Positions 1-64,000 of a stretch of DNA of 64,000 nt are shown piece by piece. The notes beneath the pieces were generated by a model. That model did not search any database, had not been told where the DNA came from, and was given only the letters and a program-made list of their open reading frames with translations. The stretch spans positions 310,001 through 374,000 of the forward strand of contig JBBELK010000450.1 in the NCBI GenBank assembly GCA_037783545.1, given 5' to 3'. Within the stretch, counting starts at the first letter, position 1; each line of letters opens with the position of its first letter. Source of the DNA: Henricia sp. BOLD:AAB3569. Lineage: Eukaryota; Echinodermata; Asteroidea; Spinulosida; Echinasteridae. Both the position numbers and the translations under genes were made by a program.

Positions 1-78
1 GCGGATTAATACTGACTTATATAAAGTGTGTTTTCTAGAGAGAGAAAAAACGGTGCCACTAGTCAGAGTATGCCTGCT

Positions 79-621
79 TAAAGATATACAGTCCGTGCGT
101 TATGGGTGTGGCACCCTCAAAAATAAGGGTTTTTTTTAAATTGATATTTTTCTAGAAACATCAAAGTTATTCGCTTTCAAATGAAACATCAACAACAAAA
201 AATTCGACCAACGTATAGTTATCGAACAATTATACTATCAATATTTCAAATTATTTCAGACCGCCAATAATTCAAGGCATATATTTGTCCAAGTCTGCCC
301 TCCGTACACCGGTGGCCTGTCCAATCTTGTTTCCTCTGTCTCAAAAAGTCTTCCGAGACAGACAAAAAGAGATTTGACAGGCCACTACTAATCCAGAGGG
401 CTCGCTGCACACCGCGGGTCACAGACCAAATACCGAGTGAGACTTGGGCAACCAAGTCAAAAACGGCGCAAAAACGGCCGTACAAAACGGCGTTTTTCAC
501 AGGGTTGCCGATGTCTAAAGTTCAAAGTTTGAGGTTTTCTCGTTAAAATAAAGTAAATGCTTTAAAAATTCGTTCAGAGAAAGAAAAAAAATAATTTGCT
601 GAGAACCACGGACTGTATATC
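79..621. repeat. Candidate short inverted-repeat element
   Basis: AAGATATACAGTCCGTG near 81 recurs as its perfect reverse complement ending at about 621. About 500 bases lie between, with no open frame. It looks like a MITE. Target duplication not resolved. Confidence 0.45.
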
Positions 622-673
622 TTCGCGTCCCTTTTAAAAATTGCCAAAGCATTGTAGTTCCCGATATAATTCG

Positions 674-952
674 TCAATTTACTCCAGAGAGTGAATTATA
701 TGTGCGCGAAGGCTCTGTCACCATAATGTACTGTCCTAGACCAAGGAACAATGAGAAGCAATGAGGGTAGAACGTCTCCCCACTGTGCAGCAAGTCTTTG
801 ATGTAATCCTGGTCATGATTATGAAGGGATAGACCGGCGTGAGAATCATAATCCTTTTCCTGATTGGCAGTCAGTTGATGGTCGATTTTAGGATAATGAT
901 CATGTTTCTTGACTCGTCCAAGGACCCGTACTACATAACTCTCAAGAAAGAG
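674..952 (-). pseudogene. Possible cytoplasmic tail of the polycystin-like protein in a shifted frame
   Basis: A 92-codon open stretch on the minus strand overlaps the end of the S6 reading in another frame and contains ESYVVRVLGRVKKHDHYPK. After S6 this family usually has a basic helical segment, so a one-base shift near 943-950 would join S6 to this tail. The evidence is only the open frame and the basic composition. The alternative is that the protein simply ends at 931. Confidence 0.35.
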
Positions 953-980
953 TTATTTGACACAACTAGAAACATGCATA
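931..980 (-). pseudogene. Polycystin-like gene exon 19, second part (severed rest of S6)
   Basis: Continues exon 19 on the other side of the 981-3592 insertion. In the uninterrupted copy at 20.4-20.7 kb the same bases read on as CMFLVVSNNSFLRVM and a stop (931-933 here), resembling the end of S6 in this family ('mfl.ii..sf..v'). The base pair TA at 979-980 is the target duplication. In this locus the segment can no longer be translated with exon 19. Confidence 0.65.
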
Positions 981-3900
981 CACTCTCAGAATGCTGGTTA
1001 AAATATCACTGGTTAAAAATCAGTTGGTTAAAAATCTCCCAATGTTGGTTAAATTCTCCGAGTTGGGTAATTTTTTCTTTAACCAGGGGTTGGTTAGGAA
1101 ATATTATGCTTTCTGGTTGGGTAAACAGCGGGTTGTGTAAAATATAAGATCAGAGGGCTGTATTTTAACCAACTATGGTTATAATTTACACCCCCCGCAA
1201 AGCGAAAGTTGGTTAAAAAATTCGCCCAACCATGTCACGTGGTGTCCAGTGAAAGCTACCATTGGTTAGTGACTCGATTGTCTGCAGAAAGGCAAGAGCG
1301 ACAAAATGCCCACGCGCGTTCGTTTCGTGTGTGTGTGTGCCTTGTACGTGTAAAACTACCACACAAACGTATATACAGGACTTTGCAAAATTTGCAAAAT
1401 GTAGTGGTGTTTCCGAGCCGAAACGACTAATTTAGGCCTAAGGTAAGTTTTGCCTCGTTAATTGTCTGGTCCGATCGGTGAATGGTGGGGGGACATTTTA
1501 GTGGTTGCTAGCGGTCGGTTTTGGAAACCTTTCTCGAAGATTTAAGCCGATTTCAAAGTGTTATTTTTTACCCGTACGCGCGGGTTGTCACGAGTATAAC
1601 GTTACCTTCACGTTGCATGCAGCGCGCCGTGTGCAGCGAGTGCGGGCCACAAACTACATCACATGTGTACAGTACACCAACTCGCTACGCACGGCCTGTA
1701 TACGTGTAACTTTTTCCCACCACTGGCCCGCCGGGCTGCCCCACCTAAGAGGTAGGGATTATCACTTTTCGAATGACAAATTCTCCACCCGTGGGGCAAA
1801 ATTTGGGTTACAAACTCCCCACCCATGGGCCAAAAGATGCACGTTTTGCTCCCTGTGCGCTGAAAATTTGATTTTCATGCGTTTAAGTCCCACCCTGGGG
1901 CACGGAAATCGTCGGACCAAATCCCCACCTAAGGGGTGGGGCATCGCAGGGTGGAGTAGCGCGGGGGAGGGATGGGGGCAGTGATAGGTGCATTATTAAT
2001 AATAATAATGAATATTTGTAATGCGCCGGTATCCATCAGAAAGATTATCAGTTGCTATTAGTTTAATAGTAGTATGAATGGATGGGTCACATATAGGCCT
2101 ACCGCCTTTGGATCTTACTATGTTAATACTAGTCCTTGTTTCATTTTGTTTATCCACACAGTGCTGATCGGATCGGATAGGATTTGGCATCTTGGCAGCA
2201 ACTGTTACTCGACAACAACTATGACAGCAGAGGCCAAGGCCATAACCACTCATCATGCACATCACAGTTGATATGACTAGGCTACTGCTAAGCAAGGCTT
2301 CGGCGTGAACCACGTCTTTTTGATCAAAGCTGCATTTTGGCCACTTTTTCGACACAACTACAGGTTGAGTAAAAAAAAAACTATACACTTTTAAAATTAC
2401 TTGTTGTGTTTTAGTGTATCAATATTTATTTGAGATGTTTTGACAACATGTATTTTGGATAAGTTCTCCTGTGTCTTTTGGTAACAGTTTAATTAAATTA
2501 TGTCTCATGCATGACCGCACATGAGGCAAATAAGGGTGTCGGGTGGAACACGACTTGCGCCAATTCAGTATGGCTAGGAAAAAGAAAAGGATTTGAACCA
2601 GTGCAGAGCTGCCATCCGTCCCAGATTTTGCAACAGGTTCTTCGGAAAATAATTAATTTGGTGGTCTCTTTTTTTTTTCTCTTCTGATGTTGGCGCAAGT
2701 CGTGTTCCACCTGACATCCTTATTTGCCTCATGTGCGGTCATGCATGAAACATAATTTAAATGACACAGGAGAACCTATCCAAAATACATGTCAGAACAT
2801 CTCATATAAATATTTGTACACTAAAACACAAAAAGTAATTTAAAAAGTGTATAATAGTTTTTTGTTTACTCACACTGTAGAACGAACTTGCCATTAATTG
2901 TAATTGTAACTCGGAAATTGTTATTTCCTAATCTGAATTTAACCTTTCTTTGGCTGTGTAAACCACAAAAATAAAAGTACGCTCTCTGACTTCATATAGT
3001 GCAGCTGAGCTAAACGTCACACAAGCATTCTCGAACTCATTGTTAACACAGTGTGATGGTGAAACATTTAAAAATGAAAATGTTTGAAGGAAGCCAAACA
3101 CTTTCATTTAGAAAATACCAGTATATATTTGGCCTACACCTGCTGCTAAAGTACATACATGTACATCAAATATCACAAAATAAAAAAAATAAAACAATGT
3201 AAAACTGTCAAGTCCATCGTGTGGTGTTTGCCTTTATTTAGTGTCCTTTATACCCAAATATCTTTTTTATAAACTTTTAACATAATAAATTAACCAACTG
3301 TTGGTAAAATATTGCCCAATTACTGTGAACAGCATTTCAGTAAAATGCCCAACCATTCGGGTATAACCAACTGCATGGTTAAAATTTGCCCAACTCGGCA
3401 TTAACCAACAGATTGGTTAAAATAAAATTAACCAATAATTGGTTAAAAAGTTTAACCAACCACGTATTAAAATTTAACCAACCTGGGTTGGTTAAGGTTT
3501 TAACCAACTGTTGGGATGTTCACCTGGTAATACATGGTTGGTTAAAATTTTAACCAAGTTGGTTAACATTTTTAACCAACGTTCTGAGAGTGTACCTGTA
3601 CAATGCAGAACAAGCTGAAGGTAATAATAGTCAGGGTCTTGGACGATCCGGTGTCAAACTGATTGAAACGGAACTTGCCCAGGAGTGTGATGAGAAGGGT
3701 TTCAGACGTCGAGATAATCGTGCTGTATGTAAACAGAGGCAAAGGGTTAGACATTTCACCAGCCACTGTGAAATCAAACTCAACTGTGCTGTATTTTAAA
3801 GCTCAGCAGTTGTGGACCATATGATTTTTTCTTTAAATGCTCGACGATTAAAAAATCGTTTAATCTTAGACCAATATCACTTTTAGCCAATCAGACCTCA

Positions 3901-6900
3901 ACTTGTTCTACGAGCACATAGGTCAACCCCCCTTTGCGCTTATATCTCTATAGGTGTTATGGCCGAGCGGTCTAGTGCGTCGAACTTAAGTTCCTGTGCT
4001 AGTACTAGAATGTAGGTTCGATTCCTGGCCGGTGACGAGTTGTGGCACCTGTGCCCTTGAGGAAGGCACTCAACTACACTTGCTCCCATTCCTGTAAATG
4101 GCGGTCCCTCCGCTGTTGGATGTGGTATATAAATAAATAAATAAATACCCGCCCCCTCTCCGCTCCCCCTATAAGCCTACTGTGTCTGCCCAAGCACGTG
4201 TATAAACCTCTCTGGAGTTGATAAGAATCGATTCCTAGTTAAGAATTGGAATCATGATTTTGTCTTTTAGAGGAATCGATTATCCATGGTGATTCTGGGA
4301 AGTACCCGGTGAATCTGAATGTGTAATAGTGCAGAAATTACAACATTCAATTTGGTGGTGTAAGGCGACGCAGCCGGTACAGTGTGGTGTCCGTTTCCCA
4401 GCACAGCGCGGTAGCCCACGGTACAGCACGGTAGAGCGCGGTACCGATACGGTTACCTCTGCGGTAGATCTAGAGCATAGTAGACGCCGATTTTCAACCG
4501 TACCTCCAGTGTGACTGTAGCCTTAGATTTGGGCGACTCCAGCATTTTCGGAGCCGACTCCGATTCCAAAAAAGAATCGCGATTCCACTCGGGATCGATT
4601 CTATTTTTAGCGGGAAAACATTGAATATACTGAGCGTGTTTAATAGGTAAATGGGCGTGTTTATGTACATGTGTACATCGGCGATACTACTTATCGTGCC
4701 GACGACGACCCACTTATTGGCACCGAATGGTACTAAAATGATGCCAGCCCGTACCACACACACTTTCTTACTAATTGGAAATTATCAGAGGCTAAATATT
4801 CCTACAAAAGTTTTGCCTTCGGAATTGATAGGTAATTTCTGGAAACGGCAAGCTATCACTCTAAATCGAATCTAAATGAAAGGGAATCGATTTCTACTAG
4901 GAATCGATTCCTCAAAAATCTGGAATCGCGATTTCGATTCCTAAAGTGGAATTGATTTTACTCAAGCCTATTCTGCATCGGGTTTGCGAGATATTGTTGC
5001 AATTTTAGTGCCAACTTTTGTTTTAAAATGGAATCGATTCCAATAAATTTGGGATCGCCCGCACCCACCTGTAACCCTTCTGTTGTGTTCCAATCACCAG
5101 GTGGTTGATCCAGACAAACGCGTAGAACACAATGAAGAAGATGATAGCGCAGTGAAACAACTTGAACTTTGCGTCTGAGAGAGTTCTAGTTAAGACCGTG
5201 AATCTTCTATCGAAGCAGAGTATTGCCTGAAGTTTGACCGTAGCAATGAAGGCGATTAGACCCAGCATCAGGGCATAGAGCTCGTCCACAAACACCACCG
5301 CGCGGAAGGTGAAATGGAGGTCTGAAAAACAAGGAAAGACACGGACAGGTAGCGTATCTATTACCAAGGAGGTCTGAGAGAATTTCCCTCGTGGATTTTG
5401 TTCTATATAAATGTTCATAAAATGTTATAAGCGTCCTGAGCACCTTGCGTGGTGGATATGTGCGTTATATAAGACTCCAGCATAATATTTAATTCATACT
5501 AATTGGCGTTGTTTAAACTGAGGAATAAAGAATGTGTATAAGCATGCAGGTCTCGATTAAATTATGGTTGTGGTACGTAGTAATAATCCGTTTTATCAAT
5601 TGGGGAGAAAGGGTGCTCTAAAATATTTCCCAACTTCTGCCGGCGGGGGCGATCAAAAAGCCGGCATGCCATGCGCACAATATTTGGGTCTGGGTGGGTG
5701 TGTGTGTGTGTGTATATATATAGAGGGCAGTATGCCAACTAAGCTGTTTCTTTTCGACTTCTCCTTTCAGGCAAATTGACCTACCATCGTTGGATCGTAT
5801 CTTCACACTCATCGCGTCCACTGCAAACTTCCTGACTGCATAAACAAATACTTGGAAGAGGCTCAGTACAATGGCTACGGCTTCTAGACAGTTGGTGAAG
5901 GACATGAAATAGCGAACTCTTGCCTTCTTGATGTGCTCATACTCGACAAAGGCAAGATGCACAAGCCATAGGAGAAACACGGCGTGTAGGAGCGTGATCA
6001 TTAAGGAGTATAGCTGCGTCCTGTCAGTGACGTCATATAGACGGAGGGTGTGGACATACGATGAAGGGACGCCGGCATTAGACGGTGGAAACTCCAACAC
6101 GTAAGTGATCAATGTGAAGTAATTAGCGTCCGGGTTGTACAGCGTGAACTCGATGAAGACCGTACGGGTTCGCACATCAATCCAGCGGGTGTCTCTAAGG
6201 TAGCGAATCGCGCGGTGTCCATGCTCGGCTGTGATCCCCAAATCGGCTATAAAACCACCACCGCCGTACACTGTCCCCCGAACTCCTATGAATTTACCAG
6301 TGATGGGGTTGGGAGATGGTGTGTACCTCCAGGGGCAGTCTTGGCCATTGTATACCCACATTGGAATGAGTCCATTCTGCCAACTCTCGCCATAGTCTGA
6401 TGTGTCATCGTTGGAGGTGGAATATGCATCGTTACACTTGGATGAAAGTCCATACTCGGTCATCCTCTCCGAAACCACGCACGTTTCTATAAAAAGAATT
6501 GAACCAAAAAGGTTTTAACTGCTTTAAGGTCATACTTTTCATAACTGCTCTCAGGGCAAATTTTACCAACCCTTTGTATATTATTCGCGCAGCCGCTACC
6601 GCCGTCTAAGAACGTTTATTCATTTCACTTTCCAAGTATAGACGAAATTATCATTTAAGACGCGATAAATCAATGTTCCGTATACCAGGCCGAACGCGTA
6701 ACTGTCTGAGCCGAACGGAGCCGACTCTGAAGCCGATAGCCATTCCAACAAACTTCGTCTGTTCCTCTGTAGGCGCTTCTCCGTTGTACAACTCGCTGCC
6801 GTAAAGCGTCGGAAGCAGGACAGTGTCTGTCCAGTCCCAGTAATTATCAAATGTCCTTATCTGCAACAGAGAGAAAAGATGTATCCACCATATTCATTTA

Positions 6901-9900
6901 TGACGTAATAGCACTCACTGGTATTGTCTAACCCCAGAGCTTGTTGGTAATGTAAATGTTCCTTGTAATGTTAAGTAATATCTCTTGTCAAGAACAATAG
7001 TAACCACCCTTACTACACACAGGATTTGAAAGAGGATGAGTCAAGCTATGAGTACATGCCTATCAATTGAGGGTGTGTTTGCATAAACTTGAATTTCACT
7101 GACAGAGTTTAACTTAATTGGAAGAAATACAAGGCGGTTTGGGGCACTTTGAGAAGAAAGGTGCTGATCTGCCATAAATGTCTAGAGTCAAAAAGTTTTT
7201 GTTGTAAAGTAAAGGATCCTTTTACGTTAGAGCTTTTAAAATATAGCCACTAACAGAAACCTCGGGAATGTTTTAGATGCATCTGGGGCCAATTTCATGG
7301 CGCTGCTTTAGCGCTAGCTGAAAACGTGTGCTAACTGTAGCAGAAAAGTTGTGCTAACTTTAAGGCTATTTCACGGCCACGGCATGCTTAAGCATGCGCG
7401 TGCTTGGAAACGGGCATTGTTGCGTCACTAGTGTTTAGCAAATTTGACTCTGAAGCTAGCAAACGTTTGGCAGTGCTTAGGGTTACGGTCTCCATGAAAT
7501 AGCCGGAGGCTCCGTTAGCACAAAATCGGCTGCTAAACAGCTCCATGAAATTGGCCCCAGATGATTGTATTGTTCTCCTTCTGGAGGACAAACACGGAAA
7601 AATTAGTAGTGTTCTGTAACAACGTGAAACCACTCTGTGCCATGTTTGACCAAAACCTATCAATTTGACAAAATACAGAACATATACTGTCAACATATCG
7701 TAGTTCTTTCTTTGACAAGTTTTTGGTATTCACAAGTTCTTGAAATAAGGCTTTGGAGAAAGAAACGCGTCGTTGACCGCTTTGCTCATGTAATACGCGT
7801 CGCTGTCTCTATAAAATATGATGATGGCGATTATTAATGAAATGAATACGAGGTGGCGCCCTATATGTTGCACGATGTCTTCAGCATTAATGTTCCCTTG
7901 CCACCACAAGGTGTTCAAGCTAGCTTGGTCAGGCTGGGACGTTTTCGTATCTACAAACAGGAAAGAGTATGTAAAATGTAAAAACATTTATCGTTCCAGT
8001 GGCATTGATGTATAGTCTATTATTAGGTGCAAGAAACATTGGTATCTTCAAAAATTAAATCAACGTTCTTAATAAAATGTTGATCATTTACTTACATTTA
8101 CTTATGTTGGTCAACACTTACCCTCCTTGGTATTCCGATCATGTTCAATAATGTTATCAGGATTTTTAAACATGAACCTCCGCAGAAACTTCCCACAGCA
8201 GCAGCTGAGTAGAAAGGCCACAAAGACGACCTGTAATCAACATAGGACAACAATACACATTGGTCACATTATTGATATCTACAACATTGTACACAAATAA
8301 TCAGGTATAATTTGCTGTAACGTCCGTCGACACAATGATACAATATCGGTTAGAAAATTGTGAGACAATGTTGGTCTCATTACCGCGTAGCCATACAATT
8401 TGTCAATTGTATTACCTTAACTGGTTCAACTAGTAAGACCGATTCAATGAGCGACGTGAACACGGAAACAAGCCACGACTCCGATTGCCTCTTGCCCCAC
8501 TGGAGACTGTACAACACCACGAAGAACCCACTCGTTATCACCGAGAGTAGGACCATGAACCAGGCGACGTAGACACACCAATGAGGCAGATGTCCACGAT
8601 GGACCCGGCTGGGTGTCTGCTCGTACCTGGTGGCAAAGTCCACAAGTTTTCCTCCAAGAGTGGGCGTTTTGAGCGGTCTCCGGGCGTGACGGAAGATCTG
8701 GACGATGACGAAGTTGTATGGGAAGACAATGAGGGACGTGATAGTTCCTACATACAACTGCTGTGAGGTGATCGTATATGGTCCGATAGTCACCCTGAAT
8801 GGTGAACATATGGGTTTCTCTTCCAGCGAGTCTAATGAGTAAAACATGGCATTGGTGATCAGAAAGAGAAATAGTAACGATACACACACACCGAGCCGCT
8901 GAACTCGACTGAAACGGCTCGATAACGGTCGGTGAAAGAGCGAGTTCCAGAGATGGTTATCAGCGAATCTTTCTTGTACGATACGATAGAAATCTGATTG
9001 GACTGCCAGGGTCTCCTCGCGGCCTCCGAGGGGGAGAGATCGGCTGGGGACCTTGTTGGTGTTGCTGTCCGCAGCTAGCCAGTCGTTCAAGATAAAGCAG
9101 TATCTGCAGAAGCAAAAGAGAAAATATTACTGTCATATCATGATAGTCATGTCCGCACGGTCTAGCGGATTCTTACTCAAGACCTTGGATGATTCTTAAT
9201 GGTTGGCGGTTTGAGTCCCTGGTGGTCCCTGGTACCCTTTGGACAGGGCCATAACTTGCCTCCCTCCAACCAGTGATTGGCTATACCCACAAAGGTACTC
9301 TAACTGACAGCTGGGCATTTATACTCACCAGAGAGCTGAGAAGGTTTAACCCTACTAGTACCCCTGATCCCTCCACGATCAATATGATTTTCCTTAGATG
9401 GAGTTAAGGAACGATAGTTGAGCCCAATGAACATGGATGATTATGACAAATCAGCACTCTGAGTACCTTGATAACTCACCTGAACTTGTTTTGTAGGTCG
9501 CACACAACGATCCAGTACATGTACCAGGACGCGTAGTGTCCCTCGCCGGAGTTGTCGTGGCGGATTCGCATCGTGATCAATGGTCCTAGACAGCGAGGCA
9601 TGCCCATTAGGTAGTGGTTCAGGGTCCCCGTGTCAAGTTTCTGGTGAAATTTAAAAGGAAACTAGACATGTTCAACTGAAACAAGAGATGAAGGAACAAA
9701 AGAAAACCAAGCATTTGCAAGGTTTTAGCCAAGTTTACCCTGCATGACGTAAGTCCTTGGATGTTTTTAGTCTCTGGTCGAAACAATTAGCATTTCAACC
9801 GATACTGAAAGTTCTCTGCCAGTGTCGTACTTTTCAGTGTCTCATTGATATAGTCTCGTTCTCAGGTCATTGCTAGGCCGCAGCCAGATAAACAAGATGC

Positions 9901-12900
9901 TACTCCCGGTGCGCTGACGGTTTGTTCACCCATAACCACAACATACCCTGTGTGGTTCGGTTGAGCTGCTCGACCATTCAGTCATACATCGGATCTTAGG
10001 ACAAGGCGTAGGCTCTTCTAATGCCAAGAATCAAGCACATCTAGCGTACCACTGTTCTTCGTAAATGTATACACAACACAACTCGACATTATGTACGAAA
10101 TCAGAAATGTTTGGGCTTTCTCTTCACCTCTAGTGATGGAACAAACTATGATGTCATGATAAATTTAACTAATATCTGGACTTTTTGCTCCTGTGGAACC
10201 GGACGGTGAAATGATGTTCATGTACTCACCACACTGTCTCCTATATCCTGTAGTCTTCGATCTCTAGTTTCTCCGCTTTCTCCCACCAAGTCTAAATATA
10301 CCACCGACCGCGTACCGCTGTTCTTGGCGTAACCCGTGTAAACAGACAACATGTAGAAGTACGTGTCATCAGAACTGTTGTCTGCCAATGGATGGGCAGC
10401 CCACTGCAATAAAGGTAAAAGAGAAGATTCCCCGTATTGATACTGAACAGTACAGTACCTCGAATTACTATACTGATGTCAGCCTCAATAGTGCACTTTC
10501 AACAGGCAAGAGCATACGTGTGTTTACTTCTGCGCAAATACAACATCAGTTAAGCACACTTTAGTTGTCAGCTTCCCACTATAATTTACCTTCAGCAAGT
10601 CTTGACGGTCCTTCCACCTCATGACTGGAGCCAATAGCATGGCAAGGCCTATGATGCCGAGTACCACAGCAAATACAGCCGCATTCTCTCCTAAGTTAGT
10701 CTTGGTGAAGACGTAGATGAAATCAATCTTGTTGACGGGACGGACGATGGAAGCAAAGTTCGTGAGGTGATTGCATTGACACACCGTTGCACTGCCCGTG
10801 GACAGTGGGCTGACCTACAAAGTGTACAATACATTTTGACTGAGAGAAAGACTTACGTGTCATCATTGTAAATTACCGTCACTGTGGCAGATTTACCGAA
10901 AGGATTGGCTGTCAACTTTTGAATGGAGAGAAGTCATTAACACTTTTATCCTTCGCATGTGATTTAAGTGTTGTGCAATACAGTGAAAAGATCCTGGAGC
11001 ATTGTTTTGCGGGGGAAAGGTCTTTCCGAGACTTCTACATGTATGTCCGTACTGGTTAATACGTATCTTGATAATCTGGATAAAGTGACTTTGACTTGCT
11101 ATTGCAGCTTTTATGATAACATAAAGTTAGAAGAGGAAGATTGCACGGTCGCCATGGCCACACCCAGACGAGCTTATATACAAGTTCAAGTAAGTTTTGT
11201 CAATGTCCATGTTGTGAGACGCCAGGGTTCGAGATAGCATCAGATAAACAACAGAACTCACCCTACATCCGTTTTGCCTCCAAGTCTCACTTGCTTCGTG
11301 CCAGTACACACAGCTCTGAAAGTGGAACTGGAAGGTCAATTAATACCCTGCTCTGTGTTGAGAATCTTGGAAGTAGACGTGTCCCAGCCCTCCGTGAATT
11401 CACAGTCAGTTTCCACGGTGAGTATACCAAGTGTCTCGTTCAGGCTGTTTCTGAAATCTCTCAAGGAATTGTTAATGGTGTCTTTATCCAAGGAAATTTC
11501 GGTCACTGCCGGTGCGCATGGGTCCTTTTCATCGCTGTCCTGAGTACCATACGCAGACCGAATGGCGTCGCTCAATGCTATATATAGACCACTTGAGACA
11601 TTGCCTTTCAGTTCTTCGCTGAATTCTTTCTGTGAAATGTGAAGCATGTAGCAGAACTTGTTGTTCCCTGATGAAAACTGGACCAAGAGTGCGTTTTGGT
11701 AGGTCTCGTTTGCCGGACGGTATGGCTCCTCTGTTGCCGTGACGTCATCGGGATTGTCTGGCGGATCCGGGCCTGTCGACTCCCGTCCTTGGTGGAAGAT
11801 AATATCGATGGGGTCTGCAGTATCTCTCACCTCGATTTGCTGGTACTCCTCGTCTAGGATGTCTAATGCCTGGACGGCTGAAGATACCCTGTGTCCAAGA
11901 TCGTCTCCCCATACGTAAGGGTTGAATTGGTAGTGACGCGTCTACAAATATGACGATTTTGAAAATTCACAGTCAAACGTGGACCACTCTTTAAGTCAGG
12001 TGGACGAACGTTGGCCAAAATTCGGCTTTCATTTTCTAACCAATACAGCAAAACCTTAATGACAATCTTTGAAATAAATACCAATCTTTTAAACAAAAAT
12101 TAAGCCTCCGGTTCCGTGTACATACTGATTGTGTAATTATGGTTAAAAGAATGCAATTAATACGATTAATATGGTTACATTGGTCAGTTGCGTGTCCATA
12201 TAACACCGAGAGAAAACCTTACCCTCAGCGAAATGGGACTCCTACTTCCACTCCCGGAATCGAATATATCATCAGTCAGCATAGCCGGCAACGTGAAGCC
12301 ATCAACCGACAGGCCAGTCCTTGACGCCTGTAATGCCCTCGTGTGACGTCTGCTAAACAATGGGTCCTTCCATAGGCTGACAGTCAGACCGGCGGCTTGG
12401 AGTCTGAGCAAGCTATCCCCGGAGTAGAGTCGGCGAAGTACGCTGGTTGAGATGTCCCTCTCCACGCGGTCGCACCGAGTCACTACCTCTCTTGTCTGGT
12501 GAGGGGAAGAAAGCAACGTACAAAATGACATTGAAGCGATAATGGAGGCAGCTCCCTATAAGCTTCCTGATCAGATTGAACCGGAATCTGGGACTAAAGG
12601 TACCTTATGAGGCCTCAGCGACGGGAAAGTGTGACACGCTATACCAAAAATATTGTCTAAGTCCTTAATTTAAGACTAAAATCGGCAACTCTGTGGTTGA
12701 ATGGAAGATCGGCAAAGTTGTGATCACATACCCTCCCAACGAAAATCTCAGTCGCCAAATTGGCTGCCACAACCTCCAAAGAATGCCTGATCCCGTTCTA
12801 ATGCCCGATCTTTTCCCCGTTCAAATATGGCACCTATACGACTAAAGCGTGACGTCAGGTACCAGATAAACTGGGTCTGAAAGAAAATCGCCGGTAATCT

Positions 12901-15900
12901 GAAACGTCCATTGCTAAAGCGCAGGGAACACATCCCTGGTTTTAGTGTAGACCCAGGGGGACGTTTTCACTATTCGACACATGGGCAATTACGGAAATTC
13001 AAATTTACACTTCAGAGACTTTGAGGGCTTCTAATGCTTCACGTATTCAAGTCGTTTGATTTTAAACACATGCTCTTCAGGCATCATTGATGGAAGTGTA
13101 ATTCCTGAAAAAAATATTGCAATGCCATTCTCAGTAAGTGTGTAGGGTCCCCAAAACCCTCGGTTTCGGACGTACTCAATGAGTACGTCCGAAACCGAGA
13201 TATTCTTGGATGTACCATGCATATTGAGAGTGACATTGCAATCAGTTTTTCAGGAATTACACTTCCATCAATGATGCTTGAAGAACATGTGTTTAAAATC
13301 AAACAACTTGAATACGTGAAGCATTACAAGCCCTCAAAGTCTCTAAGGTGTAAATTTAAATTTCCGGAATTGCCTACATGTTCAGTTCAAACGTATTGAC
13401 GCCGAAATTGTGACGGAAGGGTGCATCGGTGTTACGACCTATACTAGATGTAGCGATAAGCTACACCTTAAAAAGCAATGTAAATCCTATACATGTACCA
13501 CTGTTAATTCAACCGCGCTGACATTTTCTGCTCCTGTCTTGCCATACACAGCTGCTTGCTGTAGACTACTCACTATAGAGACGATATCTGTAATTTCAAA
13601 GTTCAGACCACCGACGTGTAATTAGTTATTAAGGCTGGGGAATGAACACGTCATGCCAATGACACCAAGGCTGCGTTCGGGCGTGCAGTTCTCGTTACTC
13701 GGGAGTAATGCGTGCGCATTGCACTCGGGTCACATCACGCGAACAGCCGCAGTCCGCGTTCGCGAATGGCAATCAGTGAAGATGGCCGTCTCTTGCCATC
13801 ACTGCACAATAAAATGCCGTTTGATTGCTCACAAGAAACTGAGGAAATACAGGCCGTAAGTCGTGAGAACCTTTGATGCCGTCTAAAACAAACCTTAGTG
13901 AGTTATTGTTTCAGTTATTGAGTTGACACGTTGGGCAAATTCACCAAAAATCCCACCCATATTCCACCATCTTCGTACAAATCACATGACACTTGACAGG
14001 AGTACGAGCTCACTTCCCATTTGTTGGGGAGTAGTGAGAGCATACTCTCACTGACCCGAGTGTCGTTATTCTTGCCGTTCACGCGCGCAGGAGTATAACT
14101 CGTGTTAACACAAGTACACGCCCGAACGCAGCCCAGGAGTTACATATTCCATAGTGACGTTGGTTACTGCAATTAGTTCTATGTGAAACCATACATTTGA
14201 CAGATTAAAAAACAAACGATTACCATTGTGTAAAACTCTTAAACAACAATTAATCCATTTAATAGGCAAGGGCGTGTCTTGTATTACCTCTGGCGACATT
14301 GTTGTACTGTTGCCTGGACATGAACAGGGAGACTCGAATCAAGTTAGCAGTCACGTTCTCCAACGTTTCCACAAGAAGTAACTGGGATACACAGAACAGT
14401 ATAAAGTATTTTGTTATAAAATTATATACTTGTTATAAAATATTTATTTATGTTGCTAAAAATCGAAATGCATTTACATCTATGATACCAAACGCAATAT
14501 TGGGTATGATACCTAATTATCAATAAAAGGAAACAACCAAAGTCTGGTTATTTCACCTATGATACCAATTGCGTGTACCAGATTACGTGGCCATTAAAGG
14601 GACACACCGGCTTTGTTCGGCTATTTTGGGCTCGAAATAGACCCATACATTATTCTGAAGTGCTTTCCAGAGTAAATTAGATAAATCCTGAAAAGACGCC
14701 GTCAAATTTGGCCGCTTTTGAGAATTTTTCAGAAATTCAAGGTCACGTGACTTTTCGGAACCAGATTCTGGTTCCGAAAAGTCACGTGGTCTTGTGAGTT
14801 AGTTGTATTTCCAGCCGTAGAAACCAGCGCGAAGTGTGAGTTGCTTTTGTCATTCGCGGTTGGTTTATCTTCTTGTTGGAAAATAATGTCCTACGAACAC
14901 TATGTACATACCGTATTTTCCAATTTGTATACAAATCTGCCAACAGATTTCATAAGAAAGGTTTCTGGGTGTTGATATGGACGAGAGAATCTCTCAGATT
15001 TTCGTGTCTTCGCTTCGCGTTCGCGGCGATAAATAATATCCGAAGAAAAAACAGCATAGGCCTATTGAGGACGCTAAAGACACCAAAATGTTGCGTTCGA
15101 GTTGCTTCCTCGAGTCAGCGCTGACCTGAGGGATCATGCAAGGTGTGATGAGTCAGGGAAAACAAGAAATCGAGGTTAAACACGTGTCGACCCATATCGA
15201 ACGCCACCTTTACTTATATTAAGTATCCCTTAAGCTTGGAACATCTTTATGGAGGTTGACCTCTGAGTGTATTCAAGTTTTAACCCAAGATGCATACTGA
15301 TGTTCGAGTTTAACGGTATCAGATGCCCTTCGTATTCAGCTGTTCTAAAGACCATAAAATATGGTAACAGCTATCGCGATATGGACTGCTTGCGTATGCT
15401 ACGCGCATGATGTACATGATGCGTATTATATATTTGGCCACCTGGACAACTGAGTACGCCAGACATCCAAGACCGTGACCCCGGGTCTAACCTGTGTTTG
15501 TCCCGTCAACTCATCGGGTTTATTCGCAATCAGGCTCAGGGTGCTCAAAGCTTGTAGCCAAGTCTCTGTGTGTTCCACTTCGACTTGAATTGACCCGTCA
15601 GACCTCTGTAGATTGTTGATCAAATCAGCCAAAGTCTGCGCCATAGCTGTGCGCATCTGTAAAACGCGTGCACAGATGCATGGTCATAAGGTCATTCCTG
15701 AAACTCATTTGCAGTGACGATATGCGATATCGCCTCTACCCAAATTATGTTATGATTATACAAATATAGGCTATTTGGGATAGGGTTCGAGCTTTCACGG
15801 GAGATAAACCTTGATTAGATCCGTGCTAAAAATCATCGCTAACTTGGCGAACAAGCCCACATGTGATAAACAAAGGCACACTTAAAGGCCCTGTAGATGA

Positions 15901-18900
15901 TCTGTTTTTGAGCGATTCTGCGAATAAAACCATTATAAATCAAAAGAAAGACATCAACAAACTCATCCGAAGAAATTTCAGCTTTGTCAAATGTACCGCG
16001 TTTAAAATTAACATGAAAATCCATATATATGCGTTTTCCTGGTCTTGGCGGGGTGTTTCAAATATTTGTTCTCAGTTGATCGGGTACTATATATGTGGCT
16101 TGCGTCATGCACTCTGTGGCGCACATCATATACTGCTTGTGCGCGCGATCCATAAAAATGCATCGCGTTGGAACACGCACACGCAGTACACAGCGCCCAT
16201 GCATTTTGGACTGCGTAGATGCGAACCAAAAATAAGTAAATCGTTTGCAAACGATCTAAATAATTTCATCTTTACGGATTATTTTCTGGTAAAATTATAT
16301 CATTTTGAGCTGAAACATTTCATTGGGTAGTTGCTATTAATTCAATCTTTACTTTCAGAACTTTTCCCCTGTAAACTCGTCGATTACTTTTTGGGGTCAT
16401 TGCATGATACACTGGGCCTTTAACATCTTTCGTCATGAATGGATTTCATTCAACTTTTGGGTTTTAGCTTGCATTGTACATTGCCGGCAGATCGTGTCAA
16501 GTAACTGAATAAAGTACAGAACTCTGCTTACCAGTTTGTTAGCCTCGTTCAAGACAGTTGAAATCGTCATCAATTTGCGCATGATCTGTGACGGATCAGT
16601 GTCACGTGACAAGATTTCAGCCAATCGAAGCGCTGGACTTGTTCCTAGTAGACGATCGAGGTCAGGCAGAGTTGTCTGTTTGGTACAAACGCATAAAACT
16701 GGGGGATATTAGGAAACAAATTATAGGTTTTTCTTGAGTACTGTCTGGACATGTCATCCTCCTTAATTGCGTCTTTATGATTAAGCTGGTACTTTCACAT
16801 TGTAATTAGGTTATAAGGAGATAAATCGGCAGTGGCTAGATATGGTATTAAACCAGATATGCTTTTCTTTTTGATTTGTAAACTTTCTGTGTGTGTTTAC
16901 GCTTCAAAATGAAACTTATTACGAGCTTGACTTACGTACCTGGACTTCTAAATTGACGATTGTATATCCGAAACTTGAGTCAAAGATGTAAGCCCGAACA
17001 CGAAGCAAGTAGCCATTGTCTCTATCACCAACAGGCAGAACCAGGTCACCTGAGCTGCCATTTGTACCGTGATATAGCAATGATTCAATGGCGTCTCCAC
17101 TTCCAAGTATGGTGTAGTAAGAGTAATAAAGTGATTGGTCGACGTCCTCCATGGCTGACCAATCAGAGCATTGTATCTGGAAGATGGTCTCATATGCAAT
17201 ACCTAAACAGAAAACAATCGCGATCCAATGTGTTTGAATGGGCTGGTCTTCAAAATCATGCATGCCGAAATTATATTGTACATTGAAAGTCAAAAGGAAC
17301 AACAACTTAATATATTGTCTTTTGCCATCATTTTCAGAAATAGGGTGATTTGTTGGTATACGGCTGTGCTGTTTCATTCAAAACATTGACATGATTGTTT
17401 AAAGGTATATGCTTGAATAGTTGAAAAAGTTATAAACATTTGTCTAGTTCCCTCTCCCTATACTCTAAATGAAGCTAAAAAATTAACTTTTTTCATGGAT
17501 TTGTGTCTGAAGGGAAATGCAGACAGGTTAGATTGAGTAAACTGGGGCAATATCGGGGGATCTTAACGAATAAATAACGATAATCGCTAACAAAAATGTC
17601 GTACATAAAATCAATTTAGTTTAAGTAACAGCCGATCATTAATCAAGAAAGTTATTTCACGATAATTTAGTGGTTTTCTTTTCGGTGTTTGCCAATCCTA
17701 CATAATGGTTTTAACAGCCTTTTCGACATTACCGGGCAGTACCTACCCGAAGCAGGAGATATAAGACATGTTCCCTGGTTCGGTGCTTGATTGCTCCGTA
17801 GGTACAGGTCGACTTGTCTTGTGAGATATTGGTCCAGTACTGGTGTTGTTACCTCGCAAATCACGCGGTAATCGCGGTTCCGATCGAGAAAGTCCTCCTT
17901 GATTGTGATGGCGCATGAAGTGTGATCTAAAATAGGAAACATGGGGATCCGTCAGTGTGACGTCTGTTGTCATAAAAGTGGCACTATAGCAGAGCGCTGT
18001 AGTCGAGTCTATCCTGGCCAAGAGTCTATCACAAGTCCCTATAGGTCTAGGATTGGAAAATGTACAAACGGGGTTATCTCATTGTGTGATAAACTGTGTA
18101 CGTACTTTCAAGAAATAAGGCGAAGCCACCGTCCTATTTAGGCTTGTTTCTCTACATGGAAACCAGAGTCATAATACAATGTTATTGATGCATTTTATTT
18201 TTGAAAATCCTTAACTACCGCTGTTTATGAGCGACGATTCCCAATTGGGTAGATCTTCGTAGTCGGGCGCATTTTCCTTCTTGATCTGTAGACTCCATCT
18301 GTATGTAAATGGTGTCGCTATTCCGAGCACCGTGGTGTTGACAAGAGCACGTATGGTGATCCGTAGGGATGGTTCAACCACGGCGTTGCAGTTAGATTGG
18401 CATTCGGCGTCTGGAGAGTATTTTAAAGAGACTTGGGTTACGATGTAAAAAGAGGTTACATTTATGTCATAGACGACGGTATATGCAAAGTGTATGCTAA
18501 TTTATAAGTAAACTTTGGAAATTTAGCAAGCTGCAAAGTTTGCTTGGAAAATAACATTGTGTGACCCGCTCTGGAAAAAGGTAGTATAAGTCGCGCAGGA
18601 TAGGTCGAGTTTTTGCGACCATAAGTAAAAATCGGTGACGCTTATTAAAATACCAAAACAATGGAAAACAAAAGGCTTCCTGACGTTCTACGTCAGTTAC
18701 ACTACCATTTCTGTCCGGTTTGGCAGCAAACACAAAGCACCATTATGTTGCATAATCATGACAATGAAGAGACAACCAAGGTAATATGTATGCCAACTTA
18801 CCATCGCAAAACACACTGGCTGCCTCATCTACGCTAGCACAGATATACTGATTGCAAGACTCATATTGTGTTATGTCGCCGCAGTTAAAATGACCTACAT

Positions 18901-21900
18901 TATAAACAAACAAACAAAAAGATAAAAGCGATACAAAGGGAACAAGTATAACTCTAAATCTTCCGTACTCTGGATTTTTCAGTTTAATCAGTAGTCACAG
19001 AACAGTCATATCTAGCGGAAAATACTTCCTAAGCGCACTAAAGGCGTTGCCTCCATATCGTGGTGAAATAAAAATGGCTGCTCAACATTTAATATATACG
19101 ACTGGTGAAACGAACTTTAAGCTTCGGCCATATTTAGAGGTTATTTTCCACTTTGAATTTAGCATGTACTTAGGTCCACTGTTCTAATTCCCCTAAGCTT
19201 GTGCTTTCTGGGATGTTGGAATACTCAAACAATGTATGCTACTTTTACTTTGAACATGACCTCCATATATAAATACATGTGTAATTTGTAACCTGCTGAT
19301 TGGCTAAGTGATGCGCTACAAGCGATGATGAATATGGTTTTACACCTTTATGGGGTACCCGGAAGAATGGTACCCCACAGGGAACAAAGGCGAACAAAGG
19401 TACCCCACAAGTCGGTCTTTGTCTACTTAGTACCCCACAAGGTAAGACCAGTGTTAAGCCCATGGGAAGAGTTTAGACAAATGAAACAATAGAAGGATAA
19501 AGGAAGGAAGGGAGGGTATCAAGAGCGGTACCCCAAGTGTGTAACAATACGGTTGTGTGCTTTTGTACCTGGGTGTCAGGGAACTAAACGGTATCTATCC
19601 CCCCCACCCCCAAAAAAACGCAGTGTAACCAGACTGTGACGTCATGATGTATTATAGGTCTATTGATTCAGGGAACAAGACTGGAAACTGCTACCACTTG
19701 AGTATTATAAAGGCCGTTGTGTTGTATCATCTGCCACTACACCAATTTCATGCATCGCACAATAATAATAATAATGATTAGATTTGTAAGAACTCTGGGT
19801 GCCGCAATAGGGCGACATTTCGGGAAGACTCTCTCCGGGGACCACCGAAATTTCGGCAAGAGTCACTCAAAATGACACCTTATTTGTTTACCCAAAGCTT
19901 CTAAAAATGCTTCCAGACCTAAGAGAATTGGTTCTATAGACCTAATAAAAATGGTTCCCGATTTTAAATATATATATATTAGGGCGACACCAAAATGTCG
20001 CCCTATTGAGCGTGTCGCCCTAATATACCTTTTTTACACACAAATTGTCGCCCTATCCTAGCATCCATACTGTAGTTTTTGTATAGGGCACATATCCACC
20101 CTGCAGGGTGCTCAAGGCGCTGTTACCATTATTACCGCTGCCATCAGGGAATCACCAGAACCATTTCGCTTCAACTAGGTGGCTGCTGGTCAGGCGCACA
20201 ACCCTATCAGCAGTTAGATTGTGGCATTCCCCTTAACAGCTTCCCATATATCGCTTGGGTTGACGAGGCAACTGGGATTAAGTGCCTTGCCCAGGGACAC
20301 AGACACGTTGGTCGAAGTGGGGCTCGAACCCCCAACCTCTGATTGGGAGTCCCGCTTCATACCCACTAGACCACACACGCTCCTAGACCAAGGAACAATG
20401 AGAAGCAATGAGGGTAGAACGTCTCCCCACTGTGCAGCAAGTCTTTGATGTAATCCTGGTCATGATTATGAAGGGATAGACCGGCGTGAGAATCATAATC
20501 TTTTTCCTGATTGGCAGTCAGTTGATGGGCGATTTTAGGATAATGATCATGTTTCTTGACTCGTCCAAGGACCCGTACTACATAACTCTCAAGAAAGAGT
20601 TATTTGACACAACTAGAAACATGCATACCTGTACAATGCAGAACAAGCTGAAGGTAATAATAGTCAGGGTCTTAATATATTGTCTTTTGCCATCATTTTC
20701 AGAAATAGGGTGATTTGTTGGTATACGGCTGTGCTGTTTCATTCAAAACATTGACATGATTGTTTAAAGGTATATGCTTGAATAGTTGAAAAAGTTATAA
20801 ACATTTGTCTATGGGATTAAGTGCCTTGCCCAGGGACACAGACACGTTGGTCGAAGTGGGGCTCGAACCCCCAACCTCTGATTGGGAGTCCCGCTTCAGA
20901 CCACACGCGCTCTCTAAACCAACACCATACGGCAACATTTATGCACATTGGTGCCCCTAGCCCCTCTGTCATGGCCGCCGGTGCAAAGGGTTTATTGCCG
21001 TGTATCATCTGCCATCGAACGAGTGGTGTCATCTCGTAGATCAATACCTTACTGAATAGTTTATGCTCAATGGTGCCCCGCATATATGCACTCATGCAAT
21101 CTCTTTCCATAAAAACAAAGGGCAATAATTAGAAGCACTCGCGCTTCTCCGAATTAAAATTGCATCACATTAAGTGCAATTGTATATGTCTATAATTTAT
21201 GTTATCGTTTTAATACGCAAAGGTCAAGAACAGGGCTGGGTACCAAACGCAGACCTTGGCAGAACTGGCATTTAGGTATAATAATTGGCTCCACCAATAA
21301 AACCTTTGCAGGGCAGCCATCTTAGTGATCTTGCGGGTAATCACTTTGTCACCTTGTGTTATGAATGACGACTATGCACTTTGTGGATCTATTACCACTT
21401 TGTAAAGATGAAAATCTGCCCCAATATGGCCGCCATTGCATTATTCCCATATTCCGCCCTCTGCTGGTGTTTCTAGTTTGTTAACATATTGACGAGCATC
21501 CTTTTAACAGCGCTTTTGTTGTACTGTACTGCATATCATAATATTATTCAATACCCATATACCGAGCAACAAAAGTAATGCAAAATGACAGTCAATCAAA
21601 ATTTGAAAAGTTATTTTGTAAATAAGCCGATATCGAAATATTCACATGACAGCTTCGATCATTGTGCATTACTGCATAAAGATTCGGTGTTTTGAAAATT
21701 TCCACTCTCACATTTAAATCAAAAAGTGGCGAACATTTTGCGTTTCCTTTGCTGGTCGATATATTTAAATGTTTACCCTATTGTTTCCGAATGGATTTCG
21801 TGGTTTAAAGTGGTGATATGTACATGTCTTATAAACGGAAAATGGAGTTAAATGATATACAATGCATTTCCAACGTGCGTTGCTACCATATCCCATAATT

Positions 21901-22481
21901 ATACGACATGGCAGCCAGAACCTTCACGCTGTTCCGTGACTCCTAAGGCCAATTTCATGGCGCTGCTAAGCACAAAAATTTGCTTAACACATGATTTGTT
22001 TGCTTTATTTTGCAAAAAATGGCCCGCCAGCCAAAATCGTAAGTGATGTGTATTGAAAGGTATTCTCCTACTCTTGCGAAGAACACAAGTTGGCGTATAA
22101 TGTTGGCTTGTAATCCATTTTATAAAGCAAACAAATTCTGTCCTAAGCAAATTTTTGTGCTTAGCAGCGCCATGAAATTGGCCCCTTTTTAATTTTTCTG
22201 GAAGGTAATAATTAGTAATTCAAAGACACCAAGGAAATATGAACAAAGTATAATTATAGGCCTAAAAGGTGTCTGTCCTTACGTGCATGGTTGATACTTT
22301 GTGGAAACGGCTTTACACTACTTCAGTAAATCTGAAAGTGTCAGTGATAATTTTAATACACGAAACGGCGATTCTTACCGTTTGCCGCAGCGTTGCCGGA
22401 GGTGATCATGTAGCTTATAGCGACCACGCTTACAAGCACGTTGCTCAGTAATTTCCACGTTTTCTTATCGTTACCCATCAT
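931..22481 (-). CDS. REJ/polycystin-1-family membrane protein (PKDREJ/PKD1-like), multi-exon, 3' end disrupted
   Basis: Joined exons on the minus strand, 5' to 3': 22481-22379, 18894-18802, 18410-18219, 17926-17747, 17202-16940, 16675-16532, 15656-15492, 12495-12223, 11941-11262, 10814-10590, 10403-10230, 9640-9480, 9103-8416, 8230-8122, 7950-7734, 6855-6686, 6486-5785, 5321-5069, then 3722-3593 continuing at 978-931 across an inserted element. Every junction has GT/AG ends and matching phase. The domain order is signal peptide, Cys-rich stretch, REJ module (about residues 65-640), GPS motif with CQCNHLTNF, TM1, PLAT, TM2-5, and a polycystin extracellular domain between S1 and S2, then S2-S6 with pore LLGKF. 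Polycystin-1-like proteins act as receptor-like subunits of cation channels; sea urchin REJ proteins of this family sit on sperm. Lesions: an element inside S6 and a one-base frame discrepancy near 11337. It could be a pseudogene or a null allele. An exon may be missing between 15492 and 12495. Confidence 0.9.
981..3592. mobile_element. 2.6-kb DNA element with TA duplication, inserted in the polycystin S6 exon
   Basis: The ends are CACTCTCAGAATGCTGGTT at 981 and, in reverse complement, CACTCTCAGAACGTTGGTT at 3592. The flanks are TA at 979-980 and at 3593-3594. The empty site is visible at 20621-20632 (GCATACCTGTAC), proving insertion with TA duplication. Both ends carry many copies of the word TTGGTTAAA or its complement (about 990-1230 and 3285-3585). 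Internal DNA includes a GGGGTGGG-rich stretch (1740-1950) and a foldback (2366-2873). No transposase is recognisable, so it is non-autonomous or its gene is lost. TA duplication is typical of Tc1/mariner-like enzymes, but the superfamily is unproved. Confidence 0.88.
2366..2873. repeat. Foldback (long inverted repeat) inside the 2.6-kb element
   Basis: Arms of about 200 bases (2366-2566 and 2690-2873) are reverse complements with few differences. Both include the stretch around GCATGACCGCACATGAGGCA. The loop of about 120 bases has no coding potential. Probably a MITE nested in the larger element. Confidence 0.75.
3593..3722 (-). CDS. Polycystin-like gene exon 19, first part: pore and start of S6
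   Basis: After acceptor TTTACATACAG the phase-2 codon is completed and the exon reads TIISTSETLLITLLGKFRF then LTIITFSLFCIVQV. The pore motif LLGKF and the following S6 helix are as expected for this family. At 3593 the coding sequence runs into the inverted repeat of an inserted element, which adds HSQNVG and a stop. The family reading frame resumes at 978, on the far side of the element. Confidence 0.88.
3955..4150 (+). mobile_element. tRNA-derived SINE
   Basis: The 5' part resembles a tRNA gene, with A-box-like GGCCGAGCGGTCTAGTGCG and B-box-like GGTTCGATTCC. It then has the CCCTTGAGGAAGGCACT body common in deuterostome SINEs and an (AAAT)n-like tail at 4130-4147. It lies in intron 18 of the polycystin-like gene. 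Confidence 0.8.
4215..5055. repeat. GAATCGATTC word-repeat segment
   Basis: The palindromic word GAATCGATTC and close variants (GGAATCGATT, AATCGCGATTC, GATTCC) recur more than ten times with irregular spacing. A second word block CGGTAC/GCGGTA occurs at 4373-4470. It reaches to within about 15 bases of the exon 18 donor. No open frame. Confidence 0.65.
5069..5321 (-). CDS. Polycystin-like gene exon 18: S4 and S5 helices
   Basis: Encodes FTFRAVVFVDELYALMLGL, IAFIATVKLQAIL (S4, no regular Arg/Lys ladder, as in polycystin-1-like proteins) and the S5 stretch FKLFHCAIIFFIVFYAF then VWINHLVIGTQQKG. Ends in phase 2 at the strong donor GTGGGT. Confidence 0.95.
5785..6486 (-). CDS. Polycystin-like gene exon 17: polycystin domain, S2 and S3 helices
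   Basis: Encodes ETCVVSERMTEYGLSSKC, GGGGFIADLG, WIDVRTRTVFIEFTLYNPD and TYVLEFPPSNAG. These are the hallmark blocks of the polycystin (TOP) domain. Helices YSLMITLLHAVFLLWLVHL (S2) and FTNCLEAVAIVLSLFQVFVY (S3) follow. 702 bases, phase 1 to phase 1. A GT/TA microsatellite (about 5695-5722) lies in the adjoining intron. Confidence 0.97.
6686..6855 (-). CDS. Polycystin-like gene exon 16: polycystin extracellular domain, first part
   Basis: Encodes TFDNYWDWTDTVLLPTLY and later RVGSVRLRQLRVRP, the W-x-W and RLRQLRV signatures of the polycystin domain. Two AG acceptors lie five bases apart (exon start 6860 or 6855). Only 6855 keeps frame with the phase-2 donor of exon 15. Ends in phase 1 at donor GTATAC. 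Confidence 0.92.
7283..7560. repeat. MITE, GGGGCCAATTTCATGG family, copy 1
   Basis: The left end GGGGCCAATTTCATGGCGCT is mirrored by CATGAAATTGGCCCC at the right end. Inner bases are rich in GCTAAC/GCTAGC words. A relative lies at 21947-22184. Intronic. Confidence 0.75.
7734..7950 (-). CDS. Polycystin-like gene exon 15: S1 helix of the channel domain
   Basis: Encodes a loop, then the helix HLVFISLIIAIIIFY and RDSDAYYMSKAVNDAFL, the 'y......y...l...f' start of the extracellular polycystin domain. The likely donor is GTGAAT after 7734 (phase 2). Confidence 0.9.
8122..8230 (-). CDS. Polycystin-like gene exon 14: end of TM5 and cytoplasmic loop
   Basis: Continues the helix with VVFVAFLLSCCC, then a basic loop KFLRRFMFKNPDNIIEHD. 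Acceptor ATTACAG, donor GTAAGT, phase 0 in and phase 1 out. The family usually has 'QPlKv...a.l.a' here, which matches VEPVK|VVFVAFLLS. Confidence 0.9.
8416..9103 (-). CDS. Polycystin-like gene exon 13: end of PLAT, TM2-TM5
   Basis: Begins with YCFILNDWLAAD (the aromatic-x-x-x-x-WL end of PLAT). It then carries three clear helices: LGVCVSLLFLFLITNAMFY, a segment around GTITSLIVFPYNFVIVQIF, and VAWFMVLLSVITSGFFVVLY, followed by the start of a fourth at WLVSVFTSLIESVLLVEPVK. The T-N-AMFY motif is characteristic of the second helix in polycystin-1 family proteins. 688 bases, fully open. Confidence 0.96.
9145..9310 (+). mobile_element. Decayed tRNA-like SINE
   Basis: A-box-like CGGTCTAGCGGATTC and B-box-like GGTTTGAGTCCC are followed by a body with ACAGGGCCATAACTTGCC. 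It lies in intron 12 of the polycystin-like gene. No clear tail. Confidence 0.5.
9480..9640 (-). CDS. Polycystin-like gene exon 12: PLAT/LH2 domain, second half
   Basis: Encodes LNHYLMGMPRCLGPL, ITMRIRHDNSGEG and ASWYMYWIVVCDLQ, the 'l.iwhDnsG..p.W.l..v.v.d' block of PLAT domains. It ends in phase 2 at donor GTGAGT. The split Arg codon is completed by exon 13 (KFRYCFILNDWL). Confidence 0.95.
10230..10403 (-). CDS. Polycystin-like gene exon 11: PLAT/LH2 domain, first half
   Basis: Encodes TYFYMLSVYTGYAKNSGT then VVYLDLVGESGETRDRRL. This is the start of the intracellular PLAT (LH2) beta-sandwich that lies between TM1 and TM2 in all polycystin-1-like proteins. It is a 174-base phase 0/0 exon with donor GTGAGT. 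Confidence 0.95.
10590..10814 (-). CDS. Polycystin-like gene exon 10: GPS cleavage motif and first transmembrane helix
   Basis: Contains CQCNHLTNFAS. The cleavage consensus of GPS/GAIN domains is His-Leu followed by Thr or Ser, so autoproteolysis before the Thr of HLT is expected. Cysteines of exon 9 (CVYW, GC) complete the GPS disulphide pattern. A hydrophobic helix VFAVVLGIIGLAMLLAP follows and ends with the basic RWKDRQD. Phase 0/0; donor GTAAAT. Confidence 0.96.
11262..11941 (-). CDS. Polycystin-like gene exon 9: pre-GPS GAIN region, with a frame discrepancy
   Basis: Starts in phase 0 with TRHYQFNPYVWGDD, the NP-aromatic motif found after REJ in this family, and runs open to a stop at 11338-11336. 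The GPS half continues in the next frame as LTFQFHFQSCVYWHEASETW then RQNGCR, which joins in phase 0 to VSPLS of exon 10. The exon is 680 bases, one short of keeping frame. An intron would have to be about 30 bases and would not restore the frame, so I read this as a one-base deletion or an assembly error. Confidence 0.9.
12223..12495 (-). CDS. Polycystin-like gene exon 8: REJ/GAIN helical region
   Basis: A 273-base phase 0/0 exon (acceptor CTCACCAG, donor GTAAGG). It encodes TREVVTRCDRVERDIS through LTVSLWKDPLF, then DGFTLPAML. The 'vsl.k' and 'f.LP' pattern matches the late REJ region of polycystin-1 family members. It joins in frame to the next exon. Confidence 0.86.
12981..13385. repeat. 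Long imperfect palindrome with peptide-coding arms
   Basis: Two arms of about 190 bases meet near 13180 (ACGTACTCA/TGAGTACGT). Read towards the outer ends, each arm encodes a similar peptide (SGITLPSMMPEEHVFKIKRL and SGITLPSMMLEEHVFKIKQL), both with a following LEYVKH. It lies in the 3-kb intron after exon 7. The peptide has no family I recognise. Confidence 0.7.
13669..14133. repeat. MITE with GGCTGCGTTCGGGCGTG ends
   Basis: GGCTGCGTTCGGGCGTG at 13669 is the reverse complement of CACGCCCGAACGCAGCC at 14133. Subterminal ACTCGGG/CCCGAGT words are repeated. Intronic; the target duplication is unclear. Confidence 0.72.
14740..14794. repeat. Perfect short hairpin
   Basis: GGTCACGTGACTTTTCGGAA is followed directly by its complement, giving a stem of about 25 bp with almost no loop. 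It contains two CACGTG E-box words. Function unknown. Confidence 0.6.
15492..15656 (-). CDS. Polycystin-like gene exon 7: REJ helical region
   Basis: A 165-base phase 0/0 exon after acceptor TTTTACAG, donor GTTAGA. It encodes MRTAMAQTLADLINNLQR through LIANKPDELTGQTQ. The pattern 'T..P.ELT...Q' is common in this part of REJ modules. The following 3-kb intron is large enough to hide a short phase-0 exon. Confidence 0.87.
15882..16423. mobile_element. piggyBac-type MITE (TTAA ends), copy 1
   Basis: TTAA at both edges encloses AGGCCC...GGGCCT ends. Over most of its 534 bases it matches 46354-46861, including the block around CTCATCCGAAGAAATTTCAG. TTAA target duplication is the hallmark of piggyBac-like transposition. 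It sits in intron 6 and has no transposase. Confidence 0.85.
16532..16675 (-). CDS. Polycystin-like gene exon 6: REJ module
   Basis: A 144-base phase 0/0 exon (acceptor CCAAACAG, donor GTAAGC). It encodes TLPDLDRLLGTSPALRLAEI through STVLNEANKL. This is the helical region of the REJ module C-terminal half. It is in frame with both neighbours. Confidence 0.88.
16940..17202 (-). CDS. Polycystin-like gene exon 5: REJ module core
   Basis: Encodes IAYETIFQIQCSDW, a tyrosine-rich strand, ESLLYHGTNGSSGDLVLPVGD and a terminal strand TIVNLEVQ. The pattern (T-x-F-x-I-x-C-x-x-W, then LPxG) is the best-conserved part of REJ domains. Incoming phase 1, outgoing phase 0 at donor GTACGT. Confidence 0.92.
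17306..17446. repeat. Intron 4 segment duplicated at 20671-20811
   Basis: This 141-base intronic stretch is repeated almost identically in intron 1 at 20671-20811, in the same orientation, as part of a mosaic insertion. Confidence 0.9.
17747..17926 (-). CDS. Polycystin-like gene exon 4: REJ module
   Basis: Phase-1 exon with acceptor TATTTTAG and donor GTAGGT. It encodes SCAITIKEDFLDRNRDYRV through GTCLISPASG. The C-x-I/V-x-P-x-x-G turn is the usual REJ repeat feature leading into the next strand. It joins in frame to GIAYETIFQIQC of the next exon. Confidence 0.88.
18219..18410 (-). CDS. Polycystin-like gene exon 3: start of REJ module
   Basis: Phase-1 exon after acceptor CTCTCCAG, donor GTAGTT. 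It encodes AECQSNCNAVVEPSLRI and then a beta-rich stretch with FTYRWSLQI. The paired cysteines followed by an aromatic-W-x-L strand are typical of the N-terminal part of REJ modules. Confidence 0.85.
18802..18894 (-). CDS. Polycystin-like gene exon 2: short Cys-rich segment
   Basis: A 93-base exon, phase 1 at both ends, between an AG acceptor at 18896-18895 and donor GTAAGT. It encodes about 31 residues with four cysteines (FNCGD, YESCNQYIC, FCD). It has no domain that I recognise. Its symmetrical phase would let it be skipped without a frameshift. Confidence 0.78.
19343..19541. mobile_element. GGTACCCCAC word element with TA duplication
   Basis: TA|CACCTTTATGGGGTACC on the left and GGTACCCCAAGTGTG|TA on the right form approximate inverted ends. 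The word GGTACCCCACA is repeated three times inside. 199 bases, no open frame. Confidence 0.6.
19807..20056. mobile_element. TAGGGCGACA word element
   Basis: The ends ATAGGGCGACATTT and AAATTGTCGCCCTAT are inverted repeats with TA at both edges. Inside, ATTAGGGCGACA and TGTCGCCCTA alternate. It interrupts what looks like a LINE/SINE tail (TAATAATAATGATTAGATTTGTAAG to the left). Confidence 0.65.
20085..20380 (-). mobile_element. tRNA-Gly-like SINE, copy 1
   Basis: On the minus strand it begins with a tRNA-like head: GTGGTCTAGTGGGTATGAA (A box), GGACTCCCAATC (resembling the tRNA-Gly anticodon arm) and GGGTTCGAGCCCC (B box). It continues with CCCTGGGCAAGGCACTTAA and ends with GAGCACCCTGCAGGGTGGA. 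The 3' tail matches the end of the LINE at 50.8 kb. Other copies are at 20812-20905 (partial) and 55915-56165. Confidence 0.8.
20381..20811. repeat. Mosaic duplication of two pieces of the polycystin-like gene
   Basis: 20381-20673 copies 734-980 joined directly to 3595-3640 (the exon 19 region without its transposon; I see only two substitutions). 20671-20811 copies 17306-17446 (intron 4). The two pieces overlap by CTT at the junction. Both lie between near-identical SINE sequences, in the same orientation as their sources, inside intron 1. Confidence 0.9.
20812..20905 (-). mobile_element. tRNA-Gly-like SINE, partial copy
   Basis: Repeats the tRNA-like head and B box of the SINE at 20085-20380, starting abruptly at TGGGATTAAGTGCC where the mosaic duplication ends. 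Confidence 0.75.
21947..22184. repeat. MITE, GGGGCCAATTTCATGG family, copy 2
   Basis: GGCCAATTTCATGGCGCTGC and its complement bound 238 bases. The inner ends share GCTAAGCACAAAAATTTGC. It lies in intron 1, about 0.2 kb downstream of exon 1. Confidence 0.8.
22379..22481 (-). CDS. Polycystin-like gene exon 1: start codon and signal peptide
   Basis: Starts with tandem ATGs (22481 and 22478), reading MMGNDKKTWKLLSNVLV followed by a hydrophobic run VVAISYMI and a small-residue stretch (SGNAAAN). This is a typical signal peptide. It ends in phase 1 at donor GTAAGA, which fits the phase of the next exon at 18894 and joins to read NGHFNCGD. The link across a 3.5-kb intron is inferred from phase and from the need for a leader. 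A short out-of-frame upstream ATG at 22485 (five codons including stop) overlaps the start. Confidence 0.72.
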
Positions 22482-22489
22482 ACATCGTC

Positions 22490-22990
22490 CTTATAATAGT
22501 CTTGGATCTGGAGAAATGCTTATCCGATGTCTGTCAAGCTCAAAAACACACTGATCCGCCGAAAGATCAATATATGGGAAATGAAGCTGCGCGTGCGCAG
22601 ATAGTTTAATGAACTGTGGGCGGGGCAGCAGATGCTTTCGTCAAATGAAACCACGCAACTGTAATACAATTATACGATTGTACTTAGAATAAACGCCGCA
22701 AAGAGTCTGGAAATTAGTTTTCAATTGTCGATATTCTGATTATTTGTGACAGTTTATATACCAAAACAAAACGTATTCATTCCAGTCCACTGCGAATCCC
22801 CCGAGGGTTTCTGACCAAAGTGTTTTCCTATACTTAATTTGTACCATATGTTTTCGCCAATAAAGTCACAATAAAACGCACTACAATAAAGTGCTATTTT
22901 GATATTTAAATCAAAAAGAATAATACCATTTGATTAAGCTCGTTTTCATCCAAAAATGTATCAGAGTATAGGTCAGGATCGTCATCACCT
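22490..22990. other. Presumed promoter side of the polycystin-like gene
   Basis: About 500 bases upstream of exon 1 (minus-strand gene). It has a GC-box-like GGGCGGGGC at 22619-22627 and no convincing TATA box at a fixed distance. The start of transcription cannot be placed from sequence alone. Confidence 0.25.
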
Positions 22991-23340
22991 TGTTACGGGG
23001 ACGGACGGTTCAGTCGCGCCTCCTGAATCCATTCCATTAAACCCATATTGCTGATGGGAAAGGTACCATCTACGTAATGTAACACAATCCTCGTTGTCAA
23101 GTCGAGGTTCGTATTGTAAAATAGTCTGGTGCTTGCACAATCAGCAGGTTGGATTTTTCTAACAGTAGTCAGGTTCTGAAACAAGACCTGATTAAATAGA
23201 CCAGTAAAACGAATTCCCAATTAATCAATTTGAGACCGGTCGGTGCACTTCCGAGTTTGATAACAAGGCTATTCGTGTTAATCAACTAAAGTGAATATAC
23301 GTCATAGGCGTAGGAGACGAAGGGCAAAGGGGGCTGATGC

Positions 23341-23370
23341 CCCTCCCCCCCCCCCCCCCCCCCCCCCCAC
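23341..23370. repeat. Poly-C tract
   Basis: A run of more than 20 C. It produces a spurious proline-rich open frame on the plus strand. Length is likely unreliable in an assembly. Confidence 0.9.
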
Positions 23371-23668
23371 TTTCAAAAGTTGGGGGCAGGGGGCGCAAAG
23401 ATATCGACGTCTACGGTTTGAATGCGGACACGCACGCACACTTTTTTGCTTCCCATATATGATTTCATTTTAAAAAATTGTCGGCAAGATCATGGTACTT
23501 TTGGCAAAAATAAAAATAAAATTAATGAAACTAATATAACACCGCTGATAAAACGCCACGACAATGGCAATGCTATTACATTATGTTACTGGATGTCTAT
23601 ACAAGCTGTTGCGTGAGGGCGCTCACCCGCCTCGGTTTCAATGCGGAAGTGCGCAGACCAGGCTAATG

Positions 23669-24140
23669 GGTGCACCCAAGTAAATAGGGCTCCCATAGGA
23701 ACCAATGCTAAATGCCCCATTTTCAAAAATCATTTTAAAATACTCACAACTCTATCAGCTTCTCAGGACAACAACCAAAATACTCATTGAAGTCTCATCT
23801 TTTCAATTCTGTTCAATTTTATTAGGGTAAGCCGTCACTTTTATTCCCTAATTTCCACTTGAAACAAAACTACCCCTGCAACAGTGAACATTGCTAAACA
23901 GACCAGCGTCTAGTTTGGAACAAAAGCACATACGCAACTGGGCAAACTAGGGCCACTTTTAGGAGCTACATTGTACAAATTGTTTATAGTTTGAATACAA
24001 AATACCCCACATCACGGCGATGGCCACATTCTACACAAGACTACACTCGTTTAGCTCGCCGCTCTCTCTAATTAAGAAGAATTTGAGGGCATACAAATGA
24101 GCTCAGCGCACGGATCTCTGCCTATTTAATTGGGTTCACC
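23669..24140. mobile_element. MITE, GGTGCACCCAAGTAAATAGGG family, copy 1
   Basis: The ends GGTGCACCCAAGTAAATAGG and CCTATTTAATTGGGTTCACC are inverted repeats. CTAATG is duplicated on both sides (23663-23668 and 24141-24146). About 470 bases; a second copy is at 58251-58734. The inner sequence is non-coding. Confidence 0.85.
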
Positions 24141-24439
24141 CTAATGTGACATTCGTCTGTAGGACTCCTGATGCAGTAGTTTCAGCAGTGTCGCCCTCCT
24201 CAGCTCGTGTTTATGGTCTAAAAAGCTCAGTCATTCTTGGGGGCGCTGTTTAGTCTACCCGTCCTGTGCGGGAGGCGATATTTTTTTCCGTACCGCTGTT
24301 TAGCGAACATTGCTTATGATTGGTTTAACCCCTATGCATATGTTGCATACTGATGTGTTTTGTCGATAACTACCTCAACACAACCCCACACCATACCACA
24401 CTCTTTCCTCAATTAATAGTGAAAAAAATGTGTACGACT

Positions 24440-24515
24440 CAAAGGAGATTCAAACCTGCAATCTCTCGATTGATAGTGCTACGTCTTAACCACTAGACTA
24501 CCAAACGACTCGACA
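24440..24515 (-). mobile_element. tRNA-like SINE head or tRNA relic
   Basis: The minus strand reads TGGTAGTCTAGTGGTTAAGACG (A-box-like), then GGTTTGAATCTCC (B-box-like). The two acceptor-stem sides do not pair, so this is not a functional tRNA gene. Confidence 0.55.
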
Positions 24516-24578
24516 AACCCTTAGATTTTCTTTCTTATATCCTTTTATTTAATAACTCTGCACCAATCGCGCCCGGCG

Positions 24579-24755
24579 GGGAGACGGAATATCAGGCCAG
24601 GTAGAGCGACAGACGTTATTCATAGACATGCATACAACAAAAGCTTGTCATGGTTGTTGAGCATGCGCTGTATTCAATACATGACTCGAGCTTTTGTTGT
24701 ACATGTTTATGTATATAACGTCTGTCGTTCTACCTGGCCTGATATTCCGTCTCCC
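24579..24755. repeat. Foldback element
   Basis: GGGAGACGGAATATCAGGCC is mirrored by GGCCTGATATTCCGTCTCCC. Arms of about 70 bases surround a short loop. No coding potential. Confidence 0.8.
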
Positions 24756-24864
24756 GTCCTGTACCCATCATCGATATATACATACACCGGATGAAGTATG
24801 TAATAGCAGTTGGCTATACAAGAATTGAAGCCACGCGCCGGCCGCCATTGTAGACCATGACGTA

Positions 24865-26169
24865 CACTGAAAACATTATCTAGTCAATCACAGTGGAAAA
24901 TTAGTCAAACAAGGGCAAAATGATTAGTCATGTATACAATTTGTCAGTTGACAACTTTTTGTTGGTACATGACAAATCTTTGTTGGTGCATGACAAATTA
25001 AAACTGTTACAGGACAAATTAATATTAGCGGAAGACTAATCTGAACGACTGACAAATGTGATGATCGTCTTTTGACTAATTTGTATTGTCACGTAAAACA
25101 ACAACTGACGATTTATTTTCCCATGACTAATTGCATGACTAACTTTTGATTGCATTACTAATGGCAAGAATAATGCAGCCGAAACTCATGACTAATTTAA
25201 TTAGTCATGAGTTTTGGCGGGATTATTCTTCACATTGATAATGTATTAAAAGGTTAGTCATGAAATCAGTCGTGGGAAAATAAATCTTCAGTTCTTGTTT
25301 TCGTGCAGCTGTGCGACGCCATTACATGCGAACCGCACCGTAAAATGAGGTCGTGTTTGACTGGACTAAACATTTTGTGACGTTACTCTGGAAAGGTAAG
25401 CGTGTGACGGGTTTTGTGTGACACCAACGAATTGTGCGGGACTCTGAGATTTCTAAGGCAATAATTGGTGTGCATGTTTCAAACTATGTCGTGTGTCGGA
25501 GTAAAGACATGGTTGAGGCCGTGCTTCGGGTCTCAACATCCGTGTATTGACACAAATAGTCATGATCTGTATTTTAAGGACAACTCAGTACGTATTCGTA
25601 ATGTTAGGTCAGCCCAGGTTAGACTCCTTTTCTCGCTGCAGTTAGAAGTAGGTTTATAAAATGAGCTACGAATAGTACCTGGATGTTTTCCTGGGTACAT
25701 CGTTGCCTCTTCCATTTTTGTTGTCCCCATTATATCGTCATCAAACTGCGGATGTCTTTGTTGCATTAACACAACACACCGTGCAGTCATTGCACGTATT
25801 CTGCGTAGGCCTATTTCAGTACGTTATACGAAACACACCGTATATTGCACGTGACAAAGTAGGTTTGTCAGGCTGACTAACTGACATTACTAATTAATTT
25901 TACTGCAGGACTAATTTAATTTCCTGCAAGACTAATAATTTTACTGCAGGACTAATAATTTTGTGTGCAAGACTAATTAATTTTGCCGCATGACAAATTA
26001 ATTTTCCCGCATGACTAATCATTTTTTAAATTAGGCAAATAAGACCCTTTTTCATGACTAATTAAAATTAGTCAATTCAAACCACGTATGACTAATTGGA
26101 AATTAGTCAAATAAGACCCAGAGTATGACTAATTTTTTTGTGTCAATTGACGAAATAAAGTTTTCAGTG
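24865..26169. mobile_element. 1.3-kb element with TA duplication and iterated GACTAATT words
   Basis: TA|CACTGAAAAC at the left and GTTTTCAGTG|TA at the right. Both flanks of the element (24880-25270 and 25870-26150) are packed with ATGACTAATT, ATTAGTCATG and GACAAATT words in both orientations. The middle (25280-25860) is unique and has no transposase-like frame. Its design matches the 981-3592 element: CAC start, TA duplication, subterminal word arrays. Confidence 0.75.
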
Positions 26170-26425
26170 TACTAGTGAAGACAGTGTGGCCAGTCTAGGC
26201 AATGCACTGTATTAGGTGGTGTACAATGGCGGACGTTGGCTTTAATTTTAGACGTCGTTGCTTCATCCAGGGTATATATATATCGATGGTACCCATCCAG
26301 TGGCCTGTTTCCTGCCTGCATGTTTCCTATCGTTAGTACCCTTGATAAAGCAACGACGTATAAAATTGAAGCCACCGTCCGCCATTGTACCCTACCAAAT
26401 ACAATGCCTTGCCAAGACTATACTG
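26165..26425. repeat. Palindromic repeat beside the GACTAATT element
   Basis: ACAATGGCGGACG...CGTCCGCCATTGTA arms with TAGACGTCGTTGC/GCAACGACGTATA inside and CTAGTGAAGACAGT/ACTGTCTTAACTAG outside. A related arm end occurs at 24790-24862, so the element at 24865 probably inserted into one copy of this family. Confidence 0.6.
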
Positions 26426-26684
26426 TCTTAACTAGTCTATAAGTGGAACGCAAGCGATCGCATAATGCAGACTTCATCCAGTGTATATATATCGATGGTT
26501 TTCTGTGCCTGTTTCAGACTTCTGACGACGCATCAAAACATGTTTAGGGGTGTGGCTGTCACTGTGCGCACGCGCATTATGTTGTGCATGCATTTGGATT
26601 AGGAATGAGGTCGCTGGTCGTATTGGCTTTTAATTGTCTGACCTTTGACATCGTTGAGGTTTAAACTACATAGAGTACAGAAGC

Positions 26685-27050
26685 GATGACGTCACAAAAA
26701 ACTTTTTTTACATTTCAGCGTTTTGGATACCATGTATCGGTGGAGCATGATGAAAAACATCCACAGCCCAAATTTGGTGGGAATCGGTTCAGTGGGGCCC
26801 GAGATATGGCCGCATGAATACATAATTAGCCCCTTTGAAATCAGTGTAAATTGGCCTGGTTCCAAAAGTTACGATCCAGGCCAATTTACACTGATTTCAA
26901 TGGGGATAATTAGGTATTCATGCGGCCATATCTCGGGCCACCATGAACCAATTCATGTCAAATTTTATGTGTGAGGGTTTTTCATCATGTTCTACCGAAA
27001 TATGGTCATGAAAATGCTGAAATGCAAAAAAGAAAATTTGATGACGTCAC
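26685..27050. repeat. 366-bp near-complete palindrome with TGACGTCA ends
   Basis: GATGACGTCAC and its complement bound two arms that pair almost throughout (for example GGCCGCATGAATAC against GTATTCATGCGGCC). The centre at about 26868 is a short loop between GGCCTGG and CCAGGCC. The visible ends contain CRE-like TGACGTCA sites. Confidence 0.82.
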
Positions 27051-27924
27051 ACTTCGGCTGTCTATTTCCATTGATCCAACTGATGGAACCTTGCATTTAT
27101 CTCCGATCGTTGCCATTCATTCGGATGCATCCAGGTGCTGAGCACGGACAATAGTTCGACCAATGACCCTCGCGGAAAATGGATATTATATTCGTCTTTT
27201 GAAGGACGTCGGTCGAGGTACAGTTATGATGAAACCTTCCCACAGTTGGGGCCGATTTTTCCAGGATCTAATTTCCGCAAAGTTTCCGCAAAGCAAGCCA
27301 ATTTCACCGGAAAGCAGCTGAGACGTATTTTGCTCAAAAACTAAGTTTCCCTTGAGCTTGTAAGAGCAAATTACTTCTGAAGTCTTGCTGATTATTACCT
27401 TCTCTCCTAAAATCTGTCTTTACGATTAACCTTGCCCTGTTTTCTCCTGTGAGCGTACCTCTTCGACCTCTTCATTTTAAAGTGTGCATTAGAATCCCAT
27501 CGGCAGCCTAAACAAGTCAGTTCCTTGATTTCGGATAAAAAGAAAACACGGTTGCATCCAGCCTCACAGAGAAAACGCAAAACAATTCTAGAATTAGAAT
27601 CAAAGGAAATGTCTGAGTCGAATTTTAATCAGACTCGTGTTCCTTCATCAAAAAGAACAACAATGGTGACCTCGTCAAATCGAATTGTACTTGATTGGTT
27701 CGCCTCTACGCATGTATAATTAAATCTGACTGTGTGTTGTTACCGAGATTCGGTCGCATCGGAGATTGCGAATCGAAGGCACACAGTCCCTTCAATTTGT
27801 GTACCTTAAATTTCTTTCCTAAATTTGTAAGATGGCAATCGTTATTAATAAAATTGGTATGAATTTAACTAGAAATGTTAAAAACCAAAAATAGAACGTA
27901 TAACCTAACGACGGCCGTAAGCAT

Positions 27925-28075
27925 TGGAGACTTTTGAAACACGCGGTGGCAACAAATAAACTGGTCCTTTTCCATTGTCTACGTCAGGTTTGAGCTAAAG
28001 TGCGCATGCTCAATATGACGTGCAATAGAAAAAGGACCAGTTTGTTTGCTGCCACCAAGCATCTCAAAGGTCTCC
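27925..28075. repeat. MITE, GGAGACTTTTGAAACACG family, copy 1
   Basis: Inverted ends GGAGACTTTTGA and a mirrored TCTCAAAGGTCTCC. Inner arms read AAACTGGTCCTTTTCC and GGAAAAAGGACCAGTTT in mirror image. A longer relative is at 35188-35680. Confidence 0.72.
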
Positions 28076-28234
28076 CATTCGAGCTGCAAATACAATCGAT
28101 CTGAAATTGACCTGCATCAACGTTATTGAGTCGTCTTATTGAGCCGCCACTACTGCGCGCGATGTGAACAAGCTACAATATGCAAGACAGACGATGAGTC
28201 TATATTACAATGTACTATGCAAAAAATCGTTTGG

Positions 28235-28345
28235 AGTGCTATGGTGGAGCGGTCTAGGGGTCGTAGTCAGTCCGGTCCATCAATTGTACGTATGCCCTTG
28301 AGCAAGGCGCTTTGCCACGCATCGCTTCTTCACCCACATTGCTTC
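28235..28345 (+). mobile_element. SINE fragment
   Basis: GGTGGAGCGGTCTAGGGG resembles a tRNA A-box region, and CCCTTGAGCAAGGCGCTTTGCC is the SINE body seen also at 4060. No tail. Confidence 0.5.
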
Positions 28346-28399
28346 AAGCTCTCACATAATAATACATTTTTGAGCAAGAAGTAAAAAACTATCGATAGA

Positions 28400-29960
28400 C
28401 CAAACCACTTTGAGAATGTTCACTTTAAATTTTATTAAACGGCCAAAACGAAAGTCCATAGCTTGTAGCAGTAGCATGCTCGAATAAAGGCGACAAGTTT
28501 CGCTTGTAGGTGGCAAAAATGACCACAACAGATTGCCCTGTTCCCATGGTGATAAGGCGCCATTGTCACATCGGTTTTGCTACTTTGCCAATTTGCGCAT
28601 CCATGCATGGTTCTAGGGAAGCATGAGGAGCAATGCAACTTGACATCATATCTCTCCAGGTAACAGCACCTGTCTAGTGTGTCGGAGGTCCGGGCTCAAA
28701 TATCTCACGTATTTAATTTTCCATGGTGATGAAATGCCTCACCAAGAATAATTATTGTGCAATGAAAAAAGACGGGAGACACAATGACGTCACAGTTTGT
28801 TCACATTGTGATTTCCCATAAACCGTTTGGTCCCCAGACTCCCATAGGAATGTGCCAATGTGCAGCTGGAATTTAAAATGTTTGAAAAGCCATTTCAAAG
28901 TGAACATAAGACCGTATTTTCTTCAGCAACGGCAAACATTCAACTGGAAAAAGAACGAATGTTGTTATCAAATGCGCGTTGTCAGAACTTCTGTTCCTGT
29001 AAATAATCGAACTTTGCCTTGCATTTCATACATTTCTAAATACTGAAACACGATGAGCTTGTACATAATGCAGTATCGCTTCATAAATAACCCGTTGGCA
29101 TTTATTAAACAATCATTCAATTAATAAAAAGTCGTACCTCGTTTTATAATGTCCAATTCATGAAAAGATACAGTTGCGAAGTGGAACGGAAAATAATTAT
29201 TTCCCCATTGTAAACACAGAGTGTATGATGAACCGCTCTTCTATGCATTATTTAGCTTATTTGCATATTAGTCTGACGAAGGTGACAGCCATACCGTGAC
29301 ATCTTTAGCGGGAGAAGGGCTTGGTTGGTTGCGGATAACGAGTTCAATTCTCATGGGGACCGCCATCGCTCCACGCCTGGATTGCTGGCCTGTCCGTTCC
29401 ATCTTTGTTTCCTTTGAGAACATTTCATCGTCTCGGGCTTTAAGGCCATACGACGTCTTTAATACTTTATTTCTTAAAAACTTATAAATTCCCATCGCTC
29501 CTTTTTAGGGGTCAAGGGGTGGTTTAATTAGTAGGGAATAAAATCCCCTCATTTCAATCCCCCTCGAGTGTGACGCTGGGTATTTAGGTTTACTGGCGAA
29601 ATACAGGCTTAGGGGCCTTATTTTTACATCGGTGAGTATGTGTGTGGAGTCTGACTTATTTCCAGATTCATGATTGTTAGTAAAAGCCTACGATCACGTA
29701 AGCAATTTAAATGCAAATTGTTTAATTTTCTGGCAAAAAACTGCGTCTCATGTTTCATCGATTCACATTATAAGATACTGCTGTGTATTTTGCGCATACA
29801 GCTGCTTGTTCAAGGTGCTGCAATTTCGCAGAAAACTATTTACAATCGACATTATCAAAAAAATATGGCTTGGTCTTCAGTTAACTGTTTATGTATATTT
29901 ATGTCTAAAATATTTTGTGAACATTGTAGATGCAAATTATTAGGCTATAATAGCGTACTT
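28400..29960. other. No recognisable gene
   Basis: AT-rich DNA with only short open frames lacking splice context or family resemblance. Nothing further is supported. Confidence 0.6.
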
Positions 29961-29970
29961 CACTATACCC

Positions 29971-30148
29971 AGCACGATATGTGGCAAATGGACTTCCCCT
30001 TATGCCCCTATACCTCAACACACTCTTCCCTTTTGTTAACGCACCAATCCCCATAAAATCTGATAGGGATTCCTTGGAAATTCCTTAGATGTTTGAGTCA
30101 CAATTGGGGAACAATAATAGGGGGATACCCTCTGCCACATATCGTGCT
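29971..30148. repeat. MITE, AGCACGATATGTGGCA family, copy 1
   Basis: AGCACGATATGTGGCA is mirrored by TGCCACATATCGTGCT. A second copy is at 63518-63750. Internal sequence includes GGAAATTCCTTAGATGTTTGAG. Confidence 0.82.
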
Positions 30149-30764
30149 GCATATGTACTTCACAGACACTCAGAAATATTTTTTCAATTGTTAGCTGAGC
30201 TAACCGATTTGCATAAGAATGTTTTGCAGGAAGGACTCGGGTGCAATGGGGTGTGGAAGCATTGCAGTAGGCACTGACCTCGTTCGGCACGCAAGACAAC
30301 GGACGTGCAATTTTGAGATAAGAAGTTCACGAGTGTTGGAGGAATAAGGCAGGAGCAGGAGCGGGAGCGGAACTTCGGAACAAGTTAACAACAGGAATAG
30401 AAGAACAGAATCTGGTCTCTTCCAAGCTCTGGCCTCATCCGGCACACAGAAGGAAGAGGTAACGGTAGAGACAGGACATCTTGGAAGGTACCGGTAATGG
30501 AGCTGGTGAGTACTGTTAGTGAGGAAGAGCAACACGGAGATGCTACATAGCTGTCCCGTAACGTTGGTAAGCACCAGCTCAGTCTCGGTTTCGCCCGCTC
30601 TGTCTTGTCGTCGAAGCTTGGTGCTCCCCAAGTTCATGGTATGTTATTGTTATGTTTCTTTTTCAGCTTATGCAATACGGTAGGAATGCGGAATTGAAAA
30701 TACTTTATTCACGGTTGAGTACGCGAATAAGGGAATAAATCTTATTCATGCGTTTGAACGGTTC

Positions 30765-31080
30765 AATCGTGGCCCCTGAATCAGTTCTATAGAATGCAAA
30801 CAGCCGATTGGAAAGGTACCAGTAAACCTCAATCTAAAGACGAGGCTTGGAATGCAGAAGTAGTCGGGTACCTTTCTAATCAGCAGTTTGGACTCTATAG
30901 AACTGATTCAGGAGGCCCGATTAAACCGTTTTAATAGAGGAATTTTAAATTGTCATCAAAAACGAGGGTCTTTCTTTTGCGATAAAATTTTGCGAAATAA
31001 AAAGACGCGTAACGTAATACAATGGGTCAGCATCTGGAATGAGGCTGTCATTGCTAATTTGTCAATATGGTCTTTAGTCT
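30765..31080. repeat. Inverted repeat plus dispersed repeat, related to 45260 and 52195
   Basis: 30765-30925 is a palindrome with arms around CCTGAATCAGTTCTATAGA and GGAAAGGTACC. The following block (AATTGTCATCAAAAACGAGG then TCTTTC) recurs at 45260-45405 and 52195-52320. No coding frame. Confidence 0.65.
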
Positions 31081-31084
31081 AGAC

Positions 31085-33200
31085 ACTACCATTCCATCAC
31101 TACGCCCCCTTCTAACCCACTGCCTCGCAGACTGAGAGCTTAGGGTATTTCCAGCTGTTCATGCGTTAGAGGAGTGCGTTAAAGAAGCCCTGTTGCAAGT
31201 AGACTTGATGTCAAGTCGGTAACTAGACCGGTTATTATTATAATTATTTATTTAGCCATTCCTGCAATACACAAAATAGCAAGGAGCAACAAAAGTAATA
31301 ATTACTGTGATCCAAGAACCTGCTGCCCCAAAAATAAATAAATAAGACGTTGTGTATGGAAATAGATCATTGAACTAAAATACAGTTTAAATATATGAAA
31401 AATGAAATGAAAAGTAAAAAAAATTATATAAAAATTAAAAATAAAAACATATATATAAATCAACAATATAAATATGATTCAACAATATAACATTAAAAAG
31501 GAATTTTTAAAATGTAAAAATAAAAATTGCAAGGAAAACAATTATAACTTATCCAAACAAATAAATATTTAAATAAGTAGATACATAAATAAACAAGCAT
31601 ACCGTAAATAAACAGTGAATTGGCAAATGAAAACAGTGAATTGGCAAATGAAAAAGCTGAAGAAGAAAAAACGCAGCAGCGTGGTCGCGAATGGACTCGG
31701 AACAAGTCTAGTCGACCTCCAGTTACCGACTTGAAAAACCTGTCTGTTACTTTGTACACGGGCTATGGAGTTTGCTACCAGAATTTGACGTAGAGATCTG
31801 GTTGGTCGAGACACGGGGCTTGATTAATATTCATGCAACATTTTCAAAAAAAATGTGCTTGTGAATTATATTTCCTCAAGTAGTGGACCTATCAATATCC
31901 ATTACTCCTGATTTTCAAAATGAGACATAATCATAATAATTTGACCTTTCCGTTGGCCCAAGTTTTGGTTAAGAAATAAATTCAAAAATCGTAGCCGACA
32001 ATTCTCTTAACTGTCTTTTTATGTACATGTGTATTACTTTATTGTACACTTATGTACGCAGTATAAATGCTCGTGACTCAAAGAAGACATACTAGTACTT
32101 ATAGTCTACATTTCGCTAAAAGTTGAACGCAGTTTATCTGAATGAAGATGCGTATCTATTGAAAAATGTTCTTACTGCGTATTCATTTAACACCCCCCTG
32201 GTAAAAAATGGACGGTACCACACAGTGGAGTGCGTTGCGTGGATTACCGTGATTGGTTCGTGCTATGTCAACAGCGTCAACACGCTTTGAATCGTGAATA
32301 TTGTCGCGCAATCAGGTTTCTCAAGTCGGTATACAGGTCGAAACCAAAATATATACTGCACATAAAAACGGATATCGATCGTGCGCGGTAAAATGGCGTT
32401 AGACGGACAACTTAACACGACCGTATACCGAATCGATTTTAAGTCTATGTTAAGTCTATCGTACCCACCGCACTCAATGCGCTGGGAACGGCAAAATGCG
32501 CTTCACAGGTTCTTGTAAAGGAAATACGTCACAGGGGTTTACACGCAGAGCATTGTGGGTTGCTTGCGCAATTGCTGTCAATAGTAAAATGATATAACCA
32601 GTGTAAAAAACATCTGTATGTTATGTGTGCAGAATCTGTCTAGCCTATACTGGAAAACTTGTTTTATGGTATGTTCACAAAATAAAAAGAAGACCTCGCG
32701 GTCCCATCAGCGCCCCATCAGCGAATGCCGAGAGGCACACATCGGTCCATTCCATGCAGTCCAAGCATGCATTGCATTGCAAACATTCAACTCGTTAGAT
32801 GTCCGTCCCTATCTTTATGAATCACCTGATGCGCATGTGGTAATTAGAGCAATGTTAGCACGCCATATCAAGGCATGATGCCTAATTGGGTCGTACACGC
32901 TTATAAAACCAAGTGTTAAATCAACAACCAAAACGTGCGCTGAGTGACTACTCATTAAGGGGCCGTCCAACTTGTCAACATTTTCACAGTTCTACAGAAA
33001 GTAGTACTTTTCAAGTCCCCCATGCACCCTCCCTCCGAAATACTATATCAACATATTTGATTACGAAATGTTAACATTCAAGTTTGGCAGCGAATGTAAA
33101 GTCATTGCGGACTCTATACGGCTTATATTTGAGTTGAAAAAGTTAAATATTTATTTAATGAAATGCGATTAGGAAAATTAAACAAAAGGGTAAAATTCTT
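31085..33200. other. No recognisable gene
   Basis: Contains an AT-rich stretch (31380-31620) and a 21-base direct duplication (AAACAGTGAATTGGCAAATG, about 31611-31652). No open frame here has splice context or a family I recognise. Confidence 0.55.
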
Positions 33201-33207
33201 CACAGTT

Positions 33208-33452
33208 GGGTCTTTCTATAAATTAGGGGTCCAAAAGTGTGACATTTGGTGTCCCCCGTTACACCTAAAATGTGTTATTTTTCGTACGAAAATAATTAAA
33301 ATAGCTTTTAAACTATTTTGTATGAATTGTACTTTATGTACTCACTCTTTGAGATGGAAAGTATTTAAAGAATGTGTCCTGAATTTACAAAAACAAGATG
33401 TAAAATGTAACGGGGGACACCAACATTGGACCCCTAACTTATAGAAAGACCC
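33208..33452. mobile_element. MITE with 50-bp inverted ends and AGTT duplication
   Basis: GGGTCTTTCTATAAATTAGG and its mirror image extend about 50 bp inward to TGTCCCCCGTTACA. AGTT is duplicated at 33204-33207 and 33453-33456. 245 bases, non-coding. Confidence 0.8.
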
Positions 33453-33782
33453 AGTTGACCGAAGTAGTGAGCTTTTTATTTTTACACAACCATCTGGTAC
33501 GTTTTACACAACACGTCTCATACATTGTCAGATACATGCCAAATTTAAATTAATATATTTTTTAACCTTTTTAAAATGTCTTTGGCGAAGACTGTGCCAT
33601 AATAATTTTAAACCTTTAAAGTTGCATTGCCCGTGTTTCGGTGAAAGGATTAAAAAAATTAATTTACACAAGCGAACGAATTTAGAAAGCTTACGTGTCT
33701 CTGTAACGAAACATATCAAAAACTTAAATTTCCGACGTCGGGAATTGGAGATACAAGCCTTTTTCTTGAAACGTGCTTCACA

Positions 33783-33860
33783 TGTTGTACATGTGCGCGT
33801 ACGCTCATATGTACATAGTATGTGTACAATGTACACATGTACGCGCACATGTACATTTAC
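33783..33860. repeat. Palindrome of TACATGTGCGCG
   Basis: GTACATGTGCGCGTAC pairs with GTACGCGCACATGTAC around a 40-base centre of ATGTACA words. Confidence 0.6.
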
Positions 33861-34429
33861 GTCATAACCCTGTCGATTAATTGACCTGCCAGCCATTTAA
33901 TAATTTCTTGTTTTTAATCGACTGGCATTAATCCTTGACGGATTTTTACGTTCTTGGTACCAAATGAAAGCTGATAACTTTTTCTATTCTAGAAAAATAC
34001 CTATTTATCTTTTTAAAAAACAATTGACGCCCAAATCGGCCAAAACACGGGCAGTGCAACTTTAACTATATTTGATTAAATACGATGACTATTACGTTTA
34101 ATCGTTTCCCAAATTAAATGAAACCAAGCAAGTGCTTATATTCCATAGTTTTCCATATACTCTAAACTATTACGTGAAATATTTCCGTTATTACGACACG
34201 CTTTACACAGCAATATTCGTCAAATACACTGCACATATCCCAACATGACATTGTAATACATGTATCCGTTTATAATACGCTATAAATGTATATGCATTAT
34301 GTACAATGCATTAGAAGAATAACACAAAATCGTCAACACCGAAGTAAAATACATGCTGCAGCCATAAACACCCAAAGCGTATACAACCAGTAAACTGACA
34401 CAAATGTATTACATGTAAAAGAGCGTGTC

Positions 34430-34695
34430 CAGATCACATTTTCGAGCGCTCCCCGTTTTCGGGTTCGAATCCGGGGCGTGTATGTGGATTGGGTTTGCAG
34501 TCCCTACTTGACCGCGTAGGTTTTACCCCGAGGATTTCTCTGGGGGTTTTCCTCTCACTTCTAAAACTGCAACTCCTTCTTCGTCATCTTAAGTTGATAA
34601 TAAAGTATAGTTAAAGCTAAAACCGTATAGTTGATGGCATGAAGGGCCTTAGTTGCCGAAGATGCCATAAATTAACAACAACAACAACAACAATA
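34430..34695 (+). mobile_element. tRNA-derived SINE with (AAC)n tail
   Basis: B-box-like GGGTTCGAATCCGGGGCG is followed by TTTCTCTGGGGGTTTTCCTC, a conserved SINE body, and ends in an (AAC)n run at 34674-34692. Confidence 0.7.
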
Positions 34696-34714
34696 ACTGG
34701 ATGGTGTGCATAAA

Positions 34715-34985
34715 CATAATGCCCCATCCCCCCATTTGGGTGTTGAGATTTTGATACCATATCATTTGTCACAGTTTGTTTATTACCATTCTGAAATTTC
34801 GTGCTCTCAATCCGTATAATTATTTTCAAGGATATCGTCAGAAAGCCTCAATTTGTTTGCAATTAATTTATCTGGTTACATAAAGCAGTGCAGTAATTAC
34901 ACTAACCCGTTTGCTTCCACATCCAAATTGGAGATTGTAAATTTCCTGTTTTCTCCCCATGGATAGTATTTTGGGAGGTATTTAA
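34715..34985. repeat. Dispersed repeat, copy 1 (intact relative of 43385-44070)
   Basis: Shares ATATCATTTGTCA, TTCTGAAATTTCG and GCTTCCACATCCAAATTGG with 43385-44070, where the same repeat is split by a 0.4-kb insertion. Confidence 0.72.
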
Positions 34986-35187
34986 TGTATTATATAATGA
35001 TTGTTATAGGTTACAACAAAATCCATTTTCTGGAAAACAAATCTGAACAAGCTTATTTAAGCTGTTCTTATGCAGAGATCGGAACTTCATCGATATTGTT
35101 ATGAGTATAAGACATTACATCGATGTTATAAGTTACACGTCCCGTAAATTATGACCTACGACATTGGTGTTATTACATCAACGCCAA

Positions 35188-35680
35188 TGAGAGACTTTTG
35201 AGACGCTTGGTGGCAGCAAACAAACTGGTCCCTTTCCATTGCTACGTCATATTGTAGATTGGTTCCCGATCCCTATAGATTGGTTCGCTCATTGTGAAAA
35301 TATAGGGATCGGTAAAGGGCAGCCATGACGGCAGAATTCTGCCCGTCACGTGGTTATTATTATTTTTTATTTTTTTAGTAAGTGCGCAGATTTTGCATTG
35401 ACATTTGTAACTTGGCCGTGCGTGTCGAACATATCCAATTATGTAAATAAAGTACATTGCCTAAAGCAAAGGGCTCGGGCAATTTTTAAATATAAAAAAC
35501 ACAATGCGCACGCGCAAAGACGACCAATTACAGATCAAGATGAAGCGCCCTTTACCTGTCCTTATATTCTCCTGTGTGGAATATGTGGACGGGAACCAGT
35601 CTACGTCATATTGTAGCCCAAACGTGACGTAACAATGGAAAAAGACTCGTTTGTTTGCTGCCGCTTTTCAAAAGTCCCCA
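35188..35680. repeat. MITE, GAGACTTTTGA family, copy 2
   Basis: The left arm GAGACTTTTGAGACGCTTGG with GCAGCAAACAAACTGGTCCC is mirrored at 35630-35680. The centre carries about 350 bases absent from copy 1 at 27925. Confidence 0.65.
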
Positions 35681-35783
35681 TTAAATTCCGTTCGTTACCG
35701 TTAATATATACTTTTGAGACCCAAATTATTAACATTTACTATACTTTAGGCTTATATATTACACCTCTTGGTAACTTTTTAAG

Positions 35784-36920
35784 TTAGTTGTCTGCGATGT
35801 TGTGAACGTTAACACTGTCAGTTTGTCGTTTTCGCGACGGGTGATGCACGGTGCTCTGTAGTGTAATGAACGAGCTTTTGTATTTGCCTTGAGAACGCTG
35901 GTTCTTTGGGCGATATTGGGGGCAACAACAGAAACACGCTTCTATCAAATAGCGGCGGTGTGACGAGCTTAGGATAAACAGGATTATCGGATTAATAACA
36001 GAGTTAGTCCGGATTAGGAGAAACTTCAAATACTCAAAGATCTTAATAGCATTGTATTTGTAAACACAGCCTGATGCGGGATCATAATACATGTAGTAGT
36101 TTAACTCATCGATTATAGCCACCACGTCCAGTCCGTAATTCAGAGACCACGTGGTCACAAACACAGTTACGATAATAATGACGGCAATGGCCAATCGCAG
36201 CCGTTGGCGGTGCTGTCGCTTGGACATATTGGCCGTCGATTGGCCCTCTAAGATTTGATTTGGTTTCAGCAAATCCTTGGCCGTAGAGCAGTAGCTAGCC
36301 GATATTATAATGCTCGGAATTAGTAGGAATATGATAATAGACACGTATGTATACGGTGCGAAGCGCGGCTCAAATGCAGGAATGCTGCACGATCCTGTTA
36401 CCGATAGCTCAAACACTGCAATGCTGTAAATAGCAAAGAGCCCGGAAGCGACCCATATGAACGTTATGCCCAAAATAACCGCGCAGAGCCGATTCCGACC
36501 GCTACGAAACGCACGGCATGCTAGAGGCTTGGACACGGCAAGGTAGCGATCAACACTAAGAGCTGTCAGTGTGAATATAGACACACCCAAAAACACCATT
36601 CTGAGATAGCCGTTAAATTTGCAGTGTCCCACGGACTTGAAGAAGTAGTATTTACCCTGATCCAAGTAGAGCTTATCCAGGATATCATGAGGTATGATCG
36701 AAAACAAAAATACCAAATCCACGACAGCCAAATTAAGAATAAGATAATTGGGCACAGTGCGCATGCTCTTAAACCTCGGCGTTATAAAGATCAAACATAT
36801 GTTTCCTACAAACCCGATGATAAAGAATATGACATTTAGAATTACAAAATCCCAACGCGGGCCACAATAAAAACAATTACAATTATCCAAATCATAATCT
36901 ACACTGCTTGTGTTGTTCAT
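35784..36920 (-). CDS. Rhodopsin-class (class A) G-protein-coupled receptor, peptide-receptor-like, intronless
   Basis: 378 residues from ATG at 36920; the open frame extends a little further upstream but has no earlier ATG. The short N-terminus has an NNTS glycosylation site and a Cys-rich patch. Seven hydrophobic helices carry class A signatures: GN in TM1 (IIGFVGNICLIF), NLAVVDL in TM2, a Cys before TM3 (VGHCKF), DRY at the end of TM3 (SVDRYLAV), a Trp in TM4, and NPIILF in TM7 in place of NPxxY. TM6 has TTW instead of the usual CWxP. The C-terminus has CFCCCPQY, suited to palmitoylation, and a Ser/Thr-rich tail. The MRTVPNYLILNLAV block is like bombesin- and TRH-type peptide receptors. 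The ligand cannot be inferred. Complete and apparently functional. Confidence 0.93.
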   Translation of the reverse strand: MNNTSSVDYDLDNCNCFYCGPRWDFVILNVIFFIIGFVGNICLIFITPRFKSMRTVPNYLILNLAVVDLVFLFSIIPHDILDKLYLDQGKYYFFKSVGHCKFNGYLRMVFLGVSIFTLTALSVDRYLAVSKPLACRAFRSGRNRLCAVILGITFIWVASGLFAIYSIAVFELSVTGSCSIPAFEPRFAPYTYVSIIIFLLIPSIIISASYCSTAKDLLKPNQILEGQSTANMSKRQHRQRLRLAIAVIIIVTVFVTTWSLNYGLDVVAIIDELNYYMYYDPASGCVYKYNAIKIFEYLKFLLIRTNSVINPIILFILSSSHRRYLIEACFCCCPQYRPKNQRSQGKYKSSFITLQSTVHHPSRKRQTDSVNVHNIADN

Positions 36921-37615
36921 CGTGAACGCAAATAGATAAATTGGCACCAGAATGTTCTTCTAATAGAAAGTCGCAACAAAAATACCCTTCAGACCACCCA
37001 GTAACAAACTCGAGTCAGATATATAATAACCGAACCAGTCATGTAAATCAAGCAGATTAAGCGCCAGGAATAGTTTGTACCACGCAGTGTGTTAGATATT
37101 ACATGTTGCCCGCAGTCTGTGTGCTTCTATAGTGGTAAAAATTAAGATTACAAAACCCACATGAGTTTTCAACTGTTTCTTGTAAGCACGTGGGGTAGTT
37201 CTGTCTTTAGACGAGCCGCATATCTCGTGGTGTCTCTGGAGGGCTTCCGTCGGTTATTGTATATTTTCTGAGCTTCACGGTAAGACGCTCTCGTGTTGAT
37301 GTCTTCTGTAGTCGGAGGTTCTAAAAAGTAAAAGAATAAACATTCTCAATGATGATCAGTGTTGGCTAAGTCGGTTGCTGCATGTCACGTTGGATTTTAT
37401 CCGTTGTAGGATATTAAAAATACTAGCCTGTGCGATGGAGCCACGTCTTGAACGCAACATTACTGTGCAAGCAGTCTATGTGCTCCTTGTGTTCAAAACA
37501 TGCAAACGTCCGCAGTCATACTTTACATATACAATTCACCACAACGTCATAACAATTCTATATACATCCAATTTCTCCAGTAAAACGGTAGAAACCGCAT
37601 CCCAGGCCCACTAGA
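36921..37615. other. 5' side of the GPCR gene, no further gene seen
   Basis: No second coding exon, clear TATA box or repeat is recognisable. A 5' untranslated exon cannot be excluded. Confidence 0.4.
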
Positions 37616-37616
37616 G

Positions 37617-38560
37617 TAAGAAGGCGTAACGCGGGTACTAGAGGAGTTACATTCTTGTTTGGAAATTGGACGTGTTGGACAGGAAATCGGCAACACTCCG
37701 TTTAAATAAATCCAAACTTGGAGAACTGATGATGTTGCCTGGAAGTTTATTCCAATAAGGAAATTGTGGCTGGGAAAAAAACTAGTACCTCTGGCGTGTG
37801 GACGATGATACGAAAATTAGTGAGACCTTCTGTGCGACCGGGTTTGGAGGGTGAGGTTACCAGCATTTCTATCGATGTCAACTAAACCATGGACGATCTT
37901 GTAAAACATACACAAACGTAGGTAGACCCTTCTCGATTCCAGAGATGGCCAGTTGAGATATGTTAACATAACGGTAACACTAGCCTTTCTGGTATAGTTA
38001 TTACAACACATTCTTGCAGCAAATCTCTGGATGCTTTCAATTTTGTTCCGCTCACCCTCTGTAAATGAGCCCAACCACAGATGCCAAATTCAGGGCGCAC
38101 CATGCAGGGACTGATATATAAAGACGAGATTTAGCTTGTATACCGAAGGATTAAAAAAAAGGCCGAATAATACCAACTGCTTGCTTAGCACTAGTAGTAA
38201 TTTTGTTAATATGAGATGACAACCTCCAGTCACTATACTAAGGATAAGACAAAGGTACGGATGACTAGATGTTGTCTGGATAGGGCTATTGTTGATGAAA
38301 TAGCTATGAGCTGCAGGGATCCTTTTGGTGCTCAAGTGCATAACGAAGCATTTATCGGTATTAAATTTCATTTCCCACTCTTTCTTCCATCTGCACAAGG
38401 CATCTAGATCATTCTGAAGGTGGGCAGCATCAGTGGGTGATGATATTTCCCGATATAATAGGCCGTCATCAGCAAAAGGTCTGGAATTAGATGTAACGTA
38501 AGATGGAATATCGTTCACGTATACGGAAGGAATAGCAAGGGGCCCAACACGGTGGATGTA
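37617..38560 (-). pseudogene. Jockey/CR1-type LINE fragment (reverse transcriptase, 3' half), decayed
   Basis: The minus strand reads VLGPLLFL, VNDIPSYV, FADDGLLYREI (catalytic DD), MKFNTDKCFVMHL, then after a frame break IESIQRFAARM and LNWPSLESRRVYLRL. These are the usual palm-to-C-terminal blocks of non-LTR retrotransposon reverse transcriptases. The frames are broken at about 38525 and 38080-38250 and the 5' part is absent. Not active. Confidence 0.88.
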
Positions 38561-38605
38561 TCTCTTTCATGGTTATATCGTGGATGTATCTCTTCCATGG
38601 TTATA
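38555..38605. repeat. Short direct repeat
   Basis: GTGGATGTATCTCTTNCATGG followed by TTATATC occurs twice in tandem at the truncated edge of the LINE fragment. Confidence 0.7.
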
Positions 38606-38733
38606 TCAACCTACGCGAGGGAGTTATTGTTCCGGCATATAATATAGCTATAATATGGCGGTTCCGTGTAAAATGTACTTTGGTCAGATATAGACCATGC
38701 AGTTGACACGTGGTATATAGGCTTTTGTGGAGC

Positions 38734-38880
38734 TATAGACCGTGTCGAATAGCCGCCATAAGAGGGCAGTTTCGTTGTTTCTTGAGGACATGCATGGTTG
38801 CACATTTTGTGCTTATATTGTCGACCAGTTTAAAGACAACGGTTGCCTTTCAAGATGGCAGCTGTTCGATACGGTCTATA
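38734..38880. repeat. MITE, TATAGACCGTATCGAATAGC family, copy 1
   Basis: Ends TATAGACCGTGTCGAATAGC and GATACGGTCTATA are inverted repeats. A second copy is at 63385-63514. Confidence 0.8.
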
Positions 38881-39299
38881 CTATTGATCTGAGTGTTACG
38901 TCACTATTTCGACAACGAATCAGCGAGACCTACCGTGACCCTGGGATTTGCATTGGTCCCTTTTAGGCGCCGAAGTTTGTCATCTTCTCCGTGCAAAATG
39001 TTTTCGACTTTGGTAGAAGTTGTGGATCCTTGGGAAAACACAAGCCGTGGCTGTCAAACAAAAGAAAAAATCAAAACAATTTGCAATCATCACATGAATT
39101 GTCCAGTGGCTCTGTTCCGACCAATCTATTTAGCCTACTCGTGGTATCCTTTGCATATAGCGGCCATCATAGGGTTCAAGCGATCTGTTCCGCAAGACGC
39201 GACGACCTGCATTGCTATTGTGATGTGATACGCAAAATGAACCAGTAAAAACAAAGTTTCGAGGTTATCTGAAACATTTACACTACCCACAAAACGTTA

Positions 39300-39510
39300 T
39301 AGGGATATTGTGGGGTGTATATTATACAAATATTGACTGCAATGAGGGGCATGGTTAAGATTATAGGCCCAAGGTGATCTCGAAGCCATGACTGTGCCCC
39401 GAGGCGGAAGCCGAGGGGCATAGTCATGGCTTCGAGATCACAGAGGGCCTATAATCTTAACCATGACCCGAATAAACAGCAGTCAATATTTGTTTTATAT
39501 ACCGAATGTG
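39300..39510. repeat. Palindrome with GCATGGTTAAGATTATAGGC arms
   Basis: Arms 39310-39402 and 39413-39505 pair through GGCATGGTTAAGATTATAGG, GTGATCTCGAAGCCATGAC and AATATTGACTGC. The hairpin centre is CCCCGAGGCGGAAGCCGAGGGG. Confidence 0.8.
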
Positions 39511-39710
39511 TAGATTTTTGTCATCTGGTTGGTTAAAAGTAACGAGACATCATATACAGTCATGACAGTGGTCCTTCGCGTTTCGATTTCGGAAGCTGGT
39601 CTACGGCGGAAAAGTTGTATATTTACAGCAAACATTGTAGCATAATCACCTGGCACTTTAGTAGCACATTTCACCTGACACAGTTTTCACTGTAGGCCAC
39701 TTCTCTGTAG

Positions 39711-41047
39711 CCCAGCAGGATTTCATCATAATTTTGAGTGCAAAAGGTTTGAAGTGTGGGATTGGTAGAAGTAGCTGGGACATCTCCCAAACGGGCTTTC
39801 TTAAGTGTCCCGGGTGGTGCGTTGGGAGGGGGCAGCCCCCTAAAGTCACCCAAAAATTCGGTTTCATCATAATTGAGAGTGCAAACCCAATTTTAGCACG
39901 GATCGTAAGGCCAACCTACACTGATTGAGAATTCGTTACTTAAGAAAGATATATTTGGTGCGTTAGCCACTTAAGAAAGCGGTTAATTAGCGCTAATTAG
40001 ACGTTTAATCATAATTCTGAGTGCAGAGACAAAACGTATGTCTATGTGCACCCTACACATGGCTGAACACAAAAATGCCACTTAAGAAAATTTCTGGTGG
40101 TGCGAACCCTACTTAAGAAAGGGTCAAAGGTTAATTAGGTCAAAGGTCACCAATATTCAAAATACGAAGAGCAAGTTTCTAGCGTGTTTGGACTGAAAGT
40201 TTATGACAAATCAATCACTGATTAACCATTTAAGAACAAGATATGTGGTGCTAAGTCTAATTAAGAAGGCCTTCAATTAGCACTAATTACACCTTTAATC
40301 ATAATTACGAGTGCATCAATAAAACAAGTGCCAATGTGTTCCTATAACCATACAAAAGCAAAATCACCCGCTTAAGAAAATGTTCGGTGGTGCGAACCCT
40401 GCTTAAGAACGCCTGGAAATCCTAAAGCTCAGGGTCACGTGTAACAGTAAGCCCCGCCCCCTGCGTCTTCCCATTCCCGCCCTGCACCCCGGCGCACTGC
40501 ATCCCGGGCGCCCTGCACTGCCGACCCCCACCTCCCGGACCGCATGACCCAGGCGCCATGGTCCCCGGTTCCCTCTCCCAGTCCTGATCCCCACACCAGT
40601 CACTCCCCCCCCCCCCCCCCTTCTCCCCCAGCCGGTCATGATACTTGCAAGTTGCGGATATGTGCTGTTGTCAAACACGATTGCCTAAAACATATGCCAA
40701 ATTGAAGAATAGTGTCCAGGTGGTTACTGTGTATAAAAGCTAGGAGGGCACCAGCGCTCCCTCCCCCATTCCCGCCGAGCTACATCAGTGGCTAACGCAC
40801 CAAATCTATCTTTCTTAAGTAACGAATTCTCAATCAGTGTAGGTTGGCCTTACGATCCGTGCTAAAATTGGGTTTGCACTCTCAATTATGATGAAACCGA
40901 ATTTTTGGGTGACTTTAGGGGGCTGCTCCCTCCCAACGCACCACCCGGGACACTTAAGAAAGCCCGTTTGGGAGATGTCCCAGCTACTTCTACCAATCCC
41001 ACACTTCAAACCTTTTGCACTCAAAATTATGATGAAATCCTGCTGGG
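39711..41047. mobile_element. 1.3-kb element with 260-bp inverted ends and CTTAAGAAA words
   Basis: 39711-39971 and 40788-41047 are reverse complements with only a few differences, starting CCCAGCAGGATTTCATCATA. Between and within them CTTAAGAAA recurs about ten times, often with GGTTAATTAG or AATTATGAGTGC. The core (40430-40625) is a GC-rich block unlike the surroundings, ending in a poly-C run. No transposase frame. Confidence 0.82.
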
Positions 41048-41049
41048 CT

Positions 41050-42290
41050 CCCGGATTCATCATCTACGACAGACGACAAAATTACGTCGAGATTCCGCCA
41101 TTACCGTCCTGATGAATGTTTACGTGAAGCGCACAGCTGCATAGTTGGTGCACAGCTATAGCTATGCTAACATATGTAATGCGCGCGTCCGGAACCCGCT
41201 AAATGACTATGACCGGGGCATGGCAAAGACTATTGACCGGTGGGCATATACGCGCCGGGTCTAGCCGATTCAATGCCCCCACTTTTAACCAATCAGATGA
41301 CTGGAATCTACACATGAGGTATATAAACGCAGATATTTAATAGACCGTGTAAGTTGACATCGAGAACGTGTGGGACTCCGCGAGACTCGTCAACTTCCGG
41401 AGACCTCGTATAGCAGCTTAACCACAGGCAGCAAGCTTTTTTTTCGGTACTAGTTTGACACCACGTCAATGTTAGCAATTTTACCTACCGATTGGGGATC
41501 CACTGTACACAATTTTAAAATCCCACTTATTACTTGTGAGAAAAGTTAATTGAGCACAAAGTTTATAAAAAGTTTAAATCTGACCTTTTATCTCCGTCTC
41601 TGAGATAAACTGGTAACCCTGCATGCACGTAATATAAAAACCATACAGCCATGACAACGACAAAAAGTGGCGCGAAAATATTGGCTCAGCGAATACGGTG
41701 CATTATGGCCGTTTTCAAAAGTTCTTGATTCGGCTTTAGACCGTCTTTGCGATTTCTGTCCTGACCATGACGTGTACTTTATTTGTTTGGGTTTTTGGTG
41801 GTGGTTTTATCTTCTCTCAACAGAAGTGAACGTTTAAGTTGTCGTTCAAACCAGGTATTTGTTCAGCCACGTTAATATTTCTGAGATGCACCAAGTCTAA
41901 GCCTGCCTTTCGTAAAGGTACTTGCAAACTGGAAACAAAAGGTCAAAAAATTTTATTTGTTTGTGACAAACTCGGACAACATTTTCAACATTTTATTTAA
42001 TAAATCGATATATTTTAAGATGCCTTTTCCATTTATTAGTGTTTAGGCGCTTGCAAACGCGGTACGGTAAGGTGATAATTCAAAGAAGATCGTCATAACG
42101 TTAAAATCCCATTGCCATTCTCTGACTGTCTCCGGAAGTGTGACCCGAAACGAGACTTACACGGTCTATTGAGGGTATATGCATTCCGCTTGAATGAGTT
42201 TGTATATAATTAGACAATAATTGTATCTGCATGACAGATACACCTTGTCACAGGAAAAGGTGAAAACAGTCATTTGAAAACAATATATAT
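41050..42290. other. No recognisable gene
   Basis: AT-rich DNA with no open frame of note, no SINE boxes and no long inverted repeat that I could see. Confidence 0.55.
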
Positions 42291-42324
42291 ATACACGCAT
42301 ATGCGCTAATACGACGACCGGTTG

Positions 42325-42960
42325 TATATAGAAAAGCCGTATTAGGACGACCACCGTCGCTATAGGACGACCGGCTACCAGTCGTTATAACGCAAAGTGC
42401 TCAAAAACCATCTTAATTAGGTCAAAAACCATTTTTTTTAGGTTACTCACCATTTGTATTAGGTTTGTAACCATTTCGGTTTAGGTCGAAAAACGTTTTT
42501 ATGAGAACTTTAAGTCGAGAAAATTGGTGTCAACGGCAGAGTTTCTTGCCGACAAATTTACCGTTTTAGTGGTCCCCCAGAGCACTCTGCCCAAAACGGT
42601 CGTCGTAATGGTGGAAAAACAATTATATATATATTTAAATAACTTCTTTTCCCTGTATAGGACGACCGTTTTGGGCAGAGTGGTCTGGGGGACCAAACGG
42701 TAAATTTGTCGACAAGAAACTCTGCCGTTGACACCCATTTTCTCGACTTAAAGTTCTCATAAAAATGTTTTTCGACCTAGACCGAAATGGTGAGAAACCT
42801 AAAAAGAATGGTGAGAAACCTAATAAAAATGGTTTTTGACCTAAAAATATGGTTTTAGAGGCAAAAAACATTAAGACGACCGGTTTTCGGTCGTCCTAAC
42901 GCGGCCGGTCGTCTTAACAATACCTTTTTTATCCAAAACCGGTCGTCCTATACAGGAAAA
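42325..42960. mobile_element. GACGACCGG word element, two copies head to head
   Basis: The right half (about 42650-42955) matches the single element at 60799-61091. The left half (about 42330-42610) is an inverted copy. GGACGACCG, GACCTAATAAAAATGGT and CGACTTAAAGTTCTCAT blocks are mirrored about an AT-rich centre (42615-42640). Confidence 0.78.
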
Positions 42961-43384
42961 AGTGGTTATACATGTACACCACTACCATCATCATCCAAAA
43001 TGGTAAACAGGACTACCTGAACCATTGCAAGGTGTGCAAGCTAAGTTTTAAGTACTGCAAGCACGTGAGGAATTCCACAATATCACGACTTTAGTAAAGA
43101 CTGTTACAAAAATGGTGACAACGCAAGTTTAAGCACACCAGTTTTAACACAGTTGTATGTAAACTTCTGACTACAACTGTATATAACATTCCAAAAACAC
43201 AGCATACTGATATCCCTAACTCATTATGAGTAGTGTATTTCCCCCCCACCATTCTCACTTACAGTACGTCGGACAAGTAGGCCCTAAGTAAGATATACTT
43301 TAACGTATATAAGTTTGTTTTTTTGTTCAATTACTGTGAAACGAGATATTTTGAAGGAATACTTAAAGGAGCGTGACCATATCA

Positions 43385-44070
43385 CATTTTTAACCCCCCC
43401 CCCCATTTTTTGCATGGGTTTTGATATTTTGATATCATATCATTTGTCATATTTTTCTCATTATCAACTTTTTCCCAGATCATAACTGGCTAATTGTCTT
43501 TCCCTCTTCTTGTTTTCTTTTTCTTTCTTCTTGTAAGCGCCTTGCATCCTCAGGTAATTTGGCGCTATATAAGTACAGTTATTTTTACAAATAGGTTAAT
43601 AGGGAGACACTTTAGGGGTAAAATGGGGTATTAGGGGGACATTTAGAATTAGGGAGACATTTTCGATGTCTCCCTAATTTTCAAAAATCAATTTAAAATG
43701 TTAGGGCGCAAACATATCTTATTAGGGCACAAACCATTCTTATTAGGGAATAAACCATTAATGTTTCAAATTCCAGTTCGTTAGCTTTAGGTAAACAAAA
43801 AGATAAGTGACAAAGTTTTTGTGCACGTTTATATGGAAATGTCTCCTTACGTACCCATTACCGGTTATTCTGAAATTTCGCGCCCTCAATCCGTACATTT
43901 CCAGGGATATCATCAACAATCCATCGAAGTTTAGTAAACTAATTTATCCGGTTACCTAAAGCAGTGCAGTGATTACACCAACCTTTTTGCTTCCACATCC
44001 AAATTGGGGATTGCAAACTTCCTGTTTTCTTCCCACGGTAGTATTTTGGGGAAGTATTTTATATGATTAC
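43385..44070. repeat. Dispersed repeat, copy 2, split by an insertion
   Basis: The outer parts match 34715-34985. A stretch of about 0.4 kb (43465-43855) is extra and contains a LINE-like tail (CTTGTAAGCGCCTTGCATCC and GGCGCTATATAAG) and the GGGAGACA element. Confidence 0.68.
43599..43850. mobile_element. TAGGGAGACA word element
   Basis: TAGGGAGACACTT at the left and AAATGTCTCCTTA at the right. Words ATTAGGGAGACAT, ATGTCTCCCTAA and TTAGGGCRCAAAC recur inside. Closely similar in design to 19807-20056. Confidence 0.6.
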
Positions 44071-44074
44071 TAGG

Positions 44075-45790
44075 TTACAGGGTCCCTTATTTAGGATTTT
44101 TATCAATGAAATCTACGCTTTAAAACCACTCTACTCAGTTAAAGTCATACAAATCCTATTTGGAGCTTGCTTTGGGGATTAAAACAAAGGTTTTTAGTTT
44201 TTATGCTAATGTGAATATACATATTCATGAAAATCACATTCAACTGTGCACAAAAGATTCCACTTTTTTCTCAATTTTCCTGAAACTTTTGTAATCCATG
44301 GCTGTTTGAGTTTGTTCTATATGTTTCCTGTTGTAAGCCATGACAAAACTGGGGGTAGAAACTGCAGCAATTTGCCACAAGTCCAACTTGAAGTCTTATG
44401 TTTTTTCCTTAACTTTTCCTTTCTGTGTTCCTTACGTGTGCACTCCGAACAGCACCCTCTGTCTGTGATTTATTGCAATGAAATCTTTAAAGTTGAAAAA
44501 GGCCACCTTTTATTGATTTTACATCCAAATGAACAATAGTATGTCTTGCTGAACAAGTAATCCGTCATTATGAAGCAAAGCTTAGGCACACAGTTGTTTA
44601 GCATGTCACAGCACTTTAAACAAAATCCGTTTTTAGGAAAAATCTGGTACGTTCCTTTAATTGTGCATCCTGAGATCTCAGGGAATTTCCACTATGCGAA
44701 GCGACGTGACAATACCCTGAGGAAATACACGCAAATCTGTGGAGCGAGCCGGTCTCAACTCACGCCCGAGTCATTTTGATGTAATTTAATCAATTCGGTC
44801 ATGTTATGCCGAAAAGAAACAATTTCTATACTTTCCAGAAATTGTATTGGGTTCCGTTCCTTATGACTGTCCCATTCCTACTAAACTTTCAAACGACGAA
44901 CCTTATTTACTCCGCAGTTGTATTAATAACAGGGATGCATGCTGACGAATGTAATGGAACGGATTCCCCAGTATTCTTTAAATAGCAGCCAATCGTCGAC
45001 GCGGACAACGGCCAGCATTACCGAGTACATGTATCACATGCATACACGGTGTTTACAATCTGCGCGCGTTACATTTTGAATGCTTGCAATCGTGCTACAA
45101 TGCACTGCAAGCGTCCTGATTGGTCCAGCAGAGGCGACAAGATTTCTGTCTCCAGTCCGACCGCCAAATGGGGCCTTTTTCAACAGGGCCACTGTACGCA
45201 GGAGTTAGGGAGTGCGTTAAAGGGGCACTGTTGCAAGAGGATGTTAATTGTGTGGATCATCCTCTAGAGAAATTTCAAATTGTCATCGAAAACGAGGGTC
45301 TCGGTGCTTTCTTTTACTGGTAAAAATGAATAGACGCGTGACGTTATACAATAGATTGGCATCTAAAACGAGGCTGCCAATGCTAATTTGAAATTGTCAA
45401 TTATGCCTTTATGTCATCTTTCCACATCTCGCATCAGTTCGAGGCGTCCAATTTAAGGACGACATGTCCTCATTTCTTGCTGAAACTCCTTTGAGGACCT
45501 TTCATCATTCTGAGGCACGGAATCTATTCCAACCACCAGGATTGGCCTGGGGATTTGCCCGTTACGGAGTTGATTTGATCAGAGATAATCACGCCCTGCA
45601 CGCTCCGTACCCACCGTAAAACCCAATAGCCGTGACTTATGTGCGATTAAATCTCACAGACCACGTGGGACAACTGTCCACTTTAGGCCTAATTAAAACC
45701 AAGGTACAAAACCACAAACGCGTTGAATTCAATTAAAATATCTTATTCGCGCGTCACTTTTAATCTATTCGTGCTGGAAAGGCCGAGCGG
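44075..45790. other. No recognisable gene; one dispersed repeat at 45180-45405
   Basis: A plus-strand open frame of 97 codons at 44246 has no family resemblance. 45260-45405 is a copy of the repeat also seen at 30930-31075 and 52195-52320. Confidence 0.5.
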
Positions 45791-45825
45791 TCATCAGCAA
45801 CGCAAGGCTTTCGCTGGCCCTTACA

Positions 45826-46014
45826 AGCCCGGTTTCCATATAGACGTAACAAACGCAGAGAGTACCGCAAACTAGCAACGCAAACATTAACGCAGACAGT
45901 CGGCAAAGTTTAACCATGTTTAACTTTTCCGATTGTTTCCGTCAGTATTTGCGTTGCAGTGGTTTGCCTCTAGTCTGCGTGCGCGCGTTATACGATTACA
46001 TGGAAACTAGGCTT
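45826..46014. repeat. MITE, GTTTCCATATAGACGTAACA family, copy 1
   Basis: AAGCCCGGTTTCCATATAGA is mirrored by a degenerate CATGGAAACTAGGCTTT. Inner arms share AACGCAAACA and GGCAAAGTT words. A second copy follows at 46149-46350 in the same orientation. Confidence 0.75.
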
Positions 46015-46148
46015 TACAGGGCGGAAAACTGCTGGAAAACTGCTTTTACGTCTGTTTACAGGAAAAAGGCGTGACCTCGTGATCACGTGTCGTATAAAAT
46101 TTTGGCCAATGAGGACGCAAACAGATTAGCCCGTCCCAGCACCCTGTA

Positions 46149-46350
46149 AAGCCTAGTTTTCATATATGGGCTTCCATATAGACGTAACAAACGCAGAGAG
46201 TGCCGCAAACTAGCGACGCAAACAGTTACGCAGACAGTCGGCAAAGTGGAACCAAGTTTAACTTTGCCGATTGTTTCCATGGGTGTTTGCGTTGCAGTTG
46301 TTTGCAGCTAGTCTGCGAACGCGCGTTACGATGATATGGAAACAAGGCTT
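46149..46350. repeat. MITE, GTTTCCATATAGACGTAACA family, copy 2
   Basis: Same structure as 45826-46014, with GGCTTCCATATAGACGTAAC and ATATGGAAACAAGGCTT ends. It abuts the TTAA of the next element. Confidence 0.75.
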
Positions 46351-46865
46351 TAAAGGCCTGTAGATGAACTGTTTTTGAGCGATTCGGCGAATAAAACCAT
46401 TATAAATCAAAAGAAACTCATCCGAAGAAATTTCAGCTTTGTCAAATGTACCACGTTTAAAAAACCCATGAAAATCCATATGCATTTTCCTGGTCTTGGC
46501 GGGGTGTTTCAAATATTCGTTCTCAGTTGATCGGGTACTATGTGGCTTGCGTCATGCACTCTGTGGCGCACATACTGCGTGTGCGCGCGATCCATAAAAA
46601 ATGCATCGCGTTGGAACACGCACACGCAGTACACAGCGCCCATGCATTTTGGACCGCGTAGATGCGAACCAAAAATAAGTAAATCTTTGCAAACGATCTA
46701 AATAATTTCATCTTTACGGATTATTTTCTGGTAATTATATCATTTTGAGCGGAAACCTTTGATTGGATAGTTGCTATTAATTCAATATTTACTTTCAGAA
46801 CTTTTCCCCTGTAAACTCGTCGATTGCTTTTTGGGGTCATTGCAAATGATCCACTGGGCCTTTAA
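46350..46865. mobile_element. piggyBac-type MITE (TTAA ends), copy 2
   Basis: TTAA|AGGCCTG at the left and GGGCCT|TTAA at the right. It matches the copy at 15886-16419 along its length with small indels (for example GACATCAACAA missing near 46410). Confidence 0.85.
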
Positions 46866-47224
46866 GGCGAGCTGGTTACGAGCGAACGCAAGGCCAAAAC
46901 AAAAGAACTATGTTTAGCGTTAGCGTGCGCGTCACTTTCAACCCTGCGCGTCAACGGTTTTATTTTGTGGGGTTTGTTTTTTAGTGTTTTGATTAAAAAC
47001 ATGCCTGTTGGCTTCATGTCAACTTGACTTTATTGCTTGGAGTCCACTTTCAAACAAAAAAAAGCGGGGAAAAAGCCGCGTCACCGCATCATTTTGGGAG
47101 ACTTCAACTTACGCTAAACATAGTTCTTTTTTTTGGCCTAACATGTGGAAAATTCATTATATGGTGCAGTTTTCGCTCTGTTTCGCCACAAAATCATTCA
47201 CCCGCCAATGATTGATTGACGGTC

Positions 47225-47890
47225 AAAAACATAGTAGGCGGTTGCACGTCCCTGTCTAAAACCTTTAGAAATTGACTTTTGTAGCCTACCTCTTGGAACT
47301 ACGTAAAATCAACTAATTATTATAGATTCGAGGGTGATGAATCAAAATATCAATGTTGGCAGCTTTATTTGTGTGCATTTGACACAAAACAAATCAGTAA
47401 AAAGCCGTTAAAGTGCCCTGCGTTTTTTGACTCGGATTTCTGTGACGTAGCCTTCTCACAGTGCCGTATCAGCCAATCAGCGTCCACGATATGGACAACG
47501 CCTACCAAGATGGCAGCGCCCTTGACATGGAAGTTGTCAAAATTCTCTCGGTTGTTTGACAACTTTTTAGTGACCTACAACGCATTCACTCAATCAACCT
47601 TAACCACTTTTTCTGTGACACATATCAAACATAATGACAAACATCTTCCAAAACAGACATGCTGCAAATGCGAGAAATCATCGGGGATTCCCTTGTAACA
47701 TGGGCTCGAATGTGGCGCATCGTCGTGCGGTTGCATTGCGCGTCGCGAGCTGCGAGCGCGGCACATGCACGGAATCTCCCACTACGAATGGAATCCCCGA
47801 TGATTTCTCGCATTTGCAACATTTCTGTTTCAGGACATGTTGGTCAGTATGTTTGATATGTGTCACAAACAAAGTGGGGAGAGGTTGACT
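47225..47890. repeat. Large inverted duplication, left part
   Basis: Blocks A (47240-47345), B (47345-47640) and C (47640-47890) recur at 49070-49830 in a different order and orientation. C is itself a hairpin (CGAGAAATCATCGGGGATTC against GAATCCCCGATGATTTCTCG). Confidence 0.75.
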
Positions 47891-48559
47891 CTTGAATTCT
47901 CTTTCGTTTTCGTGAAAATGAGTAAAAAAGTTGCTGAGTTGTCGTCTGCCTCATATGATACAGGTTTGTGCACACGTCGCTGGGCAATTTTGTCATCCAA
48001 TCCCATGATGCATTGAGAATGTCTAAGGTTTATTGTACAATATTATTGCAAAGGTTTTATTCTCCAATCAGGCCCATAAATAAGAAATTTTCGGGAAATC
48101 AGTAAGATTATATTTTACTTTCCTTATTACAGTAGACCAGAAAATAAGAAGTTGTGATTTTTTTTACTTGGGAAAATGTTAACAAATCTCATTTTCTTTA
48201 ATTTTCAGACCGTGTCTACAGAGTTAAAAGTGCAAGTGTTCCAACTACTGCCCAATTTCTTCCAAACTTTGTTTGATAGTTCCTGACTGAGAACCTTATT
48301 TTGCTATAGTTTTTACCAAATTTTGGCAGTATTTGTCAAAAAGTGGGGTACATCTCCAAACCTGCCCACCTTCCCATATTTTGCAAAAAGAAAGCCTGGA
48401 AAATTAACTGTTGTGGGACTCCTACCACAGATTTTGAAAAACCTCATGTAGCCTATTGTCAGTTAACAACCTCAAAGGTTTTTAGATTTGTCTGAAGACA
48501 GAAAGTCAACCTATGTTCCAGGTTTCCTCCCAAAAATACGGGAAGTTGATTTCCAAGTT

Positions 48560-48765
48560 GGGAGAGTTCTAGAGGTAGGCTCACCCCCACCCATCCATCC
48601 TCCATAACCCCCTCCACCACTCTTCATCCCCCTCCACCAATCTCCACCAATTTCAAATCCCACCGCTCTCCACCCCATTTCAAGGAGGGTGGAGAGCGGT
48701 GGGATTTTAATTAAACATCGCTCTCCATCCCCTTCCACCCATCTCCACCCCCTTTCACCACCATA
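48560..48765. repeat. CCACC-rich low-complexity tract with inverted symmetry
   Basis: CTCCACCCC/GGGGTGGAG words are repeated, and CTCCACC...GGTGGAGAGCGGTGGGATT gives a local palindrome centred near 48680. It produces Gly/Trp- or Pro-rich spurious frames. Confidence 0.6.
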
Positions 48766-49069
48766 CATTTACATTAAACTCGGCTCTTCTAAATCTACAA
48801 AATTAAAAAGCATTATGTCATTCTGCATATTCCAAAAAGAATTTAAAGCTAAAATTATTAGCTTTATAGTGTTTTTTATTAAAATTAAGTAACGGTGCTT
48901 GATTTACCTTTAATGGTCAATGGTGATTTGAATTAAAATTTCCTATTCTTGAGTGAGTTAAGTCCACATATAGTTCTGCATCAAGAAGGTGTCGTGTTCT
49001 TTTGTTTAATTTTAAAATTGTGGATATATGGGCCCAATTGCATTGACACCTTTAATAATTAATACCACG

Positions 49070-49835
49070 TTAATTACAGGTTTGTCGATATGCCAACTTT
49101 GAATTTCGGATTCAGCACCCTCGAATCTATAATAATCAGTTGATTGTACATGTTTTACGTAGTTCCCAGAGGTAAACTACAAAAGACAATTTCTGAAGGT
49201 TTTAGACAGGGACGTGCAACAACCTGTGACATAATTATCAAACATAGGTACTGACCAATATGTCCAAAGACAGAAATGTTGCAAATGCGAAAAATCATCG
49301 GTGATTCCATTCGTAGTGCAGATTCCGTGTACCGCGCTCGCAGCTCGCGATGCGCAATGTAAACACGACGTGCCGTATCCGTCAGCACGGCCTGGTTGAA
49401 TTGAGTGTGCTGCACTGCGCGCGAGTGCGTGTTACACGGACTCTCCTGCCTCCAAATCCCCGATGACGGATTTCTCGCATTTGCAGCATTTTTGTTTCGG
49501 GCCATGTTTGTCAGTATGTTTAATATGTGTCACAGAAAACGTGGTGAGAAGTTGATTGAATGACAACGTTGTAGGTACACTAAAAAGTTGTCAAAAAACC
49601 GAGAGAATGTTGACAACTTCCGTGTCATGGGCGCTGCCATCTTGGTAAGCGTTGTCCATATCGTGGACGCTGATTGGCTGATACGGCACTGTGAGAGTGC
49701 TACGTCACAGAAATTCGAGTCGAAAACGCAGGGCACCTTAACGGCTTTTTACTGATTTTTCGATGTCAACTGCACAAAAATAAAGCTGCCAACATTGATA
49801 TTTGGATTCAGCAGGTCACAATCTATCATTTTGGC
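49070..49835. repeat. Large inverted duplication, right part, rearranged
   Basis: On the plus strand the order is A inverted (49070-49215), C (49215-49540), B inverted (49530-49830), compared with A-B-C at 47240-47890. Block B shares AGCCAATCAGCG/CGCTGATTGGCT. Confidence 0.72.
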
Positions 49836-50454
49836 TAAAAATATTTTAGTTCTCAGACCTAGGCAACGAAACGAAACGATAAGAGAGGCATGCAACCGCC
49901 TACAGGAGTTATTTTCATCATTGTGAAGCCCGCACGCAGGATTTGCAAATATAAAAGCAAAATTGCAAATTTTTCAAGAAATGACTTTAAGTGCATGACA
50001 GGCTAAATAAACCACGATGTATATGGTGTGGTGACGTCACCAGCCGACAATTTATTGCTACAGAATTTAATCATTGATCATAGATATAGCACCAACATTT
50101 TTCTTTTTCTGAAATTGACGACAAAAGCTAATTACCTTTTAATGACACTCGGCGTTTTTTTGATCGCACAAGAGTGGGGCACGATAGAAATAATCGCCCA
50201 TTACGATAAATTACTAATGTGTTAATTGGCCTTTGCGTAACTCGGTTTGTTAGTGTAAATTCATAATTATAATATCGCTCGACTGAATGGATATGTCCAG
50301 CGCGGGATCCACATTTAAAAAAATGTTTCTTAGAAAGCTTTTGTTCACTACAAATTTTATTTGCTAATATGTAGCAGAATTATCCTTTTTCGAATCCTCA
50401 AAAGCACTTAACTGCGGCTAAAATGTTCCTTGAAACACATGTTGCTACTATTAC

Positions 50455-50570
50455 CACTGCCATCATACTGTGGGAATCACCATGAACCATTTTGCTTCAA
50501 CTAGGTGACTGCCTGGCTAAGGCGCACATAATAATAAGAAGAAGAAGAAAAAGAAGATTTGTAAGGCGCT
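50455..50570 (-). mobile_element. SINE/LINE tail fragment
   Basis: Shares CCATTTTGCTTCAACTAGGTG and AAGGCGCACA with the SINE at 20085-20380 (minus strand), followed by an AATAATAAGAAGAAG run and GATTTGTAAGGCGCTA, the usual LINE tail. It is separated from the LINE at 50815 by an inserted element. Confidence 0.65.
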
Positions 50571-50571
50571 A

Positions 50572-50805
50572 GGTCAAAATAGAAACGTTCTGTATACCGG
50601 GAAACGGTACATAACCGATACACCGTTGCACGGTTTTGAGTGAGCAAGCAAACGGTTCAGCTGGTCTGGCCAAACGGTAGATAATTGGCAGTGTTCAACC
50701 CACCCGTGTTCGCTGAACAAATGGTTTTCTGCCGACAGACAAACGGTTCCAAGAGGGATTAACTCGAACCGTTTACCGGTATACAGACCGTTTGTATTTT
50801 GACCT
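50572..50805. mobile_element. AAACGGTT word element inserted in a LINE/SINE tail
   Basis: AGGTCAAAATAGAAACG at the left and CGTTTGTATTTTGACCT at the right are inverted repeats extending to CTGTATACCGG. AAACGGTT or AACCGTTT recurs about eight times. Flanked by similar GCGCT words on both sides. Confidence 0.75.
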
Positions 50806-50814
50806 TGCGCTTAA

Positions 50815-51960
50815 TGCGCACATATCCACCCTGCTGGGTGTTCAAGGCACAGACAGCCCAAAAACAAACAAATTGTTGAAAATGAAAGAAACAACCAAAT
50901 TAGTCCTTGAAAACTTGAGACATGAGATAAGTTTTGAGAAGTGATTTGAATTTGTTGTACAGAGACAAGATCTAAGATGAAGTGGTATAGAGAGTTCCAG
51001 ATGTGTAGTGCGGCTGCAGAAAAAGACCTGTCGCCCCAGGAGAGTCGAGACTTGGGTTCTTTGAGGAGAAGCATGCTGCTGGATCGTACATGTAGGTTCC
51101 TTGTCGGAGTGTAAACTTGAAGTAGATCGGAAATGTAGTGGGGAGCCTTGCCGTTTAGTGCTTTGTGGATAATTAGCATAAGCTTGAAGACAATTTGTTG
51201 AGAGATAAGGAGCCAATGAAGTTGTTTCTGGACGGGGGTGATGGAACAGGATTTTCTAGAGAGTGTAACGGTGCGGGCTGCGGTGTTTTGGAGGCGTTGA
51301 AGACGGGCAATCGGGTTATGTGGAAGACCATAAAAAGGGCATTGCCGTTGTCTAGGCGAGGAGTGATAAATGCATGAATGACTTTTTCCATATAGCGCTC
51401 TTGTCCAAAAACTTGCGTATTTGACCAATGTTCCTGATGTGAAATGTCGACAGACGAGTGACGTTGTTGATGTGTGGTTGAAGTGTCATCGACGAATCGA
51501 AAATAACACCCAAGTTCCGAGCCTGCAACGAGGGAGTTATCTGAGCATCACCAATAGAAATGTATGGCACTGAAACTTTTGATAATTGTTGACGTGATCC
51601 AAATATATAGAAGGAACTCTGTCTTGTCATCGTTTAACTTTAAAAAGTTCTGTTGCATCCACCGGCGAATCTCTTTGATGCATTTCTCAAGTCTTTCAAT
51701 GGAGGCATTGGCATGTTCTTGAGAAGACTTAAACGTGATGTATAGCTGAGTGTCGTCCGCATAGACATGGTAATTCAGGTTAAATTTCAGAATGATGTCA
51801 CGAATTGGCAAAGTGTACAGCGTAAACCACTGTGTGCCCAGTACTGACCCCTGTGGCACAGAGTAGTTCAAGACAACCGGGTCTGATATTGCAGTGCCGA
51901 TACACACGTGCTGAGTTCTATTGGAGACATAAGATTTGCACCATGTAGGCCTATGTTGAG
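50815..51960 (-). pseudogene. CR1/L2-type LINE fragment (reverse transcriptase and C-terminus), decayed
   Basis: The minus strand reads SVPQGSVLGTQWFTLYTLPI, YHVYADDTQLYI (catalytic YADD), WMQQNFLKLNDDKTEFLL, ARNLGVIFDSSMTLQPHI, then in other frames LQRLQNTAARTV, KQLHWLLISQQIVFKLMLI and NGKAPHYISDLL. This is the standard block order of CR1-like elements. Several frameshifts; 5' part missing. The 3' end, GTGCTCAAGGCGC-like, is shared with the tRNA-Gly-like SINE. Confidence 0.92.
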
Positions 51961-52194
51961 GTAATTTTTAGATTGTAGTCTTCTTTATAACAGCTCCTCA
52001 AACATAATTGGGTCGACGAGGCAGTTAAGTGTCTCGCTCAGGGACACAAGCACTTTGGCACCAGTGAAGCTCAAACGCAGAGCTACTATCCAACTGGCTT
52101 GAACATGTTCACGGATATAGAAACCCGAACAAAAAAGCAGGAAGACCTAGTCCAAGTGGAAAATAAATCAGCATTTGAAAAACAGTCGGATGAT

Positions 52195-52320
52195 AAAGGA
52201 ATTTCAAATTGTCATTGAAAACAAGGGTCTCAGTGCTTTCCTTTGTGACGTATTACAATGGCTCGGCATCTGAAACGAAGATGCCGGTGCGGAATATAAT
52301 ATTTGTCAATCAGCGATGGT
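52195..52320. repeat. Dispersed repeat, third copy
   Basis: AATTTCAAATTGTCATTGAA and CTCGGCATCTGAAACGA match copies at 45260-45405 and 30930-31075. Confidence 0.6.
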
Positions 52321-52538
52321 CGTATACGACTATTGCTATACAATTGATACAAACATTTTCTTGAAAATGGCACCAAACCATCCATCGTGCTTACACACGA
52401 TGGTTGAGACTGTGTGCTCAGACTTCAAATCAGCTTTTTGTATGTAACATCTGCATGACTGATACCCCTAATTCTTCACTTTTAAATGCGTGCACCTCAT
52501 AGCAAAAGAAATTAGTCTAGTCCAGTGGATACTAAGTG

Positions 52539-52847
52539 CAGGCGCGGATCCAGGGGGGGGGGGGGGGGGGGAGGGGTTGGGGGTCAAAACCCCCCCTGCT
52601 CTTAAAAAAAAACAAAAAATAAATAAATAAATAAATTTTGACAAATAAATTTTTGTCCAGATGTTCATCAAGAGAAATCCAAGGAGGTTATTTTCCCCGA
52701 TATACAAGTCTTCCCCATCATAAGGTAAGTGCATCACTCAGCAATGTACAAGTGATAGATTGCATACTTTATATATATGTATATATATATATAACAAAAT
52801 CTGACGGGCCGAAACCCCCCCTGGAAAAATTCCTGGATCCGCCCCTG
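52539..52847. mobile_element. MITE with CAGGGGCGGATCCAGG ends and AAGTG duplication
   Basis: CAGGCGCGGATCCAGG at 52539 and CCTGGATCCGCCCCTG at 52847 are near-perfect inverted repeats. AAGTG flanks both sides (52534-52538 and 52848-52852). It contains a poly-G run, an (AAAT)n run and a TA repeat. Confidence 0.82.
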
Positions 52848-52929
52848 AAGTGTGCATGTGAAAGGGAGTACATGTACGTCAATACACAAGGCGCTTTTCA
52901 CTATACAAAACTCGCAAAAGGCTAATTGA

Positions 52930-54560
52930 GCATGATGACCAATAATATAGACACTTGAAGACTGCATGAGGTCCTCGAGCGAGAGACTAAGACAAACAAA
53001 GCACACGAATCGGCTCCTTCAATCGCGTACCCAATCCTCATTAGAACATGATATGTAACACTTGAATTTTACAGCAATGAAATACCAAGTCATCGAGAAC
53101 TAGTATTATTCCGTGCTCAACCATGCATGCATTGTTCAGCCACAAGAGTCCCCTGCGGTTATGACAACAAAACCATCATTTTATAATATTGCTCTCAGAA
53201 TAAATTACATTGATTTACTTTGTGAGCGATGTAGTTGAACCTTTTGAGAGACATCGACGATTCCTTTAAAGAGGAAGAATCCCCCTTGACGAAAATCCAG
53301 CATTTAGGCTTTTTTCGATAGTCCAAACATCCCTCTTGCCGACGTGGATTTTTATTTTTTTTTAATTGTCGGTTTTAAGTGGATAAATTGCAAGCAAAAG
53401 TGCGCTTTTCGAAAATGAGATTTTCGCGATTTCTGAAACGCTCATTAGGTATTCATGATATGCGCGTGACCCCGTGACGCAATCCTGAGAAAGAGAAGTC
53501 AACACGATTGTTAGCTCCATACGTTTACGCGCAAAAAACTTGGAAAACCGTCTCTGTTAGATGGTGTTTTTTGAAGAATTTTGTTGGTCCAAAAAGCCAG
53601 AGATATGCCCAGTAGCTGCGTGGTTGTATGTTTTACCAGACACTATGAAAAAAAAGAGCAAAAATATTTTATTTTCTATTACCAAGAGAGAGAAAAATGA
53701 GTCGCTCATTCTATAACTTGTAAGGCCGATGTTCAAACACGTGGAAACTATGCCCGCAGGGGACCGTACCATGCATGCTGCACACAGACCGCTGTGAATT
53801 AATGCCGTTCGTTCCGTGACAAAACCACCCGTCGCAATGCACCAGTATTTACTTCAAAAGAGCTTCATTGTGAGCCACAATTTCATAGTTTTTTCACAAA
53901 ACAGGTAATAATAGATTGTTGTCATATTACATGAAGTGTTTTTCACGTTTGTATTTTGAATTACAAGGACAAAACAGGCATGATAAACATTCACTTCTTG
54001 TATTTTCTATTCAATACTGCACAGACCGTTTTGTATGTTTCTCAGGATGACGTCAAAACCCTGTTGATAAACAAGCCAAGTGACCTCGAGCGTTTCAGAA
54101 TTTCGGGTGAAGAGGGTCGGAACTGCTTTACGTTTTAAGCAAAAGCCTGTCGATTTTTTGTGAAAAAAACAAGTTGTGATGGTGTTGTAGACACATACAC
54201 CTCCATGATAAACAGAAAAACAAAAAAAATGTGGAAGGGGGGATTCTAGCTGTTTAAGATAATGCATTTTTGCACGAAGCTGAAAAACCATGTCTACAAT
54301 CTCTTTACCTGTCTCTTAGAATTGTATTTTGGAGTTGAAACACTTCTATACATTCGTGCATATTTATGAGGCTTCTTTTTTTCTTTCAAAAGTTCTGGAT
54401 GTTCTCGCCGAGGCTCTTCGAGAATTCTCTTCTCAAATTAGTTTCATAGGTTACTTAAAGATAGTATACATGATTAGTAAACTGTTACAAATAGTTTTAT
54501 CCCCCTGTGTGGTTGAAGATATGCATGATTAAAACCAACCTGAGCAAAAAACAGTCAAAA
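52930..54560. other. No recognisable gene
   Basis: Short open frames only, with no splice-linked domain. No long inverted repeat seen. Confidence 0.5.
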
Positions 54561-54564
54561 AAGG

Positions 54565-54760
54565 GTTTGCAGTCATTTCGCCCTAAAACCACTTCGCCCT
54601 GAACCATTTCGACCTGAACCACGGCCTGTGCACGAAGTGGTTTTAGGACGAAGTGGCATTTGGGCGATGTAGTGTTTGGACGAAGTAATTTAGGGCGAAA
54701 TGGCACTCGGGCGAAATGGCACTTGGGCGAAATGGTTTTGGGGCGAATTGAATTTTCGTC
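54565..54760. mobile_element. GGCGAAATGG word element
   Basis: CATTTCGCCCTAAAACCACTTC at the left and repeated GGGCGAAATGGCACTTGG at the right. About ten variants of the word in the two orientations form an approximate palindrome centred near 54625. Confidence 0.65.
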
Positions 54761-55366
54761 TCACGAGACGAAAACTAATTGTTTTACTAATTTCTCAAAG
54801 ACTATAGCACTTCAGACAAAACCATTTCAGGGGAAGTTTTCTACGGTCATCATGTTTATATTGTGTAAGTTAGGCGTAAATCTGTGAACATTTCTGATTT
54901 TCGAGATTACCAATGATGTATACTGCCTTTGAACGATATTATAGTATTAACCCATTACATGCCTCGATGTAAAGCTTAAAACAAGCCTAACTTGATGGTA
55001 ATTGTTAATTACAGATGAATATGACAATTTCTTTATTATCCCTCAATAATTTATATTTAATTTAAAACCTGTCGTAGAGATCTCAAGTTCCTCAACCACA
55101 ACATTGCACCGCTGTATATTTCGATTATTGCAACTAACGAAAAAGTAATGTAAGCATGTCCTCTGAATCATTTGGTTAAATACCAAATGTAATCTGCTAA
55201 TTGGAAACTAATGTGCCAAACATGTGTCCAGGCTTGTAACGTATGCGTATCTGACACATTTTCAACCAGCAGCCCTCCCACATTTTATATAGAACCAATT
55301 AAGGGTATGATAGAAAATTATCTGTACGTGAATGGGTCTATTTTAATGTTAACATACAAGTCTTAC

Positions 55367-55710
55367 TTGGGTTAAAAGCTATATGTATCATTTGCAAGAT
55401 AAAACGTTTTACAGATTCGTAGAATAAAGGTGTAACATATCTCCAGAAGAATGATGGTAAACTAGCCTGAGGAAATGTTAGCTGCATCAGTGCTTCAGAA
55501 ACCTTAAAAATCTATATATGGATTTTGTGTACAAGTGAATGGTAAAAAAAGTCCCGTGCACGGGACGTTTTTAGAAAACATGCACCATCTGTTGTCAATT
55601 TTCAGCATGAAATACCATTTGGGACGGAAATTAATTCATTGGTGTTTGTTACTATTGCTCAACACTTTGAATAAGGTATTTCTTGTCAACTCATGAAAAA
55701 CAAAGTTCAT
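55367..55710. repeat. Truncated TTAA-type MITE, copy A
   Basis: TTAAAAGCTATATGTATCATTTGCAAG start, then about 340 bases that match 56946-57285 closely (including AGTCCCGTGCACGGGAC against AGTCCTGTGCACGGGAC). The right end is missing. Confidence 0.75.
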
Positions 55711-55914
55711 GGCACTGGATGGCCCCCAGCTATGGCGGACGTACACGGACCATGACTTTGCAGCTCGGATTGGTGTATACCCGTACCCGAGGAGCCCCGC
55801 GAATGGTAGCACCAAGCAAGACTGTTTTTTCCCCATTGTTTTCATAATAATAATATAAATAACACAAGCATTTATAAAGCGCCATCTATCTATGTAGACA
55901 TATTCCGAGGCGGC

Positions 55915-56165
55915 TGTTGCCATTATTACCGCTGCCATCAGGAAATCACCAGAACCATTTCGCTTCAACTAGGTGGCAACCCGGCCAAGGCGCACAACCC
56001 TATCAGCAGTTAGATTGTGGCATTCCCCATAACAGCTTCCCATATATCGCTTGGGTTGACGAGGCAACTGGGATTAAATGCCTTGCCCAGGGACACAGAC
56101 ACGTTGGTCGAAGTGGGGCTCGAACCCCCAACCTCTGATTGGGAGTTCATACCACTAGACCACAT
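55915..56165 (-). mobile_element. tRNA-Gly-like SINE, copy 2
   Basis: Nearly identical to 20110-20370, including GGGGTTCGAGCCCC on the minus strand and CCCTGGGCAAGGCATTTAAT. It lacks a few bases in the head (GAGTTCATACCACTAG). Confidence 0.8.
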
Positions 56166-56941
56166 GTTTGAGTTAATGTGCGCAAGCGCAATATGACCAA
56201 CTGTTTTAACGGTGTCCAATTGAAGACAGTCCGCGTTTCCGCTTGGCCAGGTCTGATAAAATAAAAGGTAGATAAACTGCTGAAAAGAAAATCGCTTTAT
56301 CCTATGAAAGCGGCCCGACTGTTCTCAAAATAAGGACGAAAATGTGGGAAACAAAAGTGAAGTAGGCCAATTTCTTGTTATTTCAATAAATATGTACAGA
56401 GGTGCAGCCCGAGCGAACAGCGTAACAATATTATCTCATGTACGCATAATTCATGTTTGACAATAACCCCTGGCAAACACGAAACGAGATCGCACTCTAA
56501 ATCGCAGGGGAGTCGTGCTGTATTCACGATTAATACAAACACGCAGCAGCGAAAAGGGAAATAACTGGGGCTTCGTGCTCGACGTGTATGCTCCTTTCAA
56601 GGTGCTTGGGGAGATTTAGGTTTTGTGCTAAGCCTTATCAAAATATTGGCGGGAAAAGTATTGAAATTTTTTACATAATGTCCCACGATAACACTACATT
56701 GTAAAAGCTTAATTCGATCAGAATTTAACCACATTCCTACTTTTAAAAATGCGCTAATGGTTTATTGAACAGTTTCCGTGCGTTTAAGAAAGTTTTAAAA
56801 TGCTAAACTGTTAAATAATGGAAAAAAAGCTTTCGAGTGGGGACACGAGTTGGAAAAATCGGGGAAAGTTTAAATTGTATTCTTTATGTGCTAGTTTTGG
56901 GCGGGTTTTTTGGTTTATTTGGATCAGCTAAGCTAAGTTAC

Positions 56942-57319
56942 TTAAAGGCCCTATGTATCATTTGCAAGATAAAACTTTTTACAGATTCGTGGAATAAGAG
57001 TGTAACATATCTAAGGAGGATTGCTGGTAAACTAGCTTGAATAAATTTTAGCTACTTAGATGCATCAATGCTTCAGAAAACCTTGAAAATCTATATATGG
57101 ATTTTGTGTACAAGTGAATGGTAAAAAAGTCCTGTGCACGGGACTTCCTTTTAAAAAACTACCTTCGGTTGTCAATTTCCAGCATAAAATACCATTTTGG
57201 ACGGAAATAAATTCATGTGGTGTTTGTTACCATTGCTATCAACCCTTTGGGTAAGGTATTTCTTGTCAACTCATGAAAAACAAAATTGGGTGATTGCAAA
57301 TGATACAATGGGCCTTTAA
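56942..57319. mobile_element. piggyBac-type MITE (TTAA ends), second subfamily
   Basis: TTAA|AGGCCCTATGTATCATTTGC at the left and GCAAATGATACAATGGGCCT|TTAA at the right, giving 22-bp inverted ends with two differences. The terminal bases match those of 15886-16419, so both subfamilies probably used the same enzyme. Confidence 0.88.
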
Positions 57320-57605
57320 TTTTTGGTTAACCAGTCATGCACGAGTGCATCAAATCAGGCTAATAATTATGCGATCAAACTGCGAGATGGAGACCTAATG
57401 GAAGTAGACCAGTTCACATACCTAGGCAGTGTTGTAAGCAAGACTGGAGGAACAGACCAAGACATTAAGGCAAAGAAAGCCTCAGGTGCATTCAAAGCCT
57501 TGAAACATATCTGGACATCAGCGGTAATATCTGTGAAAACCAAGCTACGCATCTTTAACAGAAATGTTAAATCTGTGCTTTTGTACGCCTGTCTGTACAG
57601 TAAAC
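57320..57605 (+). pseudogene. LINE reverse-transcriptase C-terminal fragment, first part
   Basis: Reads NNYAIKLRDGDLMEVDQFTY, LGSVVSKTGGTDQDIKAK and VKTKLRIFNRNVKSVLLYAC, the FTYLGS...DI..R...LY.C block after the palm of many non-LTR reverse transcriptases. Interrupted at 57605 by another LINE tail; it resumes at 58025. Confidence 0.88.
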
Positions 57606-58024
57606 TGGTCGTTGATACAATATCATGTACTTTTTTGTTTTGTTTTGTTTTGCTTTGTGTGTTGTTTTGTTTTGTGTGTTGTTTTGGTTTTTTTTGTGTT
57701 TTTTTCTTTTTAGAATTATGATTTAAATATAGTATGCATGCCAGTATTTATTTTATTTACAAGTATTATAACTTATGATAATTGCTTAATTTTGTAAATA
57801 TTTTTATTAAATGTATTTATCCTAAATGTATTATCCAATTAGTTTGGAGAGCCCCTCGATAGAAACTTGTTTCTTTTGGGTAATCCTGCGGGAGCTATTT
57901 GGATATTGTTTTCTGTTATGTTTCCTTCTCGGTGTTTATTTGTATGTATGTAATATGTGCGTGTAATTTATTTGTCTGTGATTTATATATCCCGGAAAAT
58001 GAAATAAATAAAAATAAAATAAAA
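57605..58024 (+). mobile_element. LINE 3'-tail insertion nested in the LINE fragment
   Basis: 420 bases breaking the upstream LINE frame. It has a TTTTG-rich start, then TTTGGGTAATCCTGCGGGAGC, and ends in an A-rich tail with AATAAATAAAAATAAAA. Typical of a strongly 5'-truncated LINE copy. Confidence 0.7.
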
Positions 58025-58250
58025 TTAAGTGGCAAGATAGGGTCACACATCAATGAAGAACTGTGGAGAAGAGCAGGACAAGAAACACTCGACCACCAGA
58101 TCAAGAGAAGGAAGTGATGGGGCTGGCTTGGCCATACCTTACGGAAATCTTCCTCCATTATAGTCAGACACGCCCTCCAATGGAATCCACAAGAGAAACG
58201 TAAGCGTGGAAGACCCCGGACTACATGGAGAAGATCTACCGAAACAAAAG
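58025..58250 (+). pseudogene. LINE reverse-transcriptase C-terminal fragment, second part
   Basis: Reads INEELWRRAGQ, then after an in-frame stop [13 protein letters not shown] and [18 protein letters not shown]. This is the usual C-terminus of the same LINE type. Cut at 58250 by a MITE; the end continues at 58735-58830 (LGLSWRQLEALSRDRQ). Confidence 0.88.
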
Positions 58251-58734
58251 GTTGCACACCAGTAAATAGGGCTCCCATATAGGAACCAATGCTAAATGAC
58301 CAATTTTCAAAAATCATTTAAAAATACTCACAACTCTCTCAGCTTTTCAGGACAACAACCAGAATACTCACTGAAGTCTCATATTTTCAATTCTGTTAAA
58401 TTTTATGGGGGTAATCCGTCACTTTTATTCCTTAATTTCCACTTGAAACAAAACTACCCCTGCAACAGTGAAACTTGCTAATCAGACCAGCATCCATTTT
58501 GGAACAAAGGCACATACATGTACGCTACTGGGCAAAATAGGGCCACTTTTAGGAGCTACAGTGTCTAAAATGTTTATAGTTGGAAGAAAAAATACACCAC
58601 ATCGCGGCGATAGTCATATTCTACACAAGACCACACTCGTTCAGCTCACAACTCCCCTAATAAAGAAGAATTTGAGGACATACAAAATATTCATGAGCTT
58701 AGCGCACGGATCTCCCCTATTTACTTTGGTGCAC
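58251..58734. mobile_element. MITE, GGTGCACCCAAGTAAATAGGG family, copy 2
   Basis: TTGCACACCAGTAAATAGGG and CCTATTTACTTTGGTGCA ends; the body matches 23690-24130. It sits exactly between two pieces of one LINE reading, which confirms both boundaries. Confidence 0.85.
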
Positions 58735-58830
58735 TCAGAAGGGCGACAGTTGGGCCTTTCATGGCGACAGTTGGAGGCACTCTCCCGTGACAGACAAAAA
58801 TAGAGGACTCTTGTTGACGACCTATGCTCC
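58735..58830 (+). pseudogene. LINE reverse-transcriptase C-terminal fragment, third part
   Basis: Reads RQLGLSWRQLEALSRDRQK then RTLVDDLC, completing the C-terminal block of the LINE interrupted at 58250. One frame break. Confidence 0.75.
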
Positions 58831-58839
58831 AACTAGAAT

Positions 58840-60030
58840 TAACAGGGTTTAAAGTAAAGTAAGTCATGCATGCACGAGTAGACACTTTGTGGATCTATCA
58901 CATATGAAAACCAGTCCCCTGTCATGCCCTCTGGTGCAAAAGGTCTAGCGCTTCACAATATGCTGAAAAGGCCTCTATAGTGAAAGTTAACAACTTTCAC
59001 GCGGTATATTGTGAACTCCGCTTTAGTCGCCGTCGCCAAATAATTGATCCTTCAAGTAATAATCGAAGTCAAAACGTGTTTTTAGTTCCAACCATATCAA
59101 TGTTCCTGATAACAAATGAAAAAAGTCAACGTCCTCCAAATTAAACGTGAACATTGACGCTCGGGTGATTAGCTGCAGCTTCGGATAGTCACGGTCCCCT
59201 GGCAGGATTTCCTATCTCTAATTTCAGGCTTTAATGATTCTTCCAGTCATTTTATCCCCCACAGGACACACCCAAAGCATCAATTAAAGCGACTGTGGTT
59301 CTAATTAACCACTCTAATTCCACCTTTTGTGCACCGCAATCAACGTTTCGCTTCCGCAGCCAGAAACGCTTTCTCTGCGTGCTCTTAATGATGTACTCCC
59401 TTTGCACGAGTCTAATTCTCGCTTTGAGGAAAAATACTTTAACCATCAAACAATAAAATGTTTAGATACGCTCTCAAGGAATTCGCTTTAAATTGAATTA
59501 TATCCCAACTATAGCTTCAACTTGTTATTGCATCGCGCTTTGCACGAACGGAGTACAGATTGATAATGGAACAACGGGAGGAAAACAGATGACAAACATT
59601 CTATAAGTCCGGAATATCGCTCAGTTTCCTGCCTTAGCATGCTTTTGTGGTTACTTAATTGTTTTTTGTACCAAACTCTATTATATTTTATATAAAAATA
59701 CTCGCAAAATAGACCAACATTTGAGAGTGGAGACAGACTTCGGATATAAACGATGAGGCACATTAATTTTGTTTATACCTAGCAACAAAAGAAACGGCAA
59801 TTTATTTTCTACTTTTCTATCAAAAAAATAATGCAGTCACTCTGAGACTAGAAATTTGTCAGCACACAGAAGCTTTATGCAATCATGCATTCTGAATTAA
59901 GCTGTTAATATTTTCCAACTTAACTACAAAAGATAAATGATAAAACTAACAAATCGCGTTTCTTCTATTTTACTGGGTTTAGTAGTAACATTTAGATCCA
60001 ATACACCATAATTGCCAAAGGCACGGAATT
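58840..60030. other. No recognisable gene
   Basis: No open frame with family resemblance, no tRNA-like boxes. AT-rich toward the right. Confidence 0.5.
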
Positions 60031-60054
60031 CTTGCCTTTTTTTTTTCAATTAAA

Positions 60055-61620
60055 CTTTATTTTAAGAGGGTGACCCTACACTTAAAAGCTGACTTTAAAG
60101 GGGCTCAAATACATGTACACATAAAACAAATACAATAACAACAAACACATTACATATTCATATTGCAAACTTATAGTTTCGATAACCAAACATACCAGAG
60201 ACAGAAACAAACACACAAACAAGATACAAGTAACAAACATAACACAAAATAAGTTGCACTTCACACCCCTCAGGAGCAGCTAATATAGCATTTCAAGATT
60301 ATCTTTCAAGTATTATGTTTTAGTTTGGTTTTAAATGTGATATACGAAGAAGCATTGCGAATGTCAGATGGAAGTGAGTTAAGAAAACTAGGTCCCTTGT
60401 AACAAAAGCTGCTCCTGAGGGATTCAGTTCGAATTCTTGGCAAGATGAAGTGGCCTTGAGATTGTAACCTTGTAGTCATATTTCTACTGGGGGCTCTGGA
60501 AACAAAAATCTGGACAAATAGACCGGGACGTCGTCAGTGGTGGACCTGTAGGCTATAGACAGCCAAGTTGAAATTGAATTCGACTTTGAACAGTGTGTGT
60601 CAATTTATGAGTTGGGTGTGAGATGTTAATGGCTGGGATTTGGTAATAATACGAAATGCTTTATTCTGTAATACTTGAATGCGTTGAATATTTGTGACTG
60701 ACCTTTGCCCCCATATACTGCAGCAATAATCAACATGTGGTAATACAATGGCATTTAATATAAAGAAGAGTATATATATAAGCCCTTTTCCCGTATTAGG
60801 ACGACCGTTTTGGGTAGAGAGCTTACAGAGACCACTAAATCTTCAAATTTGGCGGGAAAAAGGTCGTGAATTGACACCGATTTTCTCGACTTAAAGTTCT
60901 CATAAACATGTTTTTTGAACGAGACAAAAATGGATTGCGACCTAATAAAAATGGTTAAGAACCTAATAAAAATGGTTTTTGACCTAAAAAATATGGTTTT
61001 TGAAGCACTTATCTTCAGGGCGACCGGTAGCCGGTCGCCCTAATACGGCCGGTCGCCCTAATACGCCTTTTTTACCCACATCCGGTCGCCCTATCACGGG
61101 GAAGATAGCTGTACGCATAGGCCTATCAATAAATTTACGAACTCGAGCCAAAAGGCAGTTGGAAAAACCAAGTTTGGAACAGAGAGCATTTACTTGAGGT
61201 ACCCACATTGTCATTAGCCTATCATCTAATTCCCAAATGCTTATGTTTATTTACCTGTGTAATGAATTGGTTATTAATAACAAGTTCCAAGTCTGCATTA
61301 TTTTTGAGTCTGTTAGGAGTACCAATAAGCATTGATGTTGTTTTATCTGTGTTAATTTAGAAAGCCATTTCTTTAATGATTGCAAATCCTGGTTTGGTGT
61401 ATCATTGACTACCCTTAAAGAGGAATCCGAAAAATACATAATCGTATCGTCAGCATGCATGTCAATGTTTGAATTTAGTACAGATGGTGGGAGATCATTT
61501 ATACAAATAACAAACAAAAGAGGCCAAATGATTGATCCTTGCGGTATTCCCATTTGTACTGATTTTGAGGATGAGATATTTGATTGGATGGACACACGTT
61601 GAGATCTATTACTAATAACA
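60055..61620 (-). pseudogene. Jockey/CR1-type LINE fragment, interrupted
   Basis: The minus strand reads VQMGIPQGSI, LLFVICINDLPPSV, MHADDTIMYFSD (catalytic ADD) and LQSLKKWLSKL. Much further down it has LRSSFCYKGPSFLNSLPSDI with a following FKTKLK, the usual C-terminal 'KGP..WNSLP' block. The reading is broken by an inserted GACGACCGG element (60799-61091) and by frameshifts. 5' end absent. Confidence 0.87.
60799..61091. mobile_element. GACGACCGG word element inserted in the LINE
   Basis: GGACGACCGTTTTGGG at the left and CATCCGGTCGCCC at the right, with TA on both edges. The inverted similarity may extend further out (CTTTTCCCGTATTAGG against CTTCCCCGTGATAGG), so boundaries are uncertain by about 15 bases. 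It shares GATTTTCTCGACTTAAAGTT and GACCTAATAAAAATGGTT with the double copy at 42325-42960. Confidence 0.75.
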
Positions 61621-61624
61621 GACG

Positions 61625-62390
61625 AAATAATTTGTCATTTTCTGAAACCCTAACACCTGCTATAAGTTATACCGGGATGAAATACTACACGACGAAATTT
61701 GACATACCAAATAATTTGAATGTCGTTTCTACACGCAAATTACGACCAAATCCCGAACCAGTACTTTATTATTATTATTATTATTTATTTCTGGTATTCA
61801 TACCAATGGTATTCATACCATTTCTGGTATTCATACTTGAGACGAATGAAATCTCCACTTTGCCAGATGGGTTTTTCCACAGTAAAGGGGGCATTTTGGC
61901 AACACGGACTTTGTCTGGTCTCAAAATAAAAGAAATAAGTTTCAGTTGTTCTGAAGAGATAACTTAGGCTCAAAAAGGGTTAAAAAACAGTGTGGCAGCG
62001 TGCCTTTCTAAAATTCGTGTGGGAATTTACCTAATACATGTACATTTAGTACACAGTAGACAGCCGAAGTATGACGTGTTGCCATGGCAATTGGATCTAA
62101 ACTATCATGGCCGTCGGGAAAAAAGAACCATTGCAAAGCACAGGGACACGATTGAGTGGTTTTTAGTTTAGAGCCAATTGCCTAGGCAACCAACAAAAGA
62201 TGACGTATTCACTTCAGCAGTCTATTCTGGTTTCTACTACATATAGTCCAGTCAATCTAGGCATTTTTTTGGCTCAACCCACCACTAATTGCAACTGAAT
62301 TTTTTTAACTGGTATGCATTTTAGTAAAGTTTCCTGAACACCATACTAAAAGTCTACCGAAGTATATTTGGTGGAAGGGTGTCAAATTTG
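61625..62390. other. No gene seen; simple repeats
   Basis: Contains an ATT run (61768-61790) and a short repeat of GGTATTCATACCA at about 61793-61850. The surrounding open frames are not convincing. Confidence 0.5.
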
Positions 62391-62404
62391 CATAATATGC
62401 AAAT

Positions 62405-62895
62405 TACCTGCCGCCATTAGAAAAAAATATATTATATATATGTAGGTACCCAATTAAAGCACATGAAGTGTCTAAACATATGTTTGCATGGTCACAGTAT
62501 ACGATAAACATGTTTCTGAATTGATAGTGTGACCACAAATATGCAAATTATGCAAATTACGCAAATTACCTGCCGTCATTAGGACAAATTACATTTTGAA
62601 CTATAACTATATATGTAGGTACCCAATCAAAGCACATGAAGCATCTAAACCTATGTTTGCATGGTCACAGTACACGATAAACATGTTTTTGAATGAATAG
62701 TGTTAACACAAATATGCAAATTATGCAAATTAGCGGCCACCATTAGGGGGAAATTTACACTGTATTTTCGTACGCTAGTATCTACTCAAAAGATTTACAT
62801 GTATTTGTGTAACGTACCCATGATTTTATGGCCAGAGAACATAAACACGTTTCTCAATTCATATTGTTAAGATAAATATGCAAATTAGGTACCGA
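62405..62895. repeat. 173-bp tandem repeat, two good copies and one decayed
   Basis: TGTAGGTACCCAAT starts at 62441 and again at 62614. Each unit contains AAAGCACATGAAG, GTTTGCATGGTCACAGTA, GATAAACATGTTT and ends in ATGCAAATTATGCAAATTA. A diverged third unit (62750-62895) keeps AAATATGCAAATTAGG. Confidence 0.8.
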
Positions 62896-63384
62896 AATTG
62901 TAAAAAACAAGTGTTTTTCACCACAAAATCTCTAAACCCCGCTTTTCCTTCTACAATAATCCATTTTATGACTGTTGGGTAAAATACATAATTCACAGTC
63001 GTACGCTTTGGTAGCGACCTGAACCATTCCCACAGCACATGAAAAGGTAACTTTCGACCAATAAAAAGCAGTTGTGTCAACCCACTGCCCCCCTCACACC
63101 TTCTCCGTCTTTGATAATAATTTATGTAAATATTCGGGTGTGGTGTTTTAATTCAATTTGATAGGTAATGTATGGCAGAAATTTGCATAGAAGAGACGGA
63201 CAGTGCCTAAATTATAAATAGTCTTTGTGAAACGTTCAAGCAGTGGAAAAGCAGACTGTTGTTGAACGAGAGTTTACTGTAAATGCCTGATTTAAGTAAC
63301 TGAGGCATTACTCAATGTTAAATTTAATGTTTTGCGAACACAATCTGATAAGGGCTAGCATTCCAACCGTATGTGCCAGCGGTG

Positions 63385-63514
63385 TATAGACCGTATCGAA
63401 TAGCCGCCATCTTGTAGGGTAGTTTCTTTGTCTATTGAGGACATGCGTGGTTGCACGTATTATGCTTAAACAAAAGGTGCCCCACAAGATGGTTGCTATT
63501 CGATACGGTCTATA
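63385..63514. repeat. MITE, TATAGACCGTATCGAATAGC family, copy 2
   Basis: TATAGACCGTATCGAATAGC with CGCCATCTTG inside, mirrored by CAAGATGGTTGCTATTCGATACGGTCTATA. 130 bases; relative at 38734-38880. Confidence 0.85.
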
Positions 63515-63517
63515 CCC

Positions 63518-63750
63518 AGCACGATATGTGGCAAAGGGACTCCCGCCCCCACCCCCCAACGCCCTATACCTAAACACTCTTTCCTTTTGTTAATGCCCCC
63601 CCCCCCCCCCCCCCCCCCCGCCCACCTGCCCCTTCCCCCCCACCCCCCTAAAAACCTGAAAGGAATTCTTTTGAAATTCCTTGATGTTTGAGACACAATG
63701 GGGGAACAATAGAAGAGAGAGTGAGGGGACCCACTGCCACATATCGTGCT
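63518..63750. repeat. MITE, AGCACGATATGTGGCA family, copy 2
   Basis: AGCACGATATGTGGCA and TGCCACATATCGTGCT ends, directly beside the previous MITE. It includes a poly-C run (63597-63619) and matches 29971-30148 otherwise. The C run creates false Gly-rich frames on the minus strand. Confidence 0.83.
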
Positions 63751-64000
63751 GCATATGCAGCGGTGGACCTCGATAGGTGCAAAACATCCCCAGCACTGTA
63801 GGCAGGCGTGCTGAAAGACAACTTTTGAGGCGTTTTCTTGAGGCCAGCGTATCCTTTTTGTGGAAAATATGCACGCTTGTACCAAGCGTGCCAAGCACTT
63901 TGAGGCAAGCTGCAGTACGATATGTGACGGAGGACAACTCCACCCTTCCATTTTCCCCATTAAGTCTCAAACATCCAATGTAGTTTAACGACATTTCAGG

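Follow-up and report, generated by a model that had tools for sequence, protein, structure and literature searches.

Locus and interrupted exon

The window, i.e., the whole 64,000-nt stretch of DNA that we analyzed, contains a polycystin gene read from the minus strand, one exon of which is split by an inserted element. The recognized parts of this gene, in the order in which it is read, are as follows.

16922 to 17377, minus strand: open frame with a REJ domain match (52.8 bits)
10527 to 10814, minus strand: open frame with a GPS motif match (27.9 bits)
5786 to 6514, minus strand: open frame matching Polycystin_dom (99 bits) and the start of PKD_channel
5026 to 5424, minus strand: open frame with a PKD_channel match (profile positions 84 to 165; 54.7 bits), the exon upstream of the interrupted one
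3595 to 3722, minus strand: portion of the interrupted exon upstream of the insertion, with the pore region and the beginning of S6
931 to 978, minus strand: downstream part of that exon, CMFLVVSNNSFLRVM followed by TAG (C terminus or exon end not settled)

We assign the gene to the polycystin-1-like type because these neighboring frames match PKD_channel, Polycystin_dom, GPS, and REJ; the combination of REJ/GPS/PLAT with polycystin channel domains is thus present on one strand, with PLAT represented by weak matches (15.8 and 18.0 bits, under the cutoff of 23).

The start of the interrupted exon at 3722 was placed from an acceptor-like AG in the sequence. From near this position the minus strand reads TIISTSETLLITLLGKFRFNQFDTGSSKTLTIITFSLFCIVQV, the host part of the exon ending in SLFCIVQV, and then runs into the element, so that this final V is followed by the element-encoded HSQNVG and a stop; the six element-encoded residues and stop described in the first-pass annotation are therefore as reported. 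When the two flanks are joined, the frame continues instead through CMFLVVSNNSFLRVM to the TAG. The joined flanks score 21.1 bits against PKD_channel and reach profile position 212, and the exon scores 16.3 bits when cut at V and 16.4 bits with HSQNVG appended, all under the curated Pfam cutoff of 22.4 bits, which this exon alone does not attain even when joined. The earlier placement of the insertion in an exon that codes for protein, at the S6 portion of PKD_channel, agrees with these comparisons, and because the similarity continues across the site when the flanks are read together, we take S6 to be truncated. Paralogous exons elsewhere in this genome close S6 with similar residues (e.g., LINMFLTIINEAFK and INMFLTIINEAF).

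Beyond S6, a TAG lies 15 codons past the site; a different frame stays open over 92 codons. Placing the tail of the 92-codon frame behind S6 gives 20.3 bits against PKD_channel (versus 21.1 for the read-through), and codon usage, at 0.076 for one frame and 0.086 for the other (control mean, -0.108; SD, 0.097), does not separate them. We also considered an ancestral short intron of about 41 nt in the uninterrupted sequence, from CAG/GTATGC to TTCTTGAG/AGT (slashes mark splice junctions), and rejected it: its product, which reads on to SYVVRVLG, scores 15.7 bits as opposed to 21.1. The occurrence of the same TAG in both the gene and the pasted fragment described below, with the other frame open, would suit a gene that had already been disabled by a frameshift or an early stop after S6, so that the transposon struck a pseudogene. 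However, the exon-sized frames upstream that carry domain matches are open, and paralogues may splice just after S6 (at AAG/GTAGG-like sites), so that the stop may be intronic; we regard a prior pseudogene as quite unlikely.

Structure of the element

The insertion comprises the following features.

981 to 3592, no strand assigned: element copy, a nonautonomous DNA transposon of 2612 bp, delimited by its ends and the flanking TA
981 to 1003, plus strand: left terminal inverted repeat, CACTCTCAGAATGCTGGTTAAAA
3570 to 3592, minus strand: right terminal inverted repeat, which reads CACTCTCAGAACGTTGGTTAAAA on that strand
979 to 980, no strand assigned: left copy of the TA target duplication
3593 to 3594, no strand assigned: right copy of the TA target duplication
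2358 to 2880, no strand assigned: imperfect palindrome in the element core, with about 74% identity between the stretch and its reverse complement

The element is a real repeat and is complete at 981 to 3592. Its inverted ends (CACTCTCAGAA.../...TTCTGAGAGTG) form arms that, with the TA included (979 to 1003 and 3570 to 3594), are 25 nt long and 92% complementary, and TA flanks it on both sides, which bears out the earlier description of a transposon insertion with TA duplication. The motif GGTTAA/TTAACC occurs 22 times in it: 7 times within the initial 260 bp, 14 times within the final 330 bp, and once between these parts. No open frame longer than 159 aa was found in 981 to 3592, and six open frames of the element gave no Pfam match at 0.05. 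On the minus strand, there is an AATAAA-like signal at 3238, about 355 nt into the element. The reverse match of the core palindrome recurs in most of the full-length family copies listed. Four other near-palindromic stretches of the window (12979 to 13381, 25090 to 25305, 26687 to 27049, and 42309 to 42951), with 79 to 85% identity to their own reverse complements, resemble foldback or MITE elements.

Repeats of such a kind can in general mislead an assembly, and the join could be an artifact of this sort; yet a complete element with an exact target duplication and an exact element-free fragment would be hard to obtain from a misjoin, and we hold this to be extremely improbable.

A large family with 2-bp target duplications

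A DNA search of the same genome returned at least 27 near-full-length matches elsewhere (92 to 97% identity) among the 143 matches listed. When up to 2 mismatches are allowed, the 23-base end pattern is present in the genome at 342 places in the forward and 308 in the reverse direction, and its reversed control at none in either. The family is large, high copy, and nonautonomous. For a comparison of copies, we took 40 loci and dropped matches shorter than 2300 bp along with three incomplete copies, leaving 29 complete ones (the window copy and 28 others). All 29 have the outermost bases CACTCT...AGAGTG and a matching 2-bp target duplication, which is TA in 21, CA in 5, and TG in 3. The window copy has 15 private differences from the 28 others in 2597 sites, a count that weakly suggests a recent event and is an upper limit, since the source copy may be unsampled.

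Judged by eye from the 25 longest frames, a host coding exon was recognized at 1 of the 29 target sites, namely, the polycystin exon; the longest frames across the 29 empty target sites are mostly retrotransposon-like, again by eye. A copy in a kinase-like gene (L017) was examined as a second exon insertion and rejected, as the kinase match stops at KRKQ/V ahead of a CAG/GTAAAT site; about 18 nt of the apparent intron precede the element, and downstream of it comes the next kinase-like exon. Some copies stand end to end: two on contig C799 (L029, G000:C799:47126-55308) are in opposite orientation, with a CA/TG target beside the end of another copy, and two on contig C376 (L004 and L039, G000:C376) are in tandem. 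Another copy (L052, G000:C4:414100-419220) holds a nested insertion with tandem and inverted repeats.

Affinity of the element

CACTA elements carry short repeats clustered near their ends, and Tc1/mariner elements have a target duplication that is strictly TA. The family shares TA with the latter superfamily in the window and at 21 of 29 sites overall, but it differs in its 8 CA or TG duplications (5 CA and 3 TG), and Tc1/mariner therefore does not fit. We provisionally favor CACTA/EnSpm (CMC), which the sequence features fit better: the terminal inverted repeats have the form 5'-CAC...GTG-3', the duplications are of 2 bp in 29 of 29 copies (the range for CMC being 2 to 5 bp, and 2 bp in the animal cases cited next), and the GGTTAA/TTAACC motifs cluster near the ends, with 21 of 22 inside the first 260 or the last 330 bp. 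In PMC6004678, one CACTA element from Ciona and two elements related to it have CAC...GTG ends and 2-bp duplications, and PMC12730594 gives the CMCT group CA..TG ends and duplications of 2 to 5 bp. With CACTA/EnSpm elements (CMC, CMCT), in particular those having 2-bp duplications, among them ENS1_Cis (Ciona savignyi) and the CMC-NA elements (PMC6004678), the window element shares the CAC...GTG ends, the 2-bp duplication, and nonautonomous copies devoid of a transposase. It differs from them in being 2.6 kb long rather than a MITE and in its ends, CACTCTC. A literature search for CACTA elements with 2-bp duplications in sea urchins found nothing relevant.

No transposase with the same ends was found, and there is none inside the element. 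Inspection by eye of five longer or shorter end pairs (L052 and L060 to L063) found no transposase-like frame, and L060 contains reverse-transcriptase-like frames. The genome has 23 matches to PF02992; in the one of these places that was read (L064, G000:C1776:16800-24500), CACTCTCA is absent, and no autonomous partner of the family was found among the end pairs and this place. The same place has a frame of 758 residues that matches Transposase_21 and stands close to long inverted arrays of a AACTCGACCGT-type motif, which suggests another, perhaps autonomous, CACTA family; this frame length recurs at five of the 23 places.

An element-free fragment in a patchwork insertion

Comparison of the window with itself recovered part of the interrupted exon without the element, within a block made of three pieces.

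20381 to 20673, minus strand: 293-bp piece of the interrupted exon region, lacking the element
20671 to 20811, no strand assigned: second pasted piece, 141 bp, 100% identical to 17306 to 17446
20812 to 20922, no strand assigned: third piece, about 90% identical to 20273 to 20391, part of a repeat also found at 55908 to 56164

Positions 734 to 981 match 20381 to 20628 with 2 mismatches in 248 bp, and 3593 to 3640 match 20626 to 20673 in 48 of 48. The uninterrupted GCATACCTGTAC lies at 20623 to 20634, two bases off the 20621 to 20632 of the first-pass annotation, which had seen here the empty site of the insertion; the uninterrupted sequence is indeed present, but it belongs to a 293-bp fragment and not to an intact gene or allele. 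A second gene or allele was sought and rejected: in an own-genome search with 500 to 978 (best 40 of 2290 candidates scored; 40 matches), only the query itself and the 20381 fragment cover 735 to 978, with no further genomic place matching this interval, and the other 38 matches are parts of window positions 500 to 623, which belong to another repeat. A protein search with 43 exon residues likewise found two places, the exon and the fragment.

As a whole, 20273 to 20922 is a patchwork, inside one gene, of three pieces (from the last recognized exon, from 17306 to 17446, and from adjacent repeat sequence), all in direct orientation. The first and second pieces have the 3 bp CTT in common at their joint, and the other joints are not decisive. 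The block probably lies in an intron, because it falls, by eye, between a signal-peptide-like frame near 22490 to 22356 and the later frames of the gene. The simplest reading of the fragment is a templated multipiece insertion copied from a template that lacked the element, either before the insertion or from an empty homologue. The gene and fragment differ at 2 of 296 positions, which weakly points to a recent event; the insertion may also be older, if it was still polymorphic at the time an empty homologue served as template for the fragment. Templated insertions attributed to MMBIR or polymerase theta (compare PMC8421209) similarly string together short copies of nearby sequence, with joints that have little or nothing in common; here, one joint shares 3 bp.

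Probable truncation of the polycystin and the possibility of splicing

We think it likely that the locus records an ordinary recent insertion of a nonautonomous CACTA/EnSpm-like transposon, truncating a polycystin-1-like protein in S6, together with a separate templated paste. This reading is supported by the element ends, the TA duplication, the reading frame, the family size, the 29 of 29 duplications, the PKD_channel scores, and the upstream domain matches. A transposase acting in trans would have moved the element by cut and paste to a TA in the exon for the pore end and S6, duplicating that TA. The mRNA would then read six codons into the element before the stop, and the transcript may be cleaved at the AATAAA-like signal. 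The predicted protein would lack the rest of S6 and everything after it, and its pore function would for this reason most likely be lost. In a separate repair or replication event, the 293-bp exon piece would have been pasted from an element-free template into an upstream part of the same gene, and the second piece, from about 3.3 kb away, would have been inserted together with it.

The first-pass annotation had also allowed that the element might be treated as an intron, and the junctions do supply candidate splice sites. The host G and the duplicated TA form a donor-like CAG/GTACAC, the best match to the U1 consensus (6/9) of the 12 GT sites scanned (3720 to 3541), although it lacks a G at +5. 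The other inverted end offers CTGAG/AGTG or CCAG/CATTCTGAG as acceptor; among 12 AG sites scanned (1110 to 926), exon openings at 993 and 984 would restore the S6 frame with four extra residues or one (Ser), respectively, and a third, at 940, would lead into the 92-codon frame. Yet any AG has a chance of about one in three of restoring the frame, the pyrimidine tracts of the acceptors are weak (9 to 11 of 17), and the AATAAA-like signal stands 355 nt into the element. In PMC9860276, introners recruit 5' splice sites from the target duplication and add codons, and our element resembles them as a nonautonomous DNA element in an exon, where the duplication and the inverted end supply candidate splice sites. 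It differs in that these sites are putative, its 2.6 kb exceeds the introner medians of 30 to 654 nt given there, and the family has no enrichment in coding exons. Introners have many copies in such exons; here, a host coding exon was recognized by eye at only 1 of 29 target sites, with the kinase-gene copy lying in an intron, and the family therefore does not look like an introner family. Removal of the element as a newborn intron, giving an in-frame mRNA, is thus unlikely in our estimate.

Implications

As most likely read, the truncating insertion is one mutation caused by a common transposon of a known kind. It nevertheless provides a clean before-and-after pair, in which a single genome gives the family, the 2-bp rule of its target sites, and the exact empty sequence, and the pasted fragment is a record of a multipiece templated insertion inside one gene. 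There is a small chance that the locus instead holds a newborn in-frame spliceosomal intron in a deuterostome-like animal gene, whose preinsertion sequence survives as a pasted fragment at a distance of 17 kb. Should RNA reveal that the element is removed with the frame intact, the locus would show an animal intron arising from a DNA transposon as an event that can be dated, with the ancestral sequence still present close by.
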